DNA of 64,000 bases from Flavobacteriales bacterium. GTDB taxonomy: Bacteria; Bacteroidota; Bacteroidia; Flavobacteriales; Flavobacteriaceae. The notes beneath the pieces are model-generated. The model had not been told where the DNA came from and ran no database searches. It saw only the letters and a list, made by a program, of their open reading frames with translations. Of this stretch, positions 1-64,000 are shown in pieces (position 1 is the first letter of the stretch; each line of letters opens with the position of its first letter). The DNA is taken from NCBI GenBank assembly GCA_027039975.1, contig JALWFE010000132.1, positions 1 through 64,000 on the forward strand, written 5' to 3'. Made by a program: the position numbers and the translations under genes.

Positions 1-232
1 TTAAAATCTAAATTAAAAACTTTCTAAGCAAATATCTGCATTCAATGTTGAATTCTGAAATTATTTGTTCGGAAAATACAAAAATAACATTAATATTTAA
101 CCTGGTTCTACAAAAATAATCATCATAAGACATCGAATTTTGGTATTTTGTTGATAAAATGACATTGATATATTTTTTATATAAAAATTTAAGTAACTTT
201 GCAAGTACACAAGAGAACTAACAATACAAAAT

Positions 233-1015
233 ATGAATAAAATATACTATATCTTATTTGGTTTGTTATATCCTTTAATATTACAAGCCCAGTTTGAAGA
301 TGACTTGCCTAAAATGATTTTGTATGATAATGCCGTGGATATTCAAGTTTATATTCAAATGGCTGCCAAAGATAAATTGTATCTGATAAACAATCTTAAA
401 AAAGAACAAGCCGGAAAAGAACTGGATTATACTATGGCCATCATTTCCGAAAATCTGAGTAATATAGATTTGAATGAAGAAAATGAACAAATAGTAGCCA
501 AACTAAAAGAAATCAAAGAAGTTTGGTACAAACTCAGCAAAAAGCTCACTCAAACACTTTCACCCGGCGATTTTAATAATTTATTTTTTGAAGTCAACAC
601 ATTTGACAGACTTATTTCAGATTTGGTTGAAAAAATGCGTGAAAAATATGATTTACCTGACAAAAACCTGAATAAATATAATGATATTCAAAATTTACGG
701 CGTCTGATCCAAAAAATTAATTTGAGCTATTATGCCAATTACCTGGGGCTAAGTAAGAGTTTTCAGCACGAATATCAAAAAAACATTGCCAGCGTTAACG
801 AGTTTATTAAATCTAAAAGTAATATCTTTTTAAATGATGCAATAGCCGGCGAAAATTTTGCCGATATCATAGTCGATTGGAATTTTTTAAAAGCCAATCT
901 ACTCAGTAAAATTTCAAAAAATCCAAAAACGGTATTGAGCTTGGTTATGTCTATGGATTTTAAGTTGAAAAATATTAAAAACGCTTACGTTGAACAGTGG
1001 AAAAAAGATTTTTAA
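233..1015 (+). CDS. Exported alpha-helical protein of unknown function, possibly PilJ/NarX sensor-like four-helix modules
   Basis: 260-aa ORF with N-terminal signal peptide (MNKIYYILFGLLYPLILQAQ); helical; same architecture as the next two ORFs. Confidence 0.6.
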   Translation: MNKIYYILFGLLYPLILQAQFEDDLPKMILYDNAVDIQVYIQMAAKDKLYLINNLKKEQAGKELDYTMAIISENLSNIDLNEENEQIVAKLKEIKEVWYKLSKKLTQTLSPGDFNNLFFEVNTFDRLISDLVEKMREKYDLPDKNLNKYNDIQNLRRLIQKINLSYYANYLGLSKSFQHEYQKNIASVNEFIKSKSNIFLNDAIAGENFADIIVDWNFLKANLLSKISKNPKTVLSLVMSMDFKLKNIKNAYVEQWKKDF

Positions 1016-1033
1016 TCCTCAAAAAAATTATTT

Positions 1034-1822
1034 ATGAAACCTTTTAAAATCATCATATTAATATTTGCCATCAATTTTTTATCTGTCCCTGCTTTTTCTC
1101 AAATTCCGGATAATCCTATTAAAGAATTAAGCGAAAAATTATTGCAAAACGAAATGTTGTCTTACAGGTTTTTTAGAAATTTTGTATTTATAAAAACCAA
1201 TACTTTCAAAAAGAAAACAATGGCTGATATGGATAAAGGGATTGCGTTATTTGACAACAATCTATCTTATATCGTTTTACATTTGCCTGAGCATCACAAA
1301 ATACAACAGGATTTTTTAAAACTCCAAAATTTTTGGAATATTTACCGGCTCAATATTACAAATTTTGAAAAAGACAACTATCAATCATTAATTGTCAAAA
1401 CCAAGAAATTACATAAATTCATTCATCAATTAAACAGTGATATTTTAGATAAACATCCAGGTTATTCAACCAATAAAAAACCAATCGAATTAGCTAAATT
1501 AGCCATTGAAAACAGTAAAAAAACCGATGCTATTGCGATAGTTTACGTATTACAAAAAGGGCTAAACTTCCCGGATGCCATAAATTATTTTGATGTAGAT
1601 ATGATTAGTTATAAAAAGAACTTAAAAAAAATAGGAAAATTCAAAGCTTTAAATCCAAAAGCCAAATCTTTGATAGATGACTTAAAAGCCATATTGGAAT
1701 CCATTAAAATTTTATTACAAAAAGAAAATTTCAATCCGAAAATGATGTATGCTTACAGCAATACTTTCGGAAAAAAGAATTTTAAACTCTTTAATTATCT
1801 AATTCAAACCATTAACCAATGA
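1034..1822 (+). CDS. Exported alpha-helical protein of unknown function (second of a tandem trio)
   Basis: 262-aa ORF with signal peptide (IFAINFLSVPAFSQ); overlaps the next ORF by 4 nt. Confidence 0.6.
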   Translation: MKPFKIIILIFAINFLSVPAFSQIPDNPIKELSEKLLQNEMLSYRFFRNFVFIKTNTFKKKTMADMDKGIALFDNNLSYIVLHLPEHHKIQQDFLKLQNFWNIYRLNITNFEKDNYQSLIVKTKKLHKFIHQLNSDILDKHPGYSTNKKPIELAKLAIENSKKTDAIAIVYVLQKGLNFPDAINYFDVDMISYKKNLKKIGKFKALNPKAKSLIDDLKAILESIKILLQKENFNPKMMYAYSNTFGKKNFKLFNYLIQTINQ

Positions 1823-2619
1823 AAAAAATAATATTACTTATCATACCTGTTTTATTTTGGCTATCAACCAATGCACAATACGGCGAAGTATTAGACGTGA
1901 GCGACGCCTTGCAAAGTGCGGTTGATATACGCACAGCCGCCGTAAAAATTGTAAAAGATTATCTTTACAGAGGTTTGAAAGTCAATTATGTTTCAGAGGA
2001 AAACGATGAAAATTTGTCAAACGGGGAATTCAGTTTGCTTCGCCTGGAATCTTATGCTCAGGATCATTCCGAAATAGAAGATCAAGTAAAAAAATTAGCT
2101 CATAAATGGGAAAAATTAAGAGTTTTGGCTATTCAAAAACCCAAAAAAGAGAAGATGCGTGGCTTGTTAAAAAGCTTAAAATCCTTTATACAAACAGCCA
2201 ATGATTTGATTGAAACGATTAATAATTCCGGTAATATTACGACTTTGGAATATCAAAAAGCCGCCAATAACATGGAATTGCTGGCACAACAATTGGCTTT
2301 TTTGTATGCCCTTAAAATTTCGGGTATTAAAGATCAAACAATAGGTCATGAAATAGACCGTTGCGTCAATGATTTTCAAAAGGATTTGAACAAAACATTT
2401 TATTCCGGAGAAAACACAATTGATATTGCACAAAATTTAAAATCCATCCAAGCCGATTGGCAAATGGTTAAATCCGGGACCAAAAATCTCAAAGAAGGAA
2501 CCGCTTTAAATACCATATATGTACTAATGGACAAAATCAGCGATGCCGCCCGCAAATCAGCCATCCTTTATCAAGAAAAAGTCAAAGCGGAATTAAAAAA
2601 AGAAAACAATAAAAATTAA
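1819..2619 (+). CDS. Exported alpha-helical protein of unknown function (third of a tandem trio), PilJ-like pattern
   Basis: 266-aa ORF with signal peptide; 'YQKAANNMELLAQQLAFLYALK...FQKDLNKTF...NLKSIQADWQMVK' resembles the PilJ-type sensor helix pattern. Confidence 0.6.
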   Translation: MKKIILLIIPVLFWLSTNAQYGEVLDVSDALQSAVDIRTAAVKIVKDYLYRGLKVNYVSEENDENLSNGEFSLLRLESYAQDHSEIEDQVKKLAHKWEKLRVLAIQKPKKEKMRGLLKSLKSFIQTANDLIETINNSGNITTLEYQKAANNMELLAQQLAFLYALKISGIKDQTIGHEIDRCVNDFQKDLNKTFYSGENTIDIAQNLKSIQADWQMVKSGTKNLKEGTALNTIYVLMDKISDAARKSAILYQEKVKAELKKENNKN

Positions 2620-3260
2620 AAAAACAACCAAGTCAAATAAAAACCTGCCAATTGCATTAAAATACCGATAGCAATTCCTTGAACAATTTCTTTAAAATCA
2701 TGGGCACCCGAATATACACGGGCGGCTATTACCAAAGTCGCAATTATTATCATAATGGATAAGTAATTAAGAATATTAAGTTGCGAATAATAACTCCAAA
2801 TAATAAAAAAAACTATGGAACCGGTTAGAGCCAACGTATGAATACTCGGTTTTTTATAAAAATAATTAAACAAAGCCAAAGTTAATACCGATAAAATTAT
2901 TCCGAAAAAAAACGGGTATAATTCGATAAATTGATGGTATTTAATGATTTTTGAAAAAATGATGGTGTACACCACAAGTATTATTACCGAAAATAACAAA
3001 CGCTCACGGGGATGCTGCAAGCAATAACCGGATATGCCTTTTGCCCGTAAAATAACACCAAAAAACAATAATGGAATAATGATTGAAACAATCGTCAAAT
3101 ACAGAATCAAAAAATGACGATTGGCAGGCAAGAAAAAACGTGATGTTAAATGAAAATACAACCAAACCGTATAGACCGGAATAAAAACAGGATGAAAAAT
3201 CAAAGAAATTAAAAATGCTCCGGCTCGCAAAATTGTATGTAATAGCCTTTGCATCATCAA
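2616..3260 (-). CDS. Multi-TM membrane protein, PAP2-phosphatase-like
   Basis: 214-aa hydrophobic ORF; C-terminal 'RVYSGAHDFKEIVQGIAIGIL' resembles the PAP2 C-terminal motif. Confidence 0.5.
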   Translation of the reverse strand: MMMQRLLHTILRAGAFLISLIFHPVFIPVYTVWLYFHLTSRFFLPANRHFLILYLTIVSIIIPLLFFGVILRAKGISGYCLQHPRERLLFSVIILVVYTIIFSKIIKYHQFIELYPFFFGIILSVLTLALFNYFYKKPSIHTLALTGSIVFFIIWSYYSQLNILNYLSIMIIIATLVIAARVYSGAHDFKEIVQGIAIGILMQLAGFYLTWLFF

Positions 3261-4702
3261 ATTTCTTTACGCAAACGGGCTACCGGAATACCGAGTTGTT
3301 CACGGTATTTGGCAACTGTACGACGGGCAATAGGAAAACCTTGTTCTCTTAAAGCTTTTGCCAATTGTTCATCGGTTAACGGCTTGCGCTTATCTTCTTG
3401 TTCCACAACCGATTTAAGAATATCTTTTATCTTAATAGTCGATACATCTTCACCCTTTGCATCTTTCATAGATTCGGAAAAAAATTCTTTTAACAATTTA
3501 ACCCCGTAAGGTGTTTGAACATATTTGCTATTGGCAACCCGCGATACGGTAGAAATATCCATACCTATTTTTTCAGCTATGTCTTTCAAAATCATCGGTT
3601 TGATTTTCCGTTCGTCACCGGTTAAAAAATATTCTTTTTGATGCTCGGCTATGGCTTGAATTGTACGCAGTAATGTTTCACGACGTTGGTTAACGGCATC
3701 GATAAACCATTTGGCCGAATCAAGCTTTTGTTTGATAAACATAACGGCATCCTTCTGACTTTTGTCTTTATTTTCTTTATAACCTTTGAGCATTTCGGTA
3801 TATGCCGGAGAAACACGTAATACCGGTGCATTTTTGGCATTCAAACTAACCTCCAATTCATCATCAATTACATTGATAATAAAATCGGGAATAACATGTT
3901 CCACAAAATTACCGGTAGAATTGAAAGCATTGCCCGGTTTAGGGTTCAATTTTGTAATTTCATCAATGGCTTCTTTGAGTAGTTCTTCGGTTATCTCAAA
4001 TTTTGCCATTAATTTTTTATATTTTTTATTGATAAAATAATCAAAACCTTTTTCTAAAATTTTAATGGCCAGTTCACGGACCTGTGTCGGTTTTTTTCTT
4101 CGTAATTGTATCAATAATGTCTCTTTCAGATTGCGCGCCCCGACACCCGGAGGATCCAATTCTTGAACCAAACGTAAAATTTTTTCCACTTCTTCTTCCG
4201 TAGTCATTATATTGTGTGTAAAAGCCAAATCGTCGACAATTTCAATAATATCTCGTCGTAAATAACCGTTGTCATTGATACTTCCGACTAAAAATTCGGC
4301 TATCTTCCGTTCCTTTTCATTTAGGGGAAAAGCGCTTAATTGAGAGTTAAGATATTGAGTAAAACTTTCACCTTGGGCATAAGGCACTTTTTTTTCTTCA
4401 TCATCAGGCGAATAATTATTAGTGCGTAAACGGTAATCCGGAATCTCATCATCACTCAAATATTCATCGATATTGATGTCCGGTGCTTCAATTACTTCGG
4501 CATCGTCTTCAAACTCTTCCTGTATATTGAGCAAATCATCTTCCGGTTCTTCTTTGCCCTCCTCCAACGCCGGATTTTCTTCTATTTCCTGCTTGATACG
4601 TTGTTCAAACTCAACCGTCGGCAATTGAATCAATTTCATCAATTGAATCTGCTGCGGTGTAAGTTTTTGTTGTAATTTCTGATATAAACCTTGTTTAAGC
4701 AT
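3257..4702 (-). CDS. rpoN: RNA polymerase sigma-54 factor
   Basis: 481 aa; N-terminal Q-rich activator region and C-terminal 'ARRTVAKYREQLGIPVARLRKE' RpoN box. Confidence 0.97.
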   Translation of the reverse strand: MLKQGLYQKLQQKLTPQQIQLMKLIQLPTVEFEQRIKQEIEENPALEEGKEEPEDDLLNIQEEFEDDAEVIEAPDINIDEYLSDDEIPDYRLRTNNYSPDDEEKKVPYAQGESFTQYLNSQLSAFPLNEKERKIAEFLVGSINDNGYLRRDIIEIVDDLAFTHNIMTTEEEVEKILRLVQELDPPGVGARNLKETLLIQLRRKKPTQVRELAIKILEKGFDYFINKKYKKLMAKFEITEELLKEAIDEITKLNPKPGNAFNSTGNFVEHVIPDFIINVIDDELEVSLNAKNAPVLRVSPAYTEMLKGYKENKDKSQKDAVMFIKQKLDSAKWFIDAVNQRRETLLRTIQAIAEHQKEYFLTGDERKIKPMILKDIAEKIGMDISTVSRVANSKYVQTPYGVKLLKEFFSESMKDAKGEDVSTIKIKDILKSVVEQEDKRKPLTDEQLAKALREQGFPIARRTVAKYREQLGIPVARLRKEI

Positions 4703-4708
4703 ACTTTA

Positions 4709-4978
4709 CTAAATAAAATTATAATGTTTTCTGACCGGTTTAATAATGTGCCAAGTGCATTTTAATCCTTTAGGAAATGTTACAAAATCACCTGCTTTGA
4801 TATGATAAGTATTTTGAGCGGTCTTGACTTCAAATTCCCCTTCCAGGATATAACATTGCTCGGTCATATCATATTCCCAGTCAAAAACCGATGGTTCTTT
4901 GGTCCAAACCGGCCAGTTTTTAATGCCCATTTGTTCTATTTCTTTCTCCGTCAATTGTTTAATGTCTATTTCTTTCAT
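4709..4978 (-). CDS. Small cupin-domain protein
   Basis: 89 aa; 'CYILEGEFEV...IKAGDFVTFPKGLKCTWHI' cupin pattern. Confidence 0.8.
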   Translation of the reverse strand: MKEIDIKQLTEKEIEQMGIKNWPVWTKEPSVFDWEYDMTEQCYILEGEFEVKTAQNTYHIKAGDFVTFPKGLKCTWHIIKPVRKHYNFI

Positions 4979-4989
4979 TTTGTAAATAT

Positions 4990-5640
4990 TTTGGTTATCT
5001 GGTTATCTGGTGATTTGGTGATTTGGTTAGCTGGTTATTTTAGTGCCGAGTGCCGAGTAAAAAGTGCCGAGTGCGGATTTTCTTTTCAAAAAAAACTTCG
5101 TTTTTTGATGATAACATAATACTTTTAATTTCTAATTTAGTTTATGGTTATTTGATGTCTCATGTCGGATGTCCGGTGTCGGGTGTCCGGTGTCGGGTGT
5201 CCGATGTCGGGTCTATTATTCATATTTTATTTTTTACCACAGAGCGATGCACTGAGCCTGTCGAAGTGTTTCACAGAGTTACACACAGAATTTCACAGAG
5301 TATTCTTTTTCAATTTTCAATTATCCCTTATCTCTTATCACTCATCCAACTTGCTACTTGATACTTGCTACTTGTTACTATTTCGCACTTTCCACTCGGC
5401 ACTTCGCACTTTCCACTAAAAACCTCGCACTTTCCACTTTGTCGCTTTCCACTTTCCACTCGGCACTTCACACTTTCCACTAAATTATCCCTTATCCCTC
5501 ATCCCTTATCCAACTTTCTACTTCCTACTAATCCGCACTTTCAACTTTCCACTAAAAACTCGCACTTTCCACTTCGCATTTTCCACTAACTCACCCCTTA
5601 TCCAACTTGATACTTGATACTTGCTACTTGTTACTTGTTC
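4990..5640. repeat. Composite intergenic low-complexity repeat mosaic
   Basis: Successive blocks: (TGGTTATCTGGTTATT)n, (GTCGGATGTCCGGT)n, CACTGAGCCTGTCGAAGTG, (TTATCCCTTATCTC)n, (GCACTTTCCACT)n. Confidence 0.85.
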
Positions 5641-6951
5641 CTAATACCTGTAATAATCCGGTTTATAAGGTCCTTCTTTCTTGACACCTATGTAAGCGGC
5701 TTGTTCATCGGTTAATTCATCCAGTTCGACGCCTAAATGTTCGAGATGTAGCCGGGCTACCATTTCATCGAGATGTTTGGGCAACATATAAACTTTATTT
5801 TCGTATTTGTCACCGTGTTGCCAAAGTTCCATTTGAGCCAGAACTTGATTGGTAAACGAATTACTCATCACAAAACTCGGATGACCGGTTGCCACGCCCA
5901 AATTCATCAAACGACCTTCTGCCAATACAATAATGTCGTGGTCGTCAACGGTATATTTATCCACTTGCGGTTTTATCGTATCTCTGGTATGTCCGTAATT
6001 TTCTTCCAACCAAGCCATATCAATTTCATTGTCAAAATGACCGATATTTGCCACAACGGTTTTGTCTTTCATCATTTTAAAATGCTTACCGGTGATAATA
6101 TCTTTATTTCCGGTAGCGGTAATGACAATATCGGCTTCTTTGACAGCATCATCCATACGTTTGACTTCGTAACCTTCCATAGCCGCTTGCAAAGCACATA
6201 TCGGGTCTATCTCGGTAACGATTACCCGTGAACCGGTTCCGCGAAACGAAGCTGCCGTTCCTTTACCGACATCACCGTATCCGGCTACAACTACCACTTT
6301 TCCGGCTAACATCAAATCCGTTCCCCTGCGTATCGCATCAACCGCCGACTCCCGGCACCCGTATTTATTGTCAAATTTCGATTTGGTGACCGAATCATTT
6401 ACATTGATAGCCGGAACCGGCAAAGTACCTTTACGCATACGTTCGTATAAGCGGTGAACACCGGTGGTTGTTTCTTCGGAAATACCTTTGATACCTTTGG
6501 CTAATTCCGGATGTTCGTCCAAAACTTTGTTGGTCAAATCACCACCGTCATCCAAAATCATATTCAAAGGTTTACCATCATCAAAAAACAAAACTTGTTC
6601 GAGCGCCCAATTGTATTCCTCCTCTGTCATACCTTTCCAAGCAAAAACAGGAATACCGGCTTTGGCAATCGCCGCTGCGGCATGGTCTTGCGTTGAAAAA
6701 ATATTACAAGTAGTCCAACGCACTTCGGCACCCAAAGCTACCAGTGTCTCAATCAATACAGCTGTCTGAATAGTCATATGCAAACTGCCGCCGATACGAG
6801 CTCCTTTCAAGGGTTTGCTACCGGCATATTTCTTTCGCAACGACATTAAGCCCGGCATCTCGGCTTCTGCCAAGGCAATTTCTTTCCTACCCCATTCCGC
6901 TAAATTTATATCTTTGACCTTATAAGGTAATTTCTCGACTGAATAACTCAT
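5641..6951 (-). CDS. ahcY: Adenosylhomocysteinase
   Basis: 436 aa; '[40 protein letters not shown]' NAD motif and C-terminal KPDYYRY. Confidence 0.98.
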
Positions 6952-7183
6952 AATTTTCCGGTTTTATTTTTTGCAAATTTAGTGAATATTGATGAATTGA
7001 TAAATTGATGAATTGATGAAATGAGAAATAGATCACTCAAAGTCGCAACGAAATGTTCCAAAATGCAGAGGTCGGAATAGATGAGTATAGCAGTAGGTTA
7101 TTTATAAACATCAAGGATAATGAAAATTTGATTATAATTTTTTTCAGGTAGCTATTTGGCAAAATTTTTGATAATTACAGTAG

Positions 7184-7214
7184 TTGGCCATTTATGACAA
7201 ATGTCATATTTTTG
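7184..7214 (+). promoter_or_regulatory. Bacteroidota-type promoter upstream of the rhodanese/DUF3365 gene pair
   Basis: TTG (7184-7186), N20, TATTTTTG (7207-7214), matching TTG-N17-23-TAnnTTTG. Confidence 0.5.
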
Positions 7215-7239
7215 CAAAAAAATAATCAAAATGTAAAAT

Positions 7240-7695
7240 ATGAAAAAATTACAACTTAACCTTATTATACTTTTTTTATTGGGAACATACCAAATCGGTA
7301 CAGCCCAATTTGTCAAAGACTTACAAAAGGTTGAACCTACCATAAGAAATGTTAAAGCAAAAATTTTTGCTCAATTGTTGAGAAACACAAAAAATCCGCA
7401 AATTATCGACATCAGGACGCCCGGTGAATATGCATCCGGTCATTTAAAAAATGCCATTTTAATCAATTATTACGACCGCAATTTTGCAAAAAATATAGAA
7501 AGTGCGGGATTAGACAAATCACGTCCGGTATTTATTTATTGTCGGAGTGGACATCGCAGCAGCGATGCCATACCTTTATTTAAAAAACTCGGTTTTAAAC
7601 ATATCGTAAATTTAGCTTATGGTATCAACGAGTGGAAACGCTTAAATTTACCACTTGTAAAAGAAATACAAAAACAAAATTTGAATATTAACTAA
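7240..7695 (+). CDS. Exported rhodanese-like domain protein
   Basis: 'IIDIRTPGEYASGHLKNAILINYYD...VFIYCRSGHRSSDA' with signal peptide. Confidence 0.88.
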   Translation: MKKLQLNLIILFLLGTYQIGTAQFVKDLQKVEPTIRNVKAKIFAQLLRNTKNPQIIDIRTPGEYASGHLKNAILINYYDRNFAKNIESAGLDKSRPVFIYCRSGHRSSDAIPLFKKLGFKHIVNLAYGINEWKRLNLPLVKEIQKQNLNIN

Positions 7696-7709
7696 AAAAA
7701 AATACAACT

Positions 7710-8342
7710 ATGAAAAAAATAATATGGATTATCGCCTTAATGATATCAATAACCGCTTGCCAAAATGAAGCGAAACCAAAAAGTGAAAATGATGCTCCGG
7801 CACAAAGCGTAAAGCAAGAAAAAATGCCGGATTTTGACCATAAGGCATATAAAATGAAAGGTATGCTTATAGCTAAAAATACTTTTAAAGTTTTCAAATC
7901 AAACATCCAAACTATTGCTTCCAAAGACGGATTGCACGGCGTAGTGGATTTTTGTCATAAAAATGCCGAAAAATTAGCAGATAGTTTAGGAAAATTACAC
8001 AATGTTGTTATCAAAAGAACTTCTCATAAATTGCGAAACGAAAAGAACAAACCCGACGAAGACAGCAAAGCTGTTTTGGAAAAATATTTAAAATTACAAC
8101 AAGCTCAAAAACCTATGGAACCCGTTGTAAAAAAAGGAGCAGACGGATATATACATTTTTATGCACCTATCAAACTCAAAAAAGAATGTTTGAAATGTCA
8201 CGGTATACCGGGACAAGAAGTCCACGACGATATTTACAAACTTATCAAATCAAAATATCCTAATGATAAAGCCACCGGCTTTAAAGAAGGAGAATTACGA
8301 GGTATTTGGGATATTAAATTTTTGGATATGGCTGACAAATAA
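7710..8342 (+). CDS. DUF3365-type haem-binding lipoprotein
   Basis: Lipobox 'ISITAC'; CXXCH motif 'CLKCHG'; DUF3365-like N-terminal region. Confidence 0.75.
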   Translation: MKKIIWIIALMISITACQNEAKPKSENDAPAQSVKQEKMPDFDHKAYKMKGMLIAKNTFKVFKSNIQTIASKDGLHGVVDFCHKNAEKLADSLGKLHNVVIKRTSHKLRNEKNKPDEDSKAVLEKYLKLQQAQKPMEPVVKKGADGYIHFYAPIKLKKECLKCHGIPGQEVHDDIYKLIKSKYPNDKATGFKEGELRGIWDIKFLDMADK

Positions 8343-8455
8343 GATTTTTTGAGAGATAACTTTACCCGTAATATCAGTAACAGTAATTTCGTAAGCTTTT
8401 GGAGTTTTTACGTTAAAAATACCGTTAGACGAGTAAAATAAGTTATCGCAAATCA
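8340..8455 (-). pseudogene. Possible remnant of a T9SS C-terminal sorting domain
   Basis: 'YSSNGIFNVKTPKAYEITVTDITGKVISQK' resembles a T9SS type-A sorting domain; no complete gene, squeezed between two convergent genes. Confidence 0.4.
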
Positions 8456-9004
8456 ATTCAGATACGGATTCAACGGTGCATTTTTCCAAATTACATTTTC
8501 AGGGTCAATGGCAACGATTTTTTCTTTCCAAATATTCCTGGGATTGATATCAAATATATTAAGGTCATTTGAAGTTACAAACCAAGCTTTTTCTTTTATT
8601 TCATCTTCCAATTGACCGGGCGCCCAACCACTGTATCCCAAAAAGAAACGGATATTATTTTCGTCCAAATTTCCTTCTTTTAACAAGCCTTTAATCATAG
8701 CGAAATCACCCCCGATATAAAGTTTTTTTTCTGTATCAAAAAGAAAACCTTCCGGTATTAATTCCGGGACATTATGAATGTAAAAAAGATTGGCCGTTTC
8801 CACGGGTCCTCCATTCCATAATTGGATATTGGACGGAATCTCGGGAAAAACATCATTTAGACGCAAAATCAACGGTTTGTTGAGCATAAAAGCCATACTG
8901 CCCTTGCTATTATGCTCGGTTAATAACAAAACGGATTGATTGAAGATATGATCTAACAATAATTCGGGGGTCGCCACCAACAATTTACCGCTGCTTGGTT
9001 TCAT
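8453..9004 (-). CDS. YqgE/AlgH family protein
   Basis: 183 aa; 'GKLLVATPELLLDHIFNQSVLLLTEHNSKGSMAFMLNKPL' and 'FFLGYSGWAPGQLEDEI'. Confidence 0.92.
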   Translation of the reverse strand: MKPSSGKLLVATPELLLDHIFNQSVLLLTEHNSKGSMAFMLNKPLILRLNDVFPEIPSNIQLWNGGPVETANLFYIHNVPELIPEGFLFDTEKKLYIGGDFAMIKGLLKEGNLDENNIRFFLGYSGWAPGQLEDEIKEKAWFVTSNDLNIFDINPRNIWKEKIVAIDPENVIWKNAPLNPYLN

Positions 9005-9087
9005 AATTTTAATTTTTAGGGGTATTGTGTTATTATTAAACTTTCAAAAATAATACCATTGTCAAAAATCAGGTAATTTTGGCACAA

Positions 9088-9122
9088 AAAAAAGCCGTTT
9101 ACTAAAAAACGGCTTAAAAAAA
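9088..9122 (-). terminator. Intrinsic terminator downstream of the HU gene
   Basis: AAGCCGTTT-ACTAAA-AAACGGCTT inverted repeat followed on the minus strand by a T-run. Confidence 0.7.
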
Positions 9123-9140
9123 ATTAATCTTTAATGTTTT

Positions 9141-9413
9141 TTAGTTAACTGATTTTGACAACTCAGAACCTGCTTTAAATTTAACAACTTTTTTAGCAGG
9201 AATGGTAATCACTTCCCCTGTTCTGGGGTTACGTCCTTTACGTGACGGACGTGTTATAACGGAAAAAGATCCGAATCCTATTAAGGCTACTTTGTCACCT
9301 TTTTTTAATGCACCTTCTACATTGTTTAAAAATGACTCTAAAGCTTTTTTAGCTGCTGATTTTGAGATGCCGGCATCTTTGGCCATAACATCAACTAATT
9401 GAGATTTGTTCAT
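9141..9413 (-). CDS. HU-family DNA-binding protein
   Basis: 90 aa; 'MNKSQLVDVMAKDAGISKSAAKKALESF...GRNPRTGEVITIPAKKVVKFKAG'. Confidence 0.97.
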   Translation of the reverse strand: MNKSQLVDVMAKDAGISKSAAKKALESFLNNVEGALKKGDKVALIGFGSFSVITRPSRKGRNPRTGEVITIPAKKVVKFKAGSELSKSVN

Positions 9414-9446
9414 AATCGTGAAATTTTAATTATTATTTAACAACTG

Positions 9447-9476
9447 CAAATATAATATTTTTTTGGCAAAAAACAA
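9447..9476 (-). promoter_or_regulatory. Bacteroidota-type promoter of the HU gene
   Basis: On the minus strand TTG-N19-TATATTTG, just upstream of the HU start. Confidence 0.5.
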
Positions 9477-9725
9477 CTTCAATGTGTCAAAATGCTTGTA
9501 TTTATTGAGGTTTGTGCATTTCCTTAAATAAATTTTTAAATGTATTATTTTTCATTAAACGTAAAAATTATCTTAAATTACTCAAAATCAAAAGATTACA
9601 TATTTGCTCGTTTTTTAATAATATTTCTTTGATTTCTTTGGTTTATTATGAAAAAGTTATAAAAAAACAAATTATTTGTTAAATGTAAAAGCATTTTCTA
9701 TCTTTAAAGCCTCAAAAAAAATAAT

Positions 9726-12230
9726 ATGAAGTTTCTATTTACACCTATTTTGCTTGTTTTTGCCTTCAATATTTGGGGACAACAACTAATCAAAGGGCGT
9801 GTTTTTGATGCCGATACCGGAAAAGCTTTGGCGTTTGCCAATATTACTTATCAAAAAAACAAAGGTGTCGTTTCCGATTTTGACGGCAAATTTGAATTGG
9901 TTATTCCGGAATCATATCATACTTTTAAGGTGGATTATATAGGTTATCAACCGGTTATTGTCAATATTCAACCCCAAAAAAAGTATTACCGGATTTCTTT
10001 AAAACCTACCGTCGAACAATTAGGAGCCGTGATTATCAACGGTAAATATGTCAATCCGGCAATTGCATTGATGAAAAAAACCATCCGGTTGAAAAAAAAG
10101 AATAATTATCAAAAAAAATTAAAAAAATATGCTTTTACCAAGTATATGAAATTTGTTGTAGGGGGAGAAACGGATAAAATCGATAAAGAATTTGATACCA
10201 TTTATAAAAACGGTAAAGCGGTATATATGGATTCCACTTTATATAAATTTAAAAAGGAATTAAGCGACAAATACATTTGGCTGATGGAAAATGTCGTCAA
10301 AATTAACGGAAAAAACGGTAGTGAAAAAGCCGAAGTTATCGCTTCACGTATAGCCGGTTTGAAACAACCCTTTTACGAATTGATTGCTTTGCAAATTTCA
10401 GGACAAAATGTATACGATGACCGTTATAAATTATTGTTTAAGTCTTACATAGGTCCTTTATCCAAAACCTCTTTTAAAACTTATAAATATGAAATTGACG
10501 ATACTGTCAGCTTGCAAAACCGTCCGGTTATTGTCGTAAATTATAAAAACACGGAAAAACCTCTGATTTCCGGTAAAATTTTTCTCGACAGTAAAAGTTT
10601 GGCTATTGCCAAATTTACTTTGAATACGTATAAAGAATTTCAATTTAATGCGGTATATGACTTTAAATATTTCCCTTCTTACGATGTATGGTTTCCTCAA
10701 AAAGCCACTATGTTAATCAAAAAAGCCGAAAAGAAAAACGGCCTGAATATCGGGGGACAAGTCATTATACAGGACAGGGAAAGAGATTCCATTGTAATAA
10801 ACGGTAAAGGTGATACCATACGTTACACCCGCAAAAAAACACCCTTGGATTTTATGTATGCCCGTTACTTGCAAAGGATATTCGACATCCGGTTAGGTGA
10901 AAATTATCCTGAAAAAATCAAATACAATATGGAAATTTCCCCTTTGGCTACCAAACGAAGCCGGGAATTTTGGGAAAAAATGCGTGGTGAAGTCTATCGT
11001 CCAAAAGAATTACGCACCTATCAATTTGTCGATTCTGCCGCTCAAAAAGACCGTGTTGAAGTTAATTTGCATAAATATAAACGGTTACTTGAAGGCTATT
11101 ATCCGCTTACAGGTAAAGTGGATTTAAATATCATAAATTTGTTGGACTATAACCGTTATGAAGGTTTTCGCTTACAATTAGGCGGACGCACCAACGAAAA
11201 TTTTTCGGATAAATGGCAAATATCGGCTTACGGTGCTTACGGTTTTAAAGATAAAGCTTTTAAATACTGCGGTAGTCTGCGATACAAAGTTTGGCATAAA
11301 ACACAGACATTTTTGCAAGTTTCATATACCGGTGATTTGAACAAATCCGCAGGATTTAAGTTTTACGGACAAGAAAATATTTTTGAAAAAGAATTGCGTT
11401 TTTCGTATGATAAATTTTACCGTCATCAAACGGCAAATGTCAGTTTATCACATTTGATAACCCAACATATCAAATTGGATTTCGGTTTATCCAAAACTTA
11501 CATAACAACCGCTTTTCCCATTCCTTTTCACAGGGGCAGGTTAGAATTTCAAGAAAAAGATCAAACTTTTTATGAAATCGGCTTGGAATTGACACCTTTT
11601 TCAAAATATTTTCTTGCCCCTGAGGGCCGGCGCGTATTAAAAGACGGCTATCCGAAACTTTTTGTGCATTTTGAACAAAGTATCCCGCAATGGCAATCCA
11701 ATCCCGCGAATTACTACCGTATTGATGTTCAAACGTATTTGAAAAAAACTTATATCAATCAAAATTATACGGAACTTTATGCCAGACTGGGTTGGGCACC
11801 GCAAGATGCCGGCATCGATCACTTGTTTGCACCGGTAAGCAATTACTATCCCGGCAGCAATCCTTTAAAACGTTTTAATATTCCTTCAAAATTTGCCTTT
11901 GAAACGATGAAAGACTTGGAATTTATCGATAATTTTCTCGTCACCGGACATTTGCAACATACATTTACAAACCTTAAAATTCAAAAAAACAAAAGTATCG
12001 ATATCCGTGTCACCGGCGGTGCCGCTTTCGGATTGAGCTATGACACCAATAAATACAATGGTATTAAATCGCTGGACAAGGTGTATTACGAAACAGGCAT
12101 CGAATTCAGACGTTTGTATTCTTTAATGGGACTTGGATTTTATTACCGGCTCGGGGCTTATGCACATCCGGATTTTTTAGACAATTTATCCGTCCGCTTG
12201 ACCCTCGACCCTTTAAAGATTTTTGAATAA
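9726..12230 (+). CDS. Outer-membrane protein with carboxypeptidase-regulatory-like domain (DUF5686 family)
   Basis: 834 aa; signal peptide, 'IKGRVFDADTGKALAFANITYQ' CarbopepD_reg-like domain, C-terminal beta-barrel-like region. Confidence 0.85.
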   Translation: MKFLFTPILLVFAFNIWGQQLIKGRVFDADTGKALAFANITYQKNKGVVSDFDGKFELVIPESYHTFKVDYIGYQPVIVNIQPQKKYYRISLKPTVEQLGAVIINGKYVNPAIALMKKTIRLKKKNNYQKKLKKYAFTKYMKFVVGGETDKIDKEFDTIYKNGKAVYMDSTLYKFKKELSDKYIWLMENVVKINGKNGSEKAEVIASRIAGLKQPFYELIALQISGQNVYDDRYKLLFKSYIGPLSKTSFKTYKYEIDDTVSLQNRPVIVVNYKNTEKPLISGKIFLDSKSLAIAKFTLNTYKEFQFNAVYDFKYFPSYDVWFPQKATMLIKKAEKKNGLNIGGQVIIQDRERDSIVINGKGDTIRYTRKKTPLDFMYARYLQRIFDIRLGENYPEKIKYNMEISPLATKRSREFWEKMRGEVYRPKELRTYQFVDSAAQKDRVEVNLHKYKRLLEGYYPLTGKVDLNIINLLDYNRYEGFRLQLGGRTNENFSDKWQISAYGAYGFKDKAFKYCGSLRYKVWHKTQTFLQVSYTGDLNKSAGFKFYGQENIFEKELRFSYDKFYRHQTANVSLSHLITQHIKLDFGLSKTYITTAFPIPFHRGRLEFQEKDQTFYEIGLELTPFSKYFLAPEGRRVLKDGYPKLFVHFEQSIPQWQSNPANYYRIDVQTYLKKTYINQNYTELYARLGWAPQDAGIDHLFAPVSNYYPGSNPLKRFNIPSKFAFETMKDLEFIDNFLVTGHLQHTFTNLKIQKNKSIDIRVTGGAAFGLSYDTNKYNGIKSLDKVYYETGIEFRRLYSLMGLGFYYRLGAYAHPDFLDNLSVRLTLDPLKIFE

Positions 12231-12245
12231 AATAATCCGGGATTA

Positions 12246-13154
12246 TTACAATTCGGCTTTGATACCTTTGACATTACGGTCGATTTTGCGTAGCAATCCC
12301 AACAAAACTTTCCCGGGACCTACTTCTATAAATTCAGTAGCACCGTCGGCAATCATTTGTTTTACGGTTTGTGTCCACAGCACCGGTGATGTCAACTGTT
12401 TATTGAGATTTTCTTTTATTTTTTCCGGGTCGGTTTCAGGTTTGGCCGTTACATTTTGATAGACAGGAGCAATAGGTGTTTTAAAACCGGTTTCTGCAAT
12501 GGCTTTGGCCAGTTCTTCACGGGCAGGTTCCATCAAAGGCGAATGAAAAGCACCACCGACAGGAAGCAAAACAGCCCGTCTGGCACCGGCTTTGAGCAAA
12601 GCCTCATTGGCACGTTTTACAGCTCCGGTTTCACCACTGATAACCAATTGCCCCGGACTGTTATAATTGGCAGGTGCCACAATACCATCAATTTGACGAC
12701 AAACCGCTTCTACGGTTTCATCATCCAGATTTAAAATGGCCGACATTGTCGAATCGACCAGCTCGGTTGCCTTTTGCATCGCTTCGGCACGCTTGGAAAC
12801 CAATCGCAATCCGTCTTCAAAACTCAACGATTTGCCGGCAACCAAAGCCGAAAATTCACCTAATGAATGACCGGCCAACATATCCGGTTTGAAATCATCA
12901 CCCAATAATTCCGCCGAAATAACCGAATGTAAAAAAATAGCCGGCTGGGTGACACGGGTTTGTCTTAAATCTTCCGCCGTGCCTTCAAACATAATTTTGG
13001 CAATATCAAAACCTAAAATATCATTGGCTTGGGCAAAACGCTGCTTGGCCAAATCATATTTATCGTAAAGTTCTTTGCCCATACCTTCGTATTGGGACCC
13101 TTGACCGGGAAAAATATATGCTTTCATAATCTTTGATTTGTTTTGTTTGGGCAA
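12246..13154 (-). CDS. fabD: Malonyl-CoA:ACP transacylase
   Basis: 'FPGQGSQYEGMGKELY...LAGHSLGEFSALVAG' GHSLG active site. Confidence 0.97.
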   Translation of the reverse strand: MPKQNKSKIMKAYIFPGQGSQYEGMGKELYDKYDLAKQRFAQANDILGFDIAKIMFEGTAEDLRQTRVTQPAIFLHSVISAELLGDDFKPDMLAGHSLGEFSALVAGKSLSFEDGLRLVSKRAEAMQKATELVDSTMSAILNLDDETVEAVCRQIDGIVAPANYNSPGQLVISGETGAVKRANEALLKAGARRAVLLPVGGAFHSPLMEPAREELAKAIAETGFKTPIAPVYQNVTAKPETDPEKIKENLNKQLTSPVLWTQTVKQMIADGATEFIEVGPGKVLLGLLRKIDRNVKGIKAEL

Positions 13155-13199
13155 AAATACATAACTTAGTTGAAAGTTGAAAGTTACAGTTCATTGTAT

Positions 13200-13740
13200 A
13201 TTCCGGTGTTTTATAAATGTTTTCCGTTTTATACTATATTTTCGTCTTGTAAATTGATGAATTGAGGATTTATTGTGCTTCATTGAATAATTCGTTTATT
13301 GATGATTGCTTGTTATTATAAACCGTATTATTCGTTTCATAAATTGAGGAATTGAGGATTTGTATTGCTTCAAAGAATATATCGTTATTTGATGAATGTT
13401 TTCTATTTCATACCTTATGTTCGTTTTATAAATTGAGGAAATGAGGAGTAGGTCGCTGAGTGATTTTGCGAGGTAACGAGCAAAATTGTATCGAAGCGCA
13501 CTCCTCATTTCCTCATTTACTCACTTCCTCATTTCCTCAATTCCTCACTTCCTCATCTCATCAATTCATCAGTTCATCAATTCATCAGTTCCTCAATTCC
13601 TCAATAATTTTCCATTTCCCACTTCAAACAGTATATCGCTTCGCTCCACTTGTTACTTGTTACTAATAAATACTAACTTTCAACTTTTAACGTTTAACTT
13701 TCAACTAATTATTTTTTTGGTTTATATTTGAACATTTAAA
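13200..13740. repeat. Intergenic repeat mosaic: tandem ~85-bp units plus 8-9-mer arrays
   Basis: Units containing 'GAGGATTTGTATTGCTTCAAAGAATATATCGTTATTTGATGAATGTTTTCTATTTCATACC'; then (CTCATTTCCTCA)n and (CATCAATTCATCAGTT)n. Confidence 0.85.
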
Positions 13741-13750
13741 AAAGATATTT

Positions 13751-16000
13751 ATGCATTTCCCTCATTTTTTATTTCTTTCCTTTCTTTGTTTTTTAATCAA
13801 TCCCTTGCAGTCTCAAAACAAAAACACTGCATGGGTCGATATGTTTTCTTATTTAAAAGTCAAAAATATTCAAGCGTCCGGCTCACGTGTTTATGCCCAA
13901 TCCGAAAATGCTTTTTTTATTTTTGATACTAATTCCGGTGAAATTGAAAGATTTTCCAGTATTAACGGCCTGACCGGCGATAAAATTTCAGGATTTTATT
14001 ATCACGGTGATTTACAAAAACTCTTTGTTTTTCACAAAGGCGGTTTAATTGAAGTCGTCGATAACCAAAAAAATGTTTACCGGTCACCAGAATTGGCCTA
14101 CAACCATTTTATTCCTGTCGATAAAAAGGAACTTAACGATATAGCCGTAAATGGCAATTTACTTTATCTGGCTACAAAATACGGAATCAGTGTGTATAAT
14201 TTGAAAAAAAATGAATTTGGAGACACGTTTTATTTTTTGGGAAACAACGGCAATCTCGAAGTAAAAAGCATTGCGGTTTATAATCAAAAAATTTTTGCCG
14301 CAACCCCGGAAGGTTTGTATTATGCCGGTATCAATGATAATTTAATAGATACAAATGTTTGGACAAAAATTGATAATACGGAATGGCGGGATTTTGCTGT
14401 TTTCAATCAAACTTTACTCGGTATCAAAGGGAAAGAAGTTTACGAAATTACATCACAAAACCAAAACCTGATATTAAGTGTCAACGAAAATATCAGCAAG
14501 CTACACGGCGGGACATATTTATCGCTTATTTTTTCGCATCATATAGAATCTTATAATGACAATTTTGTTTTACTACATTATTACAATTCCGTCGATTTTC
14601 CGGATGATCAATTTTCTGATGCCGTTTACTCCAATGATTATGTATATATCGGCACCGGCAAACACGGTATGCTGCGAACCCCTTTTGACAGACAACAATA
14701 TACAGTGATACATCCCGATTCTCCACTGAGTAATCACGCTTACGCCGTTGATGCCCGTGATGGTATTTTATGGTTGGCTTACGGTGACCATACGGCTTTT
14801 AATCCCTATCCGTTGCATAAAGAAGGTTTGAGTTCTTATCAAAATAAAACTTGGGTCAACATACCTTATGATGATTTTCAAATCAGTGATATAAGTTTTG
14901 TTAAAATCAATCCGGCTAACACAAGCGAAGTGTATTTTGCATCACCCAAAAACGGTTTGATTAGAGTAAGACAAAATCAAATTGACAAAATTTTCAATCA
15001 AAATAACAGCCCGTTGCAAATGTTTGGCAATGACGGTATCAGGGTATATGCAATGGATTTTGATTCGCAACATAATTTATGGGTGACACAAATAATGCAA
15101 CCGTCCTTATTAAAACTCAAACCGGATGACAATTGGGAAACCGTTGATTTATCGAATATTTTACAAATGCCTAATCAAGATTACCACGGTTTTAGCGATA
15201 TGAAAATCGATGCGGATGATAATATTTGGTTCGGAACGGATAAAAAAGGATTGATTGGTTACAATCAAAAAACACAAGATTTGAAATTTCTCAAATCCGG
15301 TTTGCAATCATCCGCTTATCCGTTGGTGCAAACATTGGACATCGATAAAGACAAGATTTTATGGGCCGGCAATCGTGAAGGTTTACGCATTTTACCGGAG
15401 CCTCAACAAATTTTTAATAATGTTCAAATGGAATTTCAACCGGTAAAAGTTGTATTCAACGATGTTGTCCAACTGCTAATGGAAGGACAAAACATTACAA
15501 AAATAAGAACGGACGGCTCCAATAACAAATGGATTACCACTTTGGGAAGCGGTGTCTATTATTTTAATGAAGACGGCACACAAACCATCTATCATTTTAC
15601 CAAAGAAAACAGCCCTTTACCCTCTGACGATGTTTATGATGTAGCTATCGACGGCAGTAACGGTATGGTCTATTTTGCCACGCTTAAAGGTTTGATCGGA
15701 TACAAAGGATTTGCCACAGAAGGAAGTGATAATATGGATGATGTTTATGCCTTTCCAAATCCGGCAAATGAAAAAATACACGATTTTGTAACAATTCGCG
15801 GATTGATTGAAGGTGTTAATGTCAAAATAGTTGATGTCGCCGGCAACCTGGTATACGAAACAACTGCCAAAGGGGGCAGTGTCCAATGGGATTTAACGGC
15901 TTTTGGCAAGTATAAAGTGGCATCCGGAGTTTATATCGCTCTGATTACCAATGATGATGGCACCAAAACCCAAACAACAAAAATTTTGGTTATTAAATAA
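13751..16000 (+). CDS. porZ: T9SS-associated beta-propeller protein PorZ
   Basis: 749 aa; two-component-regulator-propeller-like repeats, C-terminal type-A sorting-domain-like end; upstream of recO, a known flavobacterial arrangement. Confidence 0.85.
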   Translation: MHFPHFLFLSFLCFLINPLQSQNKNTAWVDMFSYLKVKNIQASGSRVYAQSENAFFIFDTNSGEIERFSSINGLTGDKISGFYYHGDLQKLFVFHKGGLIEVVDNQKNVYRSPELAYNHFIPVDKKELNDIAVNGNLLYLATKYGISVYNLKKNEFGDTFYFLGNNGNLEVKSIAVYNQKIFAATPEGLYYAGINDNLIDTNVWTKIDNTEWRDFAVFNQTLLGIKGKEVYEITSQNQNLILSVNENISKLHGGTYLSLIFSHHIESYNDNFVLLHYYNSVDFPDDQFSDAVYSNDYVYIGTGKHGMLRTPFDRQQYTVIHPDSPLSNHAYAVDARDGILWLAYGDHTAFNPYPLHKEGLSSYQNKTWVNIPYDDFQISDISFVKINPANTSEVYFASPKNGLIRVRQNQIDKIFNQNNSPLQMFGNDGIRVYAMDFDSQHNLWVTQIMQPSLLKLKPDDNWETVDLSNILQMPNQDYHGFSDMKIDADDNIWFGTDKKGLIGYNQKTQDLKFLKSGLQSSAYPLVQTLDIDKDKILWAGNREGLRILPEPQQIFNNVQMEFQPVKVVFNDVVQLLMEGQNITKIRTDGSNNKWITTLGSGVYYFNEDGTQTIYHFTKENSPLPSDDVYDVAIDGSNGMVYFATLKGLIGYKGFATEGSDNMDDVYAFPNPANEKIHDFVTIRGLIEGVNVKIVDVAGNLVYETTAKGGSVQWDLTAFGKYKVASGVYIALITNDDGTKTQTTKILVIK

Positions 16001-16002
16001 TA

Positions 16003-16719
16003 ATGATTGTATCCACGCCGGCAATAGTTTTAACTATAATCAAATACAACGATAATGATGCCGTGATTAAAACTTACACGGCTCAAACCGGTTTTACTTC
16101 ATTTTTTATCCGTAATTTTTTTAAAGGAAAAACAAGCAGACAAAAAAAAGCGGTATTCCAGCCCGGTGCATTGCTCGAAATAATCTTTCATTTTAAAAAT
16201 AAAGGACATCTGGAACACCTCAAAGATGCCCGTATTTTATACCATTACAAAAATATTCACAAGGATTTTGACAAACTCAATCTGTTGACTTTTTTAAGAG
16301 AAATACTTTTGGAAAGTTTGAAAAACGAACAAGGTGATAATGAATTATTTCATTTTATTTTTGAAAATTTTACCCTCCTGGATCAAGCGGAAACCGACCC
16401 GGATTTTCACTTGAAATTTTTGTTACAACTAACCCGTTATCTCGGTTTTTTTCCTGATTTACAAACAGATGGAAAATTTTTTGATTTAAAAAATGCCGTT
16501 TTTACCGATCAAATACCTCTCAATCCGTATCTTAATGAAACCGAAACGGTCTTATTCAAAAACTTTTCAGGTATGATTTTTGCTACAAAAAATAATACAA
16601 AATTGAAGCAGTCTGACCGGAAAGAGCTAATCGATATATTATTGCATTATTACCGTTATCATATCTCACAATTCAATATGCCCGTTTCGGTCAAAATACT
16701 GCATCAAATGTATGAGTAA
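16003..16719 (+). CDS. recO: DNA repair protein RecO
   Basis: 'TPAIVLTIIKYNDNDAVIKTYTAQTGFTSFFIRNFF' RecO N-terminus. Confidence 0.93.
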   Translation: MIVSTPAIVLTIIKYNDNDAVIKTYTAQTGFTSFFIRNFFKGKTSRQKKAVFQPGALLEIIFHFKNKGHLEHLKDARILYHYKNIHKDFDKLNLLTFLREILLESLKNEQGDNELFHFIFENFTLLDQAETDPDFHLKFLLQLTRYLGFFPDLQTDGKFFDLKNAVFTDQIPLNPYLNETETVLFKNFSGMIFATKNNTKLKQSDRKELIDILLHYYRYHISQFNMPVSVKILHQMYE

Positions 16720-16724
16720 TTCGT

Positions 16725-19205
16725 ATGTTTTCAACAACCGTAATTATGAGAAAAAAATTATCCAGCTTTTCGGTATTATTTATTATACTAACGGTTTCAG
16801 TCGCCAAAGCACAAGAAATTGTCGTTGTCGATATGGAAACAAGCTTTCCGATTCAAAATGTAACCGTTAAAAGTCCCGATGGTAAATACCTTTTTCATAC
16901 CAATGCAAACGGAACGGTTAATATCCGCAATTTTAGAAAAAAAGACACCATAATTTTCGAACATCCTTTGTATGATATTTTTATTACGACTAAACGTGAT
17001 ATTATAAAAAACAATTATACCGTTGAACTGGTCAAAAAATATCAAAAGCTTGACAACGTTATATTGTCGGTTTCCCGTACAAAAAGCAAAAAAAAATCGG
17101 TTGCCAAACAAGTAAAAGTCATCGATTATATTGAAACTTTAAAAGTGCAACCGGGTACAGCGGCCGATTTGTTGGAAGACGCCGGAAATATTCACGTTCA
17201 AAGAACCCAAGGCGGTGCCGGAAGTCCGGTTATCAGAGGTTTGGAAGCCAATCGCGTTCTGCTGGTAATAGACGGCATCCGTCTCAATAATGCCATCTCT
17301 CGTACGGGACACTTACATACGACCATCACTATCAACCCTTTAAATTTGGACAGAACGGAAATCATATACGGACCTTCTGCCATTTACGGCTCTGATGCTT
17401 TGGGTGGTGTTATCAACTTTTACACCAAAACACCTGTGATTAACAACCGGAAAAAATTATCCGGAAGTGCTATGGCACGATATGCCAGCGCTACCAACGA
17501 AACCTCTTACCATTTCAGTTCCGATGTCAGTTTTCCACATTGGGCTTCAACTTTTGCACTGTCATACAGTGATTTCGGAAATATCAGAATGGGTAGCAAT
17601 CGTTGGCACGGTTATGAAAATTGGGGAATTGTACCTTTATATTCAATAAATTCCGAAGATTATTATACCAACCAGGAAACGGAAAATCCCGATAAAAATT
17701 TACAACCGAATACCGCTTTCAAACAAAAAAATTTTTTCAACAAAACTGTTATCTCTCTTGGCAAAGATAATAACGAATTGATTTTGGAAACACAATTGAA
17801 TTTGAATTCCGAAATAAACCGTTTCGACAAACTCAACGAATACAAAAACGGTCACCTTAAATTTGCCGAATGGCGGTACGGACCTTCAAAAAGGCTATTA
17901 ATTTCCCCTCAACTTAACCTGCATTTTGATACCAAATGGCTCAAAAAAGCCCGTATAATTTTAGCCTATCAAGATTGGGACGAAAGTCGTATATCCCGGA
18001 AATACGGTAGTGATATACGCCGGTACAAAAAAGAAAATGTTAAAGTTTATTCATTCAACGCAGATTTAAACACACGTTTTAGCGATCGCAAGATTTTTTC
18101 TTATGGCCTTGAAGCTACATACAACGAAGTTAGCTCCAAAGCTTACAGTAAAAAACTCATCGTAAACGGAAATGAAATAACAGGATACCAACCCGGACCG
18201 CCTGTACCTGCACGTTATCCCGACGGCGGCAGCCACTATTCCAGCTTTGCCGCTTATGGCAATTTCAAATTTATTGTCAATGATAAATCGAGTTTTAATG
18301 CCGGTATGCGGTTTACTCAAACTTATGTCAGTGTTATCTGGAAAGACAATACTTTCATAACTTTACCTTACAATATAAATGAATTGGCAAATTTTGCCTT
18401 TACAGGTGATATCAGCTATATTTTCACACCCGGAAATTGGAAATTTAATATCATAGGCTCATCCGGTTTTCGCTCGCCTAATGTCGATGATATCGGAAAA
18501 ATCAGAGAAAAAAGAGGAAAAGTCATCGTTCCGAATATTTATCTCAAACCCGAATATGCTTACAATGGTGAAATAGCGATAACCCGTTTTTTAAACCGCA
18601 AAAAATTTAATATTTCATTAGATGCTTATTATTCGTATTTATACCATTATATCACCCGCGACAAATTTGAATTGGTCCCCGGACAAACCACCATTATCTA
18701 TGACGGTGAACCTGCGGAAACTTATGCCAATGTCAATGCCGGCGATGCCGAAATTTACGGTGGCTCCTTAACTTTGGAAGGTAAACTCAACAAACATTTC
18801 GGACTGGACGGCGGTGTATTTTATACCAAAGGGCGAATGCTTGATAAACACCGTCCTTTACCATCCATCCCACCTGTGTACGGGAATGCCAAACTAACTT
18901 ACAAATTCGTTAATTTCGAAACCTCGCTGCAATACCGTTTTATGTTGGAAAAACCCGTTGAGGAATATGATATCATAGGAGGCGTTGATAATATCGAAGA
19001 ATCACCCGTGGATCCTGATACGGGAGAATATGCCGGATTCCCGCAATGGCATATTCTCAACTGGTATGCCACATATCATCTCAATCAAGATATCTCTATC
19101 AATGCCGGTATTGAAAATATTTTTGATATCCATTACAAAGAATTTGCCTCGGCAGTAAGTGCACCCGGCCGGAATTTTAAAGTACAGTTTATCATACATT
19201 TTTAA
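16725..19205 (+). CDS. TonB-dependent receptor (likely start at ATG 16746)
   Basis: Plug domain 'TAADLLEDAGNIHVQRTQGGAGSPVIRGLEANRVLLVIDGIRLNNAISRTGH...LDRTEIIYGPSAIYGSDALGGVINFYTK'. Confidence 0.93.
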   Translation: MFSTTVIMRKKLSSFSVLFIILTVSVAKAQEIVVVDMETSFPIQNVTVKSPDGKYLFHTNANGTVNIRNFRKKDTIIFEHPLYDIFITTKRDIIKNNYTVELVKKYQKLDNVILSVSRTKSKKKSVAKQVKVIDYIETLKVQPGTAADLLEDAGNIHVQRTQGGAGSPVIRGLEANRVLLVIDGIRLNNAISRTGHLHTTITINPLNLDRTEIIYGPSAIYGSDALGGVINFYTKTPVINNRKKLSGSAMARYASATNETSYHFSSDVSFPHWASTFALSYSDFGNIRMGSNRWHGYENWGIVPLYSINSEDYYTNQETENPDKNLQPNTAFKQKNFFNKTVISLGKDNNELILETQLNLNSEINRFDKLNEYKNGHLKFAEWRYGPSKRLLISPQLNLHFDTKWLKKARIILAYQDWDESRISRKYGSDIRRYKKENVKVYSFNADLNTRFSDRKIFSYGLEATYNEVSSKAYSKKLIVNGNEITGYQPGPPVPARYPDGGSHYSSFAAYGNFKFIVNDKSSFNAGMRFTQTYVSVIWKDNTFITLPYNINELANFAFTGDISYIFTPGNWKFNIIGSSGFRSPNVDDIGKIREKRGKVIVPNIYLKPEYAYNGEIAITRFLNRKKFNISLDAYYSYLYHYITRDKFELVPGQTTIIYDGEPAETYANVNAGDAEIYGGSLTLEGKLNKHFGLDGGVFYTKGRMLDKHRPLPSIPPVYGNAKLTYKFVNFETSLQYRFMLEKPVEEYDIIGGVDNIEESPVDPDTGEYAGFPQWHILNWYATYHLNQDISINAGIENIFDIHYKEFASAVSAPGRNFKVQFIIHF

Positions 19206-19627
19206 CGTTGCAATTTGAAATTTGAAAAGGTTTCAAAAAAATTTTTACACTTTTTTAAATACCTCACACCGTCGAAATAACACCGGCAACTAACCATTTA
19301 TAACTTACTACTAATTATCACCTCACCACTTGTCACTCAGCACGTTCAACTAAGTCACTGAGCCTGTCAAAGTGCGGTTACTGAGCTTGTCGAGTGTAAT
19401 CCCGCTCCCCCAACATACGTCGGTGGCACGGGATGTCGCTACGCTCCACTTTCAACTTTTAACTTTTAACTTTCAACTTTCAACTTTCAACTAAAGTGTG
19501 GCATTTCGTCACAAAAACAAGACAAAAAAGCAGTTTTTTTACTTTTGTTTACGTCTTTTTGTCGCATTTATTGTTAAGGAATATATTTTGCAACAATTTT
19601 GGCGAACAATAAAAAAGTTAATAGAAT

Positions 19628-22228
19628 ATGAATTTCGATAAATTTACTGTAAAATCACAAGAAACCGTCCAAAAAGCTTTGCAGATGGCTCAAGGATTGA
19701 GCAATCCGCAAATTGAGAATGCTCATTTGATGAAAGCGATTCTCGAAGTGGACGAAAACGTCACACCGCATATATTGAAAAAAGCCGGTGTAGATATCAA
19801 TTTATTCAGACAAAGACTCGAACAATATATAAATTCTCTGCCCAAACAACACGGTGGCTCTCAGCCGCAATTATCCAGAACGGCTTCAAAGACTTTAACC
19901 GATGCTTTGAATTTGGCAGAGAAAATGAAAGACGAATATGTGGCTATCGATCATTTGTTATTAGCCATTTTTGACAGTGGTGACGATGTATCCCGTATGT
20001 TAAAAGAAATGGGCGTTACCAAAAAAGCATTGGAAACGGCTATTCAAGATATGCGTAAAGGTAGCCGTGTAACGTCTCAAAGCCAAGAAGATACCTATCA
20101 GGCATTGGAAAAATACGCTATCAATTTGACCAAATTAGCCCGTGAAGGCAAGCTGGACCCGGTCATCGGACGTGACCAAGAGATTCGTCGCGTGTTGCAA
20201 ATTCTCTCACGACGTACCAAAAACAATCCTATTTTAGTCGGTGAGCCGGGAACAGGTAAAACAGCTATTGTCGAAGGTTTGGCACACCGTATTGCCAAAG
20301 GTGACGTACCGGACAACCTAAAAGATAAACAAATTTATGCTTTGGATATGGGAGCGCTTTTGGCCGGTGCCAAATACAAAGGCGAATTTGAAGAACGTTT
20401 GAAATCCGTCGTTAATGAAGTTAAAAAATCGGAAGGCGATATCATCCTGTTTATCGATGAAATTCACACTTTGGTTGGTGCCGGCGGCGGACAAGGCGCT
20501 ATGGATGCCGCTAATATCTTAAAACCGGCATTAGCCCGTGGTGAATTGCGAACCATCGGTGCAACCACCTTGGACGAATATCAAAAACATTTTGAAAAAG
20601 ACAAAGCACTAGAACGCCGCTTCCAAAAAGTGATGGTCGATGAACCGGATATGGAATCCGCCATTTCAATCTTGCGCGGTATCAAAGATAAATACGAACA
20701 ACACCACAAAGTACGTATCAAAGACGATGCGATTATCAATGCCGTTGAATTGTCAACCCGTTACATATCCGACAGATTTTTGCCTGATAAAGCTATTGAC
20801 TTGATGGACGAAGCCGCCAGTAAATTGCGTATGGAAATCAATTCCAAACCCGAAGAACTCGATAAATTGGACAGAAAAATTATGCAATTGGAAATAGAAT
20901 TGGCGGCTATCAAACGTGAAAAAGACGAGAAAAAAATCAAAGAACTCGAGAAAGAATTGGCCGAACTCAAAGAAGAACGCAATCAAATCTATACCAAATG
21001 GAAAGAAGAAAAAGATTTGATTGACAATATTCAAAATATCAAAAAAGAAATAGAACAAACCAAATTTGAAGCCGAAAAAGCCGAACGTGAAGGTAACTAC
21101 GGTAAAGTGGCCGAAATCCGTTACGGCAGACTCAAGGAATTGGAAGACAAATTGGCCAAAGCACAACAAGAACTTAAAGAAAAACAAGCCAACTCTTCAT
21201 TGATTAAAGAAGAAGTTACCGGCGAAGATGTAGCCGAAGTGGTAGCCAAGTGGACCGGTATTCCCGTTCAAAAAATGTTGCAAAGTGACCGTGAAAAACT
21301 GTTGCGACTTGAAGATGAATTACATACGCAAGTCGTAGGGCAAGAAGATGCCATCAAAGCGGTAGCCGATGCCGTACGTCGCAGTCGTGCCGGATTGAAA
21401 GACCCGAACAAACCGATAGGTTCGTTCTTATTCCTGGGAACTACCGGTGTCGGTAAAACCGAATTGGCAAAAGCTTTGGCAAACTACCTTTTTAACGACG
21501 AAAAAGCGATGACGCGTATCGATATGAGCGAATATCAAGAGAAACACGCTGTCAGTCGCTTAGTGGGTGCGCCTCCGGGATATGTCGGATACGATGAAGG
21601 CGGTCAATTGACCGAAGCCGTCCGACGCAAACCCTATCAAGTGATTTTGCTCGACGAAATCGAAAAAGCGCATCCCGATACGTTCAACATCTTATTGCAA
21701 ATGCTCGATGAAGGTCGCCTGACCGACAATAAAGGCCGTACGGCAGACTTTAAAAACACTATTATTATCATGACTTCCAATATGGCATCCGATAAGATTC
21801 AGCAAGCTTTTGAAAATGCCAAAACACCCGAAGAACGCGAAAAAGCCGCTGAAAAAGCCAAAGAAGAAGTCATGCAAGAATTAAAAAGACGTGTCCGTCC
21901 CGAATTTTTGAACAGAATAGACGAAATCATCATGTTCAAACCATTGACTAAAAACGAAATCATAGACATTGTCAAAATTCAACTCAACAAAGTGGCTAAA
22001 ATGTTGAAAGAACAAAATATCAATGTCGAATTTACCGATAGGGCAATTGAATATCTGGCCGATAAGGGCTTTGATCCCGAATTCGGAGCACGTCCGGTCA
22101 AACGGGTTATTCAAAGGGATATTTTGAACAATTTGTCCAAAGATATCCTAGCCGGAAAAGTCAGTACAGGTTCGACTATCGTCGTCGATTATCAAGACGG
22201 ACAAATCGTGTTTAAAAACAAAGCTTAA
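19628..22228 (+). CDS. clpB: ATP-dependent chaperone ClpB
   Basis: 866 aa; two AAA modules ([30 protein letters not shown]) and middle coiled coil. Confidence 0.98.
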
Positions 22229-22258
22229 CACCTGAATTATAAATTTAATCTTATTAAA

Positions 22259-22292
22259 ACGCCGCAAGACTCTGTTCTTGTGGCGTTTTTTT
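22259..22292 (+). terminator. Intrinsic terminator of clpB
   Basis: AACGCCGCAAGA..TCTTGTGGCGTTTTTTT hairpin plus T-run. Confidence 0.8.
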
Positions 22293-22345
22293 ATGATTAT
22301 CATACCGGTTTTGTTTTCTTTAAACAGCTTGCTTAGTAAAAAAAA

Positions 22346-23869
22346 TTGTATTTTAGCAATCGGCTTACTAACTTTTTTATGTCACAAAAAAGAATTATCA
22401 TTATCGGTGGTGGACCGGCCGGACTTACGGCGGCGTATGAACTCTCAAAAATCGAAGGTATGCTGCCTGTCGTATTGGAACAAACCGGTTTTTGGGGAGG
22501 TATTTCCCGGACAGAAGAACAAAACGGTAACCGGATAGATATCGGCGGACACCGGTTTTTTTCCAAATCCGGCAAAGTTATGAATTGGTGGCAACAAATG
22601 ATGCCCGTATGTAATAATTTGACGGATTGTCAAGACAAACGGGACGTATTATTGATCAGACACCGTAAATCACGTATTTACTACAACAAACGTTTTTTTG
22701 ATTATCCGGTAACACTCAATTTTACAACCATAAAAAATTTAGGAGTATTCAACACTGTTTTAATCGGATTAAGTTATTTGAAAACCAAAATTTTTCCGCC
22801 GGCAAATATTCAATCGCTTGAAGATTTTTTTATCAGCCGGTTTGGCCAACGTTTGTATCGCACGTTTTTTAAAGACTATACCGAAAAAGTCTGGGGTGTC
22901 AGTTGTGCTAATATTCCTGCGGAATGGGGCAAACAGCGTATCAAAGGTTTATCCGTTACCAAAACTTTATTACATGCCTTAAAAAAATTATTTCCGGGTA
23001 GTACCGGAAACATTGCCCAGAAGAACGTAGAAACTTCATTGATTGAATATTTTTTATATCCTAAGTACGGTCCGGGACAAATGTGGGAGTTGGTAGCCGA
23101 CCGGGTAGCGGCAAACGGCGGTATATTGAAACAAAATTATAAAGTAACGGGATTAAATTTTGACCGCAACCGTATCGTCAGTGTGGAAGCCGTTAATCTG
23201 ATAACCGGTCAAACGGAAACCTTTCAAGCCGATACGGTGATTTCTACAATGCCGGTCAAAAATTTAATTGAAAGTTTTAACAGGAAAGTGCCTCAGACCG
23301 TTAAAGAATTGGCAGCACGGTTGCAATACAGGGATTTCATTACCGTAGGTTTATTACTTCAAAATATGAAACAAAAATTGGACGACAATTGGATTTACAT
23401 CCAAGAAAATTATGTTAAAGTAGGACGTTTACAAATTTTCAACAATTGGAGCCCGTATATGGTTAAAAATCCCGTTTATACCTGGGTTGGATTGGAATAT
23501 TTTTGTAATGAAGGGGATAATTTGTGGCAATTGAGCAAACAAGAAATGACCGAGTTGGCTATCGACGAAATGATTCGTTTGGATTTTATCGCTGACAAAC
23601 AAACGGTATTAGACAGTAAGGTTATCAAAGTACCCAAGGCTTATCCCGCTTATTTCGGTGCTTATGAACAATTCGATAAAATCCGCTCATACACCGATAG
23701 CATTGACAACTTATATCTTGCAGGCAGAAACGGTATGCATAAATACAACAATCAGGATCACTCCATGCTGACGGCAATGGCAGCCGTGGAAAGTATCACC
23801 GGAAAAAAGCCGGGCAAAAATCATATTTGGACTGTTAACACTGAGGAAACTTATCATGAAGAAAAATAA
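22346..23869 (+). CDS. FAD/NAD(P)-binding oxidoreductase, amine oxidase/UDP-galactopyranose-mutase-like (likely start 22379)
   Basis: '[21 protein letters not shown]' Rossmann motif; C-terminal '[24 protein letters not shown]'. Confidence 0.85.
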
Positions 23870-23870
23870 A

Positions 23871-23991
23871 AAATATTCCGGTAAATCAAGCTTATGTCGA
23901 TGGCAACTTGGTTACATCACCGGCTTGGCCCGGTCATCCGGCATTTATGCGGGAATTTATCAAACTGCTAGGCGGTAAATTGGAAGCTTAG
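23871..23991 (+). pseudogene. 3' remnant of a DJ-1/PfpI-family gene
   Basis: Frame reads [39 protein letters not shown], a PfpI-type C-terminus with no 5' portion; starts right at the upstream stop codon. Confidence 0.7.
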
Positions 23992-24034
23992 CCAAACTTT
24001 TGATTTAAGGTTCTGTAAAATTCAAATTTTTTAT

Positions 24035-24117
24035 TAAATTTGCAAAGAGCTATTTTTAGATGACCTCGTGCTTTCATCCGAAGCTGATGATTGAGGCTCT
24101 AAAATAGCTCTTTTTTT
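24035..24117 (+). ncRNA. Candidate small structured RNA or stand-alone hairpin with its own -7 element
   Basis: TAAATTTG (24035-24042), then AGAGCTATTTTTAGA ... TCTAAAATAGCTCT long stem, structured ~37-nt loop containing CCTC/GAGG, T7 run. Confidence 0.4.
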
Positions 24118-24154
24118 GATTATCACGCTTTTGATTGTTTAATACCAATATATT

Positions 24155-25018
24155 ATTCCTTCACAATTTTTGCCGTATAATTTCCTTTACCGGTTTCCAA
24201 ATGGATAAAATAAACGGCATTTGAAGGTTTGTCAAATCGATTTTTAGCACCTTGTCTCGAGTGATTATATATTGACGAATTATTTTACCCGAAACATCTG
24301 AAATTTTAATGGTTTTGATTTTTTCTTGTCCGTTATACGAAGCAAAATCAACGATTAATGTATTGTTTGCCGGATTAGGATAAATCGCAATGCCTTTTTG
24401 TCGCAATGTCTCGATGGAAACATAAGCATTTACCGTAATATCAAAACTGCAAGTACTTTCATTACCGGCGTCGTCGGTTACATGCCAAGTTATGGTCGTA
24501 GTGCCTTCGGGCAATGATGCTCCGGCAAGGCTTGAAGCCGAATTAAAATCATTGTAAACGGAATTGACATTACAATTATCATTTGTCGACACCGGGTCAA
24601 ATTCGGTTCCCGATACGGTGTAAGTATGCGTTTGGTCCGCATCAACCGTTTGATTACCGACACAAGTGATTGTTGGATCAGTCGTATCGGCTACGATAAC
24701 CGTTTGTTGTGCCGTTGCCGTATTGCCGTTGCCGTCGTCAAAAGTCCAATGTATCGTATATGTGCCTTGTTGCGTATAAGTCAGCGGGTCGGTAGTCGTA
24801 CCGGTGATTGTTCCCGCACAATTGTCGGTAGTCGTTAGTGCCGTTGCGGTTACCGAGCATTCATCCGTTAAATCCGGTAAAACAGGAACCACAGGTGCTT
24901 CATTATCGGTAGTTAAAGTTGCAATATCACTGGTGATAAATCCTGATGAATTTGAAACGACACAACGATATTGATATAGATAAACTTAAAACTAAAATTA
25001 TACTTTTTGTTTTCATAG
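24155..25018 (-). pseudogene. Decayed T9SS-secreted cargo protein (HYR-like repeats plus type-A sorting domain)
   Basis: Signal peptide MKTKSIILVLSLSISIS joined out of frame to 'YQYRCVVSNSSGFITSDIATLTTDNEAP'; HYR-like repeats in ORF 24161..24892; frameshift near the end ('NAVYFIHLETGKGNYTAKIVKE*' is in another frame). Confidence 0.65.
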
Positions 25019-25222
25019 CAAGTAATTTTATAATTTTAATCAATAAAGAATGTTAAATATAATCTATCAATAAAAATTTATTTTTTTTATGAAAAGAATA
25101 ATGATTTTTGTCAGATTTTATTTTTTCCTTATTTTTTGTAATAAATAAGTAAAACCCCAACAGGCGCAGGGGTTATGAATCTTTAAAATATTTGTATTGG
25201 AGAAAGAACTATTAGGCAATCA

Positions 25223-26125
25223 TTATAAATCATTCGTATTAAACGTATCGCCACCTCTGATAGTACCGTTTTTAAAACCTTTGATAAACCAGCGGGCGCG
25301 TTGTTCGGAAGTTCCGTGTGTAAAAGCATCCGGCACGACTCTTCCGGTATATTTTTTTTGCAATCTGTCATCACCGACCGATGCGGCGGCATTGACCGCT
25401 TCTTCAATATCTCCCGGATCTAAAACATGTTTCATCTCTTCAATATGCCGTGCCCAAACGCCTGCCAAATAATCGGCTTGTAGTTCCAAACGAACAGATA
25501 ATTTGTTGTATTCTTTTTTACTCAATTTATGACGCTGATATTGAACTTGTTGTGTTACACCCAAAAGATTTTGAACATGATGCCCAACTTCGTGCGCAAT
25601 AATATAAGCCATGGCAAAATCGCCACCAGCTCCAAATTTGCGTTTGAGGTCTCTAAAAAAGTCCAAATCTATATAAACTTTTTCATCTGCGGGACAATAA
25701 AAGGGTCCTGTTGCCGAATTGGCCATACCACAAGCCGCCGGTGTGTAACCGGAGTATAAAACCAGCTTGGGATAACGGTATTGGGTATGCAATTCGTTAC
25801 GAAAAATTTTAGACCAGACATCTTCCGTGTCTTTAAAAACAACTTTGGCAAACTCTGCCAATTCATCATTAGGCTCATGTCCGATTGTTCGGGTTTGTCC
25901 GGCAGGCACCGTTTGGGGTTGTTGTAGCATTTCAGTAGGTGCTTCACCTGTCAATAAAGTATATGCAATAAAAAATATAATGGTACCAATACCGATAGTA
26001 CCACTTACTACACGACCACGACGTCCTCTGCGGTCTTCTACATTTGTACTGGTTTGTCTGCCTCTCCAACGCATTGTAATTTGTTTTAATATTAAATGTA
26101 ACAAAAATACTATTTTTTTGAGCAT
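25223..26125 (-). CDS. Neutral zinc metallopeptidase (YpfJ family; likely start about 26074)
   Basis: 'MAYIIAHEVGHHVQNLLG' HEXXH; 'RLELQADYLAGVWARH'; N-terminal 'MRWRGRQTSTNVEDRRG'. Confidence 0.92.
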   Translation of the reverse strand: MLKKIVFLLHLILKQITMRWRGRQTSTNVEDRRGRRGRVVSGTIGIGTIIFFIAYTLLTGEAPTEMLQQPQTVPAGQTRTIGHEPNDELAEFAKVVFKDTEDVWSKIFRNELHTQYRYPKLVLYSGYTPAACGMANSATGPFYCPADEKVYIDLDFFRDLKRKFGAGGDFAMAYIIAHEVGHHVQNLLGVTQQVQYQRHKLSKKEYNKLSVRLELQADYLAGVWARHIEEMKHVLDPGDIEEAVNAAASVGDDRLQKKYTGRVVPDAFTHGTSEQRARWFIKGFKNGTIRGGDTFNTNDL

Positions 26126-26181
26126 GTAATTGAAAATTTCTTAATTTCCATTTTAGTAACACCTAAATGTACTTTTCCATA

Positions 26182-27530
26182 TCAATCCCGTCCTAAACGT
26201 TTGAAAAAAATAATATAAAAAGAGAATGGTATTTAAAAATCTCAATTAACTTTGAGTTGTAAAACCAAAAACACCATTCTCTTATGACAAAGATAACATT
26301 ATTTGCTCAAATTATCCAAAGACTTGACCGTTCAATTTTTAATAAACTTGTAAAAGAGCACAGCACAGACAAACATCACAAAGGATTTGATAGTTGGTCA
26401 CATTTAATATCCATGCTTTTTTGCCATTTTGGAAAAAGTCAATCCCTTCGAGATATAAGTAACGGTTTACGATCTGCAACAGGCAACCTAAATCATCTTG
26501 GTAATGTTCACCCGCCAACCAAATCAAATTTAGGTTATCAGAATAAACACAGGACATATGAGTTGTTTAGAGATTACTATTACAACTTATCAAAACATTT
26601 AGGACAGCAGGCAGGATTTAAGCAAGTTAAATTCAGAATAAAGTCAAAAATTCTTTTACTTGACGCAACTACTATTAGTTTGTGTTTATCACTATTTGAT
26701 TGGGCAAAATACAAGACTAAAAAAGGCGCTGTCAAAATGCACACATTGCTTGATTTTGGCGGTAATCTACCTGCCTATGTAAACATTACAGATGGCAAAA
26801 CAGCCGATAATAAAGGCGCTTACGATATTCCCTTAATTAAAAATAGTGTAGTGGTAGCCGACCGGTTTTACAATGATTTTTCACTCTTGAATATTTGGGA
26901 TAGCAAAGGGGTATTTTTTGTAGTAAGACTACAAAGAAAACTTAAAATTTACAACTATAAAAGAAAATGAATTACCTGACAACAAACACCAGCATATTTT
27001 AATAGATGAAATTATAGAACTCACAGGAAAAACAAAAGATAAATATCCTAAACGCTTAAGAAGAATTGCCATTTGGGATGAAAAAAATAAACAGGTAATA
27101 GAATTGATAACCAATAATTTTAGATGGTCATGCAATACTATTAGCGAATTATACAAAAGTCGCTGGCAAATAGAAATCTTTTTTAGAGAAATTAAGCAAC
27201 TTTTACATATAAAGTCCTTTATAGGCACAAGCCCCAACGCTGTAATGATTCAAATATGGACAGCATTAATTACCATTCTTATATTAAAATATCTCAAAGC
27301 CATAGCAAAGCATAAGTGGTATTTATCTAATTTGGTGGCTTTTTTAAGAATAAACCTATTTGTCAAAATTAACCTTCAAAAATGGCTAGATGAACCTTTT
27401 ATCAAAAAGAAAAAACCACCGGATTTGCCTATTCAGGGGGTTCTTTTTGATTTTTAGCGGTTTTTTATTGGTAATCTCAATAAAATCAATACTTTTGATT
27501 TGTCTTAAAATTTATTTAGGACAGGATTGA
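26182..27530 (+). mobile_element. IS4-like insertion sequence, about 1.35 kb
   Basis: Imperfect terminal IR TCAATCCCGTCCTAAA / TCAATCCTGTCCTAAA (15/16) flanking a DDE transposase reading frame. Confidence 0.85.
26284..27457 (+). pseudogene. IS4-family transposase split by a frameshift near 26930
   Basis: ORF 26284..26970 and +1-frame ORF through 27457 join as ...VVRL/KENLKFTTIKENELPDN...SRWQIEIFFREIKQ. Confidence 0.8.
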
Positions 27531-27688
27531 GTAGGAAATGATGTTTATAAAAACCTCTCCGATGAAGAAACCCTGCAAAAAAAATGGTCGAATGCCTTAA
27601 AATTGATATTTTTGATTTTTCCGTCATATCTCCTTTTATCAGGGACCGGATTTTTAATTATCACATTGATTTCGATGGTTTTATAAAT
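27531..27688 (+). pseudogene. 3' remnant of a membrane-protein gene adjoining the IS
   Basis: Frame reads GNDVYKNLSDEETLQKKWSNALKLIFLIFPSYLLLSGTGFLIITLISMVL*, no 5' part found. Confidence 0.55.
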
Positions 27689-27705
27689 ATAAATTAAATT
27701 CTTTT

Positions 27706-28974
27706 ATGTTATATCCAAAAAAAATAAGATTTGTGTATTTTTCTAAAAAATTTAAATCAAAGGAATCATTCATTTTATTTTTACCATTTCTGTTTTTATA
27801 TACACTGATTGTTTTACTTTTTAAAAAATCTTATTATGTAGGTGATGAACCGCGTTATTTGATGTTTGCTCACAATATTCTAAACGGGTTCTATTCACCG
27901 CCTCCACCTGATATCAATTTATGGAACGGACCGGGATATCCTGTAATTTTAAGTATATTTATCAAATTTAGTGCCTCTGTTTGGGTCATATTATTTTTTA
28001 ATGCCGTTGTGATTTATCTATCTTTGATATTGACTTACAAATCTTTAAACTACTTTCTTGATGATAAAAAAGCATTTATTTATACCGGTATATTGGGATT
28101 ATATTACCCGATGTACAGAATGTTGCCAAAAATTTTGACAGAATCATTAACTTGGTTTTTGGTCAGTTTAATTGTATATTTCGGTATAAAAATTTACTAC
28201 GAACGCAAACATTCTTATTTAAACACTTTTTGGTTAGGGTTCAGTATTTTTTATTTGATGATAACAAAAGTTATCTTTGGTTATGTCGTTCCCATTCTAT
28301 TGATATTACTATTATTTTGGTATTTTTTTACCTTTCGCGGTTATATCCGAAAGTACATAGTAGCTTTAATTTTATCCTTATTATTGAGTCTCCCGTATTT
28401 ATACTATACTTACACACTTACCGGTAAATATTACTATTGGAGCAATGCAGGAGGTATATCTTTGTATCTGATGAGTACACCTTATGAAGGTGAAGACGGT
28501 AGATTTATACCACCAAAAGAATTGATACAATCACCTTTACACCACCGAGAAGCCGATAGTATATTGAATTTGCCGGGATTACAAATGGATGAAGCCCTAA
28601 AAAAAGTTGCCGTCAAAAATATTAAAAACCATCCAGTAAAATTTTTAAAAAACTGGATATCAAACCTTTATCGTTTATTTATTGCCGGTCCGTTTTTGGA
28701 CGAACCTAAAAATATTATTTATACAATTCCAAATTCTTTTATTATTTTTTTCATTCTTTGGAGTTTTACCGATTTGAGAAAAAACATTAAAAAAATACCC
28801 TTTCCTCTATACTTTCTTCTCTTATTTTTTCTAATTTATCTTGGAGGCAATAGTCTTTTAACGGCAAAATCAAGGATGTTTTACATCAGTTTACCTTTTT
28901 GGGTTATGTGGGTCGCTGTGATTGGACACTTTAAAAAAGATAAAGCAAACCAAAAGATTACTGATATCTCTTGA
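27706..28974 (+). CDS. Polytopic membrane glycosyltransferase-like (GT-C fold) protein
   Basis: 422 aa, many TM segments, 'YYVGDEPRYLMFAHNIL' acidic loop after TM1. Confidence 0.6.
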   Translation: MLYPKKIRFVYFSKKFKSKESFILFLPFLFLYTLIVLLFKKSYYVGDEPRYLMFAHNILNGFYSPPPPDINLWNGPGYPVILSIFIKFSASVWVILFFNAVVIYLSLILTYKSLNYFLDDKKAFIYTGILGLYYPMYRMLPKILTESLTWFLVSLIVYFGIKIYYERKHSYLNTFWLGFSIFYLMITKVIFGYVVPILLILLLFWYFFTFRGYIRKYIVALILSLLLSLPYLYYTYTLTGKYYYWSNAGGISLYLMSTPYEGEDGRFIPPKELIQSPLHHREADSILNLPGLQMDEALKKVAVKNIKNHPVKFLKNWISNLYRLFIAGPFLDEPKNIIYTIPNSFIIFFILWSFTDLRKNIKKIPFPLYFLLLFFLIYLGGNSLLTAKSRMFYISLPFWVMWVAVIGHFKKDKANQKITDIS

Positions 28975-30193
28975 CCAATTTCCCCAGTGTCAAACCTTGC
29001 CCGAGGATAGAAAAAACAACAATCATATAGGTCATTACCAAAAATACATCGCGATGCATATTTTCGGGAAGTGTCAATGCCAACGCAATGGAAATGCCTC
29101 CTCGCAAACCACCCCACGTCATGATTAAATCGGTTTTAGGAACAAATTTTATTTTTCGTTCAAAATAAGTTAAAAGCGGTTTAACCGATAAATAACGGCT
29201 TATTAAAACAATGATGATGCCTATTATTCCGGCAATAATTTCATTAAATTTAAAAGATACCACCAAAAGCTCCATACCTATCATAACAAAAAGAATTGTA
29301 TTGAGCAACACATCGACCAATTCCCAAAATTTATCGACATAGGCTTCGGTAATTTCGCTCATAGCGTTGTTACGAACCGTATCGTTTCCGATAACCAAAC
29401 CGGCGGTTACCATGGTTAAAGGAGCCGAGACATGGATTTTATGTGCCAAAACGGTGCCGCCCATCACCAAAGCCAGTGTAACCATCACCTCGGCATCAAA
29501 ATTGTCAATAGTTTTCATCATTTTGTAAGCAATCCAACCCAATGCCAATCCCAAAGCTATGCCGCCCAAAACTTCTATACCGAACAATTTAAAGACATCG
29601 GTAATATGAAAATTTTCAACTCCTTGCTTGGCTATTTTAAAAATGCTTAAAAAAATCACCACACCGATACCGTCGTTAAAAAGCGATTCGCCTACGATGA
29701 CGGTTTCTACTTTTTTATCGATTCCTATTTTCTTGAGAATTCCGAGAACTGCAATAGGATCGGTAGGAGAAATCAAAGCCCCGAACAATAATGTGTAAAT
29801 AAAATCGATATGAAACCCTAATAACATCAAAGCCAAATAGACCAAGCCGCCTACCAAAAAAGTGGAAATCAAAGTGCCGGCAAAAGCAAATCCCAAAACG
29901 GGACCACGTTGTACTTTGAGCTGTTCGAAATTGGTGTGCATGGCACCGGCAAACAGCATAAAACTCAACATCATATCGAGTAAAACTTCTGAAAAGTTGA
30001 TTTGGCTAATCAATTCTTTCTGGTGGTTAAACAATACCGGATTGATATAACTCGATACAATGGTAATCAATGTAAAAATAATGGCAATCAACATCAAACC
30101 TATCGTAGTCGGTAGTTTGAGATATTTTTCATTCAAATACCCGAAAACCGCCGACATAACTACAATGATTGATGCTATTTCGAAATATGCCAT
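28958..30193 (-). CDS. Na+/H+ antiporter, CPA1/NhaP type
   Basis: 'LLFGALISPTDPIAVLGILKKIG', 'VGESLFNDGIGVVIFLSIF', 'TWGGLRGGISIALALTLP'. Confidence 0.93.
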   Translation of the reverse strand: MAYFEIASIIVVMSAVFGYLNEKYLKLPTTIGLMLIAIIFTLITIVSSYINPVLFNHQKELISQINFSEVLLDMMLSFMLFAGAMHTNFEQLKVQRGPVLGFAFAGTLISTFLVGGLVYLALMLLGFHIDFIYTLLFGALISPTDPIAVLGILKKIGIDKKVETVIVGESLFNDGIGVVIFLSIFKIAKQGVENFHITDVFKLFGIEVLGGIALGLALGWIAYKMMKTIDNFDAEVMVTLALVMGGTVLAHKIHVSAPLTMVTAGLVIGNDTVRNNAMSEITEAYVDKFWELVDVLLNTILFVMIGMELLVVSFKFNEIIAGIIGIIIVLISRYLSVKPLLTYFERKIKFVPKTDLIMTWGGLRGGISIALALTLPENMHRDVFLVMTYMIVVFSILGQGLTLGKLVKRYQ

Positions 30194-30251
30194 TTTTATG
30201 AAATTATTTGAGATTGTACAAAATTTTTATTGTTTTAAATTACCAACCTGA

Positions 30252-30839
30252 TTACTCTTTTTCCACATTACCAATCAATTTATCCAATATTCTGTGAACC
30301 TGCCCGCTATCCCAGTCAGCCGCACCTGTTTTTTTAACCACAATATAACCTTCTTTGTCAATGATAAAGGTTGTAGGAATAGAACCGGATTGCAACATAA
30401 CAGGCGGATTGCTTTGCATAAAATATACAGGAATATGCCACCCGTTTTTTTTCAAAAACAGGTTTACTTTATCAGGTTTGTCTTGTGCCACGAATAAAAA
30501 TACCACTTTGTTTTTATATTTCGGATACAGTCTTACCAAGCTCGGCATCTCCGCTACACAAGGCGGACACCAAGTCGCCCAGTTGTTAATCAGAATAACT
30601 TTGCCTTTATAACCGGCCAGATTTACGCTTTGCCCGTCATTCGACACCAATTGCCATTGAAAATTATCCAATTTTAATTGCTCGTCCTTGTCTATTTCCA
30701 AATTTTCAACCCGTGAAGTCACATACGAAACACCTTTAATCAACAAAGCCCGCAAAGGCAATCCTGCCGGTGTCAGCATAAAAATTATCAAACCGAAAAA
30801 CAGAATATTGCCCCAATGTTTTTTGAGAAATTTTTGCAT
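30252..30839 (-). CDS. TlpA-like thioredoxin-fold protein
   Basis: 'GKVILINNWATWCPPCVAEMPSL' WCPPC motif. Confidence 0.92.
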   Translation of the reverse strand: MQKFLKKHWGNILFFGLIIFMLTPAGLPLRALLIKGVSYVTSRVENLEIDKDEQLKLDNFQWQLVSNDGQSVNLAGYKGKVILINNWATWCPPCVAEMPSLVRLYPKYKNKVVFLFVAQDKPDKVNLFLKKNGWHIPVYFMQSNPPVMLQSGSIPTTFIIDKEGYIVVKKTGAADWDSGQVHRILDKLIGNVEKE

Positions 30840-30902
30840 AAGTTTTTTGTTCTTTTAGCAAATATAAAATTTTTTTAACGTAATCAAGATAATGTCATTC
30901 TA

Positions 30903-30934
30903 CAAAAAAACCGCTCAACAAAAAAGTCAAGCGG
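30903..30934 (-). terminator. Terminator after tRNA-Ala
   Basis: Minus strand CCGCTTGAC-TTTTTT-GTTGAGCGG followed by T-run. Confidence 0.65.
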
Positions 30935-30942
30935 TTCATTAG

Positions 30943-31016
30943 TGGAGCCGAAGGGAGTCGAACCCTCGACCTCATGACTGCCAGTCATGCGCTCTAGCCA
31001 ACTGAGCTACGGCCCC
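30943..31016 (-). tRNA. tRNA-Ala(GGC)
   Basis: Cloverleaf folds by eye; anticodon loop CTGGCAG; G3:U70 pair; 74 nt, CCA not encoded. Confidence 0.93.
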
Positions 31017-31071
31017 TAAATGCGATTGCAAAAATACGAAAAAGATTGTTATGTCAAAAGTTTTTTAAAAT

Positions 31072-31677
31072 TTATTCCCGCTTGGCCGTAAGCTCTATTT
31101 TCAAATCAATCTCATCCGGTACCGTCCAACCGTTTTCATCGTCGGAATAAGGTCTTTTCGGCGACATCCGGTAAACACCCCAATCCGTACGGTCGATAGA
31201 AAACTTCTCCGAAGTCATCGTCAATAAATCACCTTCCACTTTGATATGTGCTTTGAAACTCACACAATTGGTAATGCCGTGCATCGTAAAATCACCTATT
31301 AATTGATAGGTATCACCCGTTAAATGATAAGCATCTTCCAGCATAAAAATCGCATAAGGATATTTATCCGCTTCAAAAAATTCATTTTTCAGAGTATTTT
31401 CCAATATCATAACCGCTGTGCCGTATTGTTTTGTATCCATATCCAAATCCTTGATACTGTGCACATCTATTACAAACAAACCGCCAACAGGTTGGTCGTT
31501 TTCCAAAACAAAACCACCGTCTTGCAATTTGATTAAGCCGTTGTGTTTATCACATTTCCACAATATTTTACTTTTTAGAGTATCCACTCTATAAAAGCTA
31601 AACTTATCGTCTTCTTGAGCACGGGAAATATAACCGGTGAAAAGGAATAATAGTAATATGTAAAGAAGTTTTTTCAT
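31072..31677 (-). CDS. YceI-like family protein
   Basis: 'YPYAIFMLEDAYHLTGDTYQLIGDFTMHGITNCVSFKAHI' and 'KFSIDRTDWGVYRM'. Confidence 0.88.
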   Translation of the reverse strand: MKKLLYILLLFLFTGYISRAQEDDKFSFYRVDTLKSKILWKCDKHNGLIKLQDGGFVLENDQPVGGLFVIDVHSIKDLDMDTKQYGTAVMILENTLKNEFFEADKYPYAIFMLEDAYHLTGDTYQLIGDFTMHGITNCVSFKAHIKVEGDLLTMTSEKFSIDRTDWGVYRMSPKRPYSDDENGWTVPDEIDLKIELTAKRE

Positions 31678-31786
31678 TTAATATTTCAAATTTTACAGGT
31701 CACCGAGCGATTTTTGACGTAGGAAAAAATTGCATTTTCCACTTGATACTTTTAACTTTCAACTCGAGACGTTGCTTGCAATGTCT

Positions 31787-32689
31787 CTACTTTCCCCTGT
31801 CTTGCCAAATACCTGTTGCAAAACCTTTTTCATCGATAAATTCTTTAATTTCATCCGGTATGTTTTTGGCACCGTTAAAATCGGTTCCTTCAAATTCGGT
31901 TCCGAAAAAATTACATCCGTACAAATCGGCTCCCGAAAAATCAGCCCCTTGCAAATGTCCGCCTTGAAAATTGGCATGTCGTAATTTGGCATTGATAAAA
32001 GTGGAACCTTCCAATCCGCCACCGGTAAAATCGGCATAAGAAAAATCGGTACTGTCCAACTTCGAATCTTTCAAAACCGCTCTGATTAATTTGGCTTTTA
32101 CTGCCCGGCTTCCCGTAAAATCGGCATGAACAAACTCGGCATCTTTGAGCAAAGCCCCGGTCATATCACAATCACGTAATTTGGCAAAATGACCTTCCAT
32201 ACCGAACATATTAGCCCCACGGAAAGTGGAATGGCTCAAATCGGCATAATTGACATGCACGTGAAACAAGCGTGACTGGTCGAAATTGCAATGCGTCAAA
32301 TTTGCCCCGTCAAACAAGGACCAACGGATATCCGCCGCTCTGAAATCACTCCCGTGAAAATCCGTATCTTCACATTTAGCCGACCGAAAAGACGCCCCTC
32401 TGAAATCACCGAAAAGTATATGCTCGTCAGACCAATAGATTTTATCGAGGTTTTCCCGCCTGAAATCATCACTGTCTCGCGGCACGGCTTTTATGCCTTT
32501 TAAACGTTGAATGCCTGTGTCCTGATCAATAATGGAGTCCAATTGGTTTTGTTCCAAAAAATTTATCAATTCGGGAATGTTGGTCGTATCGGACTCCACA
32601 CCGGCCGTCTCTTGTCCACCTTGATTACCTCCACAGGATAACAAGGTCAGGATTATAAAACCGGTGATGATGAATATTTGTCTTTTCAT
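31787..32689 (-). CDS. Pentapeptide-repeat lipoprotein
   Basis: Lipobox 'LTLLSCGG'; A(D/N)LXX repeats from 'LFGDFRGASFRSAKCEDTDFHGSDFRAADIRW' onward. Confidence 0.92.
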   Translation of the reverse strand: MKRQIFIITGFIILTLLSCGGNQGGQETAGVESDTTNIPELINFLEQNQLDSIIDQDTGIQRLKGIKAVPRDSDDFRRENLDKIYWSDEHILFGDFRGASFRSAKCEDTDFHGSDFRAADIRWSLFDGANLTHCNFDQSRLFHVHVNYADLSHSTFRGANMFGMEGHFAKLRDCDMTGALLKDAEFVHADFTGSRAVKAKLIRAVLKDSKLDSTDFSYADFTGGGLEGSTFINAKLRHANFQGGHLQGADFSGADLYGCNFFGTEFEGTDFNGAKNIPDEIKEFIDEKGFATGIWQDRGK

Positions 32690-32699
32690 TGTTCTTGCT

Positions 32700-33031
32700 G
32701 GTTAACTGGTTAATCGGTTATTTGGTTATTTGATGCCGGGACTTCGGTACACCACTCCTTTGTCGTGACACTCAGCCACCTTTGATTCTATTTCCTTAGG
32801 TCACTGAGTGTTCTTTGCGACACAGGAGCAAAGAATGTATCGAAGTGACCGGTGTCGCTCTTCGCACTTTTTCGCTTAGGTTACTGAGCTTGTCGAAGTG
32901 TCCATTCTCAATTATCCCTTATCTCTTATCCCTGATCCAATCACACTCCGCACTTTACCACTTTCCATTAGACACTTTATCGCTTTTCACTAGGCACTTT
33001 CCACTTAGACGTTGCATACAACGTCTCTACA
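32700..33031. repeat. Composite intergenic repeat mosaic
   Basis: TGGTTAACTGGTTAATCGGTTATTTGG block, GGTTACTGAGCTTGTCGAAGTG, TTATCCCTTATCTCTTATCCC, CACTTTCCA blocks, terminal AGACGTTGCATACAACGTCT palindrome. Confidence 0.8.
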
Positions 33032-33857
33032 CAACATCATGCTTTTTAAAATATCTATATCCGAATACCGAAAATAACATACCGAGAACAAGGGGATATA
33101 ACAATGAAAAAATAGTAAATGTCGAACGGCTGACCGTGTCGAGTATATAATACGATACCGGTCCCATAACGGTTAATTTCGGATCGAACAAAATCAAACT
33201 GCCGGTTCTGAACACCTGCAACGGATTAAACAAACTCGCAATAATCACCGCTTCGGGATTGATACGCATTTTGAGCATCATTCCTATCAACAAAATATCC
33301 ATAAACGCCACTAAAAACAACCAGATGATAAAAGCCGTGCTCAACGCCATTTCCTGTGATTTGGAAACGGTGGACAAAAACATACTTAATCCGAGAAAGA
33401 AAAAAACCATCATAGCCAACAAGCCACTGTATAAAACAAACAAATCCCAAGGCACATCCAAATTGATTATCAATCCCCAAAGTGCCGCTCCGAGAAAAGC
33501 GATAAATACCGGGACATAAATCACAAAAAAACGACTCAAAAATTTGCCCCAGTAATAACTCCTGAAAGAAATAGGTAAGGACAAATAATATTCCAACACC
33601 CCGTTTTCTTTATCCCCGACAACGGAACGCACGGTCGAAATCAAAACATAAATAGGCAAGATAACCATACTCACTTGCATAAAAGTAATCATCAACCGGC
33701 TCAATCCGACAAATCCGACAACCTGCGATTCGGTAATACCGGTGGCAAACATTACTGCAACAAAACCGCCTAACAGTAAACTGTATGCCCAAAAAGATTT
33801 GGAACGTAAATTTTGCTTGATATCCGATTTTAAGACTTGTATTAAAGTTTTGTTCAT
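33027..33857 (-). CDS. nosY: ABC transporter permease NosY
   Basis: 276 aa, ABC-2 type permease, in cluster with nosF/nosL/nosD. Confidence 0.88.
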   Translation of the reverse strand: MNKTLIQVLKSDIKQNLRSKSFWAYSLLLGGFVAVMFATGITESQVVGFVGLSRLMITFMQVSMVILPIYVLISTVRSVVGDKENGVLEYYLSLPISFRSYYWGKFLSRFFVIYVPVFIAFLGAALWGLIINLDVPWDLFVLYSGLLAMMVFFFLGLSMFLSTVSKSQEMALSTAFIIWLFLVAFMDILLIGMMLKMRINPEAVIIASLFNPLQVFRTGSLILFDPKLTVMGPVSYYILDTVSRSTFTIFSLLYPLVLGMLFSVFGYRYFKKHDVV

Positions 33858-33881
33858 ATCCTTATAAATTTGTTTTGTTAA

Positions 33882-34421
33882 TTACCCCCCGCATTTGCCA
33901 CCGCCACACTTTCCGGGGGCACATTTCATACCACCTTCGCCTTCTTTACCGCTGACTGACATTTTCTTTTGCTTGATAAATTCCGCCCGCTTGGTTTTAC
34001 CCTCGTTAATACGCTGTATCACAGTTTTAAAATCATATTTAGCCGAATCCGTTTTATGCGCCAATGCCCCATATCCGTATCCCATAGGTGTTCGGTCACC
34101 AAAACGGTACCAAGCTTTTTCGGCATCTATCCATTTGCCGGTTTCCGCATCACCTATCCAGATTTTATATGTCTTACCTTTCCAAGTATTAAAATCACCA
34201 TCCCGCATATCTTCCGCCAAACAACCGATATCATCATACCAACGCACATCACCGTGTTCGTTGATGGCTTGCAAATTGTATTTCGGATCATCCAAACCCA
34301 TTTTACAAACATAACACACGTCACGGTCATAATTGACTTGTCGCGGGCTGAAATCCACTTTGCTGTTGCAACTAGATAAAAATACTAAAAATAAAACGGT
34401 AATTAAGGCTAATTTTTTCAT
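33882..34421 (-). CDS. nosL: NosL copper-chaperone lipoprotein with Cys-rich tail
   Basis: Lipobox 'LSSC'; 'DVCYVCKMGL'; C-terminal GGMKCAPGKCGGGKCGG. Confidence 0.88.
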   Translation of the reverse strand: MKKLALITVLFLVFLSSCNSKVDFSPRQVNYDRDVCYVCKMGLDDPKYNLQAINEHGDVRWYDDIGCLAEDMRDGDFNTWKGKTYKIWIGDAETGKWIDAEKAWYRFGDRTPMGYGYGALAHKTDSAKYDFKTVIQRINEGKTKRAEFIKQKKMSVSGKEGEGGMKCAPGKCGGGKCGG

Positions 34422-34501
34422 ATTCTAATTTTTTTTTTTTAGAGACCTAATAAATATTGACTTTCCCATCAGACCTATCAGGTTTGAAAAACCTAACAAG
34501 G

Positions 34502-35152
34502 CTAATAGGTCTTGTCAACAACTATTTCTCCCAAATCCATTTCAATCAACCGGTTGATCAAATCTTCAATCTCATCAACACGGTGACTACTCAAAATCAT
34601 CAATGTATCTCCTGGTAAAGCTTTCAAATATTTAAATAAAATTTCACGCGCTTCCGGGTCCAAATTAGCCGACGGCTCATCCATCAACAAGATTTTCGGA
34701 TTACGCGCCAATGCCAAAGACACCAATAATTTCTGTTTCATCCCTCCTGATAATTTCAAAAAGGGTTTATTCAGGTGATTTTCAACATCTAATTTCAAAT
34801 CATTGGCTATTTGGACAAACTTTTCTCTATCGGTTTTGGTAACCACGGCAAAAAAATCCATAATTTCGGCAACGGTCATTTTAAGTGGTGGAGGCAATTG
34901 CGGTACAAAGCCTACTTCCTGTAAAATTTCTTCCCGTTCGGTTCTCGAATTTTTACCCAGCACACTTAAAAAACCTTCATAAGTGTAAAGCCCTAAAATA
35001 CAACGTATCAAAGTTGTTTTTCCCGCACCGTTTTGTCCGATAAGGGCAATACGGTCCCCTTGCTTAAACTGTACCGTCAAATCCTTGATTACCTGAACTT
35101 TATTAAAAGTTTTTGATAAATTTTTAATATCGATTAATACTTTTTGCTCCAT
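34502..35152 (-). CDS. nosF: ABC transporter ATPase NosF
   Basis: Walker A GQNGAGKTT, signature LSGGMKQK, Walker B ILLMDEP; cluster context. Confidence 0.9.
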   Translation of the reverse strand: MEQKVLIDIKNLSKTFNKVQVIKDLTVQFKQGDRIALIGQNGAGKTTLIRCILGLYTYEGFLSVLGKNSRTEREEILQEVGFVPQLPPPLKMTVAEIMDFFAVVTKTDREKFVQIANDLKLDVENHLNKPFLKLSGGMKQKLLVSLALARNPKILLMDEPSANLDPEAREILFKYLKALPGDTLMILSSHRVDEIEDLINRLIEMDLGEIVVDKTY

Positions 35153-35154
35153 AT

Positions 35155-36186
35155 TTATTTTTCCTGCTTTTTATCAGTCACATCATCCGGTATTTCCAGC
35201 GGATGCAATTCTTTTTTCTCCTCAACTTTTCCTAAAACATAACTCGGTGCTTTAAAACCGAACGACAAAGCTTCTCCGTAACAAACATCGACACACAAAC
35301 CGCATTTGGTACAATCACCACCGGTAAAATGCACTTCACGGGTAGCGGCACCTTTTTTGACAAACCAAAGTTCGTGCGGCACCAAACAAACATCCTGACA
35401 ATCGGTACAATAACCACATTTGTCTAATTCGAATTTAATCCCTATCGGTGACAAATCACCGATAATACCATAAGTTGTTCCGATAGGACAGACATAACGG
35501 CACCAAAAACGCTTGACACCGAAAATTTCAAACAACAATAAAGCAACCACCCAAATCAATGCCAATCCCGGTCCGTAAATCAACGAACGGGACAAAATTC
35601 CCACCGGATTGATATCTTCAAATACCAATTCTTTGGTAACAAATGCCAACAATAAAAATCCTGCCCAAAAAACATATTTAACGGTGGTATCATAGATTTT
35701 ATCCCGGACTTTTTTCTTTTTGATAAAATAAGCCCGGACTTTCTCACCCATTTCAGCCAAGAAATGATAAGGACAAACCCACGAACAAAAAGCACGCCCG
35801 CCACCTATCAACCAATAAATAGTTAATATGACAAAAAAACCTATCCAAAAATTAGTAGTCAATAATGCCAGAAAACCTACACGGGAACTGATGACCAATT
35901 CTTGTGCGGAATTAAAAGGATCCATCAAATATATTCCGATTAATCGTGAACCGCTCAATGAACCTTCCAAAATGGACAAATCAAAAGCAAATGACGTGAT
36001 AAACAGCACATTGATAAAAATCAAGAATGCCCAACGGCGGTTACGCCATTTATGTTTATTGATATGACTGTCGTGCCATTCTTTAAAAGTAAATCCCAAG
36101 CGGGCAAAAGGCAAGTTGGAACGGTCTTTCGGTGGAAGCGGTTTTCTTTTTTTATCTCTGGTAATCCAATCGTATAAAAATGCCAT
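35155..36186 (-). CDS. nosH: NosH/NapH-like polyferredoxin quinol dehydrogenase membrane subunit
   Basis: TM segments with 'CSWVCPYHF', 'CRYVCPIG', then two 4Fe-4S motifs 'CGYCTDCQDVC', 'CTKCGLCVDVC'. Confidence 0.85.
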   Translation of the reverse strand: MAFLYDWITRDKKRKPLPPKDRSNLPFARLGFTFKEWHDSHINKHKWRNRRWAFLIFINVLFITSFAFDLSILEGSLSGSRLIGIYLMDPFNSAQELVISSRVGFLALLTTNFWIGFFVILTIYWLIGGGRAFCSWVCPYHFLAEMGEKVRAYFIKKKKVRDKIYDTTVKYVFWAGFLLLAFVTKELVFEDINPVGILSRSLIYGPGLALIWVVALLLFEIFGVKRFWCRYVCPIGTTYGIIGDLSPIGIKFELDKCGYCTDCQDVCLVPHELWFVKKGAATREVHFTGGDCTKCGLCVDVCYGEALSFGFKAPSYVLGKVEEKKELHPLEIPDDVTDKKQEK

Positions 36187-36207
36187 AATTCAAAGTTTTT
36201 AAGTTAA

Positions 36208-37035
36208 TTAAGAAAACCTTGGTTCTTTATCCACAGGTTTTACAATTATCGATACCGGATTAGTCGGGCAGACCATTTGACAGACACCGCAACCGACACA
36301 ACCGTCTTTGACTTTTGGTAAAAATTTACCTTCTTCAATTTTATTTAACTCGATAGCTTCCTCTCCCAACGGACAATAGATAACACACAAATCGCAAATT
36401 TCCCTGTTGACTTGCGTTTCTTCGATACGCACCCGTTCCGTTTGTCCGGGTGGACGTAATTTTCCTTTATTGCCATGACCGAGCGTCCCTTTATAACCGT
36501 GACCGTTATAGGCCAGACATTGTTCAGGGTTAGGAATTTCAGCTTCTCCGATTTTATCGGCCCGTTTCATAGCTGTAATTTGCACTTCAAAAGGATTAAT
36601 ATCCTTAGGAAATCTTCCATCCGGATATTTCTCAAACAAAGGTGCAACAGCTTTATTACCGGCTTCTTTAAAAATCTGAAAATCAATAGCTGCCGTAGGA
36701 CACGTCTCGGCACATTGAATAGCATCACAAGAAAAATCACAAGCTTGTACATTAGGGTCAATAAAAGGGGTGCCGTAAGATAAACCATCGTCCCAGTCTG
36801 CCAATTTGATAGCTCTTACGGGGCAAATTTGCACACACAAACCACATTTGATACAAGAGAATAAAAAATCTTTTTCGGCTCTGGACCCGGGCGGTCGCAA
36901 ATAGCCCTGCTCTATTAAACTACTTTTGTCTTTGAAGTAGTAAGCGGCACTTCCCACCACTGCCAACGACACTACTGCCGAGACACCGGCTTTTAAGAAT
37001 TGCCTTCTGTCGATTTTAGAGTTAGTTTTTGCCAT
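36208..37035 (-). CDS. nosG: NosG/NapG-like periplasmic ferredoxin, Tat signal
   Basis: 'DRRQFLKAG' Tat motif; multiple CXXCXXC...CP motifs. Confidence 0.85.
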   Translation of the reverse strand: MAKTNSKIDRRQFLKAGVSAVVSLAVVGSAAYYFKDKSSLIEQGYLRPPGSRAEKDFLFSCIKCGLCVQICPVRAIKLADWDDGLSYGTPFIDPNVQACDFSCDAIQCAETCPTAAIDFQIFKEAGNKAVAPLFEKYPDGRFPKDINPFEVQITAMKRADKIGEAEIPNPEQCLAYNGHGYKGTLGHGNKGKLRPPGQTERVRIEETQVNREICDLCVIYCPLGEEAIELNKIEEGKFLPKVKDGCVGCGVCQMVCPTNPVSIIVKPVDKEPRFS

Positions 37036-37039
37036 TATT

Positions 37040-37488
37040 TTATGGTTATTTGGTTATCTGTTGATTTGGTTATACTGGTTAATCGGTTATTTGGTTATCT
37101 GGTTATTTGAGTGCCAAGTGCCTAGTAAAAAGTGCCAAGTGCGTTTTAGGTTCATAGCGTGTTTTGTTAATAATGATTGTTTTCGTTTGATGTCCGGTTC
37201 CTGATGTCTTGTGTTAGATGCCGGGTGTCCGCTGTCCGGTGTCGGACGTCAGATGTTGGATGTCGGATGTATTATTCATTTTAAATTTTATTTTTTACCA
37301 TAGAGTTGATGCACTGAGCTTACCGAAGTGCGGTCACTGAGCTTGTCGAAGTGTCCACTTTTAACTCATTCGCACTTTCCACTAAAAACCTGCACTTTCC
37401 ACTTTCCACTAGGCACTTTCCACTAAAAACCCGCACTTTCCACTTTCCACTTCGCACTTTCCACTAAAAACCCGCGCTTTCCACTTTA
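37040..37488. repeat. Composite intergenic repeat mosaic inside the nos cluster
   Basis: GGTTATTTGGTTATCTG block, GTCCGGTGTCGGACGTC block, CACTGAGCTTGTCGAAGTG, then CACTTTCCACT arrays running into the upstream gene's 3' end. Confidence 0.85.
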
Positions 37489-38190
37489 CCGCTTTCCACT
37501 TTCCACTTCAGCATACACACGCTCCAATGCCTCATACAATTCATCCGGCGTCACATCCGGTTGCTTCTCCAAAATCTCCTGCATCACCACATTATCCTCT
37601 TTTCCGTTCCATTTTTTGATATATTTTCCTTCTTTGTAACCGTGCTCTTGTCTGAACTTATTCAAAACATTTTTGCCGATGTACAACCGATACAAAATAT
37701 CGAGATTAACTTGTAATTTGTAAGCCATTTTAAAAAACGCATCGACGAGTGATAAAACATCATCCGTAGTGAACAACGTTTTGATAAAATCTTCTACATA
37801 ACCTATCTGCTTATAAATATCCCTGTCAAGCGGCTTAACATCCTTTGTAAATTGTTGATAATTAACAAGTTTTGAAATGTCAAAAGCCAGTTTATCAATA
37901 TTTCCTTTTTGATTGGTTTTATAATCACGCAATGCTTCGGACATCACAAAATGCCAAATATCCACTATTTCTATTTTGATATTTTCATAATCCGGTTCGG
38001 CATCGATGTTTTTCCAGTGTTTCCAAGGATAAGAATCGACCAATTCGGCGGCTTCCAAATAGATACAACGGGGCCAATCAATCACCTTTCCTTTATCGGT
38101 AAAACCGTTTTCCCAACCCTTACCACCGGTAGCATCATTGAGTTGCTGCTGCATCTCCAACATTTGCTTGATTTTAGTCATTACGGTCAA
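37486..38190 (-). CDS. All-alpha (dimeric) dUTPase-like NTP pyrophosphohydrolase (ATG at 38181 likely)
   Basis: 'CIYLEAAELVDSYPWKHWK' and 'IKIEIVDIWHFVMSEAL' motifs of the dUTPase_2 family. Confidence 0.85.
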   Translation of the reverse strand: MTVMTKIKQMLEMQQQLNDATGGKGWENGFTDKGKVIDWPRCIYLEAAELVDSYPWKHWKNIDAEPDYENIKIEIVDIWHFVMSEALRDYKTNQKGNIDKLAFDISKLVNYQQFTKDVKPLDRDIYKQIGYVEDFIKTLFTTDDVLSLVDAFFKMAYKLQVNLDILYRLYIGKNVLNKFRQEHGYKEGKYIKKWNGKEDNVVMQEILEKQPDVTPDELYEALERVYAEVESGKR

Positions 38191-39554
38191 TTTTTAATAT
38201 CCATTTTCAAATCAAAATTCCGCTTCTTTTTAAATTTTTCCAAATTAAAAACAGGTTTCGGGTCCTTCAATACAAACTGCGGTTTGGAAAAGGGCGCTAA
38301 CTTTTCGAGATAATCCAAGATGGATAAAATAGGTGCCCCGTAAAAAAATTTGATATCGGGATTGAAACGCCACAAGCGCGCATGATATTCATAAATACGG
38401 TGTGGAAAATCACCGATATTGTCACCATCTTTGTCATAACCGGCATAATCATCCCAATAATTATTAATCCATTTATTCCGGTTAGCCGTTCCGCCACCTT
38501 GGATAAAGACTTGTGTAAGGTTGTCGTGAAACATATTTTCACTGAACACGTTACCCTCTTGATCCTTTAAAAATTCAACGGCGGTATTGCAAAATGCGAT
38601 TTCATTGCCGGCGATGGTATTGGTTTTCCAAGGAACGAACGGAGAAACATCGATATAAATACCACGGGCGGAGTAAATAAATTTATTATCGATTATCTGG
38701 TTCGACGAAGTTTCTTTCATCCCCAAACACATACCGGTTACACCTTGTGAACCTTCTATCAAATTATTATTCATAATGGTTTTCTCACTATACATCAAAA
38801 AGATACCTACGGACGAATTGGAAAAATGATTGTGAGAAATTTGATTATTATGCGAATACATAAAATGGATACTATAGCGGTTGCCGGTTCCATAGTTACC
38901 TATAAATCTATTATCAGACGAATACCATACCACCATATCGCGAACCTCGTGCCAAATATTTTCCTGAACCAAATTGTTTTTAGAATACCAAAAACGGATA
39001 GCATCACCTTTTAAACCTTTCGATTTTCTTGACATTGAAGTGATATCATTATGTTTTATTAAACCGCCATTGGACCAAAAGACGTCTATTCCAAACAGTG
39101 TTTCTTCTATTCTGTTATTAACGATAACAAAATCATTGGATTTCTTAACCTTTATGGCACAGTCTATTCTGTCCGGTGAATCACCTGATTCAATAAAATG
39201 GCAATTTTTAATAGTAACACCGGGGGCTTCGACGTATAAAACCGAACGCAATCCTTTTCCGGATATTGTAGCGGTACCTTGACAGTCGATGGTCACATTA
39301 GCCGTTTTGATATGCCCCGGTCCTTCATAAAAACCGGGTTTTAACCGTAATGTATCACCGGGCGACAAAGCATCCAACAAAGGCTGAATATCTTGTTTAT
39401 GTGACCTGTCGTCGAAACCTTTAACGGGAAATAACAAACCGGGCTTAAAACTTTCGTCTATCTGTGCAAAATTTATTGAAATAACAAAAAATAATATGTA
39501 AAAAGAAAATTTTGACATTAGAAAAACAAAATTTAGAAGATGACGGAAATACAA
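38187..39554 (-). CDS. nosD: NosD, periplasmic copper-processing beta-helix protein
   Basis: 455 aa; right-handed beta-helix repeats 'GLIKHNDI..NNLVQENIWHEVRDMVVWYSSDNRFIGNYGTGNRYSIHFMYSHNNQISHNHF'; cluster context. Confidence 0.92.
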   Translation of the reverse strand: MYFRHLLNFVFLMSKFSFYILFFVISINFAQIDESFKPGLLFPVKGFDDRSHKQDIQPLLDALSPGDTLRLKPGFYEGPGHIKTANVTIDCQGTATISGKGLRSVLYVEAPGVTIKNCHFIESGDSPDRIDCAIKVKKSNDFVIVNNRIEETLFGIDVFWSNGGLIKHNDITSMSRKSKGLKGDAIRFWYSKNNLVQENIWHEVRDMVVWYSSDNRFIGNYGTGNRYSIHFMYSHNNQISHNHFSNSSVGIFLMYSEKTIMNNNLIEGSQGVTGMCLGMKETSSNQIIDNKFIYSARGIYIDVSPFVPWKTNTIAGNEIAFCNTAVEFLKDQEGNVFSENMFHDNLTQVFIQGGGTANRNKWINNYWDDYAGYDKDGDNIGDFPHRIYEYHARLWRFNPDIKFFYGAPILSILDYLEKLAPFSKPQFVLKDPKPVFNLEKFKKKRNFDLKMDIKN

Positions 39555-39603
39555 TAAAACGATGTATTTCCGTCATTTCACAAAAATATAAAATAACTTA
39601 TTA

Positions 39604-40362
39604 TTACTTGACGGATTTAATATACTTGTTTTTAAAATTAATTGCCAAGAACAATAAAATCATACCGGACAATCCGATAAAAAATCCGATATAAGGATAA
39701 GACATAGTCGTAAATTGCGCTACTTTTCCTTCGCCAAAGACTGTAGGCATAAAGGGTTTGATACCGTTAAAGGCACCACCACCGTGTAAGCCCAGATGAT
39801 GTCCGTACCAATAGAGATAATATACATAAATAACTAAAAAATAAATTGGCGCCAAAGCAGTTAAAACACCTGCCCAAGTTAGCTTTCTGTTAGATACGAA
39901 AACAAACAGCAAGCCAAGTAATGCTAATAGTCCAAAAGCAATATGAGCATTTCTCATAATTTTATCCAAGGTTTTTAAAGCACCCGGAATTTTTTCAGGC
40001 GGAATTTTGTCTCCTGCATAAACGGGATATGGCACATGGTTGCCCAATTCGTCCACATCGTTTACACCTTGAACAATAGGATACATACCGATAAAGTGGT
40101 TGATTTTATTCATTTCAATCAAACAATCGGCACCGGCATCTACTGCTAATTCTTCGCGTTCCCGGACACCTTCACAACCGTTATATACACCGTTGTATTT
40201 GAACTCAATACGGATACCTTTGGGATACATGGCTTTGGGATATTGGATGCTCTGCAAAGCTACCCACCACATAGGCAAAAAGTATGTCGCTACGATTAAA
40301 CCTGTTCCTAACAGGCCTAAAACCATGTACAAAATTTTAAATTTTTTTGCGTTGTTATTCAT
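39604..40362 (-). CDS. nosB: NosB-like four-TM membrane protein
   Basis: 252 aa; located directly downstream of nosZ as in clade II nos clusters; 'YWYGHHLGLHGGGAFNGIKPFMPTVFG'. Confidence 0.6.
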   Translation of the reverse strand: MNNNAKKFKILYMVLGLLGTGLIVATYFLPMWWVALQSIQYPKAMYPKGIRIEFKYNGVYNGCEGVREREELAVDAGADCLIEMNKINHFIGMYPIVQGVNDVDELGNHVPYPVYAGDKIPPEKIPGALKTLDKIMRNAHIAFGLLALLGLLFVFVSNRKLTWAGVLTALAPIYFLVIYVYYLYWYGHHLGLHGGGAFNGIKPFMPTVFGEGKVAQFTTMSYPYIGFFIGLSGMILLFLAINFKNKYIKSVK

Positions 40363-40442
40363 AATTAATGGATTTTAAATTTTAAACAAATTTATAATGA
40401 TTTTAAATAATAATCAAACTATTTACTATTTATTTTTTAACA

Positions 40443-40471
40443 AATTGGGCTGTCAATTCGACAGCCCAATT
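40443..40471 (-). terminator. Perfect hairpin between nosZ and nosB
   Basis: AATTGGGCTGTC-AATTC-GACAGCCCAATT, 12-bp perfect stem. Confidence 0.65.
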
Positions 40472-40496
40472 CGTTATATTACAAACAATTAAATGT

Positions 40497-42938
40497 TTAT
40501 TTAGACATATCTTTTGCGACTTGTTCGGATTTGGCTTTCATATATTGAATCAATTTGTCAACATCTTTGGGGTCAACATGTTGATTCGGCATAGCCAATT
40601 TGAAAGTTTGTCGCATAGCTTCTATATCTGCATCTTTATATTTTGATTCAGGATTCAAAATCCATTCTTTCAACCATTTGTCACTTCTACGTTTGTGAAC
40701 CATAAACAAGTCCGGTCCATTGAACGGTTCACCGAATTTGTGACAAGCGTTACAACCGTAGTTCAAGAATTCCATTTCACCCGGCAACATATTTTTCAAC
40801 TCAATAGATGACGGTTTGAACGCTTGCATCTTGTTATCCCAATTGATTCTTTCGGTCAAAGCCAAAACACGTTTGTTTTCGGCATCTTGATCGAAGGTAA
40901 CGGTTAAGTGTCCGACCAATTGACGTTTTTTAGGACTGTTTTGCGGATCCACTACGATAGGATACACACCGGCTTTTTCGGCGTTGAATTTGATAGTAGC
41001 CGTTTCACCCGGTGAATACGGATACATCTTATCGTAAGATATGATTTCGTAAACATAGTGGTCGTAAGGCGTTTGTCCCAAGTTGGTCAAATGAATAATT
41101 ACATCTTGTCCTTGTTTGACATTGATATCCGCAGGTGTTACTTTACCGTCTTTGATAGTACCGAATACTTCAACGGTATTGCCTTTGGTTTCAACTTTTT
41201 CCGCACCGGCTTCGGTAGCATAAGGTGATTTTTCCATCGTCACGATATTCGTGCCTACCGGATATACTTCCCAAGTATTGGATTCATAAACATTGCGGTC
41301 TATCATTGCCGTATAGTGCGGCTCACCCATCGGTAATGGCAAGTCGTAAATTAATTGCGGATGTTCTGCGGCAATATCTATCAATTGGTGGTTTTGCGGG
41401 TGTAACGGACCAACCGGATTGAAACGGTCGATAGATAATTTGTTCAAAGCAATCAAATATTTACCTTTCGGATGTTTGGTATCACCGTGATAAGATACCA
41501 AGTGGCCGATATTATAGTGAGACGGTACATAATCCAAAACTTTTAACTTTTTGTAATCCCACTTGGTCACACGTGAATCCACATAGATAGACGTGTAAAC
41601 CACACCGTCTCTACTGTCATATTGATTGTGAAGCGGACCTAAACCGACTTCCAAAGAACCATGTAATGCATCTTCCAATTTGATGATAGGGATGCCGTAA
41701 TCATCTTTACCTTCAAATTTTTTGTTTTTGATAGCATCCATAATTTTATCAAAGCTGTAAACCCAAGCATGTGAATCCAATTTACCGGCAACGATAATAT
41801 ATTCACCACTGGGGTTCACATCCACACCGTGCGGCGATTTAGGTTCGGGAATCAAATACAGCAAGCCGTATTTTACGGATTCTTCAATGGTAATCACACG
41901 CATGCCGTTAATTTTCTTTTTACCGATTTTACCGGCTTTAATCAGTTCTTCGGCTTTTTTCCAGTTGGTAACGTGCAAATAGTCCACGTCTCTTGAAGAA
42001 CAACCGGCTTCAAACGGCGGACGACCTTTCATAATACCTCCGAAATAAACTTCGGAACAGAAGGAGTTAGTGAAACCCCAACCGTAAGATTTGGCTTTAC
42101 CGGCATCAGACAAGTCTTGGGTATAAGGCGGAAATTCGAAAGTAAACGAATTAGCTTCATCAACCTTACCGGTTTTGTTATCAAATTTCCAATAAGTCAA
42201 ACCGCCTCTCCAATACTTTTTATAATTTTCTTCGGTTAGAGGGTAGTATTTTCTATCAAACGGGGCGGGATATTGTGCCGCTTCCATAAAGTATTCGGAA
42301 TTTGGTGTAAAGAAACAGCCACCGTGGTCGGAACGGAATATCGGGTTTTGAATCACTTGTTTGACTGACCAGTCTCTCAGATCAACTACATAAACCCTGG
42401 GGTTGGCTTTATCGTTAATAGCCAGCCATTTTCCGTCGTAATCACCATCGGTTTCGGAGAATCCCGGGTGGTGGGTATCTCCCCATAAAATTTCAGTTCC
42501 GTCGATAAAACCTTTTTTCATCAAATTAAAGGTTTCTTCGGAGTATCCGTAACCGGCATAGGGTTGACGGGTATTGATAGGAACATATTTTACCATTCGC
42601 ATTGAAGGAAATACATAAGAAGGCAAGTTTCCTTCCTGTCCACCCGAATTTGCTGCAATACCTTCATCTTTTATATTATCAGGCGTATATGTTTTAACCG
42701 CAGCTAAAACATCGTCCTCGTTCAAACCTCTACGTTTGACAATGTCTTGGAAAGATTCCTTTCCTCTCGGTGCACCTATATCACCGGCACCGGCTTTTTT
42801 TCCGCCCTTTTTATCACCACCACAACTGGTAGCGAAAACAGCTACAAGCATTAAGGACATGGTTACAGTCAACAAACGCAACCAAGATATATTTCTGATA
42901 TTTTTCATAATCCAATTCAATTTAGAATTTATATACAT
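40497..42938 (-). CDS. nosZ: NosZ-type nitrous oxide reductase subunit: CuZ site intact, CuA site absent, C-terminal cytochrome c domain
   Basis: 813 aa; DTHHPG, SDHGG, SPHGVDV, GPLHNQYD, NIGHL, GEPHY; cupredoxin domain with 'YPIVVDPQNSPKKRQLVG' in place of the CuA loop; CNACHKFGEPFNGPDL haem motif. Confidence 0.9.
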   Translation of the reverse strand: MYINSKLNWIMKNIRNISWLRLLTVTMSLMLVAVFATSCGGDKKGGKKAGAGDIGAPRGKESFQDIVKRRGLNEDDVLAAVKTYTPDNIKDEGIAANSGGQEGNLPSYVFPSMRMVKYVPINTRQPYAGYGYSEETFNLMKKGFIDGTEILWGDTHHPGFSETDGDYDGKWLAINDKANPRVYVVDLRDWSVKQVIQNPIFRSDHGGCFFTPNSEYFMEAAQYPAPFDRKYYPLTEENYKKYWRGGLTYWKFDNKTGKVDEANSFTFEFPPYTQDLSDAGKAKSYGWGFTNSFCSEVYFGGIMKGRPPFEAGCSSRDVDYLHVTNWKKAEELIKAGKIGKKKINGMRVITIEESVKYGLLYLIPEPKSPHGVDVNPSGEYIIVAGKLDSHAWVYSFDKIMDAIKNKKFEGKDDYGIPIIKLEDALHGSLEVGLGPLHNQYDSRDGVVYTSIYVDSRVTKWDYKKLKVLDYVPSHYNIGHLVSYHGDTKHPKGKYLIALNKLSIDRFNPVGPLHPQNHQLIDIAAEHPQLIYDLPLPMGEPHYTAMIDRNVYESNTWEVYPVGTNIVTMEKSPYATEAGAEKVETKGNTVEVFGTIKDGKVTPADINVKQGQDVIIHLTNLGQTPYDHYVYEIISYDKMYPYSPGETATIKFNAEKAGVYPIVVDPQNSPKKRQLVGHLTVTFDQDAENKRVLALTERINWDNKMQAFKPSSIELKNMLPGEMEFLNYGCNACHKFGEPFNGPDLFMVHKRRSDKWLKEWILNPESKYKDADIEAMRQTFKLAMPNQHVDPKDVDKLIQYMKAKSEQVAKDMSK

Positions 42939-42947
42939 TTATACATA

Positions 42948-45146
42948 TTATTTTTCTTGAGCTAATTTTTCATCTAACAATTTTTTAGCTCTCAAACCGA
43001 CATCGGCAGTTTTAACTTGATATTGCCAATATTGTTCAGCCCACAAGAATGCATCTTTCCACTTACCTTCTTTGGCATATTTTTTATATTTCTCTTCTGC
43101 CATCTTACCTTTGTTCAATTGGTCGAATGCATCATCAACCAAAGCTTTTACGTAAGGATATTTTTCGAAATGATTTTTCTTCAAGTAATCCACAACACCT
43201 CCGATGATATCGGCAGTTTCTTTGATAACTTTAACTTTTTCTTCGTATTTTTTCTTGTATTCGGCCAATTGTTCTTTGGTCAATTTTTCGCTGATATCTC
43301 CAACAGGACCACCTTTATATCCTTTCGGTCTGACCAATAAGATACCTTCCATTTCCAAGTGCAAAGCGGAACAGAACTCGGTACAATAGTAAGGGAATAC
43401 ACCGGGTTTGTCGGCTACAAAAGTCAATGAAGCGGTTTTACCCGGCTCAAATGAACCGTGCTTACCGTAAGCATCAACGGTAAATCCGTGCGTTTCGTCT
43501 TCCGCTCTTTCCAAGTTGGTTAAGTGGAAAGTTACGATATCACCTTCGTTAACTTCAACAATTTCAGGTGTGATGTGTGAACGAATCAAAGTACCGAATA
43601 CGTGCACACGGTTGCCTTGACGCTCGATTTTTTCTTGACCGGCAACTGCACGGAAAGGTGAAGCTTCTCCCGTACGTGAATTGGTTCCAGTCGGATAACG
43701 GATAATCGGTTTGATGGTCGTACGTAAGATAAGAGCATTACCGTAAACATTGGCTTGAGGTAAAGTCATCGTATAAGTATCCACCATCTCGTCATCGGCA
43801 GAAATGTCTATCAAGTGTTGTACACTCGGACGAACCGGACCGGTTTTAGGTAAGTTTTTCAAATAAGCTTCTTTGTCAACGGCTATCAAATAATTTGAAT
43901 GCGGTTCAGATGACAAACCTTGCGGTGTTGTCAAATAAGAAGGTTTGAAGTTTAATTTAACTTCATCCATTTTTTTACCGGTTTCGTAGTTGAAACGAAC
44001 GATTTTGCTATCATCGTGAGCTGAAGCATAAGCTACACCTTTACGATAGTCAAAAGTTACGTCAACAACACCTTTACCGATAGCAACGGATTTATGCATT
44101 ACAGCGTCGGCTTTGACATTTTTACCGACATTGGCTTTCAATTTATCGGCATCCAATACCAATACGTTATCTGCGGCAACCAAAACGTATTTGCCGTCAG
44201 GAGACACTTTGACCATATTGGCGGATGCAGGTAATTCGACAAAACCGAGAATTCCGGCTTTTTTTACTTCACTTAAAGGAATAAATTGAGAAAAAGTCGT
44301 CGGCACTTTTTTCATGCCTTCGGCTTTTTTGTAATCCAATGTATAAACGTAAGTTTTACCGTTGTCAAATGCCAAACCGAATAATAAGCCGTCAGAAGCA
44401 CCTTTGCCTACATCGTTATAATCATATGCATAAGGCGGCATTTCAACGGTAAAGGATTTTTCTTTTAAGATACGTCCTTTATGCTCACCTTCTTTTTCAA
44501 TACGTTTAACTTTCCAGAAAGTAATACCGTTTTGAGCTTTGGACATATCGGTTACTTTGTTGTCCCAAGGCATCGGGAATTGACCCGATTGAATAACATA
44601 TTCCGTATTAGGCGTAACGGTTGCTTCGGGGAATACACTTTTTAAAATGGTGTTAGATAAAACTTGTTTTGTTTCAAAGTCGTCCAAACCCATCAAAGCA
44701 ATACGGGCATTGGCACCATCGGAGAAGAAAGCGTATTTACCGTCATATTTTCCGTCAGTTTCGGAAAAAGCCGGAAAACGCATATCCCCGTAAGAAGGAA
44801 TAATATCATCCGGATTTGATTTTTTCAACAAAAGAGAACTTTCGTCGTCAAATCCGTAGCCTTGCCAAGGTTCCGGTGTAAATACACCTACATATTTGTA
44901 GATACGCATACTAGGCACACCATAAACAATCATGGTTCCCGAGTTACCGGTACCTACAATACCGAAGTACTCATCACGACCTCCTCGAGGCATGAAGGTT
45001 TTCACAGCAGCAATCTTGTCTTTTTCAGACAGACCCCGCGCTTTCATTACAGCGTCCACTGTTTCTTGGGCTGCTAATTTTGATATTCCGAACAAGAATA
45101 CCAAAATTACAAGAACAGATTGGGTCAACCAATTTGATTTTCTCAT
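42948..45146 (-). CDS. NosZ paralogue: CuA site intact, all CuZ histidines substituted, helical C-terminal extension
   Basis: 732 aa; 'DETHGF' and 'YYCTEFCSALHLEMEG' CuA motifs; propeller lacks CuZ ligands (GDMRFPAFSETDG, KSVFPEA, ANMVKVS, GKGVVDVTFD, KPSYL, PQANVYG). Confidence 0.9.
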   Translation of the reverse strand: MRKSNWLTQSVLVILVFLFGISKLAAQETVDAVMKARGLSEKDKIAAVKTFMPRGGRDEYFGIVGTGNSGTMIVYGVPSMRIYKYVGVFTPEPWQGYGFDDESSLLLKKSNPDDIIPSYGDMRFPAFSETDGKYDGKYAFFSDGANARIALMGLDDFETKQVLSNTILKSVFPEATVTPNTEYVIQSGQFPMPWDNKVTDMSKAQNGITFWKVKRIEKEGEHKGRILKEKSFTVEMPPYAYDYNDVGKGASDGLLFGLAFDNGKTYVYTLDYKKAEGMKKVPTTFSQFIPLSEVKKAGILGFVELPASANMVKVSPDGKYVLVAADNVLVLDADKLKANVGKNVKADAVMHKSVAIGKGVVDVTFDYRKGVAYASAHDDSKIVRFNYETGKKMDEVKLNFKPSYLTTPQGLSSEPHSNYLIAVDKEAYLKNLPKTGPVRPSVQHLIDISADDEMVDTYTMTLPQANVYGNALILRTTIKPIIRYPTGTNSRTGEASPFRAVAGQEKIERQGNRVHVFGTLIRSHITPEIVEVNEGDIVTFHLTNLERAEDETHGFTVDAYGKHGSFEPGKTASLTFVADKPGVFPYYCTEFCSALHLEMEGILLVRPKGYKGGPVGDISEKLTKEQLAEYKKKYEEKVKVIKETADIIGGVVDYLKKNHFEKYPYVKALVDDAFDQLNKGKMAEEKYKKYAKEGKWKDAFLWAEQYWQYQVKTADVGLRAKKLLDEKLAQEK

Positions 45147-45388
45147 AGTACTACTTTATTATTTTAGCTTTTAATTCAGGTGTAAATATAATGAATTTCG
45201 ATTAAAAACAAAGAAATAAATATCATTTTTCTAAAAAAAATGTTAAAACGATTTTTGTTACATTCTTTGAAACAATCAAAACCATTGAAAAATAAGACAA
45301 TTTGGTCTGTTATTTTTAACGGTTATAAATTTTTTTGTTTAAATAAACGCTATAATAATGTTTCGTGTTTATAAAAAATTTTATATTT

Positions 45389-47440
45389 CTACTCTGTTTT
45401 CCATTCAAAACCCCGCAAAGATAACCAGTATCTTATCAAGTGATTAAATGATTTTTCTGATGCCAAACGAACATCGTTATAGGGCATAAATGCTTTATTT
45501 ACCGTTTGGGTTAGTTTACTAACAAAGGAATCGTCAATTTGATTTTTTTCATCAGACAACAACAACAAATCAGCAGACAAGTCTTTTAAACTTTTTGTCA
45601 TTTGTAAAAGTTTTGACAATTTCGGATTAGGTTGTAAAACCAACAAATCCTGGTGATAATCGTGGATTTTTCGTAGAAAAGTTATTAATTCTTTTTTAAG
45701 TTGTCCGGTTGGTTCTTTTAAATATTGTTCCGTTAAAAATTTAAAATACAAAGCATCTTTGGCATCCGCCGAGCAAGCATCTGCAAACAACATAAAAGGA
45801 GAGTAAGTGTAATATTCCGTTCCGTCTTTATTACGGGTATATCCCTTCAAAGGTTCATACAGACGCGTCAAAGCCTGCAACGTTGTGATATCTTGATTTT
45901 GAGAGATATTTCTTAAAATAACATCTCTATTCTTTATATGAGTGATCCCGAGTTCTTCCAAATGATAACTTTGAGCAAACAAACGCTTATACATGTTATA
46001 TATATCAACCTTTTCAGGATTAGTCCACAAGCGTTCTCCGATTGCCAAAGTGCGTGGCCAAATCCGCGAATCTATCGTGACCGGTGTAACCAACTCGCTC
46101 CACATGGTAGCTTCACCACCTAAAACACGCTGTTTTTCCTTATCAGTTAGCTTGGTTTGTTGGGGATACATTTGTGTCTGATAATGGGCAGATGCCGGTA
46201 AGAGCAAATCGATATAAAATCCATTGGATAATACGGCTTGATAACCGTTTTTAACCGCTTTTTTCAAATAACCGTTCGCACCGCCTCGCCAAACATGAAT
46301 CAAAGCGGTTTTAGGCATCTGTTCCGTCATAATTTCATCCCACCCCATCAAATTTTTATGATATTTTTTGAGAATTTTTTCTAATTTTATATTAAAATAA
46401 GTCTGCAATTCATGATTATTTTTTAAACCTTTACGTTTCATAAAAGCCTGAATATCCGGATTGGCATCCCATTGCTTTCCTTCGTTTTCATCACCACCGA
46501 TATGAACATATTCAAATGGAAACAATTTTGACAATTCCTTAAAAATACTATCTAAGACCATATAAGTTCTGGGATTGGTCGGATCTAAAGTAGGGTCAAA
46601 AATACCTGCATTACGTTGTAATTGATAGTTCTTTTTTTGACTGGCTATTTCAGGAAAAGCGGTTACTAATGCCGTAGCGTGTCCGGGTACATCTATTTCT
46701 GGTATGACCCGGATCCCTCTGTCATCAGCATATTGAACAACATCTTTAATTTGTTCCTGAGTATAAAACTGACCGTCAGAAGCTTTCTCAGTTAATTGAG
46801 GATACGACTTAATTTCAACCCTGAAACCGTGATCATCGGACAAATGCCAATGAAAAGTATTTAATTTTGCTACCAACATAGCATCCAAATTGCGTTTGAT
46901 GACATTGACCGGTTGGAAATGTCGCGAGACATCAATCATCAAACCGCGCCAAGTAAAGGCCGGCTGATCGGAGATACTTAAATTTTGAAAAAAATAAGTA
47001 TTTGCATCGTTATCTAGTAACTGCAACAAGGTTTCAAAAGCATAGATGACTCCCAAATCCGTAGGGGCATGGATAACAATCTGCTTGGAATTAATATCTA
47101 TTTGATACGATTCATCTTCATATAATTGCAGTTTTCCTTCCCTGTCATAATAAACGACTATTGCAGCTTGTGGAAAGGTTTGAGTGGAAACCGGAAAACC
47201 GTATTTGACAAACAAACCTGTCCTGTCCGTCAAACGGCGGATAAATTTAGTCGCAGCTATCTGAACCCGACGGCTTGAATGTTCGGGAATGGCAACCTTG
47301 AATAATGAGTCCAACACAAAATACCCGTCTTTCAAGGTTATATTTTGTGGTTTAGGCATTAAATTTTGATATGCCTGTGTATTTTGCCCCATCATTTGAT
47401 TCAGGATAAAAAAGATGATAAGAATACTTGTTTTTTTCAT
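45389..47440 (-). CDS. Beta-N-acetylhexosaminidase, GH20
   Basis: 'FTWRGLMIDVSRHFQPV', 'FHWHLSDDHGFRVEIKSYPQLT', 'FEYVHIGGDENEGKQW' catalytic D-E. Confidence 0.95.
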   Translation of the reverse strand: MKKTSILIIFFILNQMMGQNTQAYQNLMPKPQNITLKDGYFVLDSLFKVAIPEHSSRRVQIAATKFIRRLTDRTGLFVKYGFPVSTQTFPQAAIVVYYDREGKLQLYEDESYQIDINSKQIVIHAPTDLGVIYAFETLLQLLDNDANTYFFQNLSISDQPAFTWRGLMIDVSRHFQPVNVIKRNLDAMLVAKLNTFHWHLSDDHGFRVEIKSYPQLTEKASDGQFYTQEQIKDVVQYADDRGIRVIPEIDVPGHATALVTAFPEIASQKKNYQLQRNAGIFDPTLDPTNPRTYMVLDSIFKELSKLFPFEYVHIGGDENEGKQWDANPDIQAFMKRKGLKNNHELQTYFNIKLEKILKKYHKNLMGWDEIMTEQMPKTALIHVWRGGANGYLKKAVKNGYQAVLSNGFYIDLLLPASAHYQTQMYPQQTKLTDKEKQRVLGGEATMWSELVTPVTIDSRIWPRTLAIGERLWTNPEKVDIYNMYKRLFAQSYHLEELGITHIKNRDVILRNISQNQDITTLQALTRLYEPLKGYTRNKDGTEYYTYSPFMLFADACSADAKDALYFKFLTEQYLKEPTGQLKKELITFLRKIHDYHQDLLVLQPNPKLSKLLQMTKSLKDLSADLLLLSDEKNQIDDSFVSKLTQTVNKAFMPYNDVRLASEKSFNHLIRYWLSLRGFEWKTE

Positions 47441-47454
47441 TGATTTTATTGATT

Positions 47455-47825
47455 ATATGGTTAATCGGTTATTTGGTTATTTGATGTCTGGTGTCCGATG
47501 TCCGGTGTCGGATGACGGGTGTTGAATGTCATTTCGAACCAGTGAGGAACGAACAGGGAGAAATCTCATTATCATTCTCAATTTTCAATTCTCAATTTTC
47601 AATTCTCAATTATCCATTTTCAATTTTCATTTATCCCTCATCCCTTATCTCTTATCCACTTGGCACTTTACCGCTTTCCTCTTAATACAAAGACACACAG
47701 ACGTGCGTCTCTTCGCACTATGTTGCTTTATACATCAGACGCACTATCACACATCACTACTTCATACTCATTACTAAAACATTCAACATTAAAAACTTTA
47801 TAAACTTTATGAACATTACAAACTT
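47455..47825. repeat. Composite intergenic repeat mosaic
   Basis: GGTTAATCGGTTATTTGG, GTCCGATGTCCGGTGTCGGATG, GTCATTTCGAACCAGTGAGGAACGAACAGGGAGAAATCTC, (TTCTCAATTTTCAA)n, TTATCCCTCATCCCTTATCTC. Confidence 0.8.
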
Positions 47826-47829
47826 TCAA

Positions 47830-49755
47830 CTAAAATTTGTAACGTTTAAACGCCTCAATAGCAGCATAATCTGCCAATCCCAATTTATTATATTTAACAG
47901 CCGTTTGATGATTGCGTTCTTCGGCCCTTACCCAAAATTCCCGTGGATCATTTCCTTGAAACACCACGCCGTCTTTTTGGGTCTCATGATAAAAAATAGC
48001 TTTCCGTTTACGCAAAACCTGATCGGGGCTCATCGGTACCGCCATATCTATCTGTGGCACATCCCATTCGTGCCAAGCCCCGCGATATAACCAAACCCGG
48101 CAATCTTTCATAAAATGTTCGGTTTTAAGATTATCTATACTTTTATAAATAGCATCCAGACAAACTTTATGGGTCCCGTGCGGGTCGGCCAAATCGCCGG
48201 CGGCAAAAATTTGATGCGGTTTGATTTGTATGATAATATTTTGCACCAAATTGATATCTTCCATACTCAAAGGTTTTTTCTTTATAGCGCCTGTTTCATA
48301 AAACGGCATATCGAGAAAATGGATGTGGTCTAACGGTACTCCCAAATAAGTTAAAGCGCCAATGGCTTCCTGACGTCTGATTTGGGCTTTCAAATTTCTG
48401 ACTGCCAAACTGTCTTCAAAAGGTTTTTCTTTGGTTTTTAAATCCCGAATAATTTCATCCAGAAGTTTATTGCCGGGTTGATAGGTTTTCATAATACGGG
48501 CATATTTAAGGGCTTGTTCATCGGCAACGGCAATACTACCGGAAGTTTGATATACCACATGCACTTCATGGCCTTGTTCGACCAAGCGATCCAAGGTGCC
48601 CCCCATAGAAATCACATCGTCATCGGGATGCGGACTGAATATCAAAACTCTTTTGGGATAAGGCAAAGCGCGTTCCGGTCGATAGGTATCATCAGCGCCG
48701 GGTTTTCCCCCCGGCCACCCGGTAATAGTATGCTGAACCCAATTAAACACCTTAATATTAATATGATACGGATCTCCTTCTTGTGCCATCAATCCCGACA
48801 TACTGTGGGCATTATAATCTTTTTCGGTTAATTTGAGAATGGATTTTTCTGTCCGGTCTGACAACCATATCACGGATTTTTTTATCAACTCATCATCCCA
48901 ATGACATTCTTTAACCAGCCAAGGGGTTTTGATACGAGTTAATTCCTGCGAAGCTTCTTCATCCAATACAAAAGTTGTATTATGATGTTTTTGTAAATAT
49001 GTTGCAGGCACGTCCGAGGTCATTTCGCCTTCTATTGTGCGTTTGACAATGGGGGCTTTGGCATTTCCCCAAGCCAATAAAACGATACGTTTAGCCTGCA
49101 TAATAGTTCTAATACCCATAGTTATAGCCGCCCTCGGGACATTTTCTATCCCGAAAAATCCGGGGGCTGCATCCGAACGGGTTAAAGGGTCTAAAATGAC
49201 GTATCTTGTTCCCGAATTGATATGCGAACCCGGTTCGTTAAAACCGATATGTCCCGTACGGCCAATACCCAACAATTGGAAATCCAAACCACCATAAGAA
49301 GCAATTTTTTCATCATAAGCAATACAATATTCAATCAATTTTGATTTGGGGACCATACCATCGGGAATATGGATGTTTTCCGGTTTGATATCGATATGAT
49401 TAAATAAATGCTGGTGCATAAAATAGTGGTAACTATGGATGCTTTCCTTTGGCATCGGATAGTATTCATCCAAATTAAAGGTTACCACATTGGCAAAACT
49501 CAAACCTTCTTCTTTGTGCATCCGCACCAATTCCTCATAAACTTTAATAGGTGATGAACCGGTTGCCAGACCCAATACACAAGTTTCATCATTTGCTTGT
49601 TTTTTTCTGATTAAAGCAGCTATTTCCGCCGCTACCAATTTTGAACCCTCATCAGAGGTATCGAATACCACATTATGAATTTTTTCATAACGGGTTTCTT
49701 CAAACTGTCCGGGCGGTTGATAAGCAATTTTATTTATAATGTTTTTCATCTCCAA
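47830..49755 (-). CDS. nagB: Glucosamine-6-phosphate deaminase fused to a PIG-L/LmbE-type deacetylase domain
   Basis: NagB-like N-terminus (LGLATGSSPIKVYEELVRMHKEEGLSF...NLDEYYPM) plus 'ILIFSPHPDDDVISMGGTLDRL' LmbE motif. Confidence 0.92.
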   Translation of the reverse strand: MEMKNIINKIAYQPPGQFEETRYEKIHNVVFDTSDEGSKLVAAEIAALIRKKQANDETCVLGLATGSSPIKVYEELVRMHKEEGLSFANVVTFNLDEYYPMPKESIHSYHYFMHQHLFNHIDIKPENIHIPDGMVPKSKLIEYCIAYDEKIASYGGLDFQLLGIGRTGHIGFNEPGSHINSGTRYVILDPLTRSDAAPGFFGIENVPRAAITMGIRTIMQAKRIVLLAWGNAKAPIVKRTIEGEMTSDVPATYLQKHHNTTFVLDEEASQELTRIKTPWLVKECHWDDELIKKSVIWLSDRTEKSILKLTEKDYNAHSMSGLMAQEGDPYHINIKVFNWVQHTITGWPGGKPGADDTYRPERALPYPKRVLIFSPHPDDDVISMGGTLDRLVEQGHEVHVVYQTSGSIAVADEQALKYARIMKTYQPGNKLLDEIIRDLKTKEKPFEDSLAVRNLKAQIRRQEAIGALTYLGVPLDHIHFLDMPFYETGAIKKKPLSMEDINLVQNIIIQIKPHQIFAAGDLADPHGTHKVCLDAIYKSIDNLKTEHFMKDCRVWLYRGAWHEWDVPQIDMAVPMSPDQVLRKRKAIFYHETQKDGVVFQGNDPREFWVRAEERNHQTAVKYNKLGLADYAAIEAFKRYKF

Positions 49756-49837
49756 AATTCTTTATTTGCTAAATTAAAAATGATTTTTTTAATAAAAAAT
49801 GAAAATCGACCAATAGCAATAAATCATCTATCAAAAA

Positions 49838-49872
49838 TAAAAGCGAAAGCACCAATGCTTTCGCTTTTATTT
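49838..49872 (-). terminator. Hairpin downstream of susD-like gene
   Basis: AAAGCGAAAGCA-CCAA-TGCTTTCGCTTT inverted repeat. Confidence 0.65.
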
Positions 49873-49889
49873 ACCAACTCAAAAAATAA

Positions 49890-51503
49890 TTAGAAGTTGC
49901 TACCTGTATCCCACCACAAACGGGTACCGCCGGTATCGGGACCACCGAGTTTTGTAATCGCATCTTGAACACCGTCAGGGTTAGTATCGTATTCACTAAC
50001 GACAAACGGAATACGGCGTATTTGAATGTTGGTATCAATAGTACCACCACTTTGGTTGCTCACTACCGGGAAAATTTTAGGATAACCGGTTCTGCGGAAT
50101 TCCGCCCAAGCTTCTTCGCCTTGCGGGAACATGGCAATCCATTTTTGGGTAATAATTTTTTCTAATTTAACTTCATCACTGGCGGCATTGTCCCAAGCAA
50201 TGGTAACATTACTCAAAGCATTGATACTGTTTGAAGCATTGACCGGATCAACATAATCCATAGGCGTTGAGGTATTATCCGCTATATAAGCTGCTGCACC
50301 CGGTACGCCACGGTATTCAAACGATGAAGTAATACCGGTTTCATAATAAGTCTGCGGATCGCCGCTATCCCAACCTCTCAAAGCCGCTTCGGCTCTTAAA
50401 AACCAAACTTCCGCTGCTGTCATCAATTGCAAATCAGATGTCATGACACTTTTATTGAGAACGGCAAAATTGACATAATCAGCTTTTTGAGCCAACTCAT
50501 CAGCATAATTGGGTAATAAAGGTAAGCCGTTTCGGATACCTTTAAATGTTCCGGGAACAACCGGCTGGGTATCGGTATCACCTTCTTTGACCAAACTGAA
50601 ATACTTATAAATTCGGGGGTCATTATAACCACGCATATAAGATTCGATACTGGCATTCATACGGATGTCATCCCAAGCATTACAAATAGTTGCCAAAGGA
50701 TGTGACTTATTACCGTGAATAATAAAATTCTCCGCATTATTTTCAATCAAACCGTAAGAATTAGTCAGCGCTTTTTGAGCTTCTGTTTGTGCTTTAACAG
50801 GGTCTGCCATTGCAATACGAATAGCCAAACGTAAACGGAGAGAATTGGCAAATTTCATCCATTTTTCCAAATTGCCTTCATAAACCATATCAAAATTGGT
50901 AAAATACCCATCACTTATGTTGTTGGAAATCAAATCCTGAGCCGTATCCAAATCATCAAAAAAAGCATAATAGGCTTCTTGTTGACTGTCATATTCACTG
51001 GTAGTTACCGATTCGCCGTAGTGGGTATAAACTATCGGACCGAACACATCTGAAATACGATGCATGGCTTCAACCTTCAATATTTTGGCTATACCGACAA
51101 AAACCGGAAAACCGTCTTCTGTGGCTTGTTTTTCGATATAAGCCACATTATTCATAATGTTTTTGTAAGGTATGGTCCAAATAAAATTATTCCAACCGGG
51201 CACCAAATTATAAGTCGTATTATTGGCTCCGGCAATAAACGGACGCGGATTAGTCATATATCCTGAAAATACATCGGCATTGAGGTTTTGTTGCAATTGG
51301 TATTTCCATGCGGGATTGGTTATGATAATACTCTCAAAAACCGGTTGAAATTTGGCTCCGATATATTGAAAATCAGCCGTTAACTGCTCATCGGTAATCT
51401 GCGTAGGATCATTATTGATACTATCAAAATCTTTGGTACAGGAGATATTGATTAACAACATCAACACACTTAAAATTGTAAGGAATTTATATATTCTTTT
51501 CAT
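49890..51503 (-). CDS. SusD/RagB-like outer-membrane lipoprotein
   Basis: Lipobox 'LINISCTKDFDSINNDPTQ'; SusD-like fold sequence 'EVWFLRAEAALRGW'; paired with a SusC gene. Confidence 0.92.
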   Translation of the reverse strand: MKRIYKFLTILSVLMLLINISCTKDFDSINNDPTQITDEQLTADFQYIGAKFQPVFESIIITNPAWKYQLQQNLNADVFSGYMTNPRPFIAGANNTTYNLVPGWNNFIWTIPYKNIMNNVAYIEKQATEDGFPVFVGIAKILKVEAMHRISDVFGPIVYTHYGESVTTSEYDSQQEAYYAFFDDLDTAQDLISNNISDGYFTNFDMVYEGNLEKWMKFANSLRLRLAIRIAMADPVKAQTEAQKALTNSYGLIENNAENFIIHGNKSHPLATICNAWDDIRMNASIESYMRGYNDPRIYKYFSLVKEGDTDTQPVVPGTFKGIRNGLPLLPNYADELAQKADYVNFAVLNKSVMTSDLQLMTAAEVWFLRAEAALRGWDSGDPQTYYETGITSSFEYRGVPGAAAYIADNTSTPMDYVDPVNASNSINALSNVTIAWDNAASDEVKLEKIITQKWIAMFPQGEEAWAEFRRTGYPKIFPVVSNQSGGTIDTNIQIRRIPFVVSEYDTNPDGVQDAITKLGGPDTGGTRLWWDTGSNF

Positions 51504-51519
51504 AATAAATTTTTTTTTT

Positions 51520-54519
51520 TTAAAAGTTTAAATTAAGGTTCAAACCTAAACTTCTGGTTGACGGCAAATTAAAGACATCAACACCTTGTAAGGTATTACC
51601 TATACTTCCGGTAACATTCGGGTCGTGAGGCGCCTTTTTATAGAAGAACATCAAATTGTTTCCTATCAAAGATACTTTGGCGCGTTTGATCCCGAATTTG
51701 TTTAAATTAAATTTGTATGATACTGACATTTCGGCCAAACGGATATTGGTAGCGTCATAAACATATTCGCCCGTAAAGCCGTTACGACCACCGGCAGCAC
51801 TGTAATATACTTTGTTGGATAATTGTGTGACATTGCCGTTTAAATCGACCACATCGATATTGCCCGATTGTTCCCTGGCCGAGTTATCACTCATACCTTC
51901 TACAACAGCTTCGGTCATACTCATGGTAACGCCTCCGAAACGTCCGTCAATCAAGAAATCGAACGTAAAGTTTTTATAGTCAAAACTGTTATTCCAACCC
52001 AACATAAAATCCGGATTGGCATTACCGACTTTTTCCAATCCGGCAATGGTAATATCAGCATTGTCATCTTTTTGAATGGCAACACCACTGGATAAATCGA
52101 CTATAGGATGACCGGCATCATCTCTCTTAACAACTTGTCCGTAAATATCACCGTATGAACCGCCTTCTACCAAATAAGAAGCATAAGAATTGACGCCTCC
52201 CGGTGAAATAGTATAATAAGGAATTTCCACGCCATCACTTTCATTGGACAGATTCAAAACTTCATTATGATTGGCTGCATAGTTCAATTGTGTATGCCAT
52301 TTAAAGTTATCATTTCTGAAAGGCTCGGCAAAAGCGGATATTTCCCAACCTTTATTTTGTATATCGCCGGAATTTACACCAACACGTCCACCTGATGTCC
52401 CGGCAGCAGAAGCATCCACGATAAAGTATTGGTCAACTGTGTTAGTATTGTAGTAACCGATATCAATACCATAACGGTCGTCAAGGAAATGCCATTCCGT
52501 TCCGAATTCGACTGATTTTTGTCTTTCGGGACGCGGCACTTTCAATGGTCTGACAGGGGTTTGCGGGTCAACACCGGCCCCAAAGAATATATTTCTGTTA
52601 GGATACAAAAAATTTGCCGGCACATCATTACCCACTTCGGCATAAGAGGCACGGACTTTGGCAAAAGAAATGTTTTCGTTAAACTCAAACATTTTATTTA
52701 GAATCCCCGTTAAACCGACGGAAGGATAAAAATAAGAACGACTCTCTGCAGGCAATGCGGAACTCCAGTCGTTACGTGCCGTTACATCCAAATACAATTG
52801 ATCTTTATAACCGACAGTAGAACTGAAATAAACCGAACTTACTTTCTTTTGTAAATGATGTTCGTTTATGGATACATCCGCACTGGCATTAAAGTTTTGA
52901 ATGGCAAATACATTGGCATATTGCAAACCACCTGTATTGCCGGAATCGGCATAAAATGTATCGGTCAAATTATGAGTCATACTCGTTCCCAAAATGGCTG
53001 AAAAACTGATGTCTTCACCGAATTTTGTATCATACATGGCCGACAAATCACCATACCATTGGGTATTGTCAAAATTAGCAAGGATATAACGGCCGTTTTT
53101 ATGAGACAATGTTCCGTTGGACGTTGCATATATTTTTCGCGTATAGTCCATCGTGTTTTTATCAAATGAACCGCGTATCTTAACACCAAAATGCTCATTA
53201 AATTTATAAGTGGCTCCTAAATTTAACAACCATTTTTGATTATTATCCAATGTAGGATTACGATGCAAAATCCAATAAGGGTTTTGTTCAATATCCGAAG
53301 TAGCTCTAAACCATTGTTGTTTCATCAAATTACGACTGGGATCAAACACTTCAAATTCTTTCCATTTTGATAAGGGACCTTGTGAAGCGTCGTAATTATA
53401 AACACCTATTAAAGGATTGAAATACAATGCAGAAACAGGACGGTTATTGATTTTCTGTTTACTGAACATTACGCTACCGTTTATTTGCAATTTATTATTT
53501 AACAATTGAGCCGTTTCGCGTAAATTAAATGTATGTTGCGATAAATCATTAGTCGGTATAATCCCTTTGGCATTGGTATTGCTGTAAGAGAAATAGGTTT
53601 GTGCCGCTTGTGTACCACCGCTTAATGAAACGGAGTTTATATTGGTTTGTCCTTTTTGGAAAAAACTATCGACATTTTTTTGGGCTTCATCAGAAAACGC
53701 CATAAAATAAGCCGGACTATCAACCGTATAACTACTGGAAGCACTAGCAGTAAAACCACCTTTCCGTCCTTTTTTAGTGGTAATCAAAATGACCCCGTTC
53801 AATCCGGCACTACCATATAAAGCCGAAGCTGAAGCGCCTTTTAAAACCGAAATACTTTCAATATCATCGGGGTTGATCAATGACAAGGCATCACCGCCAT
53901 CCCTGTTTCCACCGCTTTTATCGCCGAATGTACTGACCGGGATATAAGAAGTGGGATTGGCCAGAGGTACCCCATCTATGACATATAAAGGTTGGTTGTT
54001 ACGCAATGATTTATTTCCACGAAGCAATACCTTGACGGAACCTCCGGCACCGGATGCATTCCGTTCAATAGTCAAACCGGAGATTTTACCGGCTAAACTG
54101 TTAATGGGATTGGTTTGTTTGACCCGTTGTAACTCATCCGCTTTGACATCTTGAGCCGCATACGTCAAAGATTTTCGCTGTTTCTTTATACCCAAAGCCG
54201 TTACGATAACTTTTTTGAGCGCTTGAGCGGTTTCTTCCATGGCAACATCAATTTGAGTCTGGTTGCCCACTTTAATTTCCACAGGCTTCATCCCAACATA
54301 AGAAAATACCAAAACATCATCAGGAGATGCTTTAATTTCGTATTTTCCGTTAAAATCGGTTGAAACACCTTTTTGTGTGTTCTTAATAACTACCGACACA
54401 CCCGGTAAAGGATCACCGTCAGCAGTTACTGTTCCTGTTACAACCTTTTCTTGTGCTACGAGTTGATAACCCATAAACAAAGAAAAGAAAACAATTGAAA
54501 ATAATTTAATTAATTTCAT
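51520..54519 (-). CDS. SusC/RagA-like TonB-dependent transporter
   Basis: 'VTGTVTADGDPLPGVSVVIKNTQKGVSTDFNGKYEI', plug 'PLYVIDGVPLANP...ESISVLKGASASALYGSAGLNGVILITTKKG'. Confidence 0.96.
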   Translation of the reverse strand: MKLIKLFSIVFFSLFMGYQLVAQEKVVTGTVTADGDPLPGVSVVIKNTQKGVSTDFNGKYEIKASPDDVLVFSYVGMKPVEIKVGNQTQIDVAMEETAQALKKVIVTALGIKKQRKSLTYAAQDVKADELQRVKQTNPINSLAGKISGLTIERNASGAGGSVKVLLRGNKSLRNNQPLYVIDGVPLANPTSYIPVSTFGDKSGGNRDGGDALSLINPDDIESISVLKGASASALYGSAGLNGVILITTKKGRKGGFTASASSSYTVDSPAYFMAFSDEAQKNVDSFFQKGQTNINSVSLSGGTQAAQTYFSYSNTNAKGIIPTNDLSQHTFNLRETAQLLNNKLQINGSVMFSKQKINNRPVSALYFNPLIGVYNYDASQGPLSKWKEFEVFDPSRNLMKQQWFRATSDIEQNPYWILHRNPTLDNNQKWLLNLGATYKFNEHFGVKIRGSFDKNTMDYTRKIYATSNGTLSHKNGRYILANFDNTQWYGDLSAMYDTKFGEDISFSAILGTSMTHNLTDTFYADSGNTGGLQYANVFAIQNFNASADVSINEHHLQKKVSSVYFSSTVGYKDQLYLDVTARNDWSSALPAESRSYFYPSVGLTGILNKMFEFNENISFAKVRASYAEVGNDVPANFLYPNRNIFFGAGVDPQTPVRPLKVPRPERQKSVEFGTEWHFLDDRYGIDIGYYNTNTVDQYFIVDASAAGTSGGRVGVNSGDIQNKGWEISAFAEPFRNDNFKWHTQLNYAANHNEVLNLSNESDGVEIPYYTISPGGVNSYASYLVEGGSYGDIYGQVVKRDDAGHPIVDLSSGVAIQKDDNADITIAGLEKVGNANPDFMLGWNNSFDYKNFTFDFLIDGRFGGVTMSMTEAVVEGMSDNSAREQSGNIDVVDLNGNVTQLSNKVYYSAAGGRNGFTGEYVYDATNIRLAEMSVSYKFNLNKFGIKRAKVSLIGNNLMFFYKKAPHDPNVTGSIGNTLQGVDVFNLPSTRSLGLNLNLNF

Positions 54520-54710
54520 ATTCTCGTTATTTTAGTTAATATTGTCCCTAAATTTACAGTAATTTTCATTTTTGTTAATAAAAAATTCTACCAACTGCTT
54601 TTTTTAATCTGCAAAAACCACTATTTTTAATATCAAACGATATGTTTTGCCATAAAAACAACTATTTGATATAATTTTCTACTTTTGTCAAAAAAATTTC
54701 GTTAATTGTT

Positions 54711-55769
54711 TTGAAATGGTATAAATCAATAGGAAAAGTAATTCCGCTCCGGTATCATATTTATTTTTGGATTGTTTATTTTACTATAAATGTAATCCGA
54801 TGGGGTAGTTTTTTCGACGATTATGTTTATTCTTTGAAATCAAATATTGTTGAATTCAGCATCCATATTATCCTCTCTTATTTTGTTCTTTATTATCTAA
54901 TGCCGAAATATATTCTGAAAAGAAAATACGGTCTTTTTGTCTTATATCTTTCCTTATTATTAATTGCTGTTTACTTTATCCGCACCGGATTAACCTATTA
55001 TTTAGTATCAAAAGATATATGGCCGGAGGCTTTCGGACATCAAAAATCTTTCACTTTAAGCCACTTTACAACCGTTTTTTTCGGCGAAATATACGTCGTA
55101 GCGTTTGTCGGCGGTATCAAATTAATGGCTGATTGGCTATACGAAAGAGAACAAATAAACCAATTGAAACAAGCCAAGCTCGATACCGAAATAAAATTGT
55201 TAAAATCTCAAATCAGACCGCATTTCTTTTTTAACATATTAAATAATTTGTATGCATTAACCCTGGAAAAATCGGACCTTGCCCCGGGTTTGGTTTTAAA
55301 ACTGTCCGAAATCATGGAATTTGTCATCTATGACAGTCAAAAAAATTATGTATATTTGAGTGACGAAATCAGATATATAAAAAATTATATCGGTTTGGAA
55401 AAAATCCGTTTCGGCAACAGAATTAGAAGTAAAATTGACATTCAGGAAAGTTTGCTTAATGTAAAATTACCACCTTTGCTTTTTTTACCGTTCGTGGAAA
55501 ACAGTTTTAAACACGGACTGAAAAATAACCCGGATTTTTTTATTGAGATTATTTTTAAACACAAAGACCAAAACAAACTTTATTTCTCAATCACGAACAA
55601 TCATAAAAAAAATTTTCAAAATAAAGATACCAAACCGCATGGATTAGGACTGAAAAATGTAAAAAAACGGTTGAACATATTATATCCTGACAATCATGAA
55701 TTAATAATTTTTTCATCGGATCAAATTTATAAAGTAGAATTAACAATACCGATAAAACACTATGAATAA
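54711..55769 (+). CDS. LytS/YehU-type sensor histidine kinase
   Basis: N-terminal TM helices; 'LKSQIRPHFFFNILNNLYALTLEKSDLAPGLVLKLSEIM' His_kinase domain; 'HGLGLKNVKKRLNILYP'. Confidence 0.93.
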   Translation: MKWYKSIGKVIPLRYHIYFWIVYFTINVIRWGSFFDDYVYSLKSNIVEFSIHIILSYFVLYYLMPKYILKRKYGLFVLYLSLLLIAVYFIRTGLTYYLVSKDIWPEAFGHQKSFTLSHFTTVFFGEIYVVAFVGGIKLMADWLYEREQINQLKQAKLDTEIKLLKSQIRPHFFFNILNNLYALTLEKSDLAPGLVLKLSEIMEFVIYDSQKNYVYLSDEIRYIKNYIGLEKIRFGNRIRSKIDIQESLLNVKLPPLLFLPFVENSFKHGLKNNPDFFIEIIFKHKDQNKLYFSITNNHKKNFQNKDTKPHGLGLKNVKKRLNILYPDNHELIIFSSDQIYKVELTIPIKHYE

Positions 55770-56454
55770 AACAGTTAACTGCGTTATTATCGATGACGAA
55801 CCCTTGGCTATCAATGTGATAAAAAACCATTTACAACATTTTAGCAATTATAAAATCATCGGCAGTTTTAACCAGCCGGTTACCGCTTTTGACTTTATCC
55901 AACAAAATCCGGTCGATGTTATTTTTTTAGACATCAATATGCCGGATATTAACGGTTTGGAATTAATTAAAAATCTCAAAAACAAACCGCTTGTTGTCGT
56001 TACTACGGCATACCGTGAATTTGCTATTGAAAGTTTTGAAATAGGTGTTTTGGATTATTTGGTCAAACCCATTTCTCTCAAACGTTTTATGAAAACCATT
56101 GACCGGATTAACAACCGGATTTTTGACAATAACAGCAAACAAGAAAAAAACTATTTCTTTGTCAAGGCTAACAAGAAGTTGATTAAATTATTCTTTGACG
56201 ACATCATTTATATCGAAAGTTTGAGAGATTATATCCAAATAGTTACAAAAAATGACCGGATTTTAGTCCTCAGTTCCATGAATGCCTTTTTAAAACAATT
56301 GCCGGCCGATAAATTTTTACGCATTCACCGTTCATACATTATAAATACTTCAAAAGTAACATCCATTGACGGTAATTTAATAGAACTTCCCGAAAAAAAA
56401 ATTCCAATCGGACGAAATTACATCAATGAAGTGAAGAAAGTTATTTTGTCGTAA
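55762..56454 (+). CDS. LytTR-family response regulator
   Basis: Receiver domain 'IIDDEPLAINVIKNHL...DVIFLDINMPDINGLEL', LytTR domain 'FLRIHRSYIINTSKVTSIDGNLIELPEKKIPIGRNY'. Confidence 0.95.
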   Translation: MNKTVNCVIIDDEPLAINVIKNHLQHFSNYKIIGSFNQPVTAFDFIQQNPVDVIFLDINMPDINGLELIKNLKNKPLVVVTTAYREFAIESFEIGVLDYLVKPISLKRFMKTIDRINNRIFDNNSKQEKNYFFVKANKKLIKLFFDDIIYIESLRDYIQIVTKNDRILVLSSMNAFLKQLPADKFLRIHRSYIINTSKVTSIDGNLIELPEKKIPIGRNYINEVKKVILS

Positions 56455-56831
56455 ATTCTTGAAAAATTGAGGATTTGTTGTATCTCAAAGAAAATTTTAT
56501 ACTTTACGGGTTTTCGATACAATCTTCTCTCAGTTCGGGTCACTCGGTCCCCACCTATTTTACAACTTTTGGAGCAAAAGTGTATCGAAGTAACCGGTGG
56601 CTTCGATACACTGTTCGCTTCGCTCACAGCACTCAGCCACCTTGATTGTGTTTACTGATGCAGGTCACTGAGCGGCACGCTTGGTCCCAACATTCGTTGG
56701 GGAAACAGAAAGCATCTTTAAGCAGATATTGTTAATACATATATATTTGCTATTCCATACCAATTATAGCTATTTGAGACAAGAAATTCATTACATTCCG
56801 CTAGCTACCAGTAACTAACTACCCTGACAAC

Positions 56832-58820
56832 TTGTCACTATTCCGTTTTGGTATTTTTTTTGCCATTTCACTTAACAAACTACAAAAAAAACATAAGACT
56901 ATGGCAACAATGACCAAAGGCAAAATAAATGTAGCGGTTGATAATATTTTTCCGCTCATCAAACAATTTTTATACTCCGACCACGAAATATTTTTACGCG
57001 AACTCATCTCTAATGCCACCGATGCGACCAATAAACTCAAACATTTGGCCAGAATAGGTGAATTTGAAGGTGATACCGAAAATCTAAAAATCGAAGTAAA
57101 GCTCGACAAAGACAACAAAACCTTGAGTATCATAGATCAAGGTATCGGGATGAGCAAAAAAGAAGTGATTAAATACATCAACGAAATTGCTTTTTCGGGC
57201 GCCGAAGATTTTTTAAACAAGTACAAAGACAAACAAGGTGCTGATGCCGGTATCATAGGCCATTTCGGATTGGGTTTTTATTCGGCATTTATGGTTGCCG
57301 ATAAAGTGGAAATCCGCACCAAATCCTATAAAAAAGACAGCAAAGCCGTACATTGGGAATGTGACGGCACACCGGAATTCAAACTGGAAGAAATAGATGA
57401 TAAGAAAGACCGCGGCACGGAAGTTATCTTACACATTTCCGAAGATTCAAAAGAATTTTTAGAAGAAAGCCGTATCAACGAATTGCTTCATAAATATAAC
57501 AAATTCAATTCCGTGCCTATTAAATTCGGCACCAAAGAAATTATCGACCCCAACGGGAAACCCGGCGACGACAAAAATGAAGAACCTAAAAAAATCATCG
57601 TCGATAATATCATCAACAATACCCAACCGGCATGGACCAAAAAACCGTCGGAATTGACCGACGAAGACTACATTAAATTCTATCACGAACTCTATCCCGA
57701 CATTTACGATGATCCGCTGTTTTATATCCATTTGAACGTGGATCACCCGTTTCATTTGACCGGTATTTTGTATTTTCCAAAATTGAACTTAAATCTCGAC
57801 CCTGCCAAATACAGAATACAACTCTATCAAAATCAAGTGTTTGTAACCGACAACGTCGAAGGTATCGTCCCCGATTTCTTACAGATGTTGCGTGGTGTCA
57901 TAGATTCGCCGGATATACCGCTCAATGTGTCGCGCAGTTACCTGCAAGCTGATGCTGCCGTAAAGAAAATTTCGGGCTATATCACCAAAAAAGTAGCGGA
58001 CAAATTACAAAGTTTGTTCAATAAAGACCGTATGGCTTTTGAAGAGAAATGGCATGATATCAAGGTTATCATCGAATACGGTATGCTATCCGAAGAAAAA
58101 TTCTACGATAAAGCCCTTAAATTTTACCTTTTCCCCGATGTGGACGGTAATTATTACACATTTGAAGAACTGATAGAAAAAATCAAACCGGTTCAAACAG
58201 ATAAGGATAAAAATATCGTCGTACTTTACGCTTCTGACGCCAAAGAGCAACATGCTTATATCGAATATGCCAAAAATAAAGGTTACTTGGTATTGTTGCT
58301 CGATTCTCCTATCGTATCACATCTGCTCCAAAAATTGGAATTGGACAACAATGAACTGTCTGACCAAAAACAACCGGTTAAATTTGCCCGTGTCGATGCC
58401 GATGCCATTGACAATTTGATAAAAAAAGATGATACCAAAGTCTCGAAACTATCGGAAGAAGAACAAAAAAAGCTCAAAGAAATTATTGAAAAAAACATTC
58501 CGGCAGAGCAATTTACCGTTCAACTGGAAGCTTTGGACGAAAACAGTGCCCCGTTTATTATCACCCAACCGGAATTCATGCGGCGTTTTAAAGAGATGCA
58601 ACAAACCGGCAGCGCTATGTTTGGCGGGAACGATTTCCCGGGTATGTATAATTTGATAGTCAATACCAACAGCGATTGGATGCCGAAAATCCTCAAAGCC
58701 AAGAAAAAACAAGCTGAATACGTAAAACAAGCTTTAGATTTGGCCAAGTTGTCTCAAAATATGTTAAAAGGTGAAGAATTAACCGAATTTATCAAACGTA
58801 GTTTGGAGTTGATGAAGTAA
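56832..58820 (+). CDS. htpG: Molecular chaperone HtpG (likely start at ATG 56901)
   Basis: 'LYSDHEIFLRELISNATDATNKLKHLA', 'IGHFGLGFYSAFMVADKVEI'. Confidence 0.97.
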   Translation: MSLFRFGIFFAISLNKLQKKHKTMATMTKGKINVAVDNIFPLIKQFLYSDHEIFLRELISNATDATNKLKHLARIGEFEGDTENLKIEVKLDKDNKTLSIIDQGIGMSKKEVIKYINEIAFSGAEDFLNKYKDKQGADAGIIGHFGLGFYSAFMVADKVEIRTKSYKKDSKAVHWECDGTPEFKLEEIDDKKDRGTEVILHISEDSKEFLEESRINELLHKYNKFNSVPIKFGTKEIIDPNGKPGDDKNEEPKKIIVDNIINNTQPAWTKKPSELTDEDYIKFYHELYPDIYDDPLFYIHLNVDHPFHLTGILYFPKLNLNLDPAKYRIQLYQNQVFVTDNVEGIVPDFLQMLRGVIDSPDIPLNVSRSYLQADAAVKKISGYITKKVADKLQSLFNKDRMAFEEKWHDIKVIIEYGMLSEEKFYDKALKFYLFPDVDGNYYTFEELIEKIKPVQTDKDKNIVVLYASDAKEQHAYIEYAKNKGYLVLLLDSPIVSHLLQKLELDNNELSDQKQPVKFARVDADAIDNLIKKDDTKVSKLSEEEQKKLKEIIEKNIPAEQFTVQLEALDENSAPFIITQPEFMRRFKEMQQTGSAMFGGNDFPGMYNLIVNTNSDWMPKILKAKKKQAEYVKQALDLAKLSQNMLKGEELTEFIKRSLELMK

Positions 58821-58848
58821 AAAGAAACTTAAAAATATCTCTATAAAT

Positions 58849-58890
58849 GAAAAGGAACGAAAAGAAGCAGTTCTTTCCGTTCCTTTTTTT
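58849..58890 (+). terminator. Terminator of htpG
   Basis: AAAGGAACGAAAAGAA...TTCTTTCCGTTCCTTTTTTT hairpin. Confidence 0.75.
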
Positions 58891-58902
58891 GTTGATAAAA
58901 AA

Positions 58903-59505
58903 TTATTTCATAAGCAAACACATTCTTTTTATCAAATTTTCTCCGGTTTTCAATTTGTAAATAATAACACCTGCAACGTGTACGACAATCAACCCCAGCA
59001 GTATAAATACCAATGCTTTATGAACGGTTTCTAAAGTTTCATCAAACTTGGCACCGGTTGGAAACTCACCACCTAAATCATAAGCCATAGCACCGGTTTG
59101 ATAAACCATAATAAAGCCTACAACGGGGGCAACAATCAGTAAAAGGTAAATCAAACCTAATACCGTTTTAACCATCTTTTCGTGGGCAGGACTGTAATAA
59201 GCAATCTCCTCAGGTAAATTATCTTTATTTTTCTTTTTGATAAATAACCTGATAACGGTAAGAATAGCAACTATTACACCTAATATGGCGTGTGTTCTGT
59301 AACGATTGAAATTAGCTTCGTTAAATTCGTAGTCCTCCATGGTGATTCCGACATAAAAGATAACAGCAAATAAAATAAAGGTTAACCAGTGGATGACAAT
59401 CATGGCTTTGGGATATTTTTGAGTTTTTTCCATATTTCTAATGTTTTTTATGTTCCGGGCAAAGATAATAAAAACGGATATAATTTCTGAAAAAGAAATT
59501 GCCAT
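58903..59505 (-). CDS. Cytochrome b561-family protein (likely start 59431)
   Basis: 'AMIVIHWLTFILFAVIFYVG', 'RYRTHAILGVIVAILTVIRL', 'VHKALVFILLGLIVVHVAGVIIYKL'. Confidence 0.9.
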   Translation of the reverse strand: MAISFSEIISVFIIFARNIKNIRNMEKTQKYPKAMIVIHWLTFILFAVIFYVGITMEDYEFNEANFNRYRTHAILGVIVAILTVIRLFIKKKNKDNLPEEIAYYSPAHEKMVKTVLGLIYLLLIVAPVVGFIMVYQTGAMAYDLGGEFPTGAKFDETLETVHKALVFILLGLIVVHVAGVIIYKLKTGENLIKRMCLLMK

Positions 59506-59707
59506 AATACCGGAATGAAAAAACTATTGCCGCATTCCTGCCTTGTTGAGTCCTCCCGCTATTGGTAACAAAGAAAAAAATTGAATAACAAAACATCCGT
59601 AGAAATCTCCCGGCATAGATGGTGTAACTATCGGGGTCGGGAGACCGCGGTAGAGCGAAGTGGTTTAAAACAAAAAACATTCGTGAATTCGTGGCAATAA
59701 AAATCAA

Positions 59708-60679
59708 TTACGATTTCCGCAACATCAAATTCTTGGCAAAATCTTGCCAGAAAGTTTTTTTATCTGCGGAGAGTGTGGTCTTGTCGAGCGATTGCAAAGC
59801 TTCACGGGTAAACGTTTCCATTTGATTTTGCGCTATTTTATCGACATTATATTTTTTATAAAAATCGATAGTTTGTGCAATCAATTGTTCGTCAGGTATG
59901 TTGCCGGAATGGAAAAGTGTTTGCAATCCTGTTTTATCCGAAGGAGAAGCTTCTTGCAGCGCCGTTAAGTAAAGGAAAGTTTTTTTACGGTCCAAAATGT
60001 CACCGCCTATACGCTTACCAAAGGTGTCCTTGTCTCCGAATGTGTCGAGATAATCGTCTTGAATTTGAAATGCCAAACCTAATTTGATGCCAAAATCCGA
60101 GATATTTTCCAAATCCTGTTCATCAGCATTGGCAATAATTCCGCCAAACTGCAAAGCGGCGCCCAGTAAAACGGCGGTTTTGAGCCGTATCATTTCAATA
60201 TATTCCTTGATGCTAACATTATCACGGGTTTCAAAATCCATATCCATTTGTTGTCCTTCACAGACTTCTATGGCGGTTTTGCTTAACAAACTATTGAGTT
60301 TTTTATAAACGGTACCGTCATAATCTTCAAGCATTTTATATGCCCATACCAGCATAGTATCCCCGGATAAGATAGCGATATTTTCTCCCCATTTTTTATA
60401 TACCGTAGGTTTGCCGCGGCGTAGTGGTGCATTGTCCATAATGTCGTCGTGAAGAAGGGTAAAATTGTGGAAAATTTCGATAGATGCCGCCGCCGGCAGA
60501 GCTTGTTCAATTTCCACACCGAAAGTCTTGGCCGACCATAAAACCAATAACGGACGGATACGTTTACCGGCATTACCCAAAGTATATTTTATAGGTTCGT
60601 ATAAATTTGCAGGTTCTTTATCAAAATTCAATCCCGACAGGTACGATTCAAAACGTTTTTTTAGAGCGGTATCAATCAT
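59708..60679 (-). CDS. Polyprenyl (geranyl/farnesyl) diphosphate synthase
   Basis: 'LLHDDIMDNAPLRRGKPTVYKKWG' FARM and 'GLAFQIQDDYLDTFGD' SARM motifs. Confidence 0.95.
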   Translation of the reverse strand: MIDTALKKRFESYLSGLNFDKEPANLYEPIKYTLGNAGKRIRPLLVLWSAKTFGVEIEQALPAAASIEIFHNFTLLHDDIMDNAPLRRGKPTVYKKWGENIAILSGDTMLVWAYKMLEDYDGTVYKKLNSLLSKTAIEVCEGQQMDMDFETRDNVSIKEYIEMIRLKTAVLLGAALQFGGIIANADEQDLENISDFGIKLGLAFQIQDDYLDTFGDKDTFGKRIGGDILDRKKTFLYLTALQEASPSDKTGLQTLFHSGNIPDEQLIAQTIDFYKKYNVDKIAQNQMETFTREALQSLDKTTLSADKKTFWQDFAKNLMLRKS

Positions 60680-60723
60680 CCGGAAAATTTTTTGGTAAAA
60701 GTATTAAAATATCCTGAATAAAT

Positions 60724-60859
60724 GAGGAAATGAGGAAGTGAGGAAATGAGGAAGTGAGGAAATGAGGAAGTGAGGAAATGAGGAAGTGAGGAAATGAGGA
60801 AGTGAGGAAATGAGGAAGTGAGGAAATGAGGAAGTGAGGAAATGAGGAAGTGAGGAAAA
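60724..60859. repeat. Near-perfect 16-bp tandem repeat (GAGGAAATGAGGAAGT), about 8 copies
   Basis: Seventeen consecutive octamers alternating GAGGAAAT/GAGGAAGT. Confidence 0.97.
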
Positions 60860-60880
60860 ATATACAAGTTATAAAAAATT

Positions 60881-60975
60881 TCTCAATTCCTCAATTCATA
60901 TGACGAATTTATGGTATGAAATAGAAAATATTCATCAAATAACGTCATATTCTTTGAAGCAATACAAATCATCAT
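60881..60975 (-). repeat. Dispersed ~85-bp repeat, inverted copy of the element at 13353-13447
   Basis: Reverse complement GATTTGTATTGCTTCAAAGAATATGACGTTATTTGATGAATATTTTCTATTTCATACC nearly matches the 13.35-kb unit. Confidence 0.85.
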
Positions 60976-61018
60976 TTCGCCAATAAATCACTAACTTTGC
61001 TAAAATTTATATAAAAAA

Positions 61019-61291
61019 ATGAATGAACAACAATTACAAAAATGGGAACAAATCCGTAAAAACGGTCCTTGGAAATATGCTTTGATATATGGCACTATCT
61101 GGGGGCTTATTGTTGGATTTTTTGTTTTTATATTCAATTCTTTGAGGCATTTTGACAAAGCTTTTGACAATATTCCGTCAATTATTATTATGTTTTCCAT
61201 TTACTGGATAACCGGTATTATTATTTACCGTTTTATAATTTGGCGGGTCAAAGAAAGGGTATATCAAACTTGGAAAAAAAATCAAAAATAA
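61019..61291 (+). CDS. Small two-TM membrane protein
   Basis: 90 aa; two hydrophobic segments. Confidence 0.7.
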   Translation: MNEQQLQKWEQIRKNGPWKYALIYGTIWGLIVGFFVFIFNSLRHFDKAFDNIPSIIIMFSIYWITGIIIYRFIIWRVKERVYQTWKKNQK

Positions 61292-61335
61292 CCCTGTCTG
61301 TTTTATAAAATCTTTTTATATTTGCACTTGCAATT

Positions 61336-61422
61336 GCCTCGGTGGCGGAATTGGTAGACGCGCTGGATTCAAAATCCAGTTCCGGCAACGGAGTGTGGGT
61401 TCGATTCCCACCCGAGGTACCA
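61336..61422 (+). tRNA. tRNA-Leu(CAA)
   Basis: Class II cloverleaf with long variable arm, anticodon loop TTCAAAA, encoded ACCA end. Confidence 0.93.
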
Positions 61423-61432
61423 AGCAAAACGG

Positions 61433-61460
61433 GCGGTCAAATTTGACCGCTCTTATTTTT
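61433..61460 (+). terminator. Terminator after tRNA-Leu
   Basis: GCGGTCAAATTTGACCGC perfect palindrome followed by TCTTATTTTTT. Confidence 0.75.
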
Positions 61461-61633
61461 TGGATTGGCTTTGACAGGTTTTTAATATTAGTGACGACGC
61501 ACCTTTGGTGCTGTTTATGATTTTGATTAATTGATAAAAGATATTTTGCACTTTATAAATATTATCAAGATAGCCTTTTGAAACATTTCTCTGAATTGTT
61601 TGTTAATCAACAAAAAACGAATTTCTCCTTGAT

Positions 61634-62242
61634 TTATTCCAATTCTGTTACAGTCAATGTATGTATGGCTTCAAACTGTTTTTTGACCGTTTCAAAATCG
61701 TCTAAACGGATTGCCACGATGATTTCACCGTTTTCTTGCAAATTTTGTGATATGATTTCCAAATCAAATTCTTTTATCAACCGCATCACTTTATCCATAT
61801 CTTGATAATTAAAAATAATTTTTAAATTTTTCATTCGTATTTTTTCTACGATTTCTGCTTGGTCTAACACCATTTGCGCCGCCGATTTATAAGCATTTAT
61901 CAAACCTCCGACACCTAGTTTTACACCTCCGAAATACCGCACCACCACTACCAATACATTGGTTAAATTTTTAGCTTTAATTTGATTAAGTATCGGTTGT
62001 CCGGCAGAATTGGAAGGCTCACCATCGTCATTAGCTCTTTCTACAAGCTTTTCCACACCAACACGGTAAGCATAACACCAATGCCGGGCACTGTGATGGG
62101 CCTTTTTCAGTTTTTCAACTTCCATTTTTATCTTATCAATACTTGCAACCGGAAAAGCATATCCCAAAAATTTACTTTTCCGGTCTTTAAAAACGACTGG
62201 TCCGGCCGGCCGGTCAATAGTATAATATGTATCTGTTGCCAT
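61634..62242 (-). CDS. YigZ/IMPACT family protein
   Basis: 'FKDRKSKFLGYAFPV...HSARHWCYAYRVG...NDDGEPSNSAGQPIL' motifs. Confidence 0.94.
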   Translation of the reverse strand: MATDTYYTIDRPAGPVVFKDRKSKFLGYAFPVASIDKIKMEVEKLKKAHHSARHWCYAYRVGVEKLVERANDDGEPSNSAGQPILNQIKAKNLTNVLVVVVRYFGGVKLGVGGLINAYKSAAQMVLDQAEIVEKIRMKNLKIIFNYQDMDKVMRLIKEFDLEIISQNLQENGEIIVAIRLDDFETVKKQFEAIHTLTVTELE

Positions 62243-62698
62243 CTATTCAAAAAGTTTGACTTCCTGTGTATAATCGATTGTATAAGGAATGTTCAACCCG
62301 GCACTGATATAATAGATTTTTCCATTGTAGCGCACTTTGAGTTTGTTTTTTAAGGCGGAATGCAGGGCATCTAAAATATTGTCTTTCTTAAAATAAGTTT
62401 GGTCAAAATCCACTTCGAGCGGCACGGTAAAATCTTTTTTTGCAGGAACTTTATATGTGTCCGCATTTACATTGGCTAAAAACTTGTCGTTAACAAACAC
62501 TTTAACATCATTGATTTTGAATTTACCACCGAGCAAATTCGGATTGTGATATTTGGCATTGGCGACTAAAACCATTTTTCCACTTTTGTTTTTCATCAAG
62601 TTGATACTATCTATTCCTTTAAATTCCGGGGCTTTTACCATATTACAGGCATTACCCAAAAGCAATGCAATCAATAAAACTGTAAATTTTTTAATCAT
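62243..62698 (-). CDS. LEA-type-2-like lipoprotein
   Basis: Lipobox 'LLLGNAC'; 'NLLGGKFKINDVKVFVNDKFLANVNADTYKVPAKKDFTVPLEV' LEA14-like pattern. Confidence 0.7.
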   Translation of the reverse strand: MIKKFTVLLIALLLGNACNMVKAPEFKGIDSINLMKNKSGKMVLVANAKYHNPNLLGGKFKINDVKVFVNDKFLANVNADTYKVPAKKDFTVPLEVDFDQTYFKKDNILDALHSALKNKLKVRYNGKIYYISAGLNIPYTIDYTQEVKLFE

Positions 62699-62747
62699 AT
62701 TTTCATGTTTTTTTCAGTTATTACTATTAAAAGTATATAAAGATATT

Positions 62748-64000
62748 TTACTCTTTACGGTAAAAAACAGTTTTATAAATACTTTTATTACCCAACATAT
62801 CTTCTACTATCACCTTCAACACGTGCCGGTGTCCTTTAAGTTTTTTGTCGTCAAAATTGTAAGTCAATGATCTTTTTTTGTAATCATATTCCAACAAAAT
62901 CCACGCACCGTCGATATAGCCGTTATACGATTTGATGCCGGTTTGTTTGTCTCCGGTTTTAAACCGCAAATAGTGATAATCGGTCAAATCTGCATTGTCT
63001 TTAAAGTTAACCGGTTTGATGTACGGTGGTACACTGTCGTAACGGATTACAAAGTTACCGAAGCGTTTGGTATAAGCGACTATCGTATCATTTTCCCGGA
63101 CACTGTACACATAGTAAGTTCTTTTTTTTCTACCGTATAAAGCGATATAAGCATAAGGACGTAAAACCGGTTTTATCAAGGATAAAGGATACTTGATGAT
63201 ATAAGATTTTTGCAAGGGTTTCATCGGATTTTTTAAACGCAATGTTGCAGTATCGGCTGTTGCTTGCAGATAAAAATTTTCAAAAGCGGTATGTGGATTG
63301 AATATCAGCGTCCAAGGTAGCAATCGAAACAGGTTTTTCTTATTAACATCAACATAATAAGGTGTTTTTTGCGGTTTTTCATGAGGTACAGCCCTGTAAT
63401 TCCGGGCTTTTACGGGAATCTTTATCCAAATTTTATTTCCATCAAAATCAGAAAGCTCGATTTCCACTTGATACACTTTGCCAGGGTCAAGTTTTAAAGT
63501 GCCGTCATCGACCAGTTGGGTGTAAATTTCCAATTGATTGTACGGCTCCACCCAGAGTTTCTGAATACGGCGCCGTTTCGTTAAATAATACGGATAATCT
63601 ATCAATGCATTGATATATTTGGAATTGGCAAACGAAAATTCCATCATTTCGTGTTCATATACTTGCAGGCCGTTTACCGTTACTTTTACTTTGTATAGAC
63701 CGTTGCGGTTAAACACTTCATCTTGGCGGTCATAAGCTTCCACACCGAAACCCATCCGCCCCGAAGCCAAAATAGTATTAGCCGAATATACCGAATCATT
63801 CAACCGGGTTAAATTGAGTTTGATACGTTTTCCCGATTTATTGACTTCCGAACGGTTATCCAAAGGATATACATAAACATTTCGCACGACAGGTCTTTCG
63901 GTATCTTTGACCCGTATACCATAAGCCATCGGGTTGACGGGATGTTCCAAAATATTCCGCAATTCAAAGTGAAGATGAGGTCCCGATGAACCACCCGTAT
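62748..64000 (-). CDS. M23-family (LytM) peptidase, 5' part beyond window
   Basis: Frame continues to the window edge as TGGSSGPHLHFELRNILEHPVNPMAYG (HLH zinc motif). Confidence 0.88.
   Translation of the reverse strand, partial: TGGSSGPHLHFELRNILEHPVNPMAYGIRVKDTERPVVRNVYVYPLDNRSEVNKSGKRIKLNLTRLNDSVYSANTILASGRMGFGVEAYDRQDEVFNRNGLYKVKVTVNGLQVYEHEMMEFSFANSKYINALIDYPYYLTKRRRIQKLWVEPYNQLEIYTQLVDDGTLKLDPGKVYQVEIELSDFDGNKIWIKIPVKARNYRAVPHEKPQKTPYYVDVNKKNLFRLLPWTLIFNPHTAFENFYLQATADTATLRLKNPMKPLQKSYIIKYPLSLIKPVLRPYAYIALYGRKKRTYYVYSVRENDTIVAYTKRFGNFVIRYDSVPPYIKPVNFKDNADLTDYHYLRFKTGDKQTGIKSYNGYIDGAWILLEYDYKKRSLTYNFDDKKLKGHRHVLKVIVEDMLGNKSIYKTVFYRKE

Follow-up and report, generated by a model that had tools for sequence, protein, structure and literature searches.

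The window, i.e., the whole stretch of 64,000 nucleotides which was analysed, carries a nos operon headed by two tandem paralogues of the nitrous oxide reductase NosZ in which the two copper sites have been lost reciprocally. Protein A (nosZA) has a complete CuA site and lacks every CuZ histidine. Protein B (nosZB) has all seven CuZ histidines and lacks every CuA side-chain ligand. We hold, with a probability of roughly 0.84, that the two chains would constitute a split, obligately heteromeric clade II N2O reductase, in its simplest form a 1:1 head-to-tail heterodimer with a single CuA(A)/CuZ(B) site. A wider proposal is also likely, if stated a little less firmly: an obligate heterodimeric N2O reductase whose only active site is asymmetric, each dimer holding a single CuA and a single CuZ where ordinary NosZ has two of each, would have been fixed by a maintained duplication with complementary loss, and in several orders of Bacteroidota and Ignavibacteriota the nos operon would carry it as one unit. 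The pair and the accompanying genes are located as follows.

42948..45146, minus strand: nosZA, 732-aa CuA-bearing NosZ paralogue (Sec signal peptide, propeller devoid of CuZ, cupredoxin with CuA, helical extension at the C-terminus)
43707..45029, minus strand: seven-bladed propeller of A without CuZ ligands (approximately aa 40-480)
43323..43631, minus strand: cupredoxin of A with complete CuA site (aa 506-608; H553 at 43490-43488, C588-M599 at 43385-43350)
42951..43322, minus strand: C-terminal extension of A with three predicted helices (aa 609-732)
40497..42938, minus strand: nosZB, 813-aa CuZ-bearing NosZ paralogue (lipoprotein, fused cytochrome c; probable true start at 42908)
41259..42671, minus strand: seven-bladed propeller of B with all seven CuZ histidines (aa 156, 157, 205, 370, 437, 479 and 541)
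40893..41186, minus strand: cupredoxin of B without CuA ligands (aa 585-682; replaced ligand loop IVVDPQNSPKKRQLVG at 40958-40911)
40500..40808, minus strand: C-terminal c-type cytochrome of B (CNACH at 40754-40740; Pfam Cytochrom_C)
39604..40362, minus strand: 252-aa membrane protein at the NosB position (no Pfam match; homologues at the same place in ordinary clade II nos operons)
38187..39554, minus strand: nosD (TIGR04247, 365.9 bits, cut-off 300)
37486-38190, minus strand: dUTPase-like gene between nosD and the NosG-like gene (NF049964, 283 bits, cut-off 300)
36208..37035, minus strand: NapG/NosG-type ferredoxin protein (quinol dehydrogenase module)
35155..36186, minus strand: NapH/NosH-type membrane ferredoxin protein (TIGR02163, over cut-off)
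34502..35152, minus strand: ABC ATPase at the NosF position
33882..34421, minus strand: NosL-like lipoprotein (CxxCM motif; weak Pfam NosL match, E 0.014)
33027..33857, minus strand: ABC-2 permease at the NosY position

The original prediction had described tandem NosZ paralogues at these positions, which stands, both ORFs being on the minus strand, and a gap of 9 nt between the two genes, which is obtained only when B is read from its first ATG. The homologues suggest that translation of B starts at the internal ATG 42908 (MKNIRN...), and by this start the gap between A and B is about 39 nt. The C-terminal c-type cytochrome of B and the C-terminal three-helix extension of A had not been part of that prediction.

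The reciprocal loss had been read from a hand alignment: all seven CuZ histidines substituted in the 732-aa protein and retained in the 813-aa protein, the CuA site complete in the former and altered in the latter by C to V, C to N, H to K and M to L. Alignments with PDB structures, a family alignment and a per-position count agree with this reading in every residue. Protein A possesses 0/7 CuZ histidines and 5/5 CuA side-chain ligands. At the positions of P. stutzeri H129, H130, H178, H326, H382, H433 and H494 it carries R123, F124, F172, N310, D362, Y404 and Y468, respectively. Its CuA side chains are H553, C588, C592, H596 and M599, with the backbone carbonyl ligand contributed by E590. Protein B possesses 7/7 CuZ histidines and 0/5 CuA side chains, the latter being replaced at H583 by Y, at C618 by V (usually L or I in B-type proteins), at C622 by N, at H626 by K and at M629 by L. 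Hidden ligands were sought in the alignments as well; there are no CuZ ligands in A and no CuA ligands in B.

The A-type and B-type proteins from other genomes follow the same rule. In the per-position count the B-type proteins have the E492 and K454 equivalents and the seven CuZ histidines invariant. Among A-type proteins the replacements are themselves fixed, i.e., H382 to D in 51/51, H494 to Y in 52/52, H129 to R in 47/49 and E492 to N in 52/52, and the second-sphere CuA-site equivalents of F621 and L627 are invariant. A His occurs at the H433 position in seven A-type relatives and at the H326 position in one; thus the A-type group keeps 0-1 of the seven CuZ histidines and not strictly none. 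The former CuZ positions in A are fixed to Arg, aromatic residues, Asp and Tyr, which indicates a rebuilt hub and not decay. A and B are 32% identical to each other. In the NosZ profile TIGR04246 with its cut-off of 625 bits B scores 669.8 bits, i.e., above, and A 415-418 bits, i.e., below.

That adjacent reciprocal pairs might exist in other genomes had been proposed as a check, and they are widespread. A single scan of 85,462 species genomes (GTDB) with an alignment of A retained 80 loci. In the first 45 of these, 57-93% identical to A, A is directly followed by B on the same strand wherever the contig permits. The next 35 loci, 41-44% identical and from Proteobacteria, Myxococcota and Neomarinimicrobiota, have one NosZ each, of the ordinary type and with both sites. 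Taken together, A followed by B is present in about 50 MAG loci besides that of the window, all of them reciprocal. All aligned sequences fall into three clean classes without any intermediate, 58 A-type, 58 B-type and 76 ordinary NosZ. Fragments are counted in these tallies, and a few genomes are counted that had been reached in two ways; after de-duplication there are 53 A and 53 B. The ordinary NosZ controls have 7/7 CuZ and 5/5 CuA ligands in 76/76 cases. A reciprocal pattern which is exceptionless in some 50 further pairs, set against these controls, is not a product of chance. Genomes of the same genus have the same neighbouring genes and, where the gene is present, the same site pattern; a few loci are cut by contig ends.

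The carriers are labelled Flavobacteriales, Lutibacter, Saprospiraceae, Bacteroidales, Lentimicrobiaceae, Melioribacteraceae and 'Chlorobiota', and all named ones are MAGs. Among 396 well-assembled Bacteroidota genomes 135 have a NosZ-type match, and type A occurs only in the genome of the window. This single occurrence indicates that the pair resides mainly in uncultured lineages. Three bins contain two A/B pairs each, or else two strains per bin: G011 (L043, L044), SZUA-1414 (L061, L066) and G574 (C170, C151). One genus shows two states, the split pair and an ordinary 678-aa NosZ, in G091 and G106, one each; this difference suggests an operon replacement by horizontal transfer.

A complete NosZ hidden elsewhere in the genome was looked for as well. 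In the genome of the window (2.16 Mb, 97% complete) the only TIGR04246 matches are A and B themselves, and profile searches detected no clade II or lactonase-type clade III NosZ beyond the pair. In 41 of the 44 other pair-carrying genomes there is no further NosZ; the remaining three (G547, G549 and G577) have an ordinary 660-aa NosZ beside the pair. In 12 genomes tested no clade III lactonase-type NosZ (NF052460) scored over the cut-off. In eight genomes tested there was no match for NirS and none over cut-off for NirK, and so the carriers look like non-denitrifying N2O reducers.

The operon which the pair heads is otherwise clade II in content. The ordinary loci of the nearest subclade have the order nosZ, cytochrome c, diheme cytochrome c, nosB, nosD, nosG, nosH, nosF. 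The split loci read nosZA, nosZB with a fused cytochrome c, nosB, nosD, nosG, nosH; the cytochrome part has one or two hemes or is joined by an additional small cytochrome. The position fits a fusion of the cytochrome of the operon onto B; in a sequence comparison the scores were too weak to show a derivation of the B cytochrome from the operon NosC. A second C-terminal CxxCH is present in B of L061, L062, L064, L065, L068, L069, L080, L093 and L095, and the loci of Bacteroidales and Melioribacteraceae have a separate small cytochrome gene after B instead. The dUTPase-like gene is also found in the same-genus loci L033, L034 and L037 and is absent from L057-L059 and L038. A pentapeptide-repeat lipoprotein gene and a YceI-like gene come after the nos genes (31072-32689, minus strand), and the pentapeptide gene adjoins nosY in same-genus loci, too. 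Two ORFs at 26284-27457 on the plus strand look, by eye, like the halves of a broken IS4-type transposase.

In a tree calculated with the ligand motifs masked, A-type proteins form one clade and B-type proteins form one clade, each with 100% support. Both are nested among the ordinary clade II NosZ of proteobacteria, Myxococcota and Neomarinimicrobiota and not among ordinary Bacteroidota NosZ. Each chain thus arose once, and the many loci reflect long maintenance and not independent invention. The stems are long, 1.38 changes per site for A and 0.76 for B. A joint clade of A and B is not rejected (p-AU 0.334), and the two may have come from one tandem duplication. The distances among A and among B correlate with r = 0.854, a value as high as which was reached in 0 of 1000 permutations; consequently, the pair has been inherited, and has moved, as a unit.

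Between genomes of the same genus dN/dS is 0.01-0.12 in every domain. This includes the domains without a metal site, with 0.05-0.10 for the A propeller and 0.02-0.06 for the B cupredoxin. The constraint is distributed in opposite directions in the two chains. Cupredoxin divergence divided by propeller divergence gives a ratio of 0.22 for A (95% 0.13-0.32) and of 1.54 for B (1.18-2.05), compared to 0.94 and 0.85 in two sets of ordinary NosZ. In other words, the CuA domain of A is about five times more conserved than its propeller, and in B the order is reversed. When the ligand motifs are masked the ratio is 0.29 for A and 1.41 (1.04-1.81) for B versus 1.15 (0.81-1.58) for ordinary NosZ; thus the signal of reciprocal constraint is strong for A and weaker for B, of which the masked ratio overlaps the ordinary range. 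The identities to ordinary NosZ are 71% for the cupredoxin and 38% for the propeller of A, and 59% for the propeller and 32% for the cupredoxin of B. One clade for each chain, congruent histories, dN/dS far below 1 in the dead domains and the reciprocal domain constraint together lend support to the heteromer which had been suggested from the hand alignment.

AlphaFold2 monomer models, built from alignments of the locus proteins, have a mean pLDDT of 84 for A and of 82 for B. The target TM-scores against solved NosZ are 0.78-0.82 for A and 0.82-0.87 for B. As the monomer models match solved NosZ, both chains are predicted to retain propeller and cupredoxin. The C-terminal helices of A, modelled at residues 624-731, are three in number and long, and no Pfam domain covers this extension. 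It recurs in the ordinary clade II NosZ of the parent subclade, such as those of Rhodocyclaceae and Myxococcota (L096-L130). The extension may be a docking site for the cytochromes of the operon.

In NosZ, CuA of one protomer and CuZ of the other come together at the dimer interface as one active site (PMC11573801). An A:A dimer would be devoid of CuZ and a B:B dimer devoid of CuA; hence exactly one complete CuA/CuZ pair would be created in a head-to-tail A:B dimer, the stoichiometry of which is probably 1:1. If both dead domains serve to hold the dimer together, selection on them is to be expected; without such a role it is hard to explain. The A:B dimer and its geometry, as well as the route of the electrons and the N2O-reducing activity, are inferred from the known NosZ structures. 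According to this model A would supply the electron-transfer centre CuA, and its propeller, having lost CuZ, would serve as a structural partner. B would supply the catalytic CuZ cluster, and its cupredoxin, having lost CuA, would be structural. N2O would be reduced at one of two pseudo-symmetric interfaces, where CuA(A) faces CuZ(B), and the opposite interface would be dead. Electrons would pass from menaquinol via NosG/NosH to the cytochrome c fused to B, on to CuA(A), CuZ(B) and N2O, in some lineages with a second cytochrome in the path. By its lipobox B would be lipid-anchored; A, with an N-terminus which reads as a Sec-type and not a twin-arginine export signal, would be soluble.

Other readings of the pair have to be weighed against the split enzyme. 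B might be a CuA-independent N2O reductase in which the fused cytochrome c feeds CuZ directly, with A as an accessory CuA protein, i.e., an electron buffer, a copper donor or an assembly scaffold. A fused CxxCH cytochrome does exist in every B-type protein long enough to tell, two in some, and the ordinary NosZ of the subclade are without one. However, a free electron carrier would need neither a whole 440-residue propeller under purifying selection nor invariant CuA-pocket residues such as F591 and L597, both of which A has, and A is always present and always adjacent. We know of no NosZ which works without CuA and consider this reading unlikely. Higher heteromers are conceivable, too, e.g., an A2B2 of two heterodimers or docked homodimers of A and of B, in which CuA(A) and CuZ(B) would pair as in the simple dimer or via a new interface. 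Sequence cannot give a stoichiometry, and the presence of both domains in both chains would allow several assemblies. Yet with the known head-to-tail interface of NosZ (PMC11573801) a 1:1 dimer would already possess a working CuA(A)/CuZ(B) pair and nothing beyond this is needed, which makes such assemblies quite improbable.

The long stems of both chains could be taken as a sign that the pair has acquired another function, such as turnover of another copper or oxide substrate, sensing or redox scavenging, and that N2O reduction was lost. The CuZ histidines and the E492 and K454 equivalents are, however, invariant in B, as is the CuA site in A, and the pair belongs to a full nos operon, in which NosD, NosG/H and the ABC genes at the NosF and NosY positions are all present; we rate a changed function as very improbable. 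Finally, each chain looked at singly resembles a dead NosZ, as decaying duplicates or a sequencing or binning artefact would. This is scarcely credible in view of the low dN/dS in all domains and of a pair which dozens of MAGs, assembled independently of each other, contain intact and in unchanged order. Pseudogene decay is ruled out by dN/dS together with the fixed replacement residues, an assembly artefact by the recurrence in many MAG projects.

Among known systems the Sec-dependent clade II NosZ (TIGR04246), e.g., of Dechloromonas/Rhodocyclaceae, Myxococcota and Neomarinimicrobiota, is similar in fold, in its two domains and in its operon, and A and B branch inside this group. Of the clade II traits the pair has Sec-type export (Sec signal in A, lipobox in B), a nosB/nosD/nosG/nosH operon and the fold of propeller plus cupredoxin; by whole-protein score it belongs to TIGR04246 through B alone. 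The difference is that ordinary clade II NosZ has CuA and CuZ on one gene, whereas the split pair uses two genes and B carries a fused cytochrome c. Neither A nor B has both sites in one polypeptide; the two chains have them jointly. B further resembles the Wolinella-type cNosZ in its succession of propeller, cupredoxin and cytochrome c and in the NosG/NosH quinol dehydrogenase module of the operon. In cNosZ, CuA and CuZ are in one chain. B, in contrast, is without CuA, which the operon provides on a further chain, A. To clade III lactonase-type NosZ (NF052460) there is distant homology over parts of both chains, with 104.5 bits for B and 72.5 bits for A, under the cut-off of 700 bits. Heterodimers can arise from homodimers by duplication and complementary loss, each paralogue keeping part of a shared site; we know of no case of this for an N2O reductase or a CuA/CuZ pair.

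In a 2024 paper the CuA and CuZ features were reported as 100% conserved in clades I and II, on one polypeptide (PMC11096178). In open-access full text we found no earlier heteromeric or split NosZ; subscription journals and bioRxiv lay outside the scope of this search. What came closest in this search is a 'NosZ-like' protein with CuA and no CuZ, which DPANN archaea of oxygen-deficient zones possess (PMC10936187); it is another kind of protein. Phylogenetically the DPANN sequences fall between Cox2 and NosZ, most of them are shorter, and in the majority of MAGs they lie next to acyl carrier protein genes; in two DPANN MAGs an upstream five-histidine protein clusters with clade II NosZ (PMC10936187). 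Going by that description, A and B differ from them in being full-length NosZ, B with seven CuZ histidines and a full nos operon, and A nested in clade II. The pair is still NosZ by descent and probably by function, with the single-chain site pattern broken reciprocally and conserved in this state.

If true, this would be the first N2O reductase to have its two copper centres encoded by separate genes, and nature would thereby provide a test of whether NosZ ever needs both of its active sites. Apart from the lactonase-type clade III, which was named recently, no enzyme other than NosZ is known to us as a biological sink for N2O. One survey removed sequences without the correct CuA or CuZ residues (PMC9188126). 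Surveys filtered by residues in this manner would discard both halves of the pair, and as a result carriers would be scored as non-N2O-reducers; annotation by score retains B only. The natural separation of CuA and CuZ would permit each centre to be loaded, mutated and studied singly, something which engineering of a homodimer cannot easily provide. A dimer with a single active site would also open half-site behaviour, the copper loading per site and the path of electrons from the cytochrome c to direct tests.
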